A stretch of 49,744 bases of DNA from positions 1 to 49,744 of the forward strand of contig JAGCGH010000079.1 in assembly GCA_017649705.1 (NCBI GenBank). The letters are read 5' to 3'. This DNA is from a bacterium. Its GTDB lineage: Bacteria > Auribacterota > UBA3054. Below, piece by piece: positions 1 to 49,744 of the stretch (position 1 is its first letter; each line of letters starts with the position of its first letter). The notes below the pieces were generated by a model. It saw nothing but the letters and a program-made list of their open reading frames with translations. It ran no database searches and was not told the DNA's origin. Both the position numbers and the translations under genes were made by a program.

Positions 1-2
1 GC

Positions 3-2507
3 TATTTCTCCCGCCCGACTCCCGGCGCGGTCAACGGGGAAGCCTACGAGGAATTTTTGCAGCCCCTAGTCTTCAGCAAGGACTCCGGCTTCTATGAGGA
101 TTCTTTCCAGCTGACCATCACCTCCCCGGACGAGGGCGTTACCATCCGCTACACCCTGGACGCCACCGAGCCCACGGCCAGCAACGGAATGGTCTACAGC
201 GGGCCTCTCAACATTTACGAGACCACCGTCATCAGGGCGGGCGTATTCAAGGAAGGCGCCTACAGCCCCAGGCCGACCGCCAGGACCTTCGTCTTCCTGG
301 ACGACGTCATCAGCCAGCAGAGCGGCGCGCGCCCCGGCCCCAAGTGGCCAAGCGGCACCATCAACAACCAGCGCTTCGACTACGGCATGGACACCCGCAT
401 CACGCAGTCAGCCCGCTACGGCGACGAGATGAAGGCAGCTTTCGAGCAGATCCCCATGCTCTCCATCGTGACCAGCCCCGGCAACCTCTTCGACTCCAGG
501 ACGGGCATCTACGTCAACGCCTGGCAGGACGGCCGCAACTGGGAGCGTTACGCCCAGCTGATGTATCTCACCCACGACGGCAGCGAAGGCTTCAATGTTG
601 GCTGCGGTCTCAGGATCAGAGGCGGCGCCAGCAGAAGTTCCGGTAACGCCAAGCACTCCTGGCGCCTCTTCTTCCGCGGGGAGTACGGCAACTCCAAACT
701 TGAGTATCCGCTCTTCGGTTCCGAGGGCGCCCTGGAATTCGACAAGATGGACATCAGGACCGCCCAGAACTATTCCTGGAGCTGCGAGGGCGGCAACGAC
801 GCCAGGGAAAACATCATGTGCCGCGACGTCTTCGCCCGCGACCTGCAGCGCGAGATGGGCGAACCCTACACCAGGAGCCGCTACGTCCACATTCTCCTGA
901 ACGGCCACTACTGGGGCCTCTACCAGTTCCAGGAAAGGGCGGAGGAGCATTTCGCCGAGACGTACTTCGGCGGCGACAAGGACGACTTCGACGTCATCAA
1001 GCCCGACGGCTACGTGGCGGTGGTCAACAGCGGAACTATCGACGCCTGGAAATCGCTCTGGCAGATGGCCCGGGACGGCTTCACGGAGGAAACTTACATG
1101 AAGGCCATAGGCCGCGACCCCGACGGCACCAGGAACCCGAGGTTCCCGGTGCTGCTGGATCCCACCAACCTGGCGGACTACACCATCATCAACAACTTCC
1201 TGGGCAACACCGACGGTCCCCTGACCATGACGGACAGCGGCCCCAACAACTTCTTCGCCATCTACGACAGAGTCAGGCAGGGCGGCTTCAAGTACTTCTG
1301 CCACGACACGGAGCACGCCATGGTGAAGATGTACCTCAACACCGACAAGACCGGCACCATCACCACGGGCCGCGACGGCACCGGCGCCTTCAACCCCCGC
1401 TACCTGCACCAGAGGCTCTGCGCGATCGACGCCTACAAGCGCGTCTTCCAGTCCCGCGTCAATCTGCACTACTTCAACGGAGGCCTCCTGACCCCCGACC
1501 GCGCCAACTGGCTGCTGCTCTCCCGCGTCCACGAGATCGACAAGGCCATAATTTGCGAATCCGCCCGCTGGGGCGACGTCAGGACGGACTGCCGCTCTTA
1601 TCAGCCCCTCAATAGGGACGACCACTGGTGGCCCGAGATACACTGGATCACCAACTCCTTCTTCCCGACCAGGAACACGAAGAACCTGGAGCAGTTCAGG
1701 AACCGCGGCTGGTATCCCCGCATCTCGCCTCCCAGGATCTATCCCAACGGCGGCAAGGTCGTGGCGGGAACCAAAGTCACCATGAGCGGCGAAACGTACG
1801 TCAAATACACCCTGGACGGAACTGACCCCTATACCTCCGAGACCTCCAAGCGCTACACCGGCCCGATCACGATAGACAAGCCGACCTATGTCCGCTGCAC
1901 CTACGATCCGGCTTACAGTGACACGCCCATGGACGTCTCCGCGCACTTTACGCTCTCCGAGAAGAGCCCCCTGCTCGTCACCGAGCTAATGTACATGCCC
2001 GCTCCTCCCGAGGAAGGTTCTCCCTTTGAGGACAAGGATTACGAGTTCATTGAGCTCTTCAACAACTCCGACAAGCTCTTCTATCCGGAAGGGCAGGCCG
2101 TGACGGGCGGCGTGGATTTTGTTTTCGCGCCGGGCTCCAAGCCGATCGAGCCGAGAAGCTACGTCCTGCTGGTCAAGAATCCGGCCGCTTTCGCGGAGCG
2201 CTACGACACCAACGACCTCTACATCGCCGGCACCTTCGAGGGCAGTCTTTCCAACGACGGCGAACATCTCCTGCTCTCCAACTACGATCTGAGCTACAGC
2301 GGCTACTGGTTCGAGGACGCCCGCGGCTTCGGCCCCTCCATCGTGGCCGCCAGATACGACCTGAACTACGCGGATTACAGCTCCAAGCTGGGCTGGCGTC
2401 TCTCCGGCGAACCTTACGGCTCTCCCGGACGCGAGGACCTGCCGGAACCGTCCCTTTTCCTTATTTCGCTTCTCGCTCTCTGGGGCGTCAGAAAACTTTC
2501 CTTTTAG
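3..2507 (+). CDS. CotH-kinase/lamin-tail surface protein with PEP-CTERM (5' partial)
   Basis: The reading frame is open to the left edge, so the true start lies outside the window; the TTG at 57 is internal, because the codons before it match the linker of the next gene. Visible order: a chitobiase C-terminal-like beta domain (motif RYTLDATEP, about 25 residues into the visible part), a CotH kinase-like domain (YWGLYQFQERAEEHF, then FCHDTEHAM, a likely metal-binding segment), a second chitobiase-like domain (KYTLDGTDP), a lamin-tail domain (LVTELMYMP) and a C-terminal PEP-CTERM signal (PEP, hydrophobic stretch, RK). CotH-family proteins are secreted or surface-associated, and some phosphorylate proteins. 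PEP-CTERM predicts sorting to the envelope by an exosortase. It is a tandem paralogue of the next gene, three bases away. The substrate cannot be inferred. Confidence 0.85.
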   Translation, partial: YFSRPTPGAVNGEAYEEFLQPLVFSKDSGFYEDSFQLTITSPDEGVTIRYTLDATEPTASNGMVYSGPLNIYETTVIRAGVFKEGAYSPRPTARTFVFLDDVISQQSGARPGPKWPSGTINNQRFDYGMDTRITQSARYGDEMKAAFEQIPMLSIVTSPGNLFDSRTGIYVNAWQDGRNWERYAQLMYLTHDGSEGFNVGCGLRIRGGASRSSGNAKHSWRLFFRGEYGNSKLEYPLFGSEGALEFDKMDIRTAQNYSWSCEGGNDARENIMCRDVFARDLQREMGEPYTRSRYVHILLNGHYWGLYQFQERAEEHFAETYFGGDKDDFDVIKPDGYVAVVNSGTIDAWKSLWQMARDGFTEETYMKAIGRDPDGTRNPRFPVLLDPTNLADYTIINNFLGNTDGPLTMTDSGPNNFFAIYDRVRQGGFKYFCHDTEHAMVKMYLNTDKTGTITTGRDGTGAFNPRYLHQRLCAIDAYKRVFQSRVNLHYFNGGLLTPDRANWLLLSRVHEIDKAIICESARWGDVRTDCRSYQPLNRDDHWWPEIHWITNSFFPTRNTKNLEQFRNRGWYPRISPPRIYPNGGKVVAGTKVTMSGETYVKYTLDGTDPYTSETSKRYTGPITIDKPTYVRCTYDPAYSDTPMDVSAHFTLSEKSPLLVTELMYMPAPPEEGSPFEDKDYEFIELFNNSDKLFYPEGQAVTGGVDFVFAPGSKPIEPRSYVLLVKNPAAFAERYDTNDLYIAGTFEGSLSNDGEHLLLSNYDLSYSGYWFEDARGFGPSIVAARYDLNYADYSSKLGWRLSGEPYGSPGREDLPEPSLFLISLLALWGVRKLSF

Positions 2508-2510
2508 AGC

Positions 2511-5510
2511 TTGAGGCCTTTTTCCGTCATATTGTCTTTCGCCCTGCTCTCCGCCTTCTTTGCGGAGGGCGTGCGCATCAACGAGTTCCTGGCTTCCAAC
2601 AAGTCGGGCTTGAAGGACAGTTTCGGCGAGTTTTCCGACTGGATCGAAATTTACAACGACAGCGACGAGGAGCTTGACCTCGCGGGCTACGGCCTCAGCG
2701 ACAGCGCCAAGAAGCCCTTCAAATGGACCTTCCCGGCCACCAACCTGACGGCCCGCGGCTATCTTCTGGTCTTCGCCTCCGACGTCATGCAGTGCGTTCC
2801 CGGAAAAGAACTGCACACCGGCTTCAAGCTTTCCGCGGAAGGGGAGTACTTGGGCCTCGCCCAGCCCGACGGCAAGGTGGTTTCGGAATTCTATCCGGCT
2901 TTTCCGCCGCAATACCCCGACGTATCCTATGGCTGGTGCGGGGAGGCGGAAACGGAAGAGGCAGAGCTGATGAAAGAAAAAAATCCCTGCCGGGTCTGCG
3001 TCCCCGGCAACGGGGCGCTGGATAATGTCTGGTATCTTCCGGATTACGACGACTCCACGTTCCTCAAGGGCAGCGGAGGCGTGGGCTTCGAATGCAACAA
3101 GGGCGGGGAGTACGATTTCAGCAAGTATTTCAAGGTGAACATCAAGGAGGCGATGTATAAAAAAAGGCGCGCGGCCTTCATCCGCTATCCTTTCGTCCTC
3201 GCTGACGCGCCCGCTTTTTACACTCTCTCAATGAGCCTGCTTTACTGCGATTCCTTTGAGGCCTATCTGAACGGCGTTCCCATTACCAGGGAGGATAGGA
3301 TGTCCGGTTCCGGCGCGGAAGCCTACGCTTTATCCGACCGGGCGAAAAAGGACGCCCTTGTTTGGACGGATTTCGACGTGACGAAGCACCGCATGCTTCT
3401 GCATACGGGAACCAACCTTCTGGCCATCGTGGGCACCGTCGCCGACAAGAACGACGAGGAGTTTCTGATCAGCCCGAAGCTGACGGGCGGAGTGCCGGTC
3501 TCCTTCACCAACGAAACGCTCCAATACATGCAGCCCGCTTCCCCGGGATATCCCAACCGGGACGGTTTCCAGGAGATCATTGGCAAAGTATCTCCCAGCG
3601 AGGACCCGGGCTTTTACGAGGAACCCTTTGAACTTAGGCTTCTGTGCGATCTTTCGGACGCGAAAATTAAATACACCCTGGACGGAACGGTGCCTTCCTC
3701 CGATCACGGCACCGTTTACAAAGGGCGCTTTAAAGTTGACAAGACCACCATCGTGAGGGCCAAGGCCTTCAAGGACGACGCGGGCGGCGCTGTGGAGTTC
3801 GTCGGCACCTACGTGTTTTTGGACGACGTCATCAACGCTCCCGACGGCGTTCCCCCGGGCGATCTCTGGCCCACCAATTCCGTGAACGGACAAAGAATGG
3901 ATTACGGGATGGACGTGAGGATAACCCAAAGCGATGCTTACAAGGACGCGATGAGGCCCGGCATGCAGCAGCTGCCCTTTATTTCCATCATCACGAGCCC
4001 CGGGAATCTTTTCAGCGTCAGCACCGGCATCTATGTCAACGCCAGGTCCGACGGCGAACTTTGGGAACGCCCCGCCCACGTGGAGCTTTTGAACCACGAC
4101 GGCAAGGCGGGTTTTTCCATCAACTGCGGACTGAGGATCAGGGGCGCCGCCAGCCGGGCCGCCAAGAATCCCAAGCACGGATTTAGGCTCTTTTTCAGGG
4201 ACGAATACGACGGCAAGCTGAAATTCCCGCTTTTCGAGGATGAGGGCGCGGACAGTTTCCGGAGAGTGGACTTAAGATGCGCCCAGAATTATTCCTGGAA
4301 TTTCGAGAACGACGCCTATCAGGCTATCTACTGCCGGGACGCCTTCGTCAGGGACCTGGCTTTGTCGCTGGGCTTGACGGCGACCAGGAGCCGCAGCTAC
4401 CATCTGCTTCTGAACGGCCACTACTGGGGTCTTTACCAGACCGAGGAAAGGCCGGAGGAACACTTCGCCGCCTCTTACCTGGGCGGCAGCAAGGACGATT
4501 ACGACGTTATCAAGGTCGACGATTTCGTCATCTCCGCCGTCAGCGGAGACACCAAGGCTTTCCGCCGGCTCTATAAAATGACCACCAACGGGTTCGACAG
4601 CGCGAGCTACAAAAGCGCCGTGGAAACGGGGCTCCTGGATCCCACCAACGTGGCGGACAACGCCATTTTGAACAACATCGTCTGCAACATGGACTGCCCC
4701 GTGGCGGTCACCGGGCACAGGGTGAACAACTTCTACGCCCTTTACAACAAGATTGATCCCCAGGGCTTCAAGTTCATATGCCACGACAACGAGCACTCCC
4801 TAGTTAGAGCCTATTACAACACGAACCTGACCTTGAAAACGACTGTGGGCGAGGAGTTCAAGCATTTCAACTACACCTTCCTCCACCAGGAGCTGATGAA
4901 GTGTGATCCTTACCGCGAGCTTTTCATCGACAGAGTCTGCAAGCGCTACTTCAACGGCGGAGCCGTGGTTCCGGAAAATCTGCAAGCGCTCTTTATGCGG
5001 CGGGCAAATTCCATCTATGACGCCATAGTCTGCGAATCCGCGCGCTGGGGCGACATAAGGGCGCCCTACGGGGACAGGCTTCCCTTGCGCCGCGACCGCG
5101 ACTGGAAGCCCAACATCGACTATCTGAGGGATAAATTCCTGCCCCACCGCCACGCTTTGAATCTTGAGCAGTTCCGCGCCGCGGGCTGGTTCCCGGAATT
5201 TGATCCGCCTATTCTTTCCCTCTGCGGAGGAACGGTGGACTGCGGAACGGAGCTAACGCTTACCGGCGCGAAAAAGATCGTTTACACCCTAGACGGCAGC
5301 GATCCCTGGGACTCCCAGACGGCGAAAGTTTACGCGGACTCTCCCGTCGTATTGACCAATTCGCTTCTCTTCCGCTGCTGCTACGCCAAGGGTGAAATAA
5401 GTTTCCCCATGCGGGGCGAAGCGAAATTTACGGTGGAGACGCCGGAACCTGCTATTGGATTTTTGATCTTACTTTTCCTTCCGGGAAAAAGGAGGATTTT
5501 GAATGTTTAG
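2511..5510 (+). CDS. CotH-kinase/lamin-tail surface protein with PEP-CTERM
   Basis: This 999-residue protein has a TTG start three bases after the previous stop; that start gives a good signal peptide (MRPFSVILSFALLSAFFAEG). Domains in order: lamin-tail domain (RINEFLASNKSG, residues about 20-140), a beta-rich stretch, a chitobiase C-terminal-like domain (KYTLDGTVP, about 385-440), a CotH kinase-like domain (YWGLYQTEERPEEHF; CHDNEHSL, about 480-830), a second chitobiase-like domain (VYTLDGSDPW, about 905-965) and a terminal PEP-CTERM signal (PEPAIGFLILLFL followed by GKRR). It aligns along most of its length with the preceding gene but has its lamin-tail domain at the N-terminus, so the pair are rearranged duplicates. 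The last eight bases overlap mreC, and the mreC ribosome binding site lies inside its final codons. Confidence 0.85.
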   Translation: MRPFSVILSFALLSAFFAEGVRINEFLASNKSGLKDSFGEFSDWIEIYNDSDEELDLAGYGLSDSAKKPFKWTFPATNLTARGYLLVFASDVMQCVPGKELHTGFKLSAEGEYLGLAQPDGKVVSEFYPAFPPQYPDVSYGWCGEAETEEAELMKEKNPCRVCVPGNGALDNVWYLPDYDDSTFLKGSGGVGFECNKGGEYDFSKYFKVNIKEAMYKKRRAAFIRYPFVLADAPAFYTLSMSLLYCDSFEAYLNGVPITREDRMSGSGAEAYALSDRAKKDALVWTDFDVTKHRMLLHTGTNLLAIVGTVADKNDEEFLISPKLTGGVPVSFTNETLQYMQPASPGYPNRDGFQEIIGKVSPSEDPGFYEEPFELRLLCDLSDAKIKYTLDGTVPSSDHGTVYKGRFKVDKTTIVRAKAFKDDAGGAVEFVGTYVFLDDVINAPDGVPPGDLWPTNSVNGQRMDYGMDVRITQSDAYKDAMRPGMQQLPFISIITSPGNLFSVSTGIYVNARSDGELWERPAHVELLNHDGKAGFSINCGLRIRGAASRAAKNPKHGFRLFFRDEYDGKLKFPLFEDEGADSFRRVDLRCAQNYSWNFENDAYQAIYCRDAFVRDLALSLGLTATRSRSYHLLLNGHYWGLYQTEERPEEHFAASYLGGSKDDYDVIKVDDFVISAVSGDTKAFRRLYKMTTNGFDSASYKSAVETGLLDPTNVADNAILNNIVCNMDCPVAVTGHRVNNFYALYNKIDPQGFKFICHDNEHSLVRAYYNTNLTLKTTVGEEFKHFNYTFLHQELMKCDPYRELFIDRVCKRYFNGGAVVPENLQALFMRRANSIYDAIVCESARWGDIRAPYGDRLPLRRDRDWKPNIDYLRDKFLPHRHALNLEQFRAAGWFPEFDPPILSLCGGTVDCGTELTLTGAKKIVYTLDGSDPWDSQTAKVYADSPVVLTNSLLFRCCYAKGEISFPMRGEAKFTVETPEPAIGFLILLFLPGKRRILNV

Positions 5511-6336
5511 ACTGAGAAATATTGTTTCGCTGTTCATCGCGCTGGCCGTTTTCATTGTCTGCGCGGCTTCCGGCTGGCTCGGTTCCTTTACCAAGCATCT
5601 GACCCTGGACGCCTCCGGCCTCTTTCTGAGGATCGTCTCCTACCCCGGGCAGCGGGCGAGCTATTACTGGAACCTCTACCAATTCCGCAGCGCCGTTCTG
5701 AGGGAGAACAACGCCCTGAAGCTGCAGCTGGAGGCGCTGCAGCGCAAATACGACCAGACCAGGGATCTTCAGGCCAGGGTGCACGAGCTGGAGCAGATGC
5801 TGAATCTTCAGAAGGAATACGATTTCGAGCTGCTGCCGGCGCCGGTGGTCTTCAGGGATGAGTTCAGCTGGAGCAAGACCATCATCATATCCCGCGGACG
5901 CCGGGACGGGCTCCTTCCCAGCATGCCCGTCATCAGGGGCGGCGTTCTGATCGGAAAGATCGTGGAGGCCGGGTACATGAACTCCAAGGTGCTCCTTATC
6001 AACGACCCCACCTTCAAAGTGGGCGTTCTCCTAAGGCCCTCCGAGGCCGCGGGCATCCTGGAGGGACGCGGCGAAGGCTTGGCCAGGATCAACTTCCTGC
6101 CTCTGGACGCCAAGGTGGGCATAGGCGACGAAGTTTACACAAGCGGCACCGGCAGCGTTTTCTCGGCCGGCTACCACATCGGTTCCGTCATCCGGGTGGA
6201 AAGGGATGAAAGGAATTTTTACCAGCGCGCCGAGGTGCAGCTGGCGGCGGACATGCGCTCCATGGAGACCGTCACCGTCATCAAGCACGCTCCCCCTAAT
6301 CTATCCCTCGCCCCGGAGCCCGAAGAGGAGAAGTGA
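5503..6336 (+). CDS. mreC: Rod shape-determining protein MreC
   Basis: MreC is a periplasmic scaffold of the elongasome and links MreB and MreD to PBP2 and RodA during side-wall peptidoglycan synthesis. The 277-residue protein has one N-terminal membrane helix (about 7-28), a coiled coil (about 60-100, rich in Leu, Glu and Gln) and the beta-rich MreC core (about 110-260, with SRGRRDGLLPSMPV and VLLINDPTFKVGVLLRPS). A strong Shine-Dalgarno, AAGGAGG, precedes the ATG. It overlaps the CotH gene by eight bases and mreD by four. mreB is not in the window, so the cluster begins with mreC here. Confidence 0.93.
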   Translation: MFRLRNIVSLFIALAVFIVCAASGWLGSFTKHLTLDASGLFLRIVSYPGQRASYYWNLYQFRSAVLRENNALKLQLEALQRKYDQTRDLQARVHELEQMLNLQKEYDFELLPAPVVFRDEFSWSKTIIISRGRRDGLLPSMPVIRGGVLIGKIVEAGYMNSKVLLINDPTFKVGVLLRPSEAAGILEGRGEGLARINFLPLDAKVGIGDEVYTSGTGSVFSAGYHIGSVIRVERDERNFYQRAEVQLAADMRSMETVTVIKHAPPNLSLAPEPEEEK

Positions 6337-6809
6337 TGGGCGCTTTCCTTCTGATGCTGGCTGCGCTTTTTCTGCAGATCGCTTTCGCCAAACTCTTGGG
6401 CGGAAACTTCTGCGATTTCCTGACGCCTCTTCTGCTCTTCTGGACCGTCACCCAGAAGTGGCAGCTGCTTTGTCTTTGGACTCTTCTGACGGGCGTTCTG
6501 GTCTCCGTTATCTTCCCCCAGCCCGTTTTGGTCCTGCTTCTAGGCTTTTTCCTGGCCCAGTGGCTTTTCAGGGTCAGCTTCTTCGAGGACTGGCGGGCCC
6601 GTCCCGGCATGGTCTTCGCGGCTGGGTCGGTCTTTTCCTTCATCTGGCAGGGCTGCGGCTTCATCTACGCCGCGGCTTTCGCCGACATCCTGTCTTCGCC
6701 CCTGGCGTTTTCCCCGCTGGCGTCCTCCATTCTGACAGCCGGGCTCACGACTACGCTTTTCTTCTACACCGCCGGCAAGAAGGCTGAAATGGAGGGCCGC
6801 GCGTGGTAA
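6333..6809 (+). CDS. mreD: Rod shape-determining protein MreD (putative)
   Basis: This 158-residue protein is almost entirely hydrophobic, with about five membrane helices. It lies between mreC and mrdA, overlapping both by a few bases. MreD sequences are poorly conserved, so the name rests on size, topology and gene order more than on residues. MreD is an inner-membrane partner of MreC in the elongasome. The start ATG overlaps the mreC stop (ATGA-type junction), which suggests translational coupling. Confidence 0.8.
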   Translation: MMGAFLLMLAALFLQIAFAKLLGGNFCDFLTPLLLFWTVTQKWQLLCLWTLLTGVLVSVIFPQPVLVLLLGFFLAQWLFRVSFFEDWRARPGMVFAAGSVFSFIWQGCGFIYAAAFADILSSPLAFSPLASSILTAGLTTTLFFYTAGKKAEMEGRAW

Positions 6810-8602
6810 GGCTTCCCAGGAACCGTCTCTTGTCCTTCTTCCGGTTGGAGATCCTGGCCAGGCTTATTTTCCTGGCCTTCGTGGTCATCACCATGAGGCT
6901 GGCGTACCTTCAGCTTTACAAGGGCGACAACTATCGCCGCCGGGTCACCAACCAATCCACCAGGAAGGTCTGGGTCAACTCCACCAGGGGCGAGATCCTC
7001 GACCGCAACGGGGAGATCATCGCCTACAACAGCCCGGAGCGGAACGTGGCCTACGAAGCCTCGGTCTATTCGAAGCGGGCGCAGAGCAACGCGGTGACCA
7101 GGCTGGCTTATTTATTGCGCTGCCTTCCCAACGAACTTAGCGAAAATCTGAAGCCCAAGAAGCGTCTGCCCGACGGCACGGCTATTCTGGCCCGCAACGT
7201 TTCGGAATCCAGCTTCACCCGCGTGGCGGAACGCAGCGACGAGATCCCGGGGCTGAAACTGGATTACGAGGCGGCCAGGCGCTATCCCTTCGGCTCCCTC
7301 TTCGGCCATATCACCGGCTACACCGGCCTTATCAAGGCCTCGGACAAAAGGCTCAAGGATCCCTCCGGTCCGTACCACATCAACGACCTCGTGGGCCGCG
7401 AGGGCATGGAGTACGTCTGCGACGAGATCCTCCACGGCCGCAACGGAAGGAGAATGGTGGAAGTGGACCGCGTGGGCCGCTACACCGGCGTGCTGCTCCA
7501 GGAGGACGCGGTCCCCGGGAAAGACATCATAACGACTTTGGATCTGAGGCTGCAGCGGGCCGCGGAGGCGGCCATGCGGGGCAGAGTGGGCGCGGCGGTC
7601 CTGGTGGACGTGAAGACGGGGGAGATACTGGCCCTGGTCTCCTCGCCCTCCTACGATCCCAATCTTTTCATTGGGGGAATTAGCCAGACTAATTACGCCC
7701 TTTTGAGGGACGACCCCAACCATCCTCTCATGAACCGCGCCACCCAGGGCTTGTATCCCCTGGGCTCCGTCTTCAAGCTGATAACCTCTCTCGCGGGATT
7801 GGAGGGCGGAGTTTTCACCGCGAAGACCGTCTATCACGACGAGGGCGAATTCCAGATTGGCAACCACACCATCCACAACTACCACAAGGCGGTCTACGGG
7901 GACATTACCCTGGAGGACGCCCTCCGGGTTTCCTGCAACACTTTCTTCTGCTATTACGCCAACCAGATCGGCGCGGACAATCTGGCCAAATACGCCCGCG
8001 CCCTGGGATTGGGCGACAGGACGGGCGTGGAGCTTCCCTCCGAGGCTTACGGCCAGGTGCCCACGCCTATTTGGAAAAAGAACATCCAGGGGGAATCCTG
8101 GTATCCCGGCGACACGGTGAACCTGGCCATAGGCCACGGCTTCATTCTGGTGACGCCGGTGCAGATAGCGAGGCTGGCGGCGGCGCTGGCCACCGGCGGC
8201 GACGTGATGCCGCTGACGCTTATAAAGGGCCTGCGCCAGGGCGGCGTCACCACGGAATACAACGGGGAGAAGCCCGCCATTAGGCATTCGGAATTCAAGC
8301 CGGAAGCGCTGCAGGCTGTGCGGGAGGGCATGTACGCCGTGGTCAACAAACCCAACGGCTCCGGGCGCCGGGCCAAGGTCAAGGGACTTACCATCTGCGG
8401 CAAGACCGGCTCCGCCATGCTGGGCAAAAAGACTTTCGCCTGGTTCGCCTCCTACGCTCCCTACGAGGAGCCGGAGGTGGCGCTGGCCATCGTGGTCGAG
8501 AACGCCACCAGCGGCGGCACGGACGCCGCCCCCATCGCCGGGGAGATCTACAAAACTTACGCCAAAATTAGAAAAACCACAAACGCTAACGATGGAAAAT
8601 GA
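6803..8602 (+). CDS. mrdA: Penicillin-binding protein 2 (elongasome DD-transpeptidase)
   Basis: This is a 599-residue class B PBP that cross-links peptidoglycan during cell elongation. It has an N-terminal membrane anchor (about 14-35), a dimerisation or pedestal domain (about 50-240, starting RGEILDRNGEIIAYN) and a transpeptidase domain with the three penicilloyl-serine motifs: SVFK (about residue 323), SCN (about 376) and KTGS (about 532). The GTG start at 6803 overlaps the end of mreD and no better start lies near. A rodA gene, often next to mrdA, is absent; a polyprenyl diphosphate synthase follows, overlapping by 11 bases. Confidence 0.94.
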   Translation: MVRLPRNRLLSFFRLEILARLIFLAFVVITMRLAYLQLYKGDNYRRRVTNQSTRKVWVNSTRGEILDRNGEIIAYNSPERNVAYEASVYSKRAQSNAVTRLAYLLRCLPNELSENLKPKKRLPDGTAILARNVSESSFTRVAERSDEIPGLKLDYEAARRYPFGSLFGHITGYTGLIKASDKRLKDPSGPYHINDLVGREGMEYVCDEILHGRNGRRMVEVDRVGRYTGVLLQEDAVPGKDIITTLDLRLQRAAEAAMRGRVGAAVLVDVKTGEILALVSSPSYDPNLFIGGISQTNYALLRDDPNHPLMNRATQGLYPLGSVFKLITSLAGLEGGVFTAKTVYHDEGEFQIGNHTIHNYHKAVYGDITLEDALRVSCNTFFCYYANQIGADNLAKYARALGLGDRTGVELPSEAYGQVPTPIWKKNIQGESWYPGDTVNLAIGHGFILVTPVQIARLAAALATGGDVMPLTLIKGLRQGGVTTEYNGEKPAIRHSEFKPEALQAVREGMYAVVNKPNGSGRRAKVKGLTICGKTGSAMLGKKTFAWFASYAPYEEPEVALAIVVENATSGGTDAAPIAGEIYKTYAKIRKTTNANDGK

Positions 8603-9656
8603 TTTGAAAAAACTTTTTTCCGCCAGGAAAGAAAAGATCATAGAAACGCTCTCGGAGTTTCTCCTGAGGGAGGACGTGAAAGCGCAGCTAAGTTTGCCCT
8701 GGGCCGACGACCTTCCGGAAAGGCTTATTGCTTACACCAAGGGCGGAAAATGTCTGAGAGGCAACCTTGTGCTTCTGGGCGCGGAAGCGGCCGGGGCTGA
8801 CATCGAAGGGCTTTATCCCGCGGCCGCGGCCATCGAACTTTTCCAGTCCGGCATTCTGATGCACGACGACATCATAGACGGAGACGAGGTCAGAAGAGGG
8901 AAGCCCTCGGCGCATTGCGCTTTCGCAAAAGATCTTTCCCAGGCGGGCTTCCCCGAAACGAAGAAGTTAGGGGAGTCGCTGGCCTTATGTTTGGGCGACA
9001 TCGCCTTGATGCTGACTTTCGCCCTGCTTATGGAAACTAAGTGCGCGCCTCATAAGAAAAGCGAGGCCGCAGTCTACTGGGGCCGGGAATTCGCCAAGGT
9101 TGGCGCCGCGGAGATGGAGGACGCCTATCTTTCCGGCGCGCCCATCATGCCCAATGAAGAGCGCATTCTCGACCTTTACAGGGGGAAGACGGCGGGCTAC
9201 ACTTTCATCGTGCCCTTGATCACGGGCGCCATGCTCTGCGGTGCTTCCAAAGAACTCTTGTCCGCGCTTTCAAATTACGCCCTGAATTTGGGCGTTTTGT
9301 TCCAGGTCAAGGACGACGAGCTGGGGCTTTTCGGCAGCGCGGAAAAGTTGGGCAAGCCCGTGGGCTCCGACATCAGGGAAAACAAGAAGACTATCTTTAC
9401 GCAAAAGCTTTTCGCCGCCGCCACGGAGGAGGAGAAAAAGAAACTAAGATCCATCTTCGGTTCTCCCGACATCGGGGAAGCGGAAGTTGATTACGTGAGA
9501 GGCCTTCTGGAAGCAAAAGGCATAAGGCGCGAGATCGCTCTCTTGGCGGATTCTTTGGCCGAGAATGCCAAGAGCGCTCTGGGAGCGGTTGAAATTAAGA
9601 ACGGCAAAATTATTCTGCAGGCCCTCGTCGAGCTGAGCCTCAAGAGGACTGCCTAA
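8592..9656 (+). CDS. Polyprenyl (trans-isoprenyl) diphosphate synthase
   Basis: This enzyme condenses isopentenyl diphosphate with allylic diphosphates. The 354-residue all-helical protein has the first Asp-rich motif DDIIDGDEVRRG (about residues 91-102), a lysine-rich substrate site near GGKCLRGN, and a second motif KDDELGLFG (about 238-246), in which the final Asp of DDxxD is Gly, as in some GGPP-synthase-like family members. SDIRENKKT follows, as expected. Product chain length cannot be read from the sequence; quinone side chains or other C20-C40 products are possible. Overlap with mrdA suggests co-transcription with the cell-wall cluster, but this is not undecaprenyl diphosphate synthase, which is an unrelated cis-enzyme. 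Confidence 0.88.
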   Translation: MENDLKKLFSARKEKIIETLSEFLLREDVKAQLSLPWADDLPERLIAYTKGGKCLRGNLVLLGAEAAGADIEGLYPAAAAIELFQSGILMHDDIIDGDEVRRGKPSAHCAFAKDLSQAGFPETKKLGESLALCLGDIALMLTFALLMETKCAPHKKSEAAVYWGREFAKVGAAEMEDAYLSGAPIMPNEERILDLYRGKTAGYTFIVPLITGAMLCGASKELLSALSNYALNLGVLFQVKDDELGLFGSAEKLGKPVGSDIRENKKTIFTQKLFAAATEEEKKKLRSIFGSPDIGEAEVDYVRGLLEAKGIRREIALLADSLAENAKSALGAVEIKNGKIILQALVELSLKRTA

Positions 9657-9673
9657 AAAATAAGGAGTTAAAC

Positions 9674-11125
9674 ATGTCTGAAGTGAAGATCACCTGTTTG
9701 CAGGCCAAAGACAGCGCCCCCAATGAAGCGGCGGTCGTCTTTTTAACGAAAGAAATGATTCCGGAAGTCAAGAAGGTGACTCCCCTCACGAAAGAGGTTT
9801 GGAAGGATTTCAAAGGCGAAGCGGGGGAGACCGTGAATGTTTACACGGAAGGCGAAGTGGGACGCATCCTCCTTTGCGGCCTGGGGGACGCGGACGAGCT
9901 GGAGCTCGAGGATGTCAGGCGCGCCGCGGTCTCAGCCGGCGACGCTCTCGCGAAGCTGGAGGTCAAAAAATTCCGGGTGCTGCCTTTCCCTTGCGGCGGG
10001 ATCCCGGAGGCGGAAGCGGCTGCCGCTGCCTTGGAGGGCTTTTTGCTGCGCGGCTACGAATACAAGGCGGACTTCACGCCGAGATTGAGAACGCCTTTCC
10101 TCGAGATCGGCTTCGTCACGGCGGAGGATCCTAAAAATGTGAAGCCCCTGCTCAACAAAACGAAAACGATCTGCGAAGGCGTGATCCTGGCCCGCGAGCT
10201 GGCGAACGCCCCGCACTCCCAGATCAACGCCGAGCGTCTTTCCCAGGTCGCCAAGAGTCTGAAGCACTTCGGCCTCAAGGTCAACGTCCTGGAGATGGAG
10301 GGCATCAAAAAGAAGAACATGGCGGGATTGCTGGCCGTCAACCGCGGCTCCACCCAGCCCGCGCGCTTCATAGAGCTAATTTGGCAGGGCGCCAAAAACA
10401 AAAAGGAAGCGCCCTACGTCTTCGTGGGCAAAGGCTTGACCTTCGACTCCGGCGGCATCTCCATCAAGGGGAGCAGCGGCATGGAAGCCATGCGCATGGA
10501 CAAGCACGGCGGCGCCTCTGTCATCGGCACGCTCTACGCCGCGGCCGCGCTGAAAGTGAAAAAGAACGTGGTGGGCCTGGTCCCCGCCACCAACAACATG
10601 CCGGGCCCCAACGCGCTTCTCCCGGGCGACGTCATCGAATACAAGAACGGCGTCAGCGTCGAGATCATCTCTACCGACGCGGAAGGCCGCCTCATCCTGG
10701 CGGACGGTCTTTTGAGAGCCGGCGAATTCAAGCCGAAAGCCGTGGTGGACATCGCCACCTTAACGGGCGCCATCATCACCTGCCTTGGCTACGAGGCGGC
10801 GGGTCTTTTCTGCGAGGACGAAAAGCTCTCACAGGCCCTGAAGGCGGCCGGCGAAAAGACCGGCGAGCGTCTCTGGCAGATGCCGATGTACAAAGGCTAC
10901 GAGAAGCTTCTTAAGAGCTACGTGGCGGATCTTAAAAACGGCGGCGGCCGCCCGGCGGGATCTTCTACCGCCGCGCTCTTCCTGAAGAAATTCGCGCCTA
11001 AGGTTCCCTGGGCCCACGTGGACATCGCGGCCATGGGCATGCGTCCCGCCACCGAGGGCTACAATCCCATGGGCGCTACGGGCTACGGCGTGAGACTTTT
11101 CATCGAATTACTTGAGAAGGCCTGA
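9674..11125 (+). CDS. pepA: Leucyl aminopeptidase (M17)
   Basis: This cytosolic, hexameric, two-metal aminopeptidase removes N-terminal residues from peptides. Its 483 residues match the family. The C-terminal catalytic domain shows GKGLTFDSGGISIK (Lys and Asp metal ligands, about residue 252), MDKHGGASV, and STDAEGRL (about 333-340), where the usual first residue of the NTDAEGRL signature is Ser. The metal-binding Asp and Glu and the catalytic Arg remain. The shorter N-terminal macro-like domain covers about residues 1-165. An AAGGAGTT ribosome binding site precedes the ATG. It stands 17 bases after the polyprenyl synthase and two bases before the HisN-like gene. Confidence 0.94.
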   Translation: MSEVKITCLQAKDSAPNEAAVVFLTKEMIPEVKKVTPLTKEVWKDFKGEAGETVNVYTEGEVGRILLCGLGDADELELEDVRRAAVSAGDALAKLEVKKFRVLPFPCGGIPEAEAAAAALEGFLLRGYEYKADFTPRLRTPFLEIGFVTAEDPKNVKPLLNKTKTICEGVILARELANAPHSQINAERLSQVAKSLKHFGLKVNVLEMEGIKKKNMAGLLAVNRGSTQPARFIELIWQGAKNKKEAPYVFVGKGLTFDSGGISIKGSSGMEAMRMDKHGGASVIGTLYAAAALKVKKNVVGLVPATNNMPGPNALLPGDVIEYKNGVSVEIISTDAEGRLILADGLLRAGEFKPKAVVDIATLTGAIITCLGYEAAGLFCEDEKLSQALKAAGEKTGERLWQMPMYKGYEKLLKSYVADLKNGGGRPAGSSTAALFLKKFAPKVPWAHVDIAAMGMRPATEGYNPMGATGYGVRLFIELLEKA

Positions 11126-11127
11126 TT

Positions 11128-11892
11128 ATGAAAGAGATCGATCAATACAAAGAATTCATGCAGGAGGTCATGGCGAAGGTCATGCCCTACGTCAGGGAAG
11201 CCTTTCTTAGCCGCGCTTTCTCAGTGGAGACGAAAGCGGATCTTTCCCCGGTGACGGAGGTGGATAAAGGTGCCGAGCGCATGATCAGGGAAATGATCGG
11301 GGAGCGCTTTCCCTCCCACGGCATCCTGGGGGAGGAGTTCGGCTGCAGCGCGAAGGAAACTTTCACCTGGGTCATCGACCCCATCGACGGCACCAAGTCC
11401 TTCGTGGCGGGGGTGCCGCTTTTCGGCACGCTTTTGGCGCTTCTCCATAATGGCCGTCCTATATTGGGCGCCATCGGTCTTCCCATGCGCGATGAAGTTT
11501 ATTTGGGCGACAACGAGACGACCTTCCGGAACGGATCGCAGGTGCGCGTTAAAGACGCCCAGAGCCTCAAAGAGGCCGTTATCTTAACGACGGACATATC
11601 CGATATAGAGAGATTGAAAAGCCGGCCTAAATTCGACGCTCTCATAAGTGAGGGCAAGATCTTCCGGATGTGGGGCGACTGCTACGGCTACGCTCTCATC
11701 GCGGGGGGTCTGACGGCGGTCATGTCTGACGCGGAGATGAACCCCTGGGACATCCTGCCCCTCATTCCAGTTATCCGGGGCGCGGGCGGCGTCATCACCG
11801 GCTGGGAAGGCCAGGCCCCGGTGGGCGCCAGTTCCTGTCTGGCCGGTCCTCCGGAACTGCACAAAATGGCGCTTAAGATCCTAAACGGTTGA
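11128..11892 (+). CDS. Inositol monophosphatase-family phosphatase, HisN-type
   Basis: This is a 254-residue Mg-dependent phosphatase with the full family signature: GEEFG (about residues 68-72), DPIDGTKSF (about 84-92) and the C-terminal NPWDILPL (about 205). The TKSF variant and overall length fit histidinol-phosphate phosphatases of the IMPase fold (HisN), which dephosphorylate L-histidinol phosphate. Inositol-1-phosphate or a sugar phosphate are alternatives, and no other his gene lies near. It begins two bases after pepA, so the two are probably co-transcribed, and a strong terminator follows. Confidence 0.8.
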   Translation: MKEIDQYKEFMQEVMAKVMPYVREAFLSRAFSVETKADLSPVTEVDKGAERMIREMIGERFPSHGILGEEFGCSAKETFTWVIDPIDGTKSFVAGVPLFGTLLALLHNGRPILGAIGLPMRDEVYLGDNETTFRNGSQVRVKDAQSLKEAVILTTDISDIERLKSRPKFDALISEGKIFRMWGDCYGYALIAGGLTAVMSDAEMNPWDILPLIPVIRGAGGVITGWEGQAPVGASSCLAGPPELHKMALKILNG

Positions 11893-11904
11893 TCTTCAAA
11901 AGAA

Positions 11905-11936
11905 AGGCTCTGTCCCCCGGGACAGGGCCTTTTTTT
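11905..11936 (+). terminator. Rho-independent terminator
   Basis: Twelve-base-pair stem (11905-11916 with 11919-11930, one G-U pair) followed by seven T residues. It ends the pepA/HisN transcript. A second GC-rich hairpin without a T-run follows at about 11961-11985. Confidence 0.9.
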
Positions 11937-12031
11937 CGCGCACTGCGAAAAGGGAAGGAGGCTTCGCCATCAGGGCGGAGCCCTCGCGGCGGGGACGCAT
12001 GGGGGGCGCTCTTTTTTATTTGATTTTGATT

Positions 12032-12040
12032 TGCTATAAT
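12032..12040 (+). promoter_or_regulatory. Extended -10 promoter upstream of 6S RNA and rarA
   Basis: TGCTATAAT is a perfect -10 hexamer with the TGn extension. No good -35 is seen at the usual distance, only a T-run. Transcription would start near 12047, about 80 bases before the conserved 6S core, so the RNA would be processed or made from a second, weaker start nearer 12128. Confidence 0.65.
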
Positions 12041-12127
12041 ATTAGTGGTCTCTCTTTTGAGAGTTTGAATATAGATGGCTTTCGGGCCGGAATGGAATTG
12101 AAATAGGACTTGATATTAAAATGAAAA

Positions 12128-12310
12128 TTAACCCTGCGGTGTTCGCGATCGCTCAGAATGCGTCTGAACCGACATTCGCTTATGTATCGGGGCCAAGACA
12201 AGGTGGTTGTGCAGGCCCGTCTTCGAGCGGGAAGCCTTAAAGCTTTGCGAGCCTTATTTTTAGAATAACGGGTTTAGACCAAAAAGCCAACGGCACACGC
12301 AGGGCCCCTT
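12128..12310 (+). ncRNA. ssrS: 6S RNA (SsrS), regulator of RNA polymerase
   Basis: 6S RNA mimics an open promoter and sequesters housekeeping RNA polymerase. Evidence: a closing helix CCCTGCG (12132-12138) with CGCAGGG (12298-12304), extended inward by GTG/CAC around one bulged A; GAAGCCTTAAA at 12231, the same as a conserved stretch I recall from Escherichia coli 6S RNA, followed by a GCGA as there; and a core of about 175-185 nt, the family size. Short complementary segments outside (12101-12108 with 12316-12323; 12112-12116 with 12311-12315) may lengthen the terminal helix. Context agrees: 6S lies before the cyclo-ligase gene in many Proteobacteria and near rarA in many Firmicutes, and both genes follow here. 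Exact ends are uncertain. Confidence 0.8.
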
Positions 12311-12366
12311 ATATCTCCTATTTTTCCTGATCCGGCAAAGTCTTTTTCTTTCGCACTTTGTCATTG

Positions 12367-13797
12367 ATGGCCGATAGTAATCAGGAACTTTTTTCTTTCA
12401 TTAAGCCGGAGGACGCCTTCGGTTCGCCCTCCCCTTACGGGGACGGCGGCGCGATTCAGGACAGCGCGCCTTTGGCTTTCCGCATGCGCCCCAGGGATCT
12501 CAGCGAGATCGCCGGGCAGAAGCATTTGCTCTACAAGGGTTCTCTTTTGGAGCGGGCCATCACTTCCGACCGTCTTTCCTCCCTTATTTTCTTCGGGCCT
12601 CCGGGCTGCGGCAAGACTACTCTGGCGGAGGTCATCGCAGTGGTCACCAAGAGGCCCTTCTGCCGTCTTTCCGCAGTCACTTCCAGCGTGAAGGACGTAA
12701 GGGACGTGGTTGATTTCTCCAACTCCCGCCGCAGGTCCCGCCAGAGCGGCGCGGTGCTTTTCCTGGACGAGATCCACCGCTTCAACAAGGCCCAGCAGGA
12801 CGTTTTGCTGCCGCATGTGGAGAACGGCGCCCTTATACTTATCGGCGCCACCACCGAGAATCCTTATTTCGCCCTCAACAACGCCCTGCTCTCCCGCTCC
12901 AGAGTTTTTCAACTGAAGCCCCTGGAGGCGGAGGACATCAAAGTTGTCCTGGAACGGGCCTGGCACGACGAGGAGCGCGGCCTGGGGAAAATGCCCCTTA
13001 CTATTACTCCCGAGGCGGAGGATTTCATCGCCGCCCGCTGCGAGGGCGACGCCCGGGTGGCCCTGAACGCCCTGGAGCTGGCGGCCATGACCACCGCGCC
13101 GGATGCGGCTGGCAACATTACCGTCACCCTCACCGACGCCGAGGCCTCCTTGCAGAAGAAAGTGCTTTTGTACGACCGGGACGGCGACGGGCATTACGAC
13201 ACTATTTCCGCCTTCATCAAATCCATGCGGGGAAGTGATCCGGACGCGGCGCTCTACTGGCTCGCCAAGATGCTGCAGGCCGGGGAGGACCCCCGGTTCA
13301 TCGCCCGCCGCATGGTCATCTTCGCCAGCGAAGACGTAGGCTGCGCGGATTACCTTGCCCTGCCTCTTGCCATGGCGGCTTACCAGGCCGCGGAGAGGAT
13401 CGGCATGCCGGAGGTGAGGATCAATCTTGGTCACGTGGTCACCTACCTTGCCTGCTGCCCCAAGAGCAACGCGGCCTACATGGGCCTGGAGGCGGCCTGG
13501 AAGGACGTGGCCGAAAATCTGACCATGGAAGTCCCGGACCATCTGAAGGACGCCCACTACAAGGGCGCCAAGGCTCTCGGCCACGGGGAAGGCTACGCGT
13601 ACAGTCATGACTTCGAAGGGCATTTTTCCGCCGAACAGGAATACATGCCCCTTGAAAAAACTTATTACCACCCGACGAAACTCGGAGCGGAAGAGAGGAT
13701 CTATGAACGCTTGTCCAATTGGCGCGAAAAAAGAAGAGCTGCGCGCGAAAGCGCGGGCGGCGAGGAAAGCGCTGACAAAGGAAAGAAGAAGCTCTGA
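12367..13797 (+). CDS. rarA: Replication-associated recombination ATPase RarA (MgsA)
   Basis: RarA is an AAA+ ATPase related to clamp-loader subunits and acts at stalled replication forks. From ATG 12367 the protein has 476 residues. Visible are FRMRPRDLSEIAGQKHLL near the N-terminus, Walker A GPPGCGKT (about residue 77), Walker B LFLDEIHRFNKAQQ (about 132), sensor 1 GATTENPYFALN and the C-terminal tetramerisation domain (SEDVGCADYLALPLAM). Two in-frame TTG codons (12358, 12364) lie just upstream; the ATG is preferred, but no clear Shine-Dalgarno supports any of them. Its last 95 bases overlap the cyclo-ligase gene. Confidence 0.93.
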   Translation: MADSNQELFSFIKPEDAFGSPSPYGDGGAIQDSAPLAFRMRPRDLSEIAGQKHLLYKGSLLERAITSDRLSSLIFFGPPGCGKTTLAEVIAVVTKRPFCRLSAVTSSVKDVRDVVDFSNSRRRSRQSGAVLFLDEIHRFNKAQQDVLLPHVENGALILIGATTENPYFALNNALLSRSRVFQLKPLEAEDIKVVLERAWHDEERGLGKMPLTITPEAEDFIAARCEGDARVALNALELAAMTTAPDAAGNITVTLTDAEASLQKKVLLYDRDGDGHYDTISAFIKSMRGSDPDAALYWLAKMLQAGEDPRFIARRMVIFASEDVGCADYLALPLAMAAYQAAERIGMPEVRINLGHVVTYLACCPKSNAAYMGLEAAWKDVAENLTMEVPDHLKDAHYKGAKALGHGEGYAYSHDFEGHFSAEQEYMPLEKTYYHPTKLGAEERIYERLSNWREKRRAARESAGGEESADKGKKKL

Positions 13798-14317
13798 GAC
13801 GCGCCGGGTCATAGACGCGGTCTTAAGGAGTCCGGCTTACGGGAAGTCCGGAGCGGTAGTTTCCTACATGGCTCTGGGCTCCGAACTGGACTTAACGGAA
13901 TTGAACGAGAGAGTTCTCTCTGACGGCAAGAAACTATTGCTTCCGGTGGTCTTGGGGAAAGATCTTATTTTCAGGGAAGTGAAGGGACTGACCGAGGAGT
14001 ATTTCGCGCTCGGTTCCTTCGGGATAAGGGAGCCCAAAGAGGATCTTCCTCTTTGGGATCCGGAAAAGGAAATTGATAACACGCTTTTCCTTCTGCCCGG
14101 CGTGGCCTTCGACAGGGAGTGCCGCAGGCTGGGCCAGGGGGGAGGCTACTACGACCGAACGCTGGAAAGGCTCCGCTCCTTCCGGCGCGCCAACGACACC
14201 TATGCCGGCGTGGCCTTCGAGTGCCAGATAGCGGAAAGGATCCCCACCGAAGAGTGGGACAAGGCCCTGGACCTTGTTATTACTCCAGGGGAAATTTATA
14301 TTAATCACCATATATAA
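13703..14317 (+). CDS. 5-formyltetrahydrofolate cyclo-ligase
   Basis: This enzyme converts 5-formyl-THF to 5,10-methenyl-THF with ATP, returning a storage folate to one-carbon metabolism. From ATG 13703 it has 204 residues, normal for the family. It shows the N-terminal basic helix KKEELRAKARAARKAL, a central region with FGIREP, and the signature LPGVAFDRECRRLGQGGGYYDR. The ATG is chosen because GAGAGG lies just upstream and the conserved N-terminal helix begins about ten residues later. The start therefore lies 95 bases inside rarA in another frame. In Escherichia coli the orthologue (ygfA/fau) directly follows 6S RNA; here rarA intervenes. Confidence 0.9.
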   Translation: MNACPIGAKKEELRAKARAARKALTKERRSSETRRVIDAVLRSPAYGKSGAVVSYMALGSELDLTELNERVLSDGKKLLLPVVLGKDLIFREVKGLTEEYFALGSFGIREPKEDLPLWDPEKEIDNTLFLLPGVAFDRECRRLGQGGGYYDRTLERLRSFRRANDTYAGVAFECQIAERIPTEEWDKALDLVITPGEIYINHHI

Positions 14318-14328
14318 GGACATAGATT

Positions 14329-15906
14329 ATGCAATTGACAAGCACCACGATCGTCTTAATCGCAGCCGCCGCGGCGGTGGGCTTCATTCTGGGCGCCATA
14401 ATTATTGGAGCCATCAACAGCGCCAAGCAGCGCAAAAGGGAAAACAAGGTGAAGGACGAGGCCCGCAGGCTGATAGACAAGGCCAAGCGGGAAGCCCATC
14501 AGATCAAGCGGGAAAGCGAACTGGAGATAAAGGACAAAGAGCACAAGATGCGCGCGGACTTCGAGAACAGCACCAAGGAGACCAGGCGCGAACTGAAGAA
14601 GGAAGAGGAGAGGATAGAGCAGAAGAAGGCCAGCTGCGACAAGAGAGCCGACCAGCTGGAGCAGAAGGAACAGACGCTGGAAGCCGACAGGGACAAGCTT
14701 TCCCTGGAACGCAGGCAGGTGGAGGCGGAAAAGGAAAAGGTCCAGAAACTGATCCAGGAAGAGGAAGCCGCCCTGCAGCGCGTGGCGGGCCTCTCCCGCG
14801 AGGAAGCTTACAAGCGTCTCAAGGAAAAGCTTGAGAACGAAGTGGAATACGACGCCGCCAACCTGATCCGCCGCCGCCAGCAGGAAGCGGAGGAGGAGGC
14901 CCACAAGGTGGCCTGCGACATCATTGCCCGCGCCATCCAGCGCTGCGCCTCGGAATACGTGGCGGAAAACACCGTCTCCTCCGTCAGCCTTCCTTCCGAC
15001 GATCTTAAGGGCCGCATCATCGGCCGCGAGGGCCGCAACATCAGGGCCCTGGAACAGGAGACCGGCGTCGAGATACTGATCGACGACACTCCCAACGCGG
15101 TGGTCATCTCCGGCTTCGATCCGGTGCGCCGCGAGATCGCCCGCCGCACCCTGGAGCGCCTCATCGCCGACGGCCGCATCCACCCCGCCCGCATCGAGGA
15201 AGTTTTGAACAGCGTGCGTTCCGAAATTGACAAGGAGATCGAGGAAGCCGGCCAGAAGGCCTGCTTGGAACTGGGCATCAGCGGGCTGCATCCGGAATTG
15301 GTGAAGCTGGTGGGCCGCTTGAAATTCCGCACCAGCTACGGCCAGAACCTGCTTGCCCACTCCATCGAGGTCTCCAAGATCATGGGCGCCCTCTCCACCG
15401 AGATGAGGGAGGATCCCACCCTGGCCAAGAGGGCCGGTCTATTGCACGACATCGGAAAAGCCGTGGACCACGAGGTGGAGGGCCCCCACGCCGCCATCGG
15501 CGCGGAATTGGCCCGTCACTACCAGGAGTGCGACAAGGTGGTCAACGCCATCGCCGCCCACCACAACGAAACGGAAGCCAAGTCCAGGATGGCGGTCCTG
15601 TGCAGCGCGGCGGACGCCATCAGCGCCGCCCGCCCGGGAGCCCGCAGCGAGGCTTACGACACTTATTTGAGACGCATCGAGCAGCTTGAGAAGATCGCGG
15701 GTGAAATGGAAGGCGTGCAGAACGCCTTCGCGGTCCAGGCCGGCAGGGAACTGCGCGTCATAGTGGACGCGGAGAGTATCGATGATAACAAGATGCTGGT
15801 CATCGCCAGGGACATCGCCAAGCGTGTCTCCGACGAGGTCCAGTTCCCCGGCCAGATCAAAGTCTGCGTGGTCAGGGAGACCAGAGTCGTTGAATACGCC
15901 AAATGA
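14329..15906 (+). CDS. rny: Ribonuclease Y
   Basis: RNase Y is a membrane-anchored endoribonuclease that starts mRNA decay in many bacteria lacking RNase E. The 525-residue protein has an N-terminal membrane helix (about 6-27), a long charged coiled coil (about 30-195), a KH domain with GRIIGREGRNIRALE (about 228-242) and an HD domain with HDIGKAVDHE (about 373). AAGGA precedes the ATG, 11 bases after the cyclo-ligase stop. A YmdB-type gene follows with a four-base overlap, the same order (rny-ymdB) as in Bacillus. Confidence 0.95.
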   Translation: MQLTSTTIVLIAAAAAVGFILGAIIIGAINSAKQRKRENKVKDEARRLIDKAKREAHQIKRESELEIKDKEHKMRADFENSTKETRRELKKEEERIEQKKASCDKRADQLEQKEQTLEADRDKLSLERRQVEAEKEKVQKLIQEEEAALQRVAGLSREEAYKRLKEKLENEVEYDAANLIRRRQQEAEEEAHKVACDIIARAIQRCASEYVAENTVSSVSLPSDDLKGRIIGREGRNIRALEQETGVEILIDDTPNAVVISGFDPVRREIARRTLERLIADGRIHPARIEEVLNSVRSEIDKEIEEAGQKACLELGISGLHPELVKLVGRLKFRTSYGQNLLAHSIEVSKIMGALSTEMREDPTLAKRAGLLHDIGKAVDHEVEGPHAAIGAELARHYQECDKVVNAIAAHHNETEAKSRMAVLCSAADAISAARPGARSEAYDTYLRRIEQLEKIAGEMEGVQNAFAVQAGRELRVIVDAESIDDNKMLVIARDIAKRVSDEVQFPGQIKVCVVRETRVVEYAK

Positions 15907-16673
15907 GAATCGCCCTTTTCGGAGACGTGGTGGGCCGCCCGGGCCGCACCATACTCCTTGCCAACCTGCCCAAGATCAAAGCCGCCCTTCAGGCTGATTT
16001 CTGCGTGGTCAACGCCGAGAACGCCGCGGGCGGCAGCGGCTTGACGGTGGACATCGCCAAGCAGCTTCTCTCTGGCGGCGTCGACGTCATCACCCTAGGG
16101 GATCACGCCTTCCGCCAGAAGGACTACAAGGAGATGCTCTCCCTGAGCCGCGTCGTCCGCCCCGCCAACGCCACCAGCGCCCCGGTGGGCGTGGGATACG
16201 TGGAGGTCAAGTGGAAGAACGTGGACGTCGCAGTCATCAATCTTCAGGGCCAGACTTTCATGCAGCCCTCGCAGAACCCCTTCCTTATGGCGGACGAGAT
16301 ATTGAAAAAGATCTCCTCCCGGGTCATCGTGGTGGACTTCCACGCGGAGGCCACCAGCGAGAAGATCGCCATGGGGCACCATCTGAACGGCAGAGTGTCC
16401 ATAGTGGCCGGCACCCACACCCACGTCCAGACTTCCGACGCCAAGATCCTCCACCGCGGGACCGCTTACATAACGGATCTCGGCATGGTGGGTCCCGAGG
16501 AGTCTGTGATCGGCAGGGAAGTGGAGCCGGTCTTGAATCATTTCCTAACCGGGCTTCCCCAGAAATTCCAGGTGGCGGACGGCCCCTGCCAGGTCTCGGG
16601 AGCCCTAGTGGAGGTAGATGAACAAACAGGAATCGCCAAGAGCATTCAAACTTTTTCCAAGATCCTGGAGTAG
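15903..16673 (+). CDS. ymdB: YmdB-family metallophosphoesterase
   Basis: This 256-residue binuclear metallophosphoesterase belongs to the family typified by Bacillus subtilis YmdB, a phosphodiesterase with 2',3'-cyclic-nucleotide activity that affects mRNA levels and biofilm choice. Metal-site motifs in order: FGDVVGRPGR (N-terminus), NAENAAGG (about 37), GDHAF (about 67), DFHAEATSEK (about 147) and GTHTHVQT (about 172). It overlaps the rny stop by four bases (ATGA), consistent with a shared role in RNA turnover. The TGA stop is inside the following ComF-like gene. Confidence 0.9.
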   Translation: MRIALFGDVVGRPGRTILLANLPKIKAALQADFCVVNAENAAGGSGLTVDIAKQLLSGGVDVITLGDHAFRQKDYKEMLSLSRVVRPANATSAPVGVGYVEVKWKNVDVAVINLQGQTFMQPSQNPFLMADEILKKISSRVIVVDFHAEATSEKIAMGHHLNGRVSIVAGTHTHVQTSDAKILHRGTAYITDLGMVGPEESVIGREVEPVLNHFLTGLPQKFQVADGPCQVSGALVEVDEQTGIAKSIQTFSKILE

Positions 16674-17436
16674 GCCTGATCCGGGGCCTTTCATAAGAGA
16701 GGCCCTGGGCGGTCTCAGCGATCTTTTTTTCCCGCCGGTCTGCTATTTCTGCAAAGAGCCGCTACAGTATTCAGTAGAAGAGCTTTTTTGCCGCCGCTGC
16801 CGGCGGGATATTTTTTTGGTGGAAGCGCCCTATTGTCTGCGCTGCTCCCACATGGACTCCCATCTGGACGAGACGACTTTTCTCTGCGAAGAGTGCCAAA
16901 GGAAGAGCCGGGAGCGCAACCCGCTTTCCCGCGTCATCGCCGGAGCCGATTATTCCGGCAAGGTCCCGGATCTTATTTCCGGACTGAAGTACTCCGGGCT
17001 CAGGTACCTTGCCAAGCCCCTGGCCCGTTTTATCACGCTGCACCCGGAGTTTCCCGTTTTGGCCCCCCACATTTACGCCCTGGTCCCGGTCCCGCTGCAC
17101 TATCTGAGGGAGTTCACCCGGGGCTTCAACCAATCCGAGGATCTCGCTTACGCCCTTGGCGCCGAGACCGGCATCCCTGTCATAAAGGCCCTTAAACGCA
17201 CCCGCTTCAGCCGCCCCCAGGCCTCCCTTTCCATGGAGCTGCGCAAAGCTAACCTTAGCGGCGCCTTCCGTTTCAGGGAGAGCAGCCGCTCCGCTTTCCG
17301 GGATATACGGAAAAACCAGCTTATCGCCCTGGTGGACGACGTCTGCACCACCGGCACCACCGCGGAGCTCTGCGCCCGGGCCCTCAAGTCCGCGGGCTTT
17401 GGGAACATCATTCTTCTCTGCGCCGCCAAGACCTGA
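16618..17436 (+). CDS. ComF-family phosphoribosyltransferase-like protein
   Basis: Family members assist natural transformation in some species, but most are uncharacterised. The 272-residue protein has an N-terminal zinc-binding region (CYFC, CRRC, CLRC, CEEC, residues about 44-105) and a type I phosphoribosyltransferase domain with the PRPP motif LIALVDDVCTTGTTAEL (about 236-252). GGAGG stands just before ATG 16618, which lies 56 bases inside the preceding gene. The conserved region begins only about residue 36 and no other ATG lies between, so this start is plausible but not proved. Confidence 0.85.
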   Translation: MNKQESPRAFKLFPRSWSRPDPGPFIREALGGLSDLFFPPVCYFCKEPLQYSVEELFCRRCRRDIFLVEAPYCLRCSHMDSHLDETTFLCEECQRKSRERNPLSRVIAGADYSGKVPDLISGLKYSGLRYLAKPLARFITLHPEFPVLAPHIYALVPVPLHYLREFTRGFNQSEDLAYALGAETGIPVIKALKRTRFSRPQASLSMELRKANLSGAFRFRESSRSAFRDIRKNQLIALVDDVCTTGTTAELCARALKSAGFGNIILLCAAKT

Positions 17437-17441
17437 AAAAC

Positions 17442-17490
17442 AAGGGCCTATCCGGCGTATTTCCTATAGGTCTTTAGGCCGAAAGGCCTT
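17442..17490 (+). terminator. Possible terminator hairpins after the comF-like gene
   Basis: Two adjacent hairpins: a ten-pair stem 17442-17451 with 17466-17475 (two G-U pairs) ending in TTT, then AGGCC-GAAA-GGCCT at about 17477. Neither has a full T-run, so termination may be weak. Confidence 0.4.
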
Positions 17491-17510
17491 ATCTTGGGGC
17501 GGGGATTTTT

Positions 17511-17519
17511 TGCTATTAT
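17511..17519 (+). promoter_or_regulatory. Extended -10 promoter of the purM operon
   Basis: TGCTATTAT following a T-run, about 50 bases before the purM start. Transcription would begin near 17526. I see no purine riboswitch aptamer between promoter and gene; the leader is only about 40 bases. Confidence 0.6.
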
Positions 17520-17567
17520 ATTTATATTAAATTAAGTGTGTGTTCAAATAATACAATGAGGGAAGCT

Positions 17568-18605
17568 ATGAAATCAAAGTACACTGAGGCCGGCGTCGAC
17601 ATCGACAAGGGTAATCAGATCGTAAAAGACATCAAAGGCATGGTCCGCTCCACTTTCAGCCCGGCTGTCTTAGCTGACATCGGTCTCTTCGGCGGACTTT
17701 ACGACATCACTGGCTTGGGCGAAGGCGAAAACGTTCTGGTCGCCTCCATCGACGGCGTGGGCACGAAACTGCACCTTGCCGCGCAGCTGAACCGCTTCAG
17801 AGGCGTGGGCCACGACATCGTTGCCCACTGCTGCGACGACATCGTCGTCCAGGGCGCCAGGCCGCTCTTCTTCCTGGACTACGTGGCGGCGGCTGACTTA
17901 ACGGTGGAAGGCGTCACGGAGATCGTGGCGGGCATTACGGAAGAGTGCCGCACGAACAACTGCGCGCTTTTAGGCGGCGAGACGGCGGAGATGCCCGGCA
18001 CCTACTGCAAAGGCCAGTACGACCTGGCGGGCTGCATCGTGGGCGTCGTCAACCGCAAGAAACTTATCGACGGCAAGACCATCCAGCCCGGCGACGTCGC
18101 GGTGGCGCTCCCCAGCAGCGGCCTTCACACCAACGGCTTCTCCCTTGCCCGCAAGATCCTCTTCCAGGACGCAGGCTATGACCTCAACTACATTCCGGAA
18201 GCCGGCGGCCCCACCTTGGGCGACATCCTCCTGGAGCCCCACCGCTCCTACATTCCGACGGTGCTGCCTCTCATCGACGCCATCCCTGTGAAGGGCATCG
18301 CCCACATCACGGGCGGCGGCCTCTACGAGAACGTCCCCAGGATCCTTCCTGAAGGCACGGCCGTCACTTTCGACGCCAAGGCTTTCCCGGTCCCCTTCAT
18401 CTACCAGTTCATGCAGAAGCTGGGCGAAGTGGATCCCAAGGAAATGTACCGCGTCTTCAACATGGGTATCGGCTTGGTGATCTTCGTCTCTCCCGAGAAC
18501 GCCGAGACCGTCATCAAGTACGCCAAGGAAAAACAGGGCCTCGACGCCGCCGTCATCGGCAAGGTGACGGAGGGCGACCGTAAGGTGGAGATCACTAACC
18601 TGTGA
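17568..18605 (+). CDS. purM: Phosphoribosylformylglycinamidine cyclo-ligase (AIR synthetase)
   Basis: PurM catalyses the fifth step of de novo purine synthesis, FGAM plus ATP to AIR. From ATG 17568 the protein has 345 residues, the usual length, with YTEAGVDIDKGNQIV at the N-terminus, SIDGVGTKL, CCDDIVVQGARPLFFLDY, GGETAEMPG and HITGGGLYENVPRIL. ATG 17568 is preferred over GTG 17538 and ATG 17556 because GAGGGAAG lies just upstream and orthologues start here. Its stop overlaps the next start (GTGA), and purH follows one gene later, so this is a small purine operon. Confidence 0.95.
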   Translation: MKSKYTEAGVDIDKGNQIVKDIKGMVRSTFSPAVLADIGLFGGLYDITGLGEGENVLVASIDGVGTKLHLAAQLNRFRGVGHDIVAHCCDDIVVQGARPLFFLDYVAAADLTVEGVTEIVAGITEECRTNNCALLGGETAEMPGTYCKGQYDLAGCIVGVVNRKKLIDGKTIQPGDVAVALPSSGLHTNGFSLARKILFQDAGYDLNYIPEAGGPTLGDILLEPHRSYIPTVLPLIDAIPVKGIAHITGGGLYENVPRILPEGTAVTFDAKAFPVPFIYQFMQKLGEVDPKEMYRVFNMGIGLVIFVSPENAETVIKYAKEKQGLDAAVIGKVTEGDRKVEITNL

Positions 18606-19003
18606 GAAATCTCACGCGCTTCAGCGAGGAAGCGGACGATTCCAAGATCTGCGGAACCTGTACTTCCTGCTGCCGCTGGGACGGGGAAGTGCGTTTTTCT
18701 CCGGACGAGCTGGAAACCTTGGCGGACTATCTCAAGATGGACGTCAGGGACTGCGCGGAAAAGTTCTTTGAGCTGAGCGACGACCGCAGGAACCTCAGGC
18801 TGAGGATGGGCCAGGGCGATCCCTGCCCCTTCATCTCCGAAAAGGGCTGCACCATCTACGAGGCGAGGCCCGTTCAGTGCCGGAACTTTCCCTACGTCTG
18901 GGTAAGGGAAGAAGCGAAACTAATGGAAGAGTGCGAACTCTTCAAAGCAATATTAAAGCGAAACAACCTAACTTTACAGGACCTTCAAAATGAAAAAGAT
19001 TGA
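18602..19003 (+). CDS. YkgJ-family cysteine cluster protein
   Basis: This 133-residue protein has a GTG start overlapping the purM stop. Cysteines are arranged as CGTCTSCC (residues 17-24), then PCPF, GCTIYEARPVQCRNFPY, typical of the YkgJ/UPF0153 family, in which they are thought to bind zinc or an iron-sulfur cluster. No function is established for the family. Its position between purM and purH, overlapping both, means it is co-translated with purine genes, but that is no proof of a role in purine synthesis. Confidence 0.82.
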   Translation: MRNLTRFSEEADDSKICGTCTSCCRWDGEVRFSPDELETLADYLKMDVRDCAEKFFELSDDRRNLRLRMGQGDPCPFISEKGCTIYEARPVQCRNFPYVWVREEAKLMEECELFKAILKRNNLTLQDLQNEKD

Positions 19004-20561
19004 AAGAGCTCTTATTTCCGTTTCCGACAAGACGGGAATCGCGGAACTGGCCATGCAGTTAAGTAAACGCGGCGTGGAGATCATCTCCACCGGCGGCACC
19101 GCCAAACTCCTGAAAGGGGAAGGCGTCCCCATCAAGACCATCGACGAATTCACCGGTTTCCCGGAAATGCTGGACGGCCGCGTCAAGACGCTCCATCCGA
19201 AGGTCCACGCCGGTCTTCTTTCCATGCGCGACAATCCCGCCCATCAGAAGACCATGCAGGAATACTCCCTTGAGTACATCGACCTTGTCGTCGTCAATCT
19301 CTATCCCTTCGAGGCCACCATCAAAAAACCCGACGTGACCTTCCCGGAAGCGATAGAAAACATCGACATCGGCGGCCCCACCATGCTCCGTTCCGCTTCC
19401 AAGAACTTCAAGGACGTGACGGTCATCACCGACCCCAATGACTACAACAAGCTTCTTGAGATCATGGACCAGAACGAAGGAAAATCCACCTTCGAGTTTA
19501 ACCGTGCCTGCGCCCAGAAGGTCTTCGCCGCCACCGCCTACTACGACAGTCTTATCGCGGACTTCCTTGCTAACGCCATGGGCCCGGAAGCCCCGATGTT
19601 CGGCGAAACGAAAACCTTCGGCTACCGCAAGGTCCAGGGCCTCCGCTACGGCGAGAACCCCCACCAGGCGGCCGCCTTCTACAGAGAAGCCAAGATCAGT
19701 GAGCCCTGCGCCACCACCGCCAAGCAGCTCCACGGCAAGGAACTCAGTTATAACAACTTTATCGACCTGGACGGCGCCCTGGAATTAGTCAAGGAATTCA
19801 CCGAGCCCGCGGCCATCATCGTCAAGCACACCAACCCCTGCGGCGCGGCCACGGACGACGATCTTCTGACCGCTTACCTCAAGGCAAGAGAGACCGACCC
19901 GGATTCCGCCTTCGGCGGCATCTTAGCCTTCAACAGAACCGTCGAGGCCCCTCTGGCCGAAGAACTCTCCAAGGTCTTTGTCGAAGCGGTCATCGCGCCT
20001 TCCTACACTCCGGAAGCTTTCGAGATCATCTCTAAGAAGAAAAACATCCGCATCATGACGGTGGAAGACCTTCCCCAGTGGCTTGAGAATGGCCGCCCCT
20101 CCTCCGGCTTCATGACCAGAAAAGTCGTAGGCGGACTTCTTGTCCAAGAACGCGACCTCCAGGTCCTCGGCCCCGACGGCCTGAAATGCGTCACCAAACG
20201 CGAGCCCACGGAAGAAGAAGTCAAATCCCTCCTCTTTGCCTGGAAGTGCTGCAAGCACGTCAAGTCTAACGCCATCGTCTACGCCAAGGGCACGGAGCTC
20301 GTGGGCGTGGGCGCCGGACAGATGAGCCGCGTGGACTCCGCCAAAATAGGCGTCATGAAGGCCAGGAAGCCCATCCAGGGCTGCGTAATGGCCTCTGACG
20401 CTTTCTTCCCCTTCAGGGACTCTGTTGACGCCGCGGCCGCTTCCGGCATCACCGCCATCATCCAGCCCGGCGGCTCCATCAGGGACGAGGAATCCATCCA
20501 GGCCGCCGACGAACACGGCATGACCATGCTCTTCACCGGCATGCGCCACTTCAAGCATTAA
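18990..20561 (+). CDS. purH: Bifunctional AICAR transformylase / IMP cyclohydrolase
   Basis: PurH carries out the last two steps to IMP. Its 523 residues match the family. The N-terminal cyclohydrolase (about 1-195) shows [20 protein letters not shown] and [17 protein letters not shown]. The C-terminal transformylase shows [36 protein letters not shown] and a C-terminal [12 protein letters not shown] followed by PGGSIRDEE. The ATG lies 14 bases inside the Cys-cluster gene. Confidence 0.96.
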
Positions 20562-20571
20562 TAAAATAATA

Positions 20572-21453
20572 ATGCCCAAGACCGTCAAAGAAAAAATTAG
20601 GTCGTATCTGACCAGATGGCCGGAACGGGCCCTGCCCATTCCGGACATCTGGATCAGAGACCTGACCGCCAAAAAGAGGCTCCTCCCCAGTTTTATCATC
20701 ATTGGCGCCCAGCGCTGCGGCACCACGTCGCTCTACGATTACCTTTCCCATCATCCGCAGATCATTCCCTCTCCCGTAAAAGAGCTCTTTTACTTCGATG
20801 ACTATTTCACAAGACCCATCGAATGGTACAAGTCTTTCTTCCCGACGAAAAAGCAAAAGGAAAAATTGGAAAGGGAAATTTCCGCCAAAGTAATCACCGG
20901 AGAAGCGAGCCCCAGCTACTTCTTCCATCCCTACGCCGCCCGAAGGATAAAGGAGACCTTGCCGTATGTCAGGCTCATCCTTGTCCTAAGGGATCCCATC
21001 GAAAGAGCCTACTCCCACTACAACCACATCAAGCGTCTCAACAGGGAGCCCCTCTCCTTCGAGGAAGCCATAGAAAAGGAACAGGAAAGGATCACCCCGG
21101 ACATCGAAAAGCTCGCTAAAGACGAATTCTACAAAGCGGACCAAAGAAGAGACTATTCCTATCTCACCAGAGGCTACTACGCCCTGCAGCTCAAGGAATG
21201 GTACAAGCACTTCCCCAAGGAACAGCTTCTCGTTGTCCAGAGCGAGGAATTCTACAAGGAGACTCCCAAGGTTTACAACGAGATCGTCGCATACTTAGGC
21301 TTAAACTCCTATACGCTTCCAACTTTCGAAGCCAAGAACGCTCTCAAGTACGCCAAAATGGCTCCCGAGACCAAAGAAAAACTTAAAGCTTACTTCGCAC
21401 CAAAAAACGAGGAGCTCTACGAACTCCTGGGGAAACGTTTCGACTGGCAGTAA
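20572..21453 (+). CDS. Sulfotransferase-domain protein
   Basis: This 293-residue protein resembles heparan-sulfate and carbohydrate sulfotransferases that use PAPS. The 5'-phosphosulfate loop is IIGAQRCGTTSLYDYL (about residues 43-58) and the 3'-phosphate motif is LVLRDPIERAYSHYNH (about 139-154); KELFYFD lies between. Such enzymes modify surface glycans or other acceptors; the acceptor is not evident here. It starts ten bases after purH without a clear promoter, so it may be read through from the purine operon. An A-rich 50-base gap follows. Confidence 0.85.
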   Translation: MPKTVKEKIRSYLTRWPERALPIPDIWIRDLTAKKRLLPSFIIIGAQRCGTTSLYDYLSHHPQIIPSPVKELFYFDDYFTRPIEWYKSFFPTKKQKEKLEREISAKVITGEASPSYFFHPYAARRIKETLPYVRLILVLRDPIERAYSHYNHIKRLNREPLSFEEAIEKEQERITPDIEKLAKDEFYKADQRRDYSYLTRGYYALQLKEWYKHFPKEQLLVVQSEEFYKETPKVYNEIVAYLGLNSYTLPTFEAKNALKYAKMAPETKEKLKAYFAPKNEELYELLGKRFDWQ

Positions 21454-21503
21454 GCGAAAAGCAAAAACCAAAAAACAAAAAACAAAAATCTTTAAGGATG
21501 CAC

Positions 21504-24080
21504 ATGAGAAAGTCCCTTATCGTTCCACTGATCGTTGCCGCTCTAGCAATTCAAGCAGAAGAGACGAAATACGATCCTACCAGACCGGTCAGTATGCTCG
21601 GCCAGACTGAATTCACCCTGCAGTGGAGCACGCCGGAACCCTGCCAGACCAAGGTCCAAGTAAGAAAAGGCGGAGACCCCTGCAACACCTGGTTCCCCAA
21701 GGGCCAGGAATACAAGCCCTGGGAAAACGAAAACACCGTCTACGAGACCGCCGAGACCTCAACCTACCACCGCATCACCATAACAGGCCTGCAGCCCGCC
21801 ACCCGCTACTACTACCGTCTTAACAACGGCGACACAGAGCCCACCAACCTAGAATCCCGCTGGGGCGCCGAGAAGCCCTGGTCAAGGGAATACGCCGTCT
21901 CAACCCTCGCTCCCGACGGCTACAAGACAGTGATCCGTATTCCGGTCAAGGTCATCATCATGCCCAACGTCTACAGCCTCTACGGCGCCAAAAATAAAGA
22001 CGGCGAATGGGCTCCCTTGCCGCCCCCTATGTCCGAAGAGGACAAGGAAAAGCTCCAAAACGAATTCGAGCTCGCCAAGCGCTTCTGGTTCGTCAACAAC
22101 GGCATGCGCGTCTGGCACGACCTGCAGTACTTCTGGGATGAACGCCCGCAGTATTGGGGCGAAATGCCCGCCGACGCTCCGGAAGAGTACAAGAAGCTCG
22201 TTCCTTGCCGCAACTGGCCCGGCAACGAATTCTCCGGCCCCGGCGGGGGAGAGTTCTCTATCTCCGACACCAGGGACATCACCAAAATCAACCACGAACC
22301 CATCCGCGACGGCTACGTCGGGCAAATTGAAAACGATCTTCTCCAGCGCTACGACTGGAACGGCAAGAGATGGGAATGGTGCATTAGCGGCGGCGGCACC
22401 TTAGGAATTGACGGCTGGCCGGAAGGCATTCCGGGCAGATCCCAATTCCTCGGCGACGACATCGCCTGGCTCACGACCCACGAATATCACCACGAGATCG
22501 AGAGCCAGACCTACCTTTCCGGCCTCGACCAGGAAAACGACCGCGTTGTTTTCGACCACTTCAGTAACCGCTTCCGCTACCAGCGCCCCGACGGCACCTT
22601 CGATGAGTTCCCCTGGGACTGCGGCGGCAAGTTCGGCGAACACTGGTCCGGCATCGCCGTAACCGACAGACAGCTTACCGACATCCAGTGGCTCCGCTAC
22701 TACTTCGGTGAAACCATCATGGCCAAAGACGAGGACGAAGACAACGTCCCCGACGACGGACCCTATCCCTTCACGGAAGAGAAGTACGGCTACGACCCCG
22801 AGGACGATGAGACCGACGGCACCATGAACGACTTCGACAAGATCCGCCAGTCCATCTGGTCCGGCGGCGCCATGAGCCCCTGGTATTCCAGACAGGAGAG
22901 CAACCTCCCTCTTCCCGACCCCGACACAGATGACTCTGACGAAGACGGCATCCTAGACATCGAGGATCCTCTGCCCCTCATCCCGTATCCTCCCTTCATC
23001 TGGGCCAAGCAAATAGAGCTCGACGGCGACACCAAAGACTGGGACACCGTCCCCTTCATCGGCAAGAAGACCGTCCAGGACACCACCTTCTCCTTCAAGC
23101 AGGCTCACGACGACTCCTTCTATTACGGCCTCGTAGAAATCGAAGGCCCCTTCTGGGAAGTCAACATCATGCTTGACGGCGAAGCCGACGGCATCTACAA
23201 CGGCTTCGAAGGCTTCGGCCGCAGCAAGGACCTCTACGAGATCCATATCGACCTCGACCGCAATACCGAGGAACCGAAAGTCACCTACCACTCCCTCGGC
23301 AAAGGCTTCGAATACAAAGCAGAAAAACAAGGAAACAAAGTCACCGTCGAATTCTCCATCGAGAACAGGGGAGAATCCACCTGGTTCTGGCAGGGCGCCG
23401 GCCGGGAGATCGGCAACGTCGTAGCCCTCCGTCTGCCCAACAAAGCCCAGTACACCTTGGGCGACGGCTATCAGCCCACCTACTGCTTCATGGAGCCCCT
23501 CCAGGGCGTCCAGAAGTGCCCAGTCACCCCCAACCCCAACATCACCCCCGACCAAGCCGATACAAGCCTAGATTTCAGCACCCAGCAAGACCTCTCCCAA
23601 TACGAATTCACCTCCAACGACTGGGAACAAAAAGACGGCGCCCTCTGTCTCAAACCCAACCTCGACCCCGACGCCTCCTGTTACCTCCTCGTCCCCGGTT
23701 TCACCGGTGACAGTGATTTCACCGTCTTCATGGAATTCGAGGCTACCCAGGATGCCGTCCTTGGCGCCTTCGCCAAGTCAACCAGACACATCGACCCCGG
23801 CCAGGACTCCATCGGCTTCATTGGCGGCTACAACAATGAACTCTCCAAAATCCGACTCATCAACATGGGCGAAGTCACCGAAGAACGCCTCGGCCTCACC
23901 CCCGGCAAACACACCATGCAGTTCCAGCGCCAGGGCAAGTACTTCTTCATGCTCTACGACGGCAAACTCGCAGGCTGGTACCGCGAGACCAGCCCCCGCC
24001 CCGCCCACCGTCTCGGCGTAGTCGGCATCCCCGGCTCCAACATCAAAATATACCAGCTCCGAGTCAAAGGCGAGAAATAA
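21504..24080 (+). CDS. Large secreted protein with HExxH motif and sugar-binding-like domains
   Basis: The 858-residue protein starts at ATG 21504, because the AAGG ribosome site would overlap the earlier ATG at 21498; a short signal peptide follows. Regions: a fibronectin III-like domain (about 25-130), a middle domain with THEYHHEIESQ (about 325), an HExxH zinc-peptidase-like motif, Asp-rich calcium-binding-like repeats (DEDEDNVPDDGPYP; DTDDSDEDGILDIEDPLP), a CBM9/DOMON-like beta domain (about 500-650, ELDGDTKDWDTVPF) and a C-terminal LamG-like stretch. No PEP-CTERM signal is present. The HExxH suggests a secreted metallopeptidase, but no recognised family was identified and the third ligand is uncertain. 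Confidence 0.75.
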   Translation: MRKSLIVPLIVAALAIQAEETKYDPTRPVSMLGQTEFTLQWSTPEPCQTKVQVRKGGDPCNTWFPKGQEYKPWENENTVYETAETSTYHRITITGLQPATRYYYRLNNGDTEPTNLESRWGAEKPWSREYAVSTLAPDGYKTVIRIPVKVIIMPNVYSLYGAKNKDGEWAPLPPPMSEEDKEKLQNEFELAKRFWFVNNGMRVWHDLQYFWDERPQYWGEMPADAPEEYKKLVPCRNWPGNEFSGPGGGEFSISDTRDITKINHEPIRDGYVGQIENDLLQRYDWNGKRWEWCISGGGTLGIDGWPEGIPGRSQFLGDDIAWLTTHEYHHEIESQTYLSGLDQENDRVVFDHFSNRFRYQRPDGTFDEFPWDCGGKFGEHWSGIAVTDRQLTDIQWLRYYFGETIMAKDEDEDNVPDDGPYPFTEEKYGYDPEDDETDGTMNDFDKIRQSIWSGGAMSPWYSRQESNLPLPDPDTDDSDEDGILDIEDPLPLIPYPPFIWAKQIELDGDTKDWDTVPFIGKKTVQDTTFSFKQAHDDSFYYGLVEIEGPFWEVNIMLDGEADGIYNGFEGFGRSKDLYEIHIDLDRNTEEPKVTYHSLGKGFEYKAEKQGNKVTVEFSIENRGESTWFWQGAGREIGNVVALRLPNKAQYTLGDGYQPTYCFMEPLQGVQKCPVTPNPNITPDQADTSLDFSTQQDLSQYEFTSNDWEQKDGALCLKPNLDPDASCYLLVPGFTGDSDFTVFMEFEATQDAVLGAFAKSTRHIDPGQDSIGFIGGYNNELSKIRLINMGEVTEERLGLTPGKHTMQFQRQGKYFFMLYDGKLAGWYRETSPRPAHRLGVVGIPGSNIKIYQLRVKGEK

Positions 24081-24097
24081 CAACAAAAAAACAAAAC

Positions 24098-24125
24098 AAT
24101 GGCGGCCCTGAGGGCCGCCATTTCT
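24098..24125 (+). terminator. Rho-independent terminator
   Basis: Perfect 11-base-pair stem, 24098-24108 with 24112-24122, three-base loop, then TTCTTT. It separates the secreted HExxH protein from the DUF805-like gene. Confidence 0.85.
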
Positions 24126-24133
24126 TTCCCACC

Positions 24134-25171
24134 ATGCAAAAGCTCCTCCATTTCCTAGACCCCCGCACCAGAGCCAAAAGGCTCGAATACCTCATCGCCC
24201 TAGTCTCCGTTTTTGTTCTGGGATTATTAGTGCCCGAACTGGAAGAAGCGCTTGACGAATTCGAGCTGGACTTCAGTGGTTTCGACCTCTTCTTCAACAT
24301 CTTCCTGGCCGCCCTCTTCCTCATCTTCATCATCAGGCGCCTTCGCGACACCGGCCTCAGCTGGCTCTGGATCTTCCTTTTGCTTATCCCTCTCGTAAAT
24401 CTCATCGCTATCATCGCCCTCTGTTTCATCCCCTCCGGCTCCTTCAAAAAGAAGCAGCCCCAACCAGAAGCCCAACCGGAAACACAAGACCAAACAGACC
24501 CCACAGACCCCGACCTAGACCTCGAGCCCTTAACCGACCTGGAACAGAGCCTCATCGACAAATACTCCGCCCTTTACCAGCGATATAAAAACCTCACCCC
24601 CGCGGAAGCCACCGACCTAGCCACCACCCTTCTAAAGGAAGCCAAACAAGAAGCCCTTTCCAACAACACCTACTTCCTTCCCACCAACCTGGGCGACCTC
24701 ATCCTCAACAACACTCCTCCCTCCGACCCCAAAGCAAGATCCGTTTACGATCTCATCCAGGAGCGCCTTCCCGGACTAAGAAACGCCGGCGTCACCGACC
24801 AAGACATCAAATGGTGGTGGAACTTCTCCCAGATAGAGCGTTCCATGATCATAAAAAACGACGAAACGGAATACTCCGACTTCTTCGTCGCCCAGCTCCT
24901 CAAGACTCAGACCAAGTTCCCCACAAAGGAATCCGCCCAGAACGCTGCCATAGCCATCACCAACAAACATCTCCCTCTCTACTCCCAGGGCCCCCAGGAC
25001 TACTTCTTCTCCCCTGACGACCCTCTCCCCATCGAGCTCAAAGACCGCGTAGACGCCTTCATGGACCACGCCTCACGCTCCCCAGACTTCCAGCAGACCC
25101 TCCAACAGATCCAAACCTTCTCCACCTTCAACGCCTTCATCCGCCAACAGATTAAGGACAAAAAGCTATAA
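24134..25171 (+). CDS. DUF805-like membrane protein with helical C-terminal domain
   Basis: The 345-residue protein starts almost directly after a terminator, without an obvious ribosome site. The first about 105 residues look like DUF805: membrane helices at about 18-36, 52-70 and 78-97, with IIRRLRDTGLSWLW between. A Pro/Gln/Asp-rich linker follows (about 115-140), then a soluble helical domain of about 200 residues that I do not recognise. DUF805 proteins have no settled function. Codon use is still GC-rich, so it belongs to the chromosome backbone; the base composition falls soon after its stop. Confidence 0.65.
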   Translation: MQKLLHFLDPRTRAKRLEYLIALVSVFVLGLLVPELEEALDEFELDFSGFDLFFNIFLAALFLIFIIRRLRDTGLSWLWIFLLLIPLVNLIAIIALCFIPSGSFKKKQPQPEAQPETQDQTDPTDPDLDLEPLTDLEQSLIDKYSALYQRYKNLTPAEATDLATTLLKEAKQEALSNNTYFLPTNLGDLILNNTPPSDPKARSVYDLIQERLPGLRNAGVTDQDIKWWWNFSQIERSMIIKNDETEYSDFFVAQLLKTQTKFPTKESAQNAAIAITNKHLPLYSQGPQDYFFSPDDPLPIELKDRVDAFMDHASRSPDFQQTLQQIQTFSTFNAFIRQQIKDKKL

Positions 25172-25231
25172 TCCTATCCGCCACCTGAGCAAATAAACCG
25201 ACACTTAACTTCCTATAGCCATCATCCGTCC

Positions 25232-25240
25232 TCGTATAAT
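25232..25240 (+). promoter_or_regulatory. Possible promoter of vsr
   Basis: TCGTATAAT, a perfect -10 hexamer lacking the TG extension, 26 bases before the vsr ATG. No convincing -35 is seen. Confidence 0.4.
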
Positions 25241-25265
25241 AAAGCACTACTAAAAATACTAGCCA

Positions 25266-25673
25266 ATGTCCGACATCTTCACAAAAGAAAAACGAAGCGA
25301 GGTAATGAGCCACATCCGTTCCAAGAACAACAAATCAACGGAACTAAAGCTCATCAAGATCTTCAAGGAATACGGCATCACCGGCTGGCGCCGAAACTAC
25401 AACGTCAAAGGCCACCCCGACTTCGTCTTCCTCAAGAAAAAGATCGCCGTCTTCGTCGACGGCTGCTTCTGGCACGGTCACAAATGCCAAAAACACAAAC
25501 CTGAAGACAATTCAGAGTATTGGCATAAGAAAATAAAATACAACAAAACCCACGACAAAGAAACAACCAAATTTTTCCAACTCAGAGGTTGGTCCGTTAT
25601 TCGTATTTGGGAATGTGAATTAAAAAAGAAAAATAAAAGGAAGGTAGCGGAAAAATTAAGCGGGTATTTTTGA
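25266..25673 (+). CDS. vsr: Very short patch repair endonuclease (Vsr)
   Basis: Vsr nicks DNA 5' of T in T:G mismatches that arise when 5-methylcytosine deaminates, protecting cytosine-methylated sites. The 135-residue length fits. Visible: the N-terminal DIFTKEKRSEVMSHIRSK, the catalytic Asp in HPDFVF (residue 52), VDGCFWHGHKCQKH (residues 64-77) with the catalytic or zinc-binding His and Cys residues, and a C-terminal GWSVIRIWECEL. It stands in the same cluster as a C5-cytosine methyltransferase, the classic partnership, though the Mrr-like gene separates them. Composition shifts to AT-rich near its 3' end. Confidence 0.93.
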   Translation: MSDIFTKEKRSEVMSHIRSKNNKSTELKLIKIFKEYGITGWRRNYNVKGHPDFVFLKKKIAVFVDGCFWHGHKCQKHKPEDNSEYWHKKIKYNKTHDKETTKFFQLRGWSVIRIWECELKKKNKRKVAEKLSGYF

Positions 25674-25767
25674 GGGATTTAATATCAAAAAGGGTTTATA
25701 AATCAATAGTTTTTTGCTACTATTATTAATGGTTATAATCTGATAACATAAGACAGGAGCTAGTTCT

Positions 25768-26625
25768 ATGAAACAAAAAATCGACAAAAGAATTCCAAGA
25801 AGACCGGAGTTGATTAGAGCGACTTTTTTAGCATTAAAAAAGCTTGGTGGTTCGGGGAAAAACGAAGAAATTGTCGATCAAATAATTTCTGATTTGAAAA
25901 TTCCAAATCAAGTTGCCGATATTCCTCATAAAGGAAATCCGAATAAAACAGAGTTGTCATATCAAGCTGATTGGGCAAGAACTTATTTAAGAATTTACGG
26001 TGCAATAGTGAATAGTGCTCGTTCGGTTTGGTCAATTTGCCCGTCTTTCACTAAAGAAGAGGATATTGATGGAAAAGTTGTAAATGATTTTGTTGTCAAG
26101 CATAATCTTGCCAACAAAAACAAGGACAAAAGAGAAAGGAACGAAGGTTTTGAGTATCCCGAAGAGTCGCAACCATGGAAGGAAAAGCTAGCGGCGATCT
26201 TACAGAATATGGATCCATATGGATTTGAACGGTTGTCCCAAAGAGTTTTACGAGAGTGCGGCTTTACTCAGGTTGAAGTAACCAAAAAGTCAGGAGACGG
26301 CGGAATAGATGGCACAGGAAAACTACGAATAAACGGCATTTTTAGTTTTAATGTAGCTTTCCAGTGTAAACGGTATAAAGGATTAGTAGGTGCCAGTGAA
26401 GTTAGGGATTTTAGAGGTTCTTTGACTACCGATATCGAAAAAGGCGTAATGATAACCACCGGAACGTTCTCAAAAGCCGCAAAAGACGAAGCATCAAACC
26501 CTGGCAAACAACAGATAGATTTAATCGACGGGGAAGAATTTATATCGAAAATAGCGGAATACGGTATCGGTGTTAAAGAAATCAAATCATACGAAGTTGA
26601 TGAAGATTATTTCAAGAACATTTAA
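25768..26625 (+). CDS. Mrr-like restriction endonuclease
   Basis: Mrr enzymes cut modified DNA, but relatives also serve in ordinary restriction systems. The 285-residue protein has an N-terminal winged-helix-like region (about 1-95, with KKLGGSGKNEEIVDQII) and a C-terminal Mrr catalytic domain (about 145-270): FERLSQRVLRECGF, then GDGGIDG (about 177) and FQCKRYK (about 198), the Asp...(Q/E)xK nuclease core. AGGAG precedes the ATG. The preceding gap (25674-25767) has -10-like TACTAT and TATAAT boxes. It is AT-rich like its neighbours. Whether it acts with the methyltransferase or alone against modified DNA is not decidable here. Confidence 0.85.
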   Translation: MKQKIDKRIPRRPELIRATFLALKKLGGSGKNEEIVDQIISDLKIPNQVADIPHKGNPNKTELSYQADWARTYLRIYGAIVNSARSVWSICPSFTKEEDIDGKVVNDFVVKHNLANKNKDKRERNEGFEYPEESQPWKEKLAAILQNMDPYGFERLSQRVLRECGFTQVEVTKKSGDGGIDGTGKLRINGIFSFNVAFQCKRYKGLVGASEVRDFRGSLTTDIEKGVMITTGTFSKAAKDEASNPGKQQIDLIDGEEFISKIAEYGIGVKEIKSYEVDEDYFKNI

Positions 26626-26742
26626 TGTTGTAAAACACGAATAAGCATTTATGCTTATTTAGAACGAAAATTACAGCTTAGAAAATAAAATTCTGATGAT
26701 ACTATAAAAAAAGCTAGAACTATATACGTTGACGAAGAGTTT

Positions 26743-26751
26743 TGATACAAT
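26743..26751 (+). promoter_or_regulatory. Possible extended -10 promoter of the methyltransferase operon
   Basis: TGATACAAT lies 45 bases before the methyltransferase ATG; a second hexamer, TATAAT, is at 26768. The gap also has a perfect 20-base palindrome at 26640-26659 just after the Mrr-like gene, perhaps its terminator, although no T-run follows. Confidence 0.45.
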
Positions 26752-26795
26752 CGTTACAAGATTAGTCTATAATTAAAACAAAATGTAAGATAAAA

Positions 26796-28493
26796 ATGAA
26801 GAACAAAAACACAGAAAAGTCATCAGGAAAATACACGGTTTTGGCGGGAACGTATGACGGCAATCAATTGCTTGATTGTCCGGGTTATTATTATTATCCC
26901 GTTACCCGAAAAGACCAAATCGTTATTGATGAAATTGAAAAGATCAACGAGTTGTGGTTGTTTAACGGAAATAAGTCTAAGAAGTTTTTCTCTGCGGTCT
27001 TTATAGGGGTCAAGACAACTAATGACCTTGCGCGAGATTTTGGACATAAGATAAATGATAAACCAGAAGTTGAAAAGTGGCTTTTGTTTAAAATAGAGGA
27101 AGAGTGTTCTCAAAGAATTAACAAGAAAAACATCAGGAAAGTTTTAGTCCGATTAAGTGATTTTGTAAAACGTAATATTAAGAAAAATCTTGAAAAGCTT
27201 GAGCTTAATATTCAAGTCTTTAAAGAATGCCTTCCTGAGGTAGTATATTCTTTGCCTGATACTTGTCTTTGCATTGGGGAATCATCTTTACAGTACAATT
27301 TCTTGGCTACCATATATCCGGAATATAAAAGAGTACCGATTATGGAGCCTATTAAGTATGTTGATAATGTCATAAGGAAAAAAATTAATATTAATGTTCT
27401 GCCGAATACTCCTAAAGGAAGTCCCTATCGCATGGGGGAATTTTTTTGCGGCCCGGGCGGATTAGCGTGCGGAGCATTAAATGCAAGTATAGAAAATCCG
27501 AGCTTCAAAATATCTCACGCATGGGCCAATGATTACGATCAGCAAACATGCGATACGTATGCAGAGAATATTTGTCCAGAGAAACCTGAATCTGTCATAT
27601 GTGAGGATGTAAGAAAATTGGATTTAAATGACAAAAGATTGACAGAAATCGACGGCTTCGCTTTTGGTTTTCCTTGCAATGATTTTTCTGTTGTGGGAGA
27701 ACATAAGGGATTCGGAGGCGATTATGGTCCTTTGTATCAATATGGCGTAGCAGCCTTGAAAAAATTTAAGCCTTTGTGGTTCTTGGCAGAAAACGTGGGA
27801 GGATTGGCAAGCGCTAATGATGGCAAAGCATTCAAGGTTATTTTGGATAGTCTTCAAAACGCTGGATATCGAATTTATCCTCATCTTTATAAATTTGAAG
27901 ATTACGGAGTACCGCAGACACGTCACAGAATAATAATAATTGGAATTAGAAAGGATCAACCTTTTGTATTTTATCCGCCTAGTCCTGCAGCGCTTGCAAA
28001 GATAGACAATTCTTCGAGAAACGCTCTCGAAAATCCTCCTATTCCTAGCAATGCACCAAATAATACAAGGAGCGCCCAAAACAAAACGGTTGTTGAGAGG
28101 CTTAGTTACATACGTCCTGGGCAAAACGCCTTTACAGCTGATCTTCCTTCGCATTTGCGCCTAAATGTTAAAGGGGCCAAAATCAGCCAAATTTATAAAC
28201 GGCTTGATCCTGACAAGCCAGCTTATACTGTCACAGGATCCGGCGGAGGCGGAACACACATTTATCACTATTCCGAACCAAGGGCTCTTACGAATAGAGA
28301 ACGAGCTAGATTGCAGACTTTTCCTGATGACTTTTTGTTTACAGGTACAAGAGAAAGTGTGAGAAAACAAATAGGTATGGCAGTACCTCCGCGAGGGGCT
28401 CAAATTATTTTTGAGGCTCTATTGCGAACATTGGCTGGAATTGGGTATGAACATATAGAATGCAATATCTCAAACGAAGGAACACTAAAATAG
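26796..28493 (+). CDS. DNA (cytosine-5-)-methyltransferase
   Basis: This type II-like C5 methyltransferase has 565 residues. The catalytic motifs are clear: motif I GEFFCGPGGLACGAL (about 213), motif IV FGFPCNDFSVVG (about 290, with PCN rather than the common PCQ), motif VI ENVGG (about 331), motif VIII QTRHRIIIIG (about 372), and motif X QIGMAVPP near the C-terminus. The target recognition domain lies between motifs VIII and IX. About 205 N-terminal residues precede motif I and are not recognisable; they may add specificity. It is followed after 20 bases by the NgoFVII-like nuclease and preceded by vsr, so it is the protective enzyme of a restriction system. Confidence 0.93.
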   Translation: MKNKNTEKSSGKYTVLAGTYDGNQLLDCPGYYYYPVTRKDQIVIDEIEKINELWLFNGNKSKKFFSAVFIGVKTTNDLARDFGHKINDKPEVEKWLLFKIEEECSQRINKKNIRKVLVRLSDFVKRNIKKNLEKLELNIQVFKECLPEVVYSLPDTCLCIGESSLQYNFLATIYPEYKRVPIMEPIKYVDNVIRKKININVLPNTPKGSPYRMGEFFCGPGGLACGALNASIENPSFKISHAWANDYDQQTCDTYAENICPEKPESVICEDVRKLDLNDKRLTEIDGFAFGFPCNDFSVVGEHKGFGGDYGPLYQYGVAALKKFKPLWFLAENVGGLASANDGKAFKVILDSLQNAGYRIYPHLYKFEDYGVPQTRHRIIIIGIRKDQPFVFYPPSPAALAKIDNSSRNALENPPIPSNAPNNTRSAQNKTVVERLSYIRPGQNAFTADLPSHLRLNVKGAKISQIYKRLDPDKPAYTVTGSGGGGTHIYHYSEPRALTNRERARLQTFPDDFLFTGTRESVRKQIGMAVPPRGAQIIFEALLRTLAGIGYEHIECNISNEGTLK

Positions 28494-28513
28494 AAAATGG
28501 AGTGTGACCAATT

Positions 28514-29554
28514 ATGTCCGGTATAATAGTCCATGAAGATTTGTTTGAATATGCTCTTATAGCGCCACTTTTAAAACACGATTCAGATTCTATAAAGATT
28601 GTTTCTGGTTACGCTTCTCCTGCCATGGCAGCTAAGCATTTACTGGAAGTCAAAAGTCTAAGCAAAAAGCTAAATATTGATTTAATTTACGGAATGGCTG
28701 GCGTAGAAGGAGTCAGCAAAATCAATCATTTAGGATTCATATCACTTAAGGAACACAAAGAATTTTCATATGACGGAAGCTTTTCTTGTTCGTATGTTAA
28801 AAAACCATTATCTGTACATTCTAAAATATATATATGGTGCAAGAAAGAAACCCCAGTTGTGGCTTTTGTTGGATCTGCCAACTATTCCCAGAACGGTTTT
28901 TCGGTTGCCCAAAGAAAAGAAACTCTTGCCGAATGTGATCCGATTTCAGCTCTAGAGTTTTTTTATCTAATAAAAAAAGGAACGGTTTCTTGCGATAAAG
29001 CTAATGTGCGCAGAGACTTTTCTTTGAAGCAGAAGCAAGCAATTCCCCAAGTCGTCTCGGAAGGCATACAGATAGAAAACGATAAAGATTCTCCTTTTTA
29101 TAATCACGAAAAAATAACTCTTTCGCTCTTAACATCTAGGGGAGATACTGGAAATGGATCACGCCTTAATTGGGGCGTTCGCCCAGATGGATTACCACGA
29201 GAGTCAACGAATATCACCGGGTCTTTAAGCAGAAGAAATCCTAACCAGGCCTATATTGGATTGCCGGCTGTTTACCAAAGGTCAGGCTTTTTTCCCGGAA
29301 TATCGCAACGGTTTACAGTCCTTACTGATGACAATAAAATTTTTACCTGTGTAAGAGCTCAAGCAAACGGGAAAGGCATAGAAACTCCACAAGATAATTC
29401 AGAATTAGGGTGCTATTTCAGAGAAAGATTAGGATTACCATCTGGAGCTTATATTTCTGTTTCTGATCTTAAAAGATATGGAAGAACAGATGTAACGTTT
29501 TACAAGCTCGACGACGAAAATTATATTATGGATTTTTCCGTACCTAAAAAATAA
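28514..29554 (+). CDS. NgoFVII-like PLD-fold restriction endonuclease
   Basis: The 346-residue protein has a phospholipase-D-type nuclease core: VHSKIYIW (the HxK motif, about residue 102) and AFVGSANYSQNGF (about 118-130), the arrangement seen in NgoFVII-family restriction enzymes. The N-terminus (SGIIVHEDLFEYALIAPLL) also fits. A beta-rich C-terminal region (about 210-345) probably recognises DNA. It lies 20 bases after the cytosine methyltransferase and is most likely its cognate nuclease. The NgoFVII prototype cuts GCSGC; the site used here cannot be inferred. Confidence 0.83.
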   Translation: MSGIIVHEDLFEYALIAPLLKHDSDSIKIVSGYASPAMAAKHLLEVKSLSKKLNIDLIYGMAGVEGVSKINHLGFISLKEHKEFSYDGSFSCSYVKKPLSVHSKIYIWCKKETPVVAFVGSANYSQNGFSVAQRKETLAECDPISALEFFYLIKKGTVSCDKANVRRDFSLKQKQAIPQVVSEGIQIENDKDSPFYNHEKITLSLLTSRGDTGNGSRLNWGVRPDGLPRESTNITGSLSRRNPNQAYIGLPAVYQRSGFFPGISQRFTVLTDDNKIFTCVRAQANGKGIETPQDNSELGCYFRERLGLPSGAYISVSDLKRYGRTDVTFYKLDDENYIMDFSVPKK

Positions 29555-29608
29555 TGGTTTGCTACTTTTAAACCAAAACAGATTATCGACTTTTCTGTTT
29601 AAATAAAC

Positions 29609-30556
29609 ATGAATAACATTCAATCAAAATATATACCAGGACCAATTAGTGATCTATATAATAATGAAGATCCCGGCATCGATTATCTGATATTTAAGGT
29701 TGACGCTATTCGTGAATATGTTGATAATCCAAAATATAAAATTACTTATGGTGATTTTGGCGGGAGAATTTCAAGGAGTCGGTCTTTTCAATTTCGTGAA
29801 TATCTTCTTTCTCGTCCATTGATTTTTTCATATGCTTATAGCAAGTATGAAAGAGATGGGAGAGCACTAGTGTTGTTAGCTTATGAATTGATGGGGTTAG
29901 ATACTGACGATCAATATAGATGGATAAAATTTATCGAGAATAAAGATGATTATAACGTTAATGGATATTTTGCTGAAGAGGTTATTTACGGTAATTATGT
30001 AAAACAGTGTTCAATTTACAGGGCTGTATTGCTAGAAATTAATACAATCAATCAAATATGTGACGAACAAAATATCGATAGAATTTTTAGTGAAGAATAT
30101 TCATTTTCGAAAGACGATCTTGGTGAGTTTAGAGTGTTGTTTTTGCCATCCAAAAGAAATTTTAATCACTTTATTTTAACCACTAATATAATCATAAATG
30201 ATTCTATGCAAGATTTTTATGATTATATTATTGATAAATATAATAAAAGGAAAAAAGATGTTAATAGAAAAATTGTAAATTTTCAATATTATCTTGAAAA
30301 TGAAATAGGTATTGATGAATTATCTGCTCAAAAAATTGTATCCCCTTTTTCCTTGCTTTTATATTTACGAAACGAAGTCGCACATGAGCTTATAACTGAT
30401 TTTTGGAATGAATCTTTGTGGTTAGAACAAGATTGTTTTATGGATAGTCTATATGATGCGCTCAGAAAATTTAGAGAATCATTAATATTACATTATAAAT
30501 CTAAAGTTGATATACCAGAAGAAATCGTTGATGAGAAAAATATAGTTCACCCTTGA
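29609..30556 (+). CDS. Unrecognised protein with HEPN-like RNEVAH motif
   Basis: I do not recognise this 315-residue protein. It is AT-rich, soluble, and charged and aromatic in composition, with no signal peptide or membrane helix. Near the C-terminus, in a predicted helical stretch, stands LRNEVAHEL (Arg254 to His259), which fits the Rx4-6H motif of HEPN ribonuclease and toxin domains; the residues around it (RNE, polar after R) are also typical. The gap before it holds an inverted repeat AAACAG/CTGTTT but no clear ribosome site. It lies after the NgoFVII-like gene and 117 bases before the Panacea antitoxin, so an RNA-targeting defence role is possible but unproved. Confidence 0.6.
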   Translation: MNNIQSKYIPGPISDLYNNEDPGIDYLIFKVDAIREYVDNPKYKITYGDFGGRISRSRSFQFREYLLSRPLIFSYAYSKYERDGRALVLLAYELMGLDTDDQYRWIKFIENKDDYNVNGYFAEEVIYGNYVKQCSIYRAVLLEINTINQICDEQNIDRIFSEEYSFSKDDLGEFRVLFLPSKRNFNHFILTTNIIINDSMQDFYDYIIDKYNKRKKDVNRKIVNFQYYLENEIGIDELSAQKIVSPFSLLLYLRNEVAHELITDFWNESLWLEQDCFMDSLYDALRKFRESLILHYKSKVDIPEEIVDEKNIVHP

Positions 30557-30638
30557 AAATCAATAAGTATGAAGAGGTAATTATTTGACATAAGTGTTTC
30601 TACCAAAATATGGTGTCCTTTATTTAATAACCATTTTA

Positions 30639-30647
30639 TGCTACAAT
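30639..30647 (+). promoter_or_regulatory. Extended -10 promoter of the Panacea unit
   Basis: TGCTACAAT lies 27 bases before ATG 30674. It overlaps an earlier in-frame ATG (30638), which argues that the later ATG is the real start. A TTGACA at 30585 is a perfect -35 but is too far from this box; it would pair with a weaker TATGGT at 30609. Confidence 0.55.
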
Positions 30648-30673
30648 GCATGAAAAAATATGGAGCAAAACAC

Positions 30674-31111
30674 ATGTATAGCGCCTTGAAAGTAGCTGAA
30701 TATATCATTGGGTATTGTAATGAAAAAAAGAAAACAATTAGCAATTTAAAATTGCAAAAGGTTCTTTATTTCGTTCAGGCTCAATTTCTAGTAAACCATG
30801 GCCAAGCATGCTTTGAAGAAGAAATAGAAGCATGGGATTTTGGCCCTGTGGTTCCTTCTGTATATCACAAGTATAAAATTTTTGGAAGTACATTTATTCC
30901 GATTCCATCAAATACATTTGGAATAGATATAAACGATTATGATAAGAGCGATATTAACGCTATGGTTGATGCATGTTCAGAATATTCTGCTACAGAATTG
31001 GTTAATATAACTCATAATCAGGATCCTTGGAAAAAAACATATAGACAGTATGAACGAAAGGTGATTTCCAATGAGCTCATTAGAGAATTCTTCTCAAAAT
31101 ACTCAAAATAA
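30674..31111 (+). CDS. Panacea (SocA/DUF4065) antitoxin-domain protein
   Basis: The 145-residue protein from ATG 30674 (GGAG eight bases upstream) is close to a bare Panacea domain: SALKVAEYIIGYC, then ISNLKLQKVLYFVQAQF (about 23-39), EIEAWDFGPVVPSVYHKY (about 52-69). Established knowledge: Panacea proteins neutralise many unrelated toxins encoded beside them, and SocA is a proteolytic adaptor for the SocB toxin. The next gene starts 41 bases before this one ends, in another frame, so the two are translationally coupled. That makes the downstream membrane protein the likely partner. Confidence 0.85.
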   Translation: MYSALKVAEYIIGYCNEKKKTISNLKLQKVLYFVQAQFLVNHGQACFEEEIEAWDFGPVVPSVYHKYKIFGSTFIPIPSNTFGIDINDYDKSDINAMVDACSEYSATELVNITHNQDPWKKTYRQYERKVISNELIREFFSKYSK

Positions 31112-32078
31112 AAATTTAATATCAATTGACCCTAGCTTTGATAATTCAAAGCAAGTTGGCGAAAACAAGAAGCAGTCGCAAAAAGAAATTTGCGAGTTGC
31201 TCATACGCGGAATTATACTGGACTTGACACGCCCTAAAGATTTATTCAAAAAAGAAGATGTATATGAAAAAATAAAAGATTATATTAATGAGCACGAACG
31301 CTTTTTATATTCTAGTATTAGCAATGCAATATTTGCCTATTTTGAGGAAAATAAGGGAAAGGAAGGCAATTTAAGCCTCATGTCTAATTTAGAAGAATTA
31401 TTTCTTTATTCAGAAAAATTAGGTGAAAAAGAAATACATCCTTCAATTATTAAGTTGTGGGATCATGTAAATTTAGCAAACAGACAATACACCATGCTGA
31501 AATTGTCTGATGATGAGTATAAGAAAAAATTTGAGGAAAATAAAGAAGCCTTTAAAATAGAATTTAAAAGTGAGTTGTCAAAAGAAATAAATGCTCAAAT
31601 GCTTATAATGGTGAGCATTTTTACGGCCCTTGCTTTTTTGATATTTGGCAGTATGAGTTCATTGGATGGGATTTTTGAGAAGACAGATTTGCCGTTGTTT
31701 AAAACATTGAGTATTGCGTGTGTTTGGGGATTATGTGTATCTAATATGATTTTTTTATTCCTAAGCTGTGTAGGGAAAATGACGAATTTACCTATTAGTA
31801 AAGAAGATAAAACTAGTTGTTGTTTCTTTAAAAGATACAATTTATTTTGTTGGAATAACATAATACTCATGGGACTATTATCTATTTCATTTTTACTTTA
31901 TGGAATGCAGTGTTATATGTCTTCCAATAAAGAAGAACACATAGATGTCTCATTATCTTCCCAGAACATTCTAGAAAATGCCAACCCAGATTCAGATAAT
32001 AGTTCCAGCCCTTCCGCCGAGACTGAACAGACTGCAGAAGAACATAATAAACCTCAAATTGATCAGCCCAACAAATAA
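31071..32078 (+). CDS. Three-helix membrane protein coupled to Panacea antitoxin (candidate toxin)
   Basis: The 335-residue protein is not recognised. The ATG is preceded by AAGGTGA and lies inside the antitoxin gene. It has a low-complexity N-terminus (about 1-35), a helical, charged cytosolic part (about 40-172), three membrane helices (about 177-197, 215-240, 265-287; the first LIMVSIFTALAFLIF) and a Ser/Asn/Glu-rich hydrophilic tail (about 290-335). It is much longer than classical membrane toxins. A membrane-acting toxin or abortive-infection effector fits its position after Panacea, but nothing in the sequence proves toxicity. Confidence 0.65.
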   Translation: MSSLENSSQNTQNKNLISIDPSFDNSKQVGENKKQSQKEICELLIRGIILDLTRPKDLFKKEDVYEKIKDYINEHERFLYSSISNAIFAYFEENKGKEGNLSLMSNLEELFLYSEKLGEKEIHPSIIKLWDHVNLANRQYTMLKLSDDEYKKKFEENKEAFKIEFKSELSKEINAQMLIMVSIFTALAFLIFGSMSSLDGIFEKTDLPLFKTLSIACVWGLCVSNMIFLFLSCVGKMTNLPISKEDKTSCCFFKRYNLFCWNNIILMGLLSISFLLYGMQCYMSSNKEEHIDVSLSSQNILENANPDSDNSSSPSAETEQTAEEHNKPQIDQPNK

Positions 32079-32096
32079 TTTATTCTTTTTTGTTTC

Positions 32097-32128
32097 TTTT
32101 GGTAAGGACATATATGTCCTTACCAAAA
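32097..32128. repeat. Perfect 32-base palindrome
   Basis: Both halves match without mismatch (half-site TTTTGGTAAGGACATA). It lies 18 bases after the stop of the membrane protein. No T-run follows on either strand beyond the TTTT of the stem itself, so it may be a bidirectional terminator using its own A/T ends, or an operator for a dimeric regulator. Confidence 0.7.
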
Positions 32129-32171
32129 TGACGATGTCTGAGCTTTTGTTTTTCGGGTTTCTTCTGAATCT

Positions 32172-32180
32172 TGCTATAAT
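32172..32180 (+). promoter_or_regulatory. Extended -10 promoter
   Basis: TGCTATAAT, identical to the boxes before the 6S RNA and the gene at 39987. Transcription would start near 32187, ahead of AAGGAG at 32197. Confidence 0.6.
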
Positions 32181-32244
32181 GAACTCAAAACCATTAAAGG
32201 AGCAATTATAGAATGGACGGAATCTCAAGACCTGGAGATGCGTT

Positions 32245-32643
32245 ATGGAAGATCACGATAAGACAGTTGAAGAAAAATTGCTTAGTTTTAGAAAAGAAAA
32301 AGAAGAAGCTGACAAGCTGTTGCTGAACGTGGAAGCGTGGGTTGCGTTTTGCAGCATTGTGCTTTTTTTGGGACTTGCGATGGTTGTTTCGTTTTGTCAA
32401 ATGACAAATGCTGTTAGGTTGTTGATCATTGCTCCGGCGTTTGTGTTCTTTTTGGTGATTTGCTTTTTGTGTTTAAGGATAGAACAAAAAGCTGGATATT
32501 ATGAATGTGGGAAATGTCATCATAAATATGTGCCGACGTATTTGAGCGTGTGTTTAGCGATGCATATCGGCAGGACGAGATATATGAAGTGTCCCGAATG
32601 CGGAGAGAGAAGCTGGCAGAAGAAAGTGATCAGCAAAGATTGA
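32245..32643 (+). CDS. Small membrane protein with zinc ribbon
   Basis: The 132-residue protein has an N-terminal charged helix (about 1-25), two membrane helices (about 30-50 and 57-77) and a C-terminal zinc ribbon formed by CGKC (about 91-94) and CPEC (about 115-118). GGAG lies seven bases before ATG 32245. A stronger AAGGAG instead serves an ATG at 32213 in another frame, opening a 37-codon overlapping reading frame that could be a leader peptide. No function is recognised. It is AT-rich and island-borne, followed by a strong terminator. Confidence 0.65.
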   Translation: MEDHDKTVEEKLLSFRKEKEEADKLLLNVEAWVAFCSIVLFLGLAMVVSFCQMTNAVRLLIIAPAFVFFLVICFLCLRIEQKAGYYECGKCHHKYVPTYLSVCLAMHIGRTRYMKCPECGERSWQKKVISKD

Positions 32644-32649
32644 AAAGAA

Positions 32650-32680
32650 AAGCCCCGTGCGCAAGCACGGGGCTTTTTTG
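32650..32680. terminator. Bidirectional GCCCCGTGC-type terminator
   Basis: Stem AGCCCCGTGC / GCACGGGGCT around GCAA, with TTTTTT on the plus side and AAAAGAAAA before it, so it can stop transcripts from both sides. It is one of four related hairpins in the next 5 kb. Confidence 0.88.
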
Positions 32681-32694
32681 TTGTCTTTGATAAT

Positions 32695-32727
32695 CAAGGG
32701 GCGACAAGTCCCTTTCCGGTAAGGAGC
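32695..32727. repeat. Direct repeat, copy 1
   Basis: Shares CAAGGG and an identical 18-base run, CCCTTTCCGGTAAGGAGC (32710-32727), with copy 2 at 36643-36677. In both places it follows a GCCCCG hairpin by about 20 bases, so hairpin and repeat form one composite element flanking the Sel1 gene. Confidence 0.75.
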
Positions 32728-32750
32728 ATGTTCATGGGAGTATCCTATGA

Positions 32751-33110
32751 TTAGAAGTCAAAATCATAGTTGTAATCGTCATAGTCGTTGTCGAAGTTGT
32801 ATTCGGTGGCGTTGAAGGAGTCGCCGTTGGAAGTGCTGCCTGAGGTGAAGGTGAAGTCGCCGATCTTGGTGGTGGTGGCGTTGAAGGAGTTGCCATTGGA
32901 GGTGCGGCCTGAAGTGAAGGTGAAGTCGCCTAGTTTAGTTGTGGTGGCGTTGAAGGAAGTGTTGTTGCTGCGGCCGGAGGTGAAGGTGAAGTCGCCTAGT
33001 TGGGTAGTGGTGACTTTGAAGGAGTTGCCTTCTGAGGTATGGCCGGAAAAGAATGTTGAATCGCCTATTCTTGTTTGGGTAGTGTTGAATGAGGTGTTGT
33101 TGTTGTGTCG
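32751..33110 (-). pseudogene. Degenerate copy of the secreted 23-residue-repeat protein
   Basis: The minus strand encodes about four units resembling TSNGNSFNATTTKIGDFTF and an acidic, aromatic tail, homologous to the intact protein at 37620-38204. Unlike that gene it has no signal peptide: the only in-frame ATG is far upstream at 33215, inside the start of the Sel1 gene, and the codons between are low-complexity. One unit is two residues short. The simplest reading is a 5'-truncated relic; an alternative is a live gene with an unusual start that I cannot see. The upper end given is approximate. Confidence 0.6.
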
Positions 33111-33154
33111 TGATTTTGTGACATTTGGTGTTTGGTGTTTGGGGGGAAAGTTAG

Positions 33155-33160
33155 TATAAT
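33155..33160 (+). promoter_or_regulatory. -10 box of the Sel1-repeat gene
   Basis: TATAAT, 41 bases before ATG 33202, with transcription starting near 33167. It lies in the region just upstream of the degenerate minus-strand gene. Confidence 0.5.
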
Positions 33161-33201
33161 TTTTTTGTTTGTTTAGGTTTGTGTCTAAAAGTGAGGGAAC
33201 T

Positions 33202-36200
33202 ATGTCGAGCAACAATTTTATGGATCCGAGGACTCCTGGGGAACAGTATTTGCTTGGGATCCGTTATTTGGAAGAGCAGAATTATGAACTGGCTGTGAAG
33301 TGGCTGGAGAAGGCCGCTCAGAACGGAGTGGTGAGAGCGACGTATCAGCTGGGGATGTGCTATGCGGAGGGGAAGGGAGTAGAAGTCGATAAGAAAACAG
33401 CTTTTGTGTGTATGAGGAGAGCCGCGGAGTGCAGGGTGCCGGAGGCGCAGTATCAGTATGGGATGATGCTTTTAAGGAGGGTGGATATTAAGGCGGCTGT
33501 AAGATGGCTGAAGGAAGCCTCTCGGAACGGAGAGGAGAAAGCGACGTGTCAGTTGTGGGAGTGCTATGCGGACAGGAGCGACCTGGGAGTAGACGATGAG
33601 ACAGCTTTGGAATGTTTAAAGGCGGCCGGGGAACAGGGAAACGCGGAAGCACAGTATCTGTATGGAATGGTTTGTTTAGAGGGAATGGATCTTAAAGGGG
33701 CTATGATATGGATGAAGAAAGCCGCCTGGAACGGAGTGGAAAAAGCTAGGGAGCAATTGAGGAAATGGGAAGGATTGGAAGTCGATGAGGGAAGCGCTTT
33801 AGCGGAAGCTCAGTATCGGCTGGGGATAAGTTATTTGGAAGAGGGGGATCATGAGAGGGGTGTTAAGTGGCTGGAGGAAGCCGGCCGGAACGGAGTGGTG
33901 AAAGCGACGTATCAGCTGGGGATGCGCTATGCGGAGGGGAAGGGAGTCGAAGTCGATAAGGAAACCGCTTTTTTGTGTTTTAAGAAAGCCGCGGAACAGG
34001 GAGTGGCGGAAGCCATGTATCAGTATGGGATGGGTCTTTTGGAGAGGATGGATCTTAAGGAGGCTGTAAGATGGCTGGAGAATGCCGACCGGAACGGAGT
34101 GGAAAAAGCAAGGGAGCAATTGAGGAAATGCTATGGGGATAGGGTGGTCTCTATCCCGGAAGCCGAGTATCGGCTGGGGATGAGTTGTTTGGAAGAGGGG
34201 AATTATGAGTTGGCTGTGAAGTGGCTGGAGAAAGCCGCCCAGGACGGAGTGGCGATGGCGACGTATCAGTTGGGGTTGTGCTATGCGGAGGGGAAGGGAG
34301 TCGAAGTCGATAAGGCAACCGCTTTTTTGTGTATAAGGAGAGCCGCGGAATTAAAGGTGCCGGAAGCACAGTATCAGTATGGGATGATTCTTTTGGAGAG
34401 GATGGATCTTAAGGAAGCTACGAGATGGCTGAAGGAAGCCGCCCGGAATGGAAATGAAAAAGCAAAGGAGCAGTTGAGGAAATTGTATGGGAATGAGGAA
34501 GGATCGGAAGCCGCTATTCCGGAAGCTCAATATCGGCTGGGGATGAGTTGTTCGGAAGAGGGGAATAATGAGATGGGTGTTGAGTGGCTACAGGAAGCCT
34601 CCCGGAACGGAGTGGTGAAAGCGACGTATCAGCTGGGGGTGTGCTATGCGGAGGGAATAGGCGTCGAAGCCGATAAGGAAAGCGCTTTTAGTTATTTTGA
34701 AAAAGCCGCGGAAGATCGTTTGCCGGAAGCTCAGTATTCGCTGGGGATATATTATATGGAGGGGCAGGATAATAAAGCGGCTGTAAAGTGGCTGCGGGAA
34801 GCCGGCCGGAACGGAGTGAAAGAGGCGGCGAAAAAACTGATGCGGTTTTATGCGGACGGGAAAGGCGTGGGAGTAGACGATGAGACAGCTTTGGAATGTT
34901 TAAAGGCGGCCGGGGGACAGGGAAACGCGGAAGCGCAGTATCAGTTAGGGCTGTGGTATTTGAAAAAGAGAGACCCTGAGGCTGCCCTTCGATGGTTTGA
35001 AAAGGCCGCGGAACAGGGAATGGCGGATGCCCAGTATCAGGCGGGTCTATTATATGAAAAAAAGGATGCGTCTATGGCCGCTTACTGGTATGGAAAAGCC
35101 GCCGAGCAGGGGTCGGTCGAGGCGATGGATAGGCTCAGCGAATTATACTTCTCGAAGAAAGCCGGCAATGCTTCCGAATTTTTGGGGCGTATGTTCAATT
35201 TTATAAAAGAGACAGCAAATGCTGGGAACGAAAGATCCCAATACTATCTCGGCATGTGTTATGCCGAAGGGAAATGCGTTGCACAGGATTGGGAAGCTGC
35301 TTTTGGCTGGTTTGAGAAAGCCGCGGAACAGGGAGTGGCGGAAGCCATGTATCAGGTGGGCCAGTGTTACGGATTGGGAAGGGGAACAAATAAAAGTTTT
35401 AAGAAAGCTATCGAGTGGTATAAAAAGGCCGCGGAGAAAGACAGCGTCGACGCCGTAAAAAACCTGATCTATATTTATTCTTCCGCCCGCGGCGATCGTG
35501 AAGAACTGCGGAAAGCGATAGAACGTTTGAAAGAATGGGCGAATAAGGATAACGCGGAAGCGCAGTGTTTTCTCGGCGTGTGTTATGTGGAAGGAAGAGG
35601 CGTAGAAGCCGATCAGGAGAAAGCCTTTAAATTGTTTGAAAAAGCGGCCGGGAAGGAAGTGGCAGAAGCCCAGTACAGGCTGGGATCGTGTTATGAAAAA
35701 GGGGAAGTTGTTCACAAAGATCCGGGGAGAGCGCTCGAATGGTATATGAAAGCGGCGCAACAAGGAAACGTTAAAGCGCAATATCGGTTTGGCTTGCTGT
35801 GCTTAACATCCCGCGGCAAATTCGCTTCGAGGCAGGGAACGGCAATCGACTATTTAACAGCCGCTGCCAATAAAGGTCACGCGCAGGCTATGTGCCTGCT
35901 TGGAAAATACTACATGTACAGATGCCGCACGGAAGGAGCCTGGAAAGACGCTTATAAGTTGTTTTTAGGCGCCGCTAAAAAAGGCGTGACGGAAGCGAAA
36001 TATCAACTGGCTCTGTGCTGTTTGGAAAGCAAAGAGAATTGGGGATCGGCGTTCGATTGGTTCGAGGATTATCTGCGAGACGCTAAAAAAACGTTCCCGG
36101 AGCGCGAAGCGTTTATAAAAACTTGCTTTTCCGCCATGAAAGGCTCCGCGGAAGACCAATATCAGCTGTTTAAGCTTTATACGGAAGGAAAAGGCGTAAG

Positions 36201-36594
36201 GAAAGATCTTAGGGCGGCGTTCGCGTGGGTTATGAGAGCGGCGGAGCAAGATCATATCAAGGCTCAATTTGATCTCGCCAAATGTTATGTGAAGGGAATA
36301 GGCGTAAACGCGAATTGGGAAGCCGCTTTTGAATGTTTTAAAAAACTGGCGGAGAAAGGCATTCCGAGAGCGCTGTTCCTTCTGGGCTATTGCTATAAAA
36401 ACGGTTACGGCGTAAACGCGGACGAGAGAAAGTGGTTGGAGCTTCTGGAAAAAGCCGCCGCTAAAGGCGACAAAACAGCTATAAGATATGTCGAGAGCGA
36501 GAAGCGGCGGATGGCGGGAAGAGCAGGGGCGCTCTATGCGGAAAATGATGATTTTCTCGGTTGGAACGACCCGTATTGGGGTTTGAGTAATTAA
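33202..36594 (+). CDS. Giant Sel1-like repeat (TPR-type) protein
   Basis: The 1130-residue protein starts at ATG 33202 with GAGGG upstream. It consists almost entirely of about 28-30 Sel1-like repeats of around 36 residues, each with forms such as AQYQLGMCYAEGKGVEVD followed by AAFxxFxKAAEQG. The repeats make an alpha-solenoid for protein binding. There is no signal peptide or recognised catalytic domain; the last about 30 residues (ending in Asn/Asp/Trp-rich sequence) depart from the repeat. Neighbouring repeats are alike at the DNA level too, which suggests recent internal duplication. The binding partner is unknown; Sel1 proteins occur in signalling, secretion and host-interaction systems. 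Confidence 0.85.
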   Translation: MSSNNFMDPRTPGEQYLLGIRYLEEQNYELAVKWLEKAAQNGVVRATYQLGMCYAEGKGVEVDKKTAFVCMRRAAECRVPEAQYQYGMMLLRRVDIKAAVRWLKEASRNGEEKATCQLWECYADRSDLGVDDETALECLKAAGEQGNAEAQYLYGMVCLEGMDLKGAMIWMKKAAWNGVEKAREQLRKWEGLEVDEGSALAEAQYRLGISYLEEGDHERGVKWLEEAGRNGVVKATYQLGMRYAEGKGVEVDKETAFLCFKKAAEQGVAEAMYQYGMGLLERMDLKEAVRWLENADRNGVEKAREQLRKCYGDRVVSIPEAEYRLGMSCLEEGNYELAVKWLEKAAQDGVAMATYQLGLCYAEGKGVEVDKATAFLCIRRAAELKVPEAQYQYGMILLERMDLKEATRWLKEAARNGNEKAKEQLRKLYGNEEGSEAAIPEAQYRLGMSCSEEGNNEMGVEWLQEASRNGVVKATYQLGVCYAEGIGVEADKESAFSYFEKAAEDRLPEAQYSLGIYYMEGQDNKAAVKWLREAGRNGVKEAAKKLMRFYADGKGVGVDDETALECLKAAGGQGNAEAQYQLGLWYLKKRDPEAALRWFEKAAEQGMADAQYQAGLLYEKKDASMAAYWYGKAAEQGSVEAMDRLSELYFSKKAGNASEFLGRMFNFIKETANAGNERSQYYLGMCYAEGKCVAQDWEAAFGWFEKAAEQGVAEAMYQVGQCYGLGRGTNKSFKKAIEWYKKAAEKDSVDAVKNLIYIYSSARGDREELRKAIERLKEWANKDNAEAQCFLGVCYVEGRGVEADQEKAFKLFEKAAGKEVAEAQYRLGSCYEKGEVVHKDPGRALEWYMKAAQQGNVKAQYRFGLLCLTSRGKFASRQGTAIDYLTAAANKGHAQAMCLLGKYYMYRCRTEGAWKDAYKLFLGAAKKGVTEAKYQLALCCLESKENWGSAFDWFEDYLRDAKKTFPEREAFIKTCFSAMKGSAEDQYQLFKLYTEGKGVRKDLRAAFAWVMRAAEQDHIKAQFDLAKCYVKGIGVNANWEAAFECFKKLAEKGIPRALFLLGYCYKNGYGVNADERKWLELLEKAAAKGDKTAIRYVESEKRRMAGRAGALYAENDDFLGWNDPYWGLSN

Positions 36595-36601
36595 AAAAAG
36601 T

Positions 36602-36623
36602 GCCCCGCGCTTGCACACGGGGC
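36602..36623. terminator. GCCCCG-type hairpin after the Sel1 gene
   Basis: GCCCCG (36602-36607) pairs with CGGGGC (36618-36623). It is an imperfect member of the hairpin family and lacks a T-run, so it may be a weak terminator. Confidence 0.5.
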
Positions 36624-36642
36624 TTATCCGTCTAGGTGCTAA

Positions 36643-36677
36643 CAAGGGCCGACGGAATTCCCTTTCCGGTAAGGAGC
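36643..36677. repeat. Direct repeat, copy 2
   Basis: Carries the same 18 bases (36660-36677) as copy 1. Read on the minus strand both copies can encode LLTGKG near a stop codon, so they might be remnants of a coding 3' end. The stretch 36595-36774 otherwise holds hairpins and an orphan TATAAT (36712). Confidence 0.7.
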
Positions 36678-36744
36678 TTTATGAATAAATCCGCACTTTT
36701 CAGTGCAGTAATATAATACCACGATCCAATTTGAAAGTAAAGGG

Positions 36745-36771
36745 GAGTCCCGTGCCGGCGGCACGGGGCTC
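36745..36771. terminator. GCCCCGTGC-type terminator of the 36.8-37.3 kb minus-strand gene
   Basis: Twelve-pair stem (36745-36756 with 36760-36771, one G-U pair) just after the minus-strand stop. The T-content after it is modest on both strands. Confidence 0.6.
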
Positions 36772-36774
36772 ATT

Positions 36775-37305
36775 TTAGGCTGATTCCCAGACGCTGATGA
36801 GCTCTTTGGCTTTCCTGACGAGCTTGTCGGAGGAATGGATGGTTCCGCCGGCGATCTCGTAGAGTGTTTTGACGGCCTTTTGGGCGCATTCCGTGAACTC
36901 GGGGTATTCCTTACCGTATTTGGCGAGGAAGGCCTTCAGGGGGGCCGTGAGGAAGAGGTCGAGGGCTTCCGTGAGGGCGTCCAGGGTTTCGCTGCTTTGG
37001 CCTTCCATGCCTCTGCTGGCGCAGGCGAGCAGGATGCCTTTGAAGCCGCTCTCGACGTACTCGTCCTGGGTGAAGAGCTCATTAAGATGCATCTTGCACT
37101 GGATGAGGTAGGCGGCGACGGTGTAGGTGGGCATGTAGACTAGTTCCACCCTTTCGTCGGCGGACATGGATTCGATGTCCTTAAGAGTGGTGAAGAAGAG
37201 CATGCCGGAACCGGGGGTGATCTCCTCGCAGAGAGTGACGGCTTTTCTGGCGTTGGTTAAAAGGATCTGGGTTTCTTCGTTTTTGTTGAATTGGAATTCT
37301 TTCAT
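36775..37305 (-). CDS. Uncharacterised helical protein
   Basis: The 176-residue protein starts at ATG 37305 on the minus strand, preceded by GAGAGG; an in-frame GTG two codons earlier is part of that site. It is acidic, predicted all-helical, without membrane helix or signal peptide. I recognise no family or motif. Its composition is GC-richer than the restriction cluster. It stands alone between terminators. The AT-rich region upstream (37306-37550) should contain its promoter, but no convincing box is seen. Confidence 0.6.
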   Translation of the reverse strand: MKEFQFNKNEETQILLTNARKAVTLCEEITPGSGMLFFTTLKDIESMSADERVELVYMPTYTVAAYLIQCKMHLNELFTQDEYVESGFKGILLACASRGMEGQSSETLDALTEALDLFLTAPLKAFLAKYGKEYPEFTECAQKAVKTLYEIAGGTIHSSDKLVRKAKELISVWESA

Positions 37306-37552
37306 GTGCACCTCTCGATTTTTTTCTTATTTTATTATTAAACAAAATAAAAAAACATACTTTTGAAAAATACTATCTTTTTGTATAGCGTTTGGCGCTA
37401 CGAAAAAAATGAGGGTCCTTGCAAAAGCGTGAGTTAGGTTTAAGCGGGTCTAGTAAAAATAGTGGCGAAGTCTATACCTTGTCATGATTTCATTCTAACA
37501 AAGAGGTGTGGGAATGTCAAATATGTATTTTATTTCGCGGCGTTTAGATAAT

Positions 37553-37580
37553 AAAGCCCCGTGCTGGCGCACGGGGCTTT
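37553..37580. terminator. GCCCCGTGC-type terminator of the repeat-protein gene
   Basis: Perfect 12-pair stem AAAGCCCCGTGC / GCACGGGGCTTT, loop TGGC. On the minus strand it follows the repeat-protein gene and is followed by TTATTAT. The remainder of the gap 37306-37619 shows AT-rich sequence, a small TAGCG/CGCTA hairpin near 37385 and no gene that I can support. Confidence 0.8.
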
Positions 37581-37619
37581 AGGAGGAGTTTTTGGGGATT
37601 TTGAGGGATTTTTGGGGGC

Positions 37620-38204
37620 TTAGTAGTCTTCTTCTTCTTCGTCCTCGTCATCCTCGTCGTCGAAACTGAATTCGGTGGCGCTGAAGAAGCCGCCGCGGGA
37701 GCTGCTGCCGGAATAGAAGGTGAAGTCGCCTATCCGGGTCCCGGTGGCGTCGAAGGAGGTGCCGCGGGAGCTGCTGCCGGAAATGAAGGTGAAGTTGCCT
37801 ATCTTGGTCTCGGTGGCGTCGAAGGAGCTGCCGTCGGAATTGCTGCCGGAAATGAAGGTAAAGTCGCCTATCTTGGTCTTGGTGGCGTCGAAGGAGGTGC
37901 CGTCGGATCTGCTGCCGGAATAGAAGGTGAAGTCGCCTATCTTGGTCTCGGTGGCGTCGAAGGAAGTGCCGTCAGAATGGCTGCCGGAGTAGAAGGTGAA
38001 GTCGCCTATTTTGGTCTTGGTGGCGTCGAAGGAAGAGCCGTTGGAGTTGTAGCCGGAGTAGAAGGTGGTGCCGCCTATTTTTGTCTCGGTGGCGTCGAAG
38101 GAGGAGCCGTCGGAGTTGTAGCCGGAATAGAAGGTGGTGCCGCTGTAGGCGGCGAAGGGGGAGATGATGAGGAAGATTATGAAAAGCGTTGCGGGGAGTT
38201 TCAT
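37620..38204 (-). CDS. Secreted 23-residue-repeat protein (probable beta-solenoid)
   Basis: From ATG 38204 the protein has 194 residues: a signal peptide (MKLPATLFIIFLIISPFAAYS), then about seven tandem units of 23 residues on the pattern DFTFYSGSxSDGTSFDATxTKIG, and a very acidic C-terminal tail (DDEDDEDEEEEDY). The regular Thr/Ser/Gly/Phe spacing suggests a beta-solenoid on the cell surface. ATG 38204 is chosen for the signal peptide and an extended -10 box (TGCTAAAAT) about 36 bases upstream; a longer frame to 38378 exists but has no such support. A degenerate paralogue lies at 32.75-33.1 kb. Confidence 0.7.
   Translation of the reverse strand: MKLPATLFIIFLIISPFAAYSGTTFYSGYNSDGSSFDATETKIGGTTFYSGYNSNGSSFDATKTKIGDFTFYSGSHSDGTSFDATETKIGDFTFYSGSRSDGTSFDATKTKIGDFTFISGSNSDGSSFDATETKIGNFTFISGSSSRGTSFDATGTRIGDFTFYSGSSSRGGFFSATEFSFDDEDDEDEEEEDY
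37663..38150. repeat. Seven tandem 69-base repeats (coding)
   Basis: The units encoding the 23-residue repeats are nearly identical in DNA, with a core such as GAAGGTGAAGTCGCCTATCT on the plus strand. Such arrays change copy number by slippage or recombination. The same unit, more diverged, recurs at about 32.8-33.07 kb. Confidence 0.85.
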
Positions 38205-38239
38205 GTTTTTGAGAGGTGAGGTTAAATTATTCGGGAAAT

Positions 38240-38248
38240 ATTTTAGCA
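38240..38248 (-). promoter_or_regulatory. Extended -10 promoter of the repeat-protein gene (minus strand)
   Basis: TGCTAAAAT on the minus strand, placing the start of transcription near 38233 and a leader of about 30 bases before ATG 38204. Confidence 0.5.
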
Positions 38249-38346
38249 AGGATCGGGTGGCTCGATCGGGGGTAATTGGGAAAAAATAGCGACAGTTCGG
38301 GCGGGGGACGGAGAAAGGGTCTAGGAAGGGGCGGGTAGTTTGGATT

Positions 38347-38355
38347 TGGTATAAT
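38347..38355 (+). promoter_or_regulatory. Extended -10 promoter of the queuosine-salvage operon
   Basis: TGGTATAAT. Transcription should start close to 38361, directly before the first base pair of the leader hairpin. Confidence 0.65.
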
Positions 38356-38360
38356 GGACG

Positions 38361-38412
38361 CTGGCAGTTCGAAACCATCCTGCCTTGGGTAACCTAAAAC
38401 AAAACTACGGAG
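38361..38412 (+). promoter_or_regulatory. Candidate preQ1 riboswitch-like leader
   Basis: A stem GGCAG (38363-38367) with CTGCC (38380-38384) encloses a 12-base loop starting TTC, and an A-rich tail TAAAACAAAAC runs into the GGAG ribosome site (38409-38412). Small hairpin, C-rich loop and A-rich tail merging with the Shine-Dalgarno resemble class I preQ1 riboswitches, which fold into a pseudoknot and hide the ribosome site. It differs in having about ten extra bases (TTGGGTAACC) between stem and tail. The downstream queuosine-related genes support the call, but loop-tail pairing is short and unproved. Confidence 0.45.
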
Positions 38413-38421
38413 ACATAGACC

Positions 38422-39123
38422 ATGCTTAGGTATGGGATTATCAAGGAAAAAGATCCCCGGGAGATAGTGCTTCTCAGGGGGAAGGGGTGCTTTTATAAGA
38501 AGTGCGCCTTTTGCGATTATCATCTGGACGCCTGTCCGGATGATGACGCGAACGTGGTTTTGAACAGGGAGGTCTTGAAGCAGGTAACGGGGGTGTACGG
38601 GAACCTGGAGGTCATCAACAGCGGGTCTTTTCATGAACTTGGGGAAAGAAGCCTTGCTTTGGTAAGGGAGACTGCTAGGGAAAAAGGGATAAGGGTGCTG
38701 CATTTCGAGGCGCATTACCTCGTTAGGGATAAGATCGCGGAGCTTAGGGAATTCTTTTCCGGGACAGAAGTCAGGATGAGAGTGGGGCTGGAGAGCTTCG
38801 ACGAGGAACTTAGGGAAGGCTATCTGAAAAAAGGCATGCCGGGCGTTAGTCCGGAAGAGGTGGCCGGGTATTTTCAGGAAGCGAATTTTTTGGTGGGGGT
38901 AAAGGGACAGACCGTGGATTCGATGCGGCGGGATGTGGAATTGGGGCTTAAGTATTTCAAGAGGATAACGCTTAACGTAATGTGCGACAATACCACTTCG
39001 GTGAAGCCCGACGGGGAGGTTATCGCTAAGTTTATGGAAGAGATCTATCCGAAGTATGTTTTGGACGACAGGGTGGATATCCTTGTTCACAATACGGATT
39101 TTACCGTGGGGACGCCTGAATGA
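38422..39123 (+). CDS. Radical SAM protein, QueL-like (queuine lyase)
   Basis: The 233-residue protein has an unusual cluster motif CFYKKCAFCDYH (Cys23, Cys28, Cys31: CX4CX2C instead of CX3CX2C). It also has EVINSGSFHEL (about 71-81), HFEAHY (about 100) and VGLESFDEELREGYLKKG. These features match, as far as I recall, the small radical SAM enzymes (QueL) described in gut bacteria such as Clostridioides difficile, which release preQ1 from queuine. The gene overlaps a YhhQ-type transporter and follows a preQ1-riboswitch-like leader, so the pair would import and recycle queuosine precursors. Another Elp3-like radical SAM function remains possible. Confidence 0.65.
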   Translation: MLRYGIIKEKDPREIVLLRGKGCFYKKCAFCDYHLDACPDDDANVVLNREVLKQVTGVYGNLEVINSGSFHELGERSLALVRETAREKGIRVLHFEAHYLVRDKIAELREFFSGTEVRMRVGLESFDEELREGYLKKGMPGVSPEEVAGYFQEANFLVGVKGQTVDSMRRDVELGLKYFKRITLNVMCDNTTSVKPDGEVIAKFMEEIYPKYVLDDRVDILVHNTDFTVGTPE

Positions 39124-39836
39124 CTAACGAACTGCTGCTAATTTTTACTCTGCTGTTTACTTACGGATCAGCATTGATGGCTTACAAGCTCTTCGGAAAG
39201 AGCGGGCTTTACGCTCTGACGCCCATAGCGACCATCGTGGCGAATATCGAGGTGCTTTTGGTCATCAAGGCCTTCGGGTGGACGCAGACGCTGGGGAATC
39301 TTCCTTTCGCGGTGACGTTTCTAATAACGGACATATTGTCGGAGTGCGAGGGGAAGAAATACGCCAACAAGGCGGTCTATATCGGGATATTCTCCACGAT
39401 CTTCTTCTTGGTGGTCAGCCAGGTCTGGCTTTTGTACACGCCGGACGAGACGGATCACTGCATGCAGGCTTTCAGGACTATATTCAGCAATTCCCCCAGG
39501 GTCATTATGGCCTCCCTTTTGGTGTACGCCATAAGCCAGCTGACGGACGTCTGGCTTTACCATATGTGGTGGGATCTTACGGAGAGGCTCTGCGGGAACA
39601 AGAGGAGGTTCCTGTGGTTCAGGAACAACTTCTCCACGCTTATCAGCCAGTTTATAAACAATGTCTTGTTCACGCTTTTGGCTTTTTACGGAACCTTTGA
39701 TCTGAAGACGGTCTGGTCCTTCATCGTGTCCAGCTACATTATCTTCATCATAACCTCTTTGCTGGACACGCCGTTCGTTTACGCGGCAAGGTATATCCAC
39801 GACAGGAAAGAGGCGGCCAAGGCGGCCCTTTCGTAA
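39120..39836 (+). CDS. Queuosine precursor transporter (YhhQ/VUT family)
   Basis: YhhQ-family inner-membrane proteins import preQ0/preQ1, or queuine in some species. The 238-residue protein has about six membrane helices and family features such as YKLFGKSGLYALTPIATIVANIE (near the N-terminus), FLITDILSECEGKKYANKAVYIG (about 62-84) and RNNFSTLISQFINNVLFTLLAFYG towards the C-terminus (each noted here by its first residues and position). The start overlaps the preceding stop as ATGA, giving tight coupling to the QueL-like gene. Substrate is inferred from that neighbour: queuine import followed by conversion to preQ1. Confidence 0.88.
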   Translation: MTNELLLIFTLLFTYGSALMAYKLFGKSGLYALTPIATIVANIEVLLVIKAFGWTQTLGNLPFAVTFLITDILSECEGKKYANKAVYIGIFSTIFFLVVSQVWLLYTPDETDHCMQAFRTIFSNSPRVIMASLLVYAISQLTDVWLYHMWWDLTERLCGNKRRFLWFRNNFSTLISQFINNVLFTLLAFYGTFDLKTVWSFIVSSYIIFIITSLLDTPFVYAARYIHDRKEAAKAALS

Positions 39837-39854
39837 GGGGCGTCTTTTGCCTTG

Positions 39855-39887
39855 GGCGGGGGGCTTTTGCTCCCCCGGCTTTTTTAT
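39855..39887 (+). terminator. Rho-independent terminator of the queuosine operon
   Basis: G-rich stem (GGGGGGC with GCTCCCCC) followed by TTTTTT. Pairing register is slightly ambiguous. Confidence 0.75.
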
Positions 39888-39941
39888 TGGGGGCTGGGGG
39901 AGAGGCTTTTTTGTTGTTCCCTTAAGTTTCGATGCTGGTTT

Positions 39942-39950
39942 TGCTATAAT
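39942..39950 (+). promoter_or_regulatory. Extended -10 promoter
   Basis: TGCTATAAT, with a weak -35 (TTAAGT) 17 bases upstream; transcription would begin near 39957, 30 bases before ATG 39987. Confidence 0.65.
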
Positions 39951-39986
39951 GAAAGAGTATTTTTAAACTTTCAGAAGAGGTCTCTT

Positions 39987-42656
39987 ATGAAGAACAATCT
40001 TTTCAAGGCTGCGCTCTTTTTGGCGCTTTGCACTCTTTGCGCTTCCGCTTACGAAAGGGAGCTTTTGCGCGTCGGTTTCGAATCTGACGAAGGGTACGAA
40101 CTTGGTACGATTATCGGCCAGAACGGCTGGACGGCCAAGGACCCCCGGCACAATTACGAAACCTCCAAGAACGACGTGACGGACGGCCTGGGCCCGGACG
40201 GCTCCCGCGCCATGCACCTGGACGGCAAAAACAACTTCGTGGGCAAGAATTTCGACATAAGCGAAATGGAGTTCGACAAGGATACGGAATATCTGGTCTG
40301 GTCCTTCAAGCTGCGGCCCTTCGAGGATACCGCCGGAGCGGGCGGCATCGACAGTTACTTCAAGCTGGGCGTGGACGACGGCGCCAGCCATGCCTACGGG
40401 CCTCCCTCCGTCTTCGAGACCAAGAACTGGAACGGCGAGAGCTTCCGCGTGTACGGCTACGATCTCATTGAAAACCAGAACAAGTGGCTCATATTGCCTT
40501 ACGAGTTCCCTTACGAATATAACGATATCGCGGTGACCATGGACATGGCCAAGTATCATATCATCTCCTGGCAGGTGGGGAGCCTCGTGACCAACGTCTC
40601 CATGGCCTTCACCAGCCAGAAGAAGCAGGTGCCGAACTGGATGTCCTTCGAAATGTACGGCGATATCGACGACGTGGTCTTGAAGGCTGTCAGCAAGCCG
40701 GCGCCTCCGGGAGCCAAGCTGGAGACTTACACCAAGAAGATCGAGCTTAGCCGCGAACCCAAGGATTTCTATTTCACCGTGCGCAACACCGGCACCAACA
40801 AGGTCAATTACGTGGTCAGCTTCGAGGGCGACCCGGGCTGGGTGGAAGCGGTCAACGGCGAAGGCTCCATCGACGGGGAAGGCGAGAAGGAACTGCAGTT
40901 CAGGCTGCTCAGGGAAGACATGGGCGACTTCTATTACCGCAGCGTCATCAGAGTGGACGGCGGCATGGGCGGCGTCCTGGAAGTCCCGCTGTCAGTGCAG
41001 TCCGGGCTGGTCTTCTACCAGGAGGATTTCTCCGGGCCGTACATGACGATAGGCGAAATAAGCGGCCAGGACCGCTGGTATACCGACAGGAGCGGAACCA
41101 TCGACGGCGGCATCGGAAACGGCATGGCTTACAACAGTTTTGTGGTAACCAACATGCCCTTTGCCATAGACGGGGAATTAGCCAGGATCATCTGCTCCGG
41201 CGGCTACTACGGATACGAATATACCGTGGACACGCCCTCCAACCTCATCGTGGTGGTGGACTTTGATTTCTACTGGCCCAGCGACAGCCAGGCGGCCAAC
41301 TTCGACGTGACCGGCGAACTGTGGAAGCACATTCCCTTCACGATGAACTTCAGGAAGAGCGAGGGCGACACCATGTTCAGGGCCACCAAGGCGCAGGGCA
41401 TCGATCTCTCCGGCGGCCTGGGCTCCAACCAGTACGAATGCGACGTGTGGCACCACTTAAGGTACTCCATGGACTTCCGCCAGCAAGTGGTGAATTACAT
41501 CGAAATGGACGGGGACCGCTACGAGTTCGGCGACGAGATGCCGCTGCAGACTTACGGAGGCAAGGTGTTCAGAACGCTGCATACCCTGAACTTCGGCTCC
41601 GACGGCGTGCAGAAGAACCCCGACCAGATCGACTACGTTTCCGGCGTCTGCATCGACAACCTCCTTATCTGCGAGGAGGAGCGCGAAAACAAGCCGCACA
41701 TGACCGGCCCCAGCTACGTCTCCATGAGAACGGACGATTCCTGCGACGTCATTTTGAAGAATTCCGGCGCCCAGTCCTGCGAGTTCGAGGCGGAAGTTTT
41801 GGACGACGCTCCGCTGGTGGTCTCGCCCTCTACGGGCGTTTTGTCCGAGTCTTTCACGGTCAACGTGGCCATCACTTCCGAACCCGATCCGGGCTATTAC
41901 CGCTACTACGTCAGGTTCTTCTCCGAGACCGGCGGCTGCCTGACCACCATGGTCTCCTGCGCCAGGGGCGGAATATATTACACCGCGGACTTCGAGGAAC
42001 CCTATTTCCATCCGGGCAACATCAACGGCCAGGACGGCTGGACGCTGGATCCGGAGCAGAGCGTCTCCAATCTCTGGGCCTTCGTGGAGGAGATCGACGG
42101 ACAGTACGCCCTGCGCTACTATGACTGCGGCGGCTACAGCGGCTCTCTTATTCCCGCTTACATCCCGGCCTACCAGAAGTTCACCTTCTCCTGCAAGATC
42201 TATGTCCCGTCCGAAGGGCCCGACCAGGCCATCCTTTATGTCAAGCAGTTCGGACATAATCCGCTGCAGGAATTCTGGGTCTGGCGCGACAATGAAAGTG
42301 GCTGCGCCTGGCTCTACGTCAAGAACTACGAGGAACTCGAGCTGCCGGCGGCGCCTCTGGACGAATGGTTCGATTTCTCCTACACCCTGGACATGGGCTT
42401 TGAGAAGTGGCAGACAACGGACATTACCTTCGGCGACTGCGTGACCAACGTCACTCCCTTGGAGATCTATTTTGAGAACGATAGGGACGGCGATCCGGTG
42501 ACCGCGCTCTGCATCTGCTCCAGCGGAGACAAGGATGAGGAAGTTTACGCCAACATCTATGTGGACGACATCCAGGTCTTCGACGCCACGGTGCCGGAGC
42601 CGGCTGTGATAGCGCTGCTGGCCGGTCTCGTTGCCCTGCTTCTCAGAAAGTGGTAA
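39987..42656 (+). CDS. PEP-CTERM surface protein with three LamG-like repeats
   Basis: The 889-residue protein starts at ATG 39987, with AGAAGAGG six bases upstream and a signal peptide (MKNNLFKAALFLALCTLCASA). A frame opening at 39852 would place this signal peptide internally and is rejected. Three long repeats each open on a similar pattern: VGFESDEGYELG...GQNGW (about 25), EDFSGPYMTIGEISGQDRW (about 346) and ADFEEPYFHPGNINGQDGW (about 670), typical of LamG/concanavalin-like domains in PVC bacteria. Between them are beta-sandwich stretches. The C-terminus is a textbook PEP-CTERM signal: VPEPAVIALLAGLVALLLRK. Likely a glycan-binding envelope protein; the ligand is unknown. Confidence 0.82.
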   Translation: MKNNLFKAALFLALCTLCASAYERELLRVGFESDEGYELGTIIGQNGWTAKDPRHNYETSKNDVTDGLGPDGSRAMHLDGKNNFVGKNFDISEMEFDKDTEYLVWSFKLRPFEDTAGAGGIDSYFKLGVDDGASHAYGPPSVFETKNWNGESFRVYGYDLIENQNKWLILPYEFPYEYNDIAVTMDMAKYHIISWQVGSLVTNVSMAFTSQKKQVPNWMSFEMYGDIDDVVLKAVSKPAPPGAKLETYTKKIELSREPKDFYFTVRNTGTNKVNYVVSFEGDPGWVEAVNGEGSIDGEGEKELQFRLLREDMGDFYYRSVIRVDGGMGGVLEVPLSVQSGLVFYQEDFSGPYMTIGEISGQDRWYTDRSGTIDGGIGNGMAYNSFVVTNMPFAIDGELARIICSGGYYGYEYTVDTPSNLIVVVDFDFYWPSDSQAANFDVTGELWKHIPFTMNFRKSEGDTMFRATKAQGIDLSGGLGSNQYECDVWHHLRYSMDFRQQVVNYIEMDGDRYEFGDEMPLQTYGGKVFRTLHTLNFGSDGVQKNPDQIDYVSGVCIDNLLICEEERENKPHMTGPSYVSMRTDDSCDVILKNSGAQSCEFEAEVLDDAPLVVSPSTGVLSESFTVNVAITSEPDPGYYRYYVRFFSETGGCLTTMVSCARGGIYYTADFEEPYFHPGNINGQDGWTLDPEQSVSNLWAFVEEIDGQYALRYYDCGGYSGSLIPAYIPAYQKFTFSCKIYVPSEGPDQAILYVKQFGHNPLQEFWVWRDNESGCAWLYVKNYEELELPAAPLDEWFDFSYTLDMGFEKWQTTDITFGDCVTNVTPLEIYFENDRDGDPVTALCICSSGDKDEEVYANIYVDDIQVFDATVPEPAVIALLAGLVALLLRKW

Positions 42657-42683
42657 GATTAAAGAAAAAATGAGGATAGATTT

Positions 42684-43418
42684 ATGAGATCAACGCTTGG
42701 CTTGACTATTATTTTAGCTTTCGCCTTCTCCTATGTCCTTTGCGCCGCGGAAAGCGGGCAGCCGAAGGACATGGGGGAAATGACCATGGTAATTGAAAGC
42801 GCCGCCGCGCAGGCGCAGGCGGACCCCGCCCCGGAGAAAGCGGAGGCGGAGGAGCCGGCGGAACAGACGGCGGAGCAGATCAAGGAAGCGCAGAAACTGG
42901 CGGCCATAAAAAGTTACGTCTGGGCGGGGATCCACATGACCATGCCCTACGCCGACGTAACCAACGTCATGAGCAAGGCGCTGGAATTCAAGGCTCCGGA
43001 ATATCCTTGCAAGGCGAAATCCTACATGGTGGCGGCGGTGGACGATCTGAGCGGCAGCACCAACAAGAACGTTCTGGCCGCCAGAACGTTTTACTTCGAC
43101 AAGGACGACAAGCTGATAGCCATGGAGCACATTTTCAGCGGCTGCACGGTCGACCAGAAGAATTATCTGCTTAACATGTACTCCCGCAAGTATTCCATGA
43201 TCCCGCTGCAGGCCAAGGACCACTCCTTTTTCAAAATAACCGACGGCCTTTACGTGGTGGTGGAATTCGTGGAGAGCCAGACGAAGATGAACATCTACGG
43301 CTGGCATACCCCCGACGAATACACGGTGCGCTCCATCTACTATCTTGAGAAGGAGTTCATCAGCCTCATAAGTACCAGCGGCCTGTCCCTGCTGCCGCCA
43401 GAGGTCTCCCATCCCTGA
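42684..43418 (+). CDS. Exported protein of unknown function
   Basis: The 244-residue protein has a signal peptide (about 1-21), an Ala/Glu/Pro-rich linker (about 45-80) and a C-terminal globular domain (about 85-235) with mixed beta and alpha character. No family was recognised. GAGGATAG precedes the ATG. It starts 27 bases after the PEP-CTERM gene and may share its transcript; a terminator follows. It has two Cys residues (in PCKAKSY and SGCTVDQ) that could form a disulfide in the periplasm. Confidence 0.65.
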   Translation: MRSTLGLTIILAFAFSYVLCAAESGQPKDMGEMTMVIESAAAQAQADPAPEKAEAEEPAEQTAEQIKEAQKLAAIKSYVWAGIHMTMPYADVTNVMSKALEFKAPEYPCKAKSYMVAAVDDLSGSTNKNVLAARTFYFDKDDKLIAMEHIFSGCTVDQKNYLLNMYSRKYSMIPLQAKDHSFFKITDGLYVVVEFVESQTKMNIYGWHTPDEYTVRSIYYLEKEFISLISTSGLSLLPPEVSHP

Positions 43419-43438
43419 TCTTTCGTCTTTCGTTAATC

Positions 43439-43474
43439 AAAAGCGGTTTCCGGTCTCGGAGATCGCTTTTTTTC
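43439..43474 (+). terminator. Rho-independent terminator
   Basis: Stem AAAAGCG...CGCTTTT with inner G-U-containing pairs around GTCT, followed by a run of T. It lies ten bases before the glycerophosphodiesterase ATG, so that gene is either read through or has a promoter further upstream. Confidence 0.75.
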
Positions 43475-43484
43475 TTAGTCGCTT

Positions 43485-44252
43485 ATGAAAAACACCGCTT
43501 TCTTTCTGCTGCTTTTTATGTTCTCTAGCCTGACAATCGCCGATCCCGTTATCGTGGCCCACCGCATGGGAGCCATGGAAAGGGACGAAAACACCCTGGA
43601 GGCCCTGAAAGAGTGCGCCGCCCTGGGGATGAAAGCTTTCGAAACGGACATCCACATAACCAAGGACGACCAGCTCATAGTGACCCACGACGGCAGCCTT
43701 AAGAGACGCTGCGGATCTGAGGTCAACGTGGAGGAGATGACCTTAGAGGAGATAAGGCAGTATAAGACCAAGGAGGGGAATCCTCTGCCGACTCTCAGGG
43801 AGATCCTCCGCTTCCTCAAGGGCAAGGGGATCGCCATGCAGCTGGAAATAAAGTCGCCTCCCAAGCTGGAAAGGCTGAAAAAGCTGGTGGAGGTCATGGT
43901 CAGGGAGCTCAAGGAGGAGGAATTCACGGGGGACGACCTTCTGGTCATCTCCTTCGTCCCGGAAGCCCTGAAGCTTACCCGCGAGGCCGAGGACGGCATC
44001 AAGACGGGGCTTTTGTGCAGCGTAGGCGACGACAAAGCCATAAAGCTGGCCAAGGAGAACGGCTGCTCTTGGATCTCCGCGGACATCTCAAACGCCACCA
44101 AGAATTTTGTGGACAAGGCGCACAAGGAAGGCTTCAAACTGGCGCTCTGGACCATCAGGAACAAAAGGGACAACAACCTGGCTAGGGCCTTCGAGGTCGA
44201 GGCCATCGTGACGGACATTCCCAAGACCCTTACGGAAGCGGAGAAAAAGTAA
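43485..44252 (+). CDS. Glycerophosphodiester phosphodiesterase (exported)
   Basis: GDPD enzymes hydrolyse glycerophosphodiesters from phospholipids to glycerol-3-phosphate and an alcohol. The 255-residue protein has a signal peptide (MKNTAFFLLLFMFSSLTIA), then the TIM-barrel GDPD domain: AHRMGAMERDENT (catalytic His26; note Met where Gly or Arg-Gly is common), FETDIHITKDDQLIVTHDG (metal-binding Glu and Asp, second catalytic His), and LEIKSPP. Length and domain order match periplasmic GDPDs. No transporter for the product is nearby. Confidence 0.9.
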   Translation: MKNTAFFLLLFMFSSLTIADPVIVAHRMGAMERDENTLEALKECAALGMKAFETDIHITKDDQLIVTHDGSLKRRCGSEVNVEEMTLEEIRQYKTKEGNPLPTLREILRFLKGKGIAMQLEIKSPPKLERLKKLVEVMVRELKEEEFTGDDLLVISFVPEALKLTREAEDGIKTGLLCSVGDDKAIKLAKENGCSWISADISNATKNFVDKAHKEGFKLALWTIRNKRDNNLARAFEVEAIVTDIPKTLTEAEKK

Positions 44253-44292
44253 GGCGCTTCCCTTGGCCCTTAAGGGGCGGCCGGGACCGCCC

Positions 44293-44321
44293 TTGCATTT
44301 TGGGAGGGCTTTTCGTATTAT
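44293..44321 (+). promoter_or_regulatory. Promoter of the structured RNA
   Basis: TTGCAT (44293-44298) and TATTAT (44316-44321) at the ideal 17-base spacing, about seven bases before the first base of the folded RNA region. Confidence 0.65.
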
Positions 44322-44327
44322 ATTAGA

Positions 44328-44460
44328 ACCTAAATTCGCGCGTCGGCTGAATTTCAGCCTGGCAAATCATTTTGTCAACCGGGACGGGCGCAAAGTCATG
44401 GGCAGCTAAGGCCCGTGGACTCTTATCCTCCCGGTACGCCGAAAAGGCGTACTTTTTTTA
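44328..44460 (+). ncRNA. Structured RNA of unknown family
   Basis: A 133-base transcript bounded by a promoter and a terminator, with no reading frame. Helices: GGCTGA/TCAGCC (44345-44359), TGGCAAA/TTTGTCA (44360-44377), CCGGGA (44379-44384) with TCCCGG (44429-44434) enclosing GTCATGGGC (44395-44403) with GCCCGTGGAC (44411-44420) around AGCTAAG, then the terminator hairpin. The fragments GGCAAA and GGGACG...GCAAAG recall the class I cyclic-di-GMP riboswitch, but its GNRA-capped hairpin is missing. A small regulatory RNA or an attenuating riboswitch ahead of rplY are both possible. Confidence 0.55.
44434..44459 (+). terminator. Rho-independent terminator of the structured RNA
   Basis: GTACGCC (44434-44440) pairs with GGCGTAC (44446-44452) around GAAAA, followed by seven T residues. 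The first base overlaps the outer helix of the RNA, so the two structures compete at one position. Confidence 0.88.
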
Positions 44461-44480
44461 TTGCCTGAAAAAAGTCAACA

Positions 44481-44486
44481 TATAAT
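44481..44486 (+). promoter_or_regulatory. -10 box of the rplY operon
   Basis: TATAAT 27 bases before the rplY ATG and just after the terminator, so rplY need not depend on read-through. The -35 is weak. Confidence 0.5.
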
Positions 44487-44512
44487 CAAATTAACCGAAT
44501 TAAGGAATCATC

Positions 44513-45184
44513 ATGGAAAATGAACTGAAGATGTCCTGCGCCGTCAGAACGGCGGGCGGAAGCTCCGCGGCTCGCAAAATGCGCGCCCAGGGAGATATCC
44601 CCGCGGTCGTTTACGGACACGGCAAACACATCAACATCACCCTTAATCTGCACGATTTCTCCCAGCTGATGAAGAAGATGCACAGCGAGCACGCTATTCT
44701 GACGCTGGACGCCGAAGGCGAAGTGGTCAACGTGCTTATTAAAGAGATCCAGCGTCATCGCGCCACCCACAACATCCAGCATGTGGATTTCGTGGTGGTC
44801 GACCTGGACGAGATCGTAACGGTCTCCGTGCCCATCATTCCCGTGGGCGACGCCGACGGCGTCAAGAATTTCGGCGGCATCATGGAGCTTACCCTCCGCG
44901 AAGTCGAAGTTCAGTGCAAAGCCGGCAACATCCCCGACGACATCCGCGCGGATGTCACGCCGCTTAAGCTTCACGAAGTGCTGCGCGTGGCCGACCTCCC
45001 CGTTCCGGAAGGCGTGACCATTCTGGCCGACCCCGAGACCGCGGTCGTCGTTATCAGCTCCTCCGCGGCTGAAGATTCCGCCGCTTCCGAAACCGCCGCT
45101 GAAGGCGCCGAGGAACCCGAAGTCATCACCGCCCGCAAGAAAGAAGAGGAAGCCGAGCCCGAAGCGCCGAAAGGCAAGAAGTGA
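44513..45184 (+). CDS. rplY: 50S ribosomal protein L25 (CTC form)
   Basis: L25/CTC binds 5S rRNA. The 223-residue long form has the N-terminal 5S-binding L25 domain (about 1-95: RKMRAQGDIPAVVYGHGKH, QRHRATHNIQHVDFVVVD) and the C-terminal TL5/CTC beta domain (about 96-185), then an acidic and Lys-rich tail (about 186-223). AAGGA precedes the ATG. Its end lies four bases before pth, the common rplY-pth pairing. Confidence 0.94.
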   Translation: MENELKMSCAVRTAGGSSAARKMRAQGDIPAVVYGHGKHINITLNLHDFSQLMKKMHSEHAILTLDAEGEVVNVLIKEIQRHRATHNIQHVDFVVVDLDEIVTVSVPIIPVGDADGVKNFGGIMELTLREVEVQCKAGNIPDDIRADVTPLKLHEVLRVADLPVPEGVTILADPETAVVVISSSAAEDSAASETAAEGAEEPEVITARKKEEEAEPEAPKGKK

Positions 45185-45188
45185 TCTC

Positions 45189-45767
45189 ATGATCCGCGCC
45201 ATCGTCGGTCTTGGGAACCCCCTGCCGCGTTACTATATGACAAGGCACAACCTGGGACGTCTGGCGGTGGAGGCCATGAGAAGGAAGGCTTTCCCGGAAT
45301 GGAAGACCCATTTTTGGAAAAACTACCTCTGGTCGCAGAACGCGGAAGATCAAATATTAGTTCTTTCTAAGACCTACATGAACCTGAGCGGAAAAGCCGT
45401 CAGAAGTCTGGCGAAAGACCGCCTGGTGAAACCGGAAGAGATCCTCGTTGTCATGGACGACTGCAGCCTTCCCCTGGGGAAGCTGCGCTACCGCGCCTCG
45501 GGCAGCGACGGAGGCCACCACGGCCTCGGATCTATTCTGGAAGTCATGGGAACTAAGGATGTGCCGCGGCTGCGGATGGGTGTGGGCGCAGATCCCCTGA
45601 ACATGGCGGATTATGTGCTGTCGGAGTTCCCCGAGGAGGAGCTTTCGATAGTCGGCAGCATGACCGAATATTTAAGCGACCTTCCGGAAAAGCTCCGGCT
45701 AAACGAAGAAAAAACAATAAATGAAATAAATAACTGGCGCGCTCCTCAATTTGAGCCGCGCGTCTAA
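45189..45767 (+). CDS. pth: Peptidyl-tRNA hydrolase
   Basis: Pth releases peptides from prematurely dropped peptidyl-tRNA. The 192-residue protein shows IVGLGNPLPRYYMTRHNLGR with the catalytic His (about residue 20) and Asn, SKTYMNLSGKAV (about 60), VVMDDCSLPLGKLRYR with the catalytic Asp (about 92) and GSDGGHHGLGSI (about 106). The N-terminal signature has LPRY instead of the usual GPxY. It lies directly between rplY and rpsF. Confidence 0.95.
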   Translation: MIRAIVGLGNPLPRYYMTRHNLGRLAVEAMRRKAFPEWKTHFWKNYLWSQNAEDQILVLSKTYMNLSGKAVRSLAKDRLVKPEEILVVMDDCSLPLGKLRYRASGSDGGHHGLGSILEVMGTKDVPRLRMGVGADPLNMADYVLSEFPEEELSIVGSMTEYLSDLPEKLRLNEEKTINEINNWRAPQFEPRV

Positions 45768-45782
45768 TCAGGAGGTAATCCA

Positions 45783-46070
45783 GTGAATAAGTACGAATGT
45801 TTGTTCATCATCAATCCGGACGCTGCCAGCGAGCGTTTCGCCGCTGTCACCGCCACGATTGCCAAGGATGTCGAGCGTTTTGGCGGCACTGTCGACAAAG
45901 CCGAAGAGATCGGCCAGAAAGTGCTGTGCTACCCCATTGCCCACTGCAACGAGGGCTTCTACTATCTGATCAATTTCTCTATGCCCCCGGCCGGCATCAG
46001 CGACTTCAAGAGACGCTGCACCCTGAACGCCGACGTGCTCCGTTATTTGATCCAGGTAACTGAAAAATAA
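45783..46070 (+). CDS. rpsF: 30S ribosomal protein S6
   Basis: S6 pairs with S18 on the 30S platform. The 95-residue protein starts at GTG 45783, preceded by AGGAGG; it shows NKYECLFIINPD at the N-terminus and a conserved YPIAHCNEGFYYLINF. The usual order rpsF-ssb-rpsR-rplI is broken here by a lipoprotein in the ssb position. Confidence 0.95.
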   Translation: MNKYECLFIINPDAASERFAAVTATIAKDVERFGGTVDKAEEIGQKVLCYPIAHCNEGFYYLINFSMPPAGISDFKRRCTLNADVLRYLIQVTEK

Positions 46071-46082
46071 CCATTGAAGACT

Positions 46083-46964
46083 ATGCGCAACGTCCTTTTC
46101 TTTATCGGGCTCCTGACGCTCCTTCTTGCCGGCTGCGCTTCGATTCCGCCCTACGAGACGGAAGACTGGAGGCTCGCTATCGTCGATAGCGACACCGCCG
46201 AAGCCACCGTGCGCTACGAAGGATTCGCCAGCCCTTCCACAGACCCCGCCAAGCGCGAGAAATATATAGAGACTCTCAAGGCAATGGCGGAGGATAAAGA
46301 GCCCGGGACGCCCCTTACTCCCAGAATGAAAAACGCCCGCCGTTATTTCCTGGTGGAAAACGACAGCCTCATCATGGTTGAGCAGGGGGAAATCCCCAAT
46401 CCCCTTTCCTGGTTCGAGCAGTCCGGCCTCAATCCCATGACCTGGTTCGGTTCCGACGTGAACATGAGCGTCAGGAACGGACACGTCATCAAGTGGGGTT
46501 TCTCCTCCGAGAATGAGATCGTGGCGGCCAGCGGCCAGGTAATGAGCGAACGCGATTACAGCCGCGTTTTGAGCGCGCTGGACAACCGCAACGTCACCAC
46601 AGATACCCAGGAGTGGGACAGCGACGGTCAGACCATCATCGTGTGGCCTGGCGAAACGCGGGCCTTCAACTGGAAAGTGGCTTCCCAGGGATATCTCAAG
46701 AACTACAGGAGCCTGGCCTATGAGTTCAGCGGCCAGGAATACGCCGTGGAACCGGCCCTGAAAGTTTCCGAGGTGATAAGCGAAGCCTACGGCGAAGCGC
46801 CGGAAACTTCCGCCGCCCCGGCGGAGGAAAGCACCGTGACATCCGAAGTCGAGACCATCGAGACCTTCGGAACCGAATCTTCGAAAGACGACGCTTTCAC
46901 CGCTCCCCAAAAAGAGGACCCCCCCAATAAAGCGGAAGAAGGGAAAAGCGCCTTTGACCTTTGA
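46083..46964 (+). CDS. Lipoprotein of unknown function in the ribosomal operon
   Basis: ATG 46083 gives a 293-residue protein with a signal peptide and lipobox LLAGC (Cys18); an in-frame TTG at 46074 is three codons earlier and less likely. A globular region follows (about 25-235) with a FSWFEQ-like amphipathic stretch and GHVIKWGFSSENEIVAASG, then an acidic, Ala/Glu/Pro-rich tail (about 240-293). I do not recognise a family. It stands between rpsF and rpsR, where most bacteria have ssb, with gaps of 12 and 39 bases, so it should be expressed with ribosomal proteins unless it has its own signals. Confidence 0.8.
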   Translation: MRNVLFFIGLLTLLLAGCASIPPYETEDWRLAIVDSDTAEATVRYEGFASPSTDPAKREKYIETLKAMAEDKEPGTPLTPRMKNARRYFLVENDSLIMVEQGEIPNPLSWFEQSGLNPMTWFGSDVNMSVRNGHVIKWGFSSENEIVAASGQVMSERDYSRVLSALDNRNVTTDTQEWDSDGQTIIVWPGETRAFNWKVASQGYLKNYRSLAYEFSGQEYAVEPALKVSEVISEAYGEAPETSAAPAEESTVTSEVETIETFGTESSKDDAFTAPQKEDPPNKAEEGKSAFDL

Positions 46965-47003
46965 TAAAAAATTAACCTTAAAATCCATATACGGACAAAA
47001 ATC

Positions 47004-47243
47004 ATGACTGTCAAAAGAAGAAAAATCGAAAAACTGCCCTGCAAATTATGCCAGGAGAAAAAGACCATCGACTACAAAGACGTCGAATCTTTGAAGGCTT
47101 TTCTGACCGACTACGGCCGCATCGTGCCCCGTTACGCCACCGGCAACTGTGCCAAGTGCCAGCGCAAACTGGCCAAGGCTGTTAAACAGGCTCGCTTTAT
47201 GGCGCTGCTGCCTTACGTGGGCGATGTGCACAACGAAGAATAA
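47004..47243 (+). CDS. rpsR: 30S ribosomal protein S18
   Basis: The 79-residue protein keeps the zinc-ribbon form: CKLC (about 13-16) and CAKC (about 50-53), plus the family sequence [23 protein letters not shown]18 binds S6 and 16S rRNA on the platform. A Cys-containing S18 indicates that zinc may be used and that a zinc-free paralogue could exist elsewhere. Confidence 0.95.
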
Positions 47244-47260
47244 ATCTTAAGGAAGGAATT

Positions 47261-47704
47261 ATGGAACTGATTTTACGCGTAGATATCCCCAAGCTCGGCA
47301 AAGCCGGCACGATCGTCAACGTTTCCGAAGGTTACGCCCGCAACTATCTTCTGCCCAAGCATCTGGCTGACAAGCCCACCAAGGACGCCAAAGACCAGAT
47401 CGAGGCCATAGTCCGCCGCCGCCGCATCGAGGAAGCCAAGGAACTGGAAGCCTGCCAGGAAATGGCCAAGAAGCTGGAAGCCGTCACCGTTCAGCTGGCC
47501 CGCAAGGCTGGTGAAGACGAGAAGCTCTTCGGCTCCGTCACCGCCAAAGACATCGCGGACGAACTGGAAGCCCAGAACATCGTTCTGGACAGCAAGAAGA
47601 TCAACCTGGAAGCTCCCATCAAGCAGCTCGGCCCCGCCACCGTGGAAGTCAAGCTGCATGCGGAAGTCACCGCCCAGCTGAAAGTTCTGGTCGTCAGCGA
47701 GTAA
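47261..47704 (+). CDS. rplI: 50S ribosomal protein L9
   Basis: L9 is an elongated 23S rRNA-binding protein that affects reading-frame maintenance. The 147-residue protein has the N-terminal L9 domain (ILRVDIPKLGKAGTIVNVSEGYARNYLLPK), a connecting helix (about 42-78, rich in Arg, Glu and Lys) and the C-terminal domain (about 80-147, DEKLFGSVTAKDIADEL). AAGGAAGG precedes the ATG; the gene ends ten bases before dnaB. Confidence 0.95.
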   Translation: MELILRVDIPKLGKAGTIVNVSEGYARNYLLPKHLADKPTKDAKDQIEAIVRRRRIEEAKELEACQEMAKKLEAVTVQLARKAGEDEKLFGSVTAKDIADELEAQNIVLDSKKINLEAPIKQLGPATVEVKLHAEVTAQLKVLVVSE

Positions 47705-47714
47705 TCGCTAAATT

Positions 47715-49091
47715 ATGGCATCTCCCGAACGCGAAATACCCGCGTCCCTGACGAACTACGAGCCGCCGAAAAACCTTGAGGCGGAGCGCTGCGTCTTGGG
47801 ATGCATGCTGATCGATGAAGTGGCGCGCGCCAAGGCCTTCGGCTTCGTGACGCGCGACTCCTTCACCGAGCCCGCGAATAGGGAGATATTCTCCGTCATC
47901 AGGGCAAAATTCGACGCCAAGGAGGCGGTCGACGTAGTCACCGTCAACGACGACCTCCAGGGCAACGAGGCCTACCTGAACGCGGGCGGCCCCTCGTATC
48001 TTGCCTCTCTGGTGGAGAGCGTGCCCACCACCGAAAACATCGAGTATTACGCTGACATCGTCCAGGACAAGGCTCTTTTGAGAGAACTGGTGACGACCTG
48101 CCGCAAGGCCATCAGCGAATGCCACGAAAGCGGACGCAACGCCAAGGAGATCATCTCCGAAGCGGAGCAGAGCATGGTGGGCCTTCTGAAAGACCGCAAC
48201 AAAGGCTTTCTCTCGGTGGGGGAACTTATGCTCCCCAACATCGAGATGCTGGAAAGGCTGACCAAGGCGCGCCAGAAAGGCGCCACGGTCACGGGACTGG
48301 ACACCGGCTTCAGGGACCTCAACAACATGACCTCCGGCTTCCATCCCGGGGAGCTCATCATCCTGGCCGCCCGCCCCTCCATGGGCAAGACCGCCCTGGC
48401 CTTGAACCTGGCGGAGCATGTGGCGGAGAAAAACAAAGCCGCGGTGGCGTTTTTCTCTTTGGAAATGGGGCCTGACGAACTGGTGCGCCGCCTTCTGTCC
48501 TCCCGGGCGGGAGTGCGCGGCCAGAACCTCAGGAGAGGCGATATGACCGCGGCGGATTACAGCAAGATCGTGAGAGCCGCCGGCAACATCAAGGAGCTGG
48601 ACCTCTTCATCGATTCCTCGCCCTCCCTTACGCCCATCGACATCAAGAGCCGCTGCCAGCTGCTGCGGGCCAAGTGCCCCAACTTCGCGGCCATCTTCGT
48701 GGACTACATCCAGCTTTTGTCCGCCGGCAGCGACAAGCAGTTCAAGGACAACCGCGTCCAGGAGATCAGCTACATCTCGCGTTCGCTGAAATCCCTGGCC
48801 GTGGAGCTTAAAGTCCCGGTCATCGCGCTGTCCCAGCTCAACCGCCAGGCCGAGCAGGGCTCCGAAAAAGGCAACCGCCCCCAGCTTTCCCATTTGAGAG
48901 AATCCGGGTCCATAGAGCAGGACGCCGACATGGTCCTGATGCTCTATCGTCCAAATTATTACAATAAAGAAGCTTCCGTTGACGACGCGGAAGTCATTAT
49001 AGCCAAGCAGCGCAACGGCCCCACCGGGACCATAAAGATGATCTTCAACCCGGAATACGCGCGTTTCATCGACGGCCAGGCGGAAAAATAA
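47715..49091 (+). CDS. dnaB: Replicative DNA helicase
   Basis: DnaB is the hexameric 5'-3' helicase of the replisome. The 458-residue protein has the N-terminal domain (PPKNLEAERCVLGCMLID, about 13-30), a linker, and a RecA-like domain with Walker A ARPSMGKTALALN (about 218), Walker B IFVDYIQLL (about 330), SQLNRQAEQ (about 374) and RESGSIEQDADMV (about 393). No intein is present. The rplI-dnaB order is widespread. Confidence 0.95.
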   Translation: MASPEREIPASLTNYEPPKNLEAERCVLGCMLIDEVARAKAFGFVTRDSFTEPANREIFSVIRAKFDAKEAVDVVTVNDDLQGNEAYLNAGGPSYLASLVESVPTTENIEYYADIVQDKALLRELVTTCRKAISECHESGRNAKEIISEAEQSMVGLLKDRNKGFLSVGELMLPNIEMLERLTKARQKGATVTGLDTGFRDLNNMTSGFHPGELIILAARPSMGKTALALNLAEHVAEKNKAAVAFFSLEMGPDELVRRLLSSRAGVRGQNLRRGDMTAADYSKIVRAAGNIKELDLFIDSSPSLTPIDIKSRCQLLRAKCPNFAAIFVDYIQLLSAGSDKQFKDNRVQEISYISRSLKSLAVELKVPVIALSQLNRQAEQGSEKGNRPQLSHLRESGSIEQDADMVLMLYRPNYYNKEASVDDAEVIIAKQRNGPTGTIKMIFNPEYARFIDGQAEK

Positions 49092-49106
49092 TTTCAGGGG
49101 CAAAAA

Positions 49107-49115
49107 GGCTATAAT
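49107..49115 (+). promoter_or_regulatory. -10 box of metK
   Basis: GGCTATAAT, about 53 bases before the metK ATG. The leader of about 45 bases is too short for a known SAM riboswitch and shows no strong hairpin. Confidence 0.5.
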
Positions 49116-49167
49116 AATTAAGGAAGTATTTTTTTAATAAGCAATCCAAAAAGCTAGGGAGATTATT

Positions 49168-49744
49168 ATGGCTAAGGAAGCAACGAGCCGGGAAGGGAAT
49201 TATCTTTTCACTTCCGAATGTGTTTCAATGGGTCACCCCGACAAGGTCTGCGATCAGATATCCGACGCAATACTGGATGAAGCGCTGCGGCAGGACAAGA
49301 GAAGCCGCGTGGCCTGCGAGACCATGGCCGCCACAGGATTGGTCGTCATCTCGGGGGAAATAACCACCAAAGCCAATCTGAATTTCCAGGAGATCGCCCG
49401 CAAGACCATCAACGACATCGGCTACGACGATCCCGCCCTCTGCTTCGACGGAAAAGGCTGCGCGGTCATGGCCTGCCTGAACAGGCAGTCTCCCGACATC
49501 GACATGGGCGTTTCCCACGACAAAGGACTTCACAGGGAGCAGGGCGCCGGCGACCAGGACATGATGTTCGGATACGCCACCACGGAAACTCCGCAATTGA
49601 TGCCCATGCCAATAACCTACGCCAGGGCTCTTATCAACAAGCTTACGGAACTCAGGCAGAAGAGCAGAATAGCCTGGCTCAGGCCCGACTGCAAGTCCCA
49701 GGTCACCATCGAATATTCCAAGGAAGGGAAGCCCCTCAGAGTCC
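49168..49744 (+). CDS. metK: S-adenosylmethionine synthetase (3' partial)
   Basis: MetK makes SAM from methionine and ATP. The visible 192 residues include the N-terminal domain TSECVSMGHPDKVCDQISDA (about 14-33, ATP-binding GHPDK), the flexible loop with GAGDQDMMFGYA (about 123-134) and PITYARAL. AGGGAG lies seven bases before ATG 49168. The gene runs off the right edge; full length is usually about 385-400 residues. Confidence 0.95.
   Translation, partial: MAKEATSREGNYLFTSECVSMGHPDKVCDQISDAILDEALRQDKRSRVACETMAATGLVVISGEITTKANLNFQEIARKTINDIGYDDPALCFDGKGCAVMACLNRQSPDIDMGVSHDKGLHREQGAGDQDMMFGYATTETPQLMPMPITYARALINKLTELRQKSRIAWLRPDCKSQVTIEYSKEGKPLRV

Follow-up and report, generated by a model that had tools for sequence, protein, structure and literature searches.

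The window, the whole 49,744-nucleotide stretch of bacterial DNA analysed here, most probably contains a two-gene queuine-salvage operon under the control of a class I type I preQ1 riboswitch. We consider this combined reading the best explanation of the locus and give it a probability of roughly 0.86. A preliminary description of this DNA had named a stem, a loop, an extra segment, a tail, a ribosome site and two genes, all of which lie where it placed them, and its main idea, a preQ1 switch on a queL operon, appears to be right. That said, the arrangement is not new, because a precedent exists in C. difficile (PMC11477304) and because both the module and its aptamer are common in gut Bacillota. 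The truly unusual part of the leader is the extra segment. The elements of the locus are the following.

38347-38355, + strand: extended -10 promoter element TGGTATAAT, called from sequence and conservation.
38363-38384, + strand: aptamer stem-loop, with P1 formed by GGCAG (38363-38367) and CTGCC (38380-38384); it matches our R2 model and Rfam PreQ1.
38368-38379, + strand: 12-nt aptamer loop TTCGAAACCATC (UUCGAAACCAUC).
38385-38394, + strand: extra segment TTGGGTAACC.
38385-38397, + strand: insert at the P1-L3 junction, UUGGGUAACCUAA, predicted to form a 5-bp hairpin, or GG-GUAA-CC with a GNRA tetraloop.
38396-38407, + strand: A-rich L3 and 3′ strand of P2, AAAACAAAACTA (AAAACAAAACUA), running into GGAG.
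38409-38412, + strand: Shine-Dalgarno sequence GGAG, conserved in relatives within the genus.
38422-39123, + strand: queL, encoding a predicted queuine lyase of 233 aa with a radical SAM CX4CX2C motif; matches PDB 6P78.
39120-39836, + strand: yhhQ/QPTR, encoding a queuosine-precursor transporter of 238 aa; matches TIGR00697 and PF02592.
39842-39902, + strand: terminator-like hairpins with T-runs, in excess over shuffles, closing the two-gene operon.

The leader aptamer as a whole spans 38363-38412, the ATG of queL is at 38422, and the two genes share an ATGA, with the yhhQ start at 39120 and the queL stop at 39123. Downstream of the operon there are 8 terminator-like matches, compared with 0.6 in shuffles.

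Both gene assignments of the preliminary description stand. In the PDB, the QueL-like enzyme matches a single entry, queuine lyase 6P78 (E=1.5e-48). The match covers residues 1-230 and therefore the full length of the enzyme, whose radical SAM cysteines C23, C28 and C31 align with those of 6P78 in the same CX4CX2C arrangement. A Pfam search of QueL returned no family, and its sole NCBIfam match, to the archaeosine radical SAM lyase RaSEA, stays below threshold (37.5 of 212 bits). The YhhQ-type transporter, which overlaps queL as had been described, lies far above both curated cut-offs (TIGR00697, 170.2 bits against 50.95; PF02592, 159.3 bits against 27.2). That the cargo would be queuine, and not preQ1 or preQ0, we infer from QueL alone. 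Could the transporter instead import preQ0 or preQ1, with the radical SAM protein acting on another substrate and no queuine salvage at all? E. coli YhhQ does move preQ0 and preQ1 (PMC10622847), but the full-length similarity of QueL to a solved queuine lyase, the near-universal pairing of queL with yhhQ (directly after queL in 79/80 related loci) and the C. difficile precedent (PMC11477304) all argue against this explanation, and we consider it very unlikely.

The closest published counterpart of the proposed salvage operon is queK-qrtT-queL of C. difficile, for which a preQ1-I riboswitch has been reported (PMC11477304); the same paper credits the salvage pathway to Yuan et al. 2019. In both cases a class I preQ1 riboswitch would control a queL salvage operon, so that the switch would sense the product of its own operon's enzyme. 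The two systems differ in their import and processing genes, with the ECF component QrtT and the nucleoside hydrolase QueK in C. difficile and a YhhQ/QPTR transporter without queK in the operon of the window. Unlike that of the C. difficile operon, the window aptamer also bears an insert.

The window contains several other features. A 6S RNA is found at 12128-12309 (+) with 61.1 bits, above the gathering score. A Sel1/TPR-like repeat protein of ~1130 aa is encoded at 33202-36594 (+), and a large predicted secreted protein, with a C-terminus like a PEP-CTERM sorting signal (VPEPAVIALLAGLVALLLRKW), at 39987-42656 (+); an NCBIfam search of the latter gave no match. At 37672-38136 there are 6.7 copies of a 69-bp unit, FTFYSGSNSDGTSFDATETKIGD, within a minus-strand ORF. 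Related arrays of 66-69 bp occur upstream of queL in one of the related loci, L011, which also carries 4.7 copies of a 33-bp tandem repeat, GGGTAAAACATGAGCCACTTTTAGGGGTTAAAT, directly upstream of its queL promoter (positions 2767-2919 of that locus). L003 and L004 show the 33-bp unit ahead of queL as well, and it is absent from the window.

How well does the leader fit a preQ1-I aptamer? At the gathering score of Rfam, neither the window nor any of 40 related loci yields a preQ1 riboswitch, and we therefore used a purpose-built covariance model, R2, made from 39 Bacillota queL leaders with zero sequences from the genus of the window. When the whole window is scanned with R2 the leader is the best match, at 32.9 bits (E=3.2e-7), with the next best at E=0.28. 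The proposed resemblance to class I preQ1 riboswitches is thus borne out by R2 and by the presence of all contact bases (see below), but a search of the leader against Rfam falls short, the best family being PreQ1 (RF00522) at 19.6 bits with a gathering score of 39. Insert-free relatives from Bacillota (L014, L025, L054 and L086) are also sub-threshold, at 25-28 bits against the same 39. Across the phylum, RF00522 returned only chance-looking matches at E<=1, the best with 23.1 bits. Plain folding of the leader is no better than that of shuffles; this is uninformative, since the second helix of the pseudoknot is outside what such folding scores.

The marks of type I are present in the leader, namely UU at 38368-38369, UC at 38378-38379 and CUA at 38405-38407, with positions A30, C31, U32 and A33 at 38404-38407 in the numbering of PMC8752633. 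The bases that touch the two stacked ligands in the crystal structure given there can all be found in the window (U6, U7, C8, G9, A11, A12, U16, C17, A28-A30, C31, U32 and A33). The leader shares with the type I aptamer of Carnobacterium antarcticum (PMC8752633) a 12-nt loop, UU after P1, UC before the 3′ strand, an A-A-A-C-U-A tail and every ligand-contact base. It differs in the P1-L3 insert, in A10/C34 in place of the C10-G34 pair, and in a Shine-Dalgarno sequence that begins about two bases further downstream. In the type I consensus, as a 2024 review gives it (PMC11625349), a short L3 directly follows P1 and no further helix intervenes, whereas the window has 9-10 extra bases at this junction. 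We treat the leader as a type I variant because the pocket and the tail are intact despite these bases.

An alignment of orthologous leaders, which the preliminary description had proposed, adds evolutionary evidence for P1 and gives a mixed picture for P2. The P1 pair 5-25 is AU in 34 relatives, UA in 7 and GC in 3 and is never unpaired, a compensatory change, and the outer P1 pair varies between AU, CG, GC and UA. The A-A-A-A-C-U-A tail is invariant across 44 sequences. In P2, A12-U32 is invariant in relatives; in contrast, pair 10-34 is standard in only 54.5% and is A-C in the window. The P1 of the window has 5 bp, where 6 is usual. Taken as a whole, the comparison supports homology between the leader and the widespread preQ1-I type I aptamer, with preQ1 as the presumed ligand.

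We identified 80 related loci by scanning genome contigs with a QueL protein alignment, mostly from gut Bacillota. A motif almost identical to that of the window lies upstream of queL in 68/80, and L040 and L071 (the latter cut by a contig end) add an aptamer by eye and by model. With an aptamer before queL in 70/80 loci, the leader is clearly conserved in relatives, as its reading as a riboswitch had called for. In the gut Bacillota leaders (L014-L090) the aptamer resembles that of the window nearly letter for letter and precedes the same gene pair. Unlike the window, with its insert and short spacing, these leaders run straight from P1 into YUAAACAAAACUA with no insert, have long spacing and are mostly likely to act by transcriptional control. 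The queL-yhhQ pair with a type I aptamer, widespread in gut Bacillota and sub-threshold in Rfam, is newly recorded here. Pairs of queL and yhhQ also occur outside Bacillota, in a Treponema (L027), a Bacteroidales MAG (L061) and Helicobacter cholecystus (L077); an aptamer was sought in these three loci and their genomes and was not found.

Within the genus, the 49-nt segment GCAG...GGAG is the same in three other genomes bar one T/C change inside the insert. The other leader bases vary across the four genomes, and queL identity among them goes down to 82-87%. This contrast bears on whether the aptamer has degenerated and lost its ability to switch, leaving the operon constitutive. One could point to A10 and C34, which are unable to form the 10-34 pair, to the short P1, and to the relatives in Treponema, Helicobacter and Bacteroidales that carry queL-yhhQ without an aptamer. 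However, degeneration sits poorly with near-identity of the segment where neighbouring leader bases vary and with an intact set of pocket bases, and pairing of G34 is dispensable for type I regulation according to the 2024 review (PMC11625349). We regard a degenerate aptamer as unlikely and a working riboswitch as the better reading.

The insert adds 9-10 bases between P1 and the A-rich tail compared with the relatives. Two folds are possible, UUGGG-UAA-CCUAA adjoining P1, or a stem of GG-CC capped by a GUAA tetraloop. Within the genus the insert varies at one base alone, where GUAA becomes GCAA and a GNRA loop is kept; this U/C change in the loop cannot confirm the pairing of the stem. The hairpin of the window is weak, at -1.5 kcal/mol, with 58/200 shuffles as good. 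A pairing of the loop ACC with GGGU of the insert was considered as a possible competing fold; the loop ACC is conserved in relatives that have no insert.

Junction hairpins of this kind can also be found elsewhere. We surveyed Clostridia genomes with the model R1, which gave matches in 160/391, together with eight chosen genomes. Among the matches listed, all three longer than 50 nt (L140, L170 and L171) combine a type I loop and tail, like those of the window, with a hairpin at the same P1-L3 junction. Their stems are GAAGAUG...CAUCUUC, GAAUCAU...AUGAUUC and CAGAUU...AAUCUG, of 6-7 bp, the 7-bp one of L170 being the most stable, and two of the three begin right after P1, with that of L171 starting one base later by the fold. 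They differ from the window in the length and the unrelated sequence of the hairpin, and in the genes they control, which are queT-type (queT then queF in L140) and not queL-yhhQ. When each linker is simply shuffled, a stem as good as the observed one arises in 1-5% of cases, and in 2.6% for the window. Since the insert sequences are unrelated, they look like independent acquisitions, and finding hairpins at the same junction in three Clostridia aptamers raises the interest of the weak one in the window. A scan of viral contigs for insert-bearing aptamers found none.

The main competitor on this point accepts the riboswitch and takes the insert to be a functionless, unstructured spacer. There is a model for this in the type III preQ1-I aptamers, in which P1 and the poly-A stretch are joined at this very place by a linker that varies in length and shows poor conservation; the E. 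coli representative was crystallised with that linker shortened (PMC10622847). The E. coli switch, like that of the window, controls yhhQ and has extra sequence between P1 and poly-A. It differs in a short pyrimidine-rich loop, AC before the 3′ strand of P1 and a single ligand, and its linker is not described as a hairpin. Membership of type III was rejected for the leader, as its loop has 12 nt and ends in UC. The weakness of the window hairpin also favours a spacer. A spacer would not, however, be expected to remain otherwise invariant in four genomes in which queL has diverged so far, and each of the other three long inserts examined folds into a stem beside P1. We lean somewhat against the spacer, while taking it seriously.

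With its junction hairpin, we take the leader to be a structurally new form of an established riboswitch type, as far as a word search of the 2024 preQ1 riboswitch review (PMC11625349), which builds on a 2014 survey, can tell: no description of such a hairpin came up there. A broader proposal is that several lineages have independently gained a P1-L3 hairpin as a recurrent, structured addition to their type I aptamers, where it stacks beneath P1 and adjusts folding or the range of sensing. It would then be a fourth architecture beside types I-III, missed in part through the Rfam threshold. We hold this proposal tentatively, at a little short of even odds.

How might the operon work? YhhQ/QPTR would import queuine and QueL would cleave it to preQ1, from which TGT, QueA and QueH, whose genes lie elsewhere in the genome, would rebuild queuosine in tRNA. 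Placed right where the mRNA would begin, the riboswitch would repress the operon when preQ1 is plentiful. One preQ1, or two stacked by analogy with the type I structure, would close an H-type pseudoknot whose tail stops two bases short of the Shine-Dalgarno sequence, and queL translation would fall. Translation of yhhQ, coupled to that of queL by the ATGA overlap, would fall with it. The insert would most likely fold into a small hairpin that stacks beneath the 5-bp P1 and does not alter the ligand pocket. Of this scheme, the identities of the genes, the homology and conservation of the aptamer, the pathway context and the position of the insert are observed; the ligand, repression, translational coupling, the insert hairpin and its stacking are what we infer.

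The transcription start is placed by the extended -10 element, which would put it at ~38362-38363, the first base of P1. A generic sigma-70 scan for two hexamers found no promoter, and the call therefore depends on the extended -10 and its conservation, with TGRTATAAT kept in four genomes, 6-7 nt before P1. GGAG begins two bases after the last conserved aptamer base and is itself 9 bases ahead of the start codon. In three relatives from the genus, ACUA lies only 14-15 nt ahead of the start codon and no terminator intervenes, therefore control should be translational in the genus. The Bacillota loci have 35 to 343 nt to the next gene and a terminator-like hairpin before it in 43/65, thus control there is probably transcriptional. 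Because of the A-C at 10-34, the Shine-Dalgarno sequence is probably masked only in part or by an indirect route, as has been reported for the Carnobacterium type I switch (PMC11625349).

The pathway context fits a need for salvage. The genome of the window encodes TGT, QueA and QueH, and across the genus QueA is found in 8/8 genomes and QueH in 7/8. A clear QueC, the enzyme required for making preQ0, was found in 0/8, the best matches (E 2.7e-7, mostly partial) being read as paralogues, whereas the other seven genomes of the order have QueC at E 1e-71 to 1e-78. An assembly gap is an unlikely explanation, as QueC is missing in all eight, each with a completeness of 83-93%. The retention of TGT, QueA and QueH without a clear QueC is as expected if salvage supplies preQ1, and the host, a gut bacterium, appears unable to make preQ1 de novo.

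The operon itself is patchily distributed. Within the order, queL is confined to the genus of the window (5/8 genomes), and those five genomes also carry yhhQ, for which the rest of the order gives a single weak match. Across the order, the R1 model detects one aptamer in every one of the four genomes in which the start of queL is present, and none anywhere else. The operon is not universal in the genus, since 3/8 genomes have neither gene; these three (G001, G003 and G007) have QueA and no clear QueC, and may either be incomplete or rely on a different importer of preQ1. In a QueL tree the sequences of the genus fall among those of Bacillota and at a great distance from those found elsewhere in their own phylum, which suggests that the genus may have gained queL by transfer. 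This is a suggestion only, from a tree whose program warns of long branches and whose rows were picked as best matches.

Few riboswitches are as small as the preQ1-I aptamer, which is a standard model of RNA folding. Natural additions of a helix at the base of P1 would provide a ready comparison for the effects of coaxial stacking on ligand sensing, and the P1-L3 junction may be a site where preQ1-I RNAs tolerate grafts. Our results also suggest that a large and coherent set of gut riboswitches falls below the preQ1 threshold of Rfam. For the genus of the window, the apparent loss of a clear QueC coincides, in 5/8 genomes, with what would be a regulated module for recycling queuine that resembles that of gut Clostridia.
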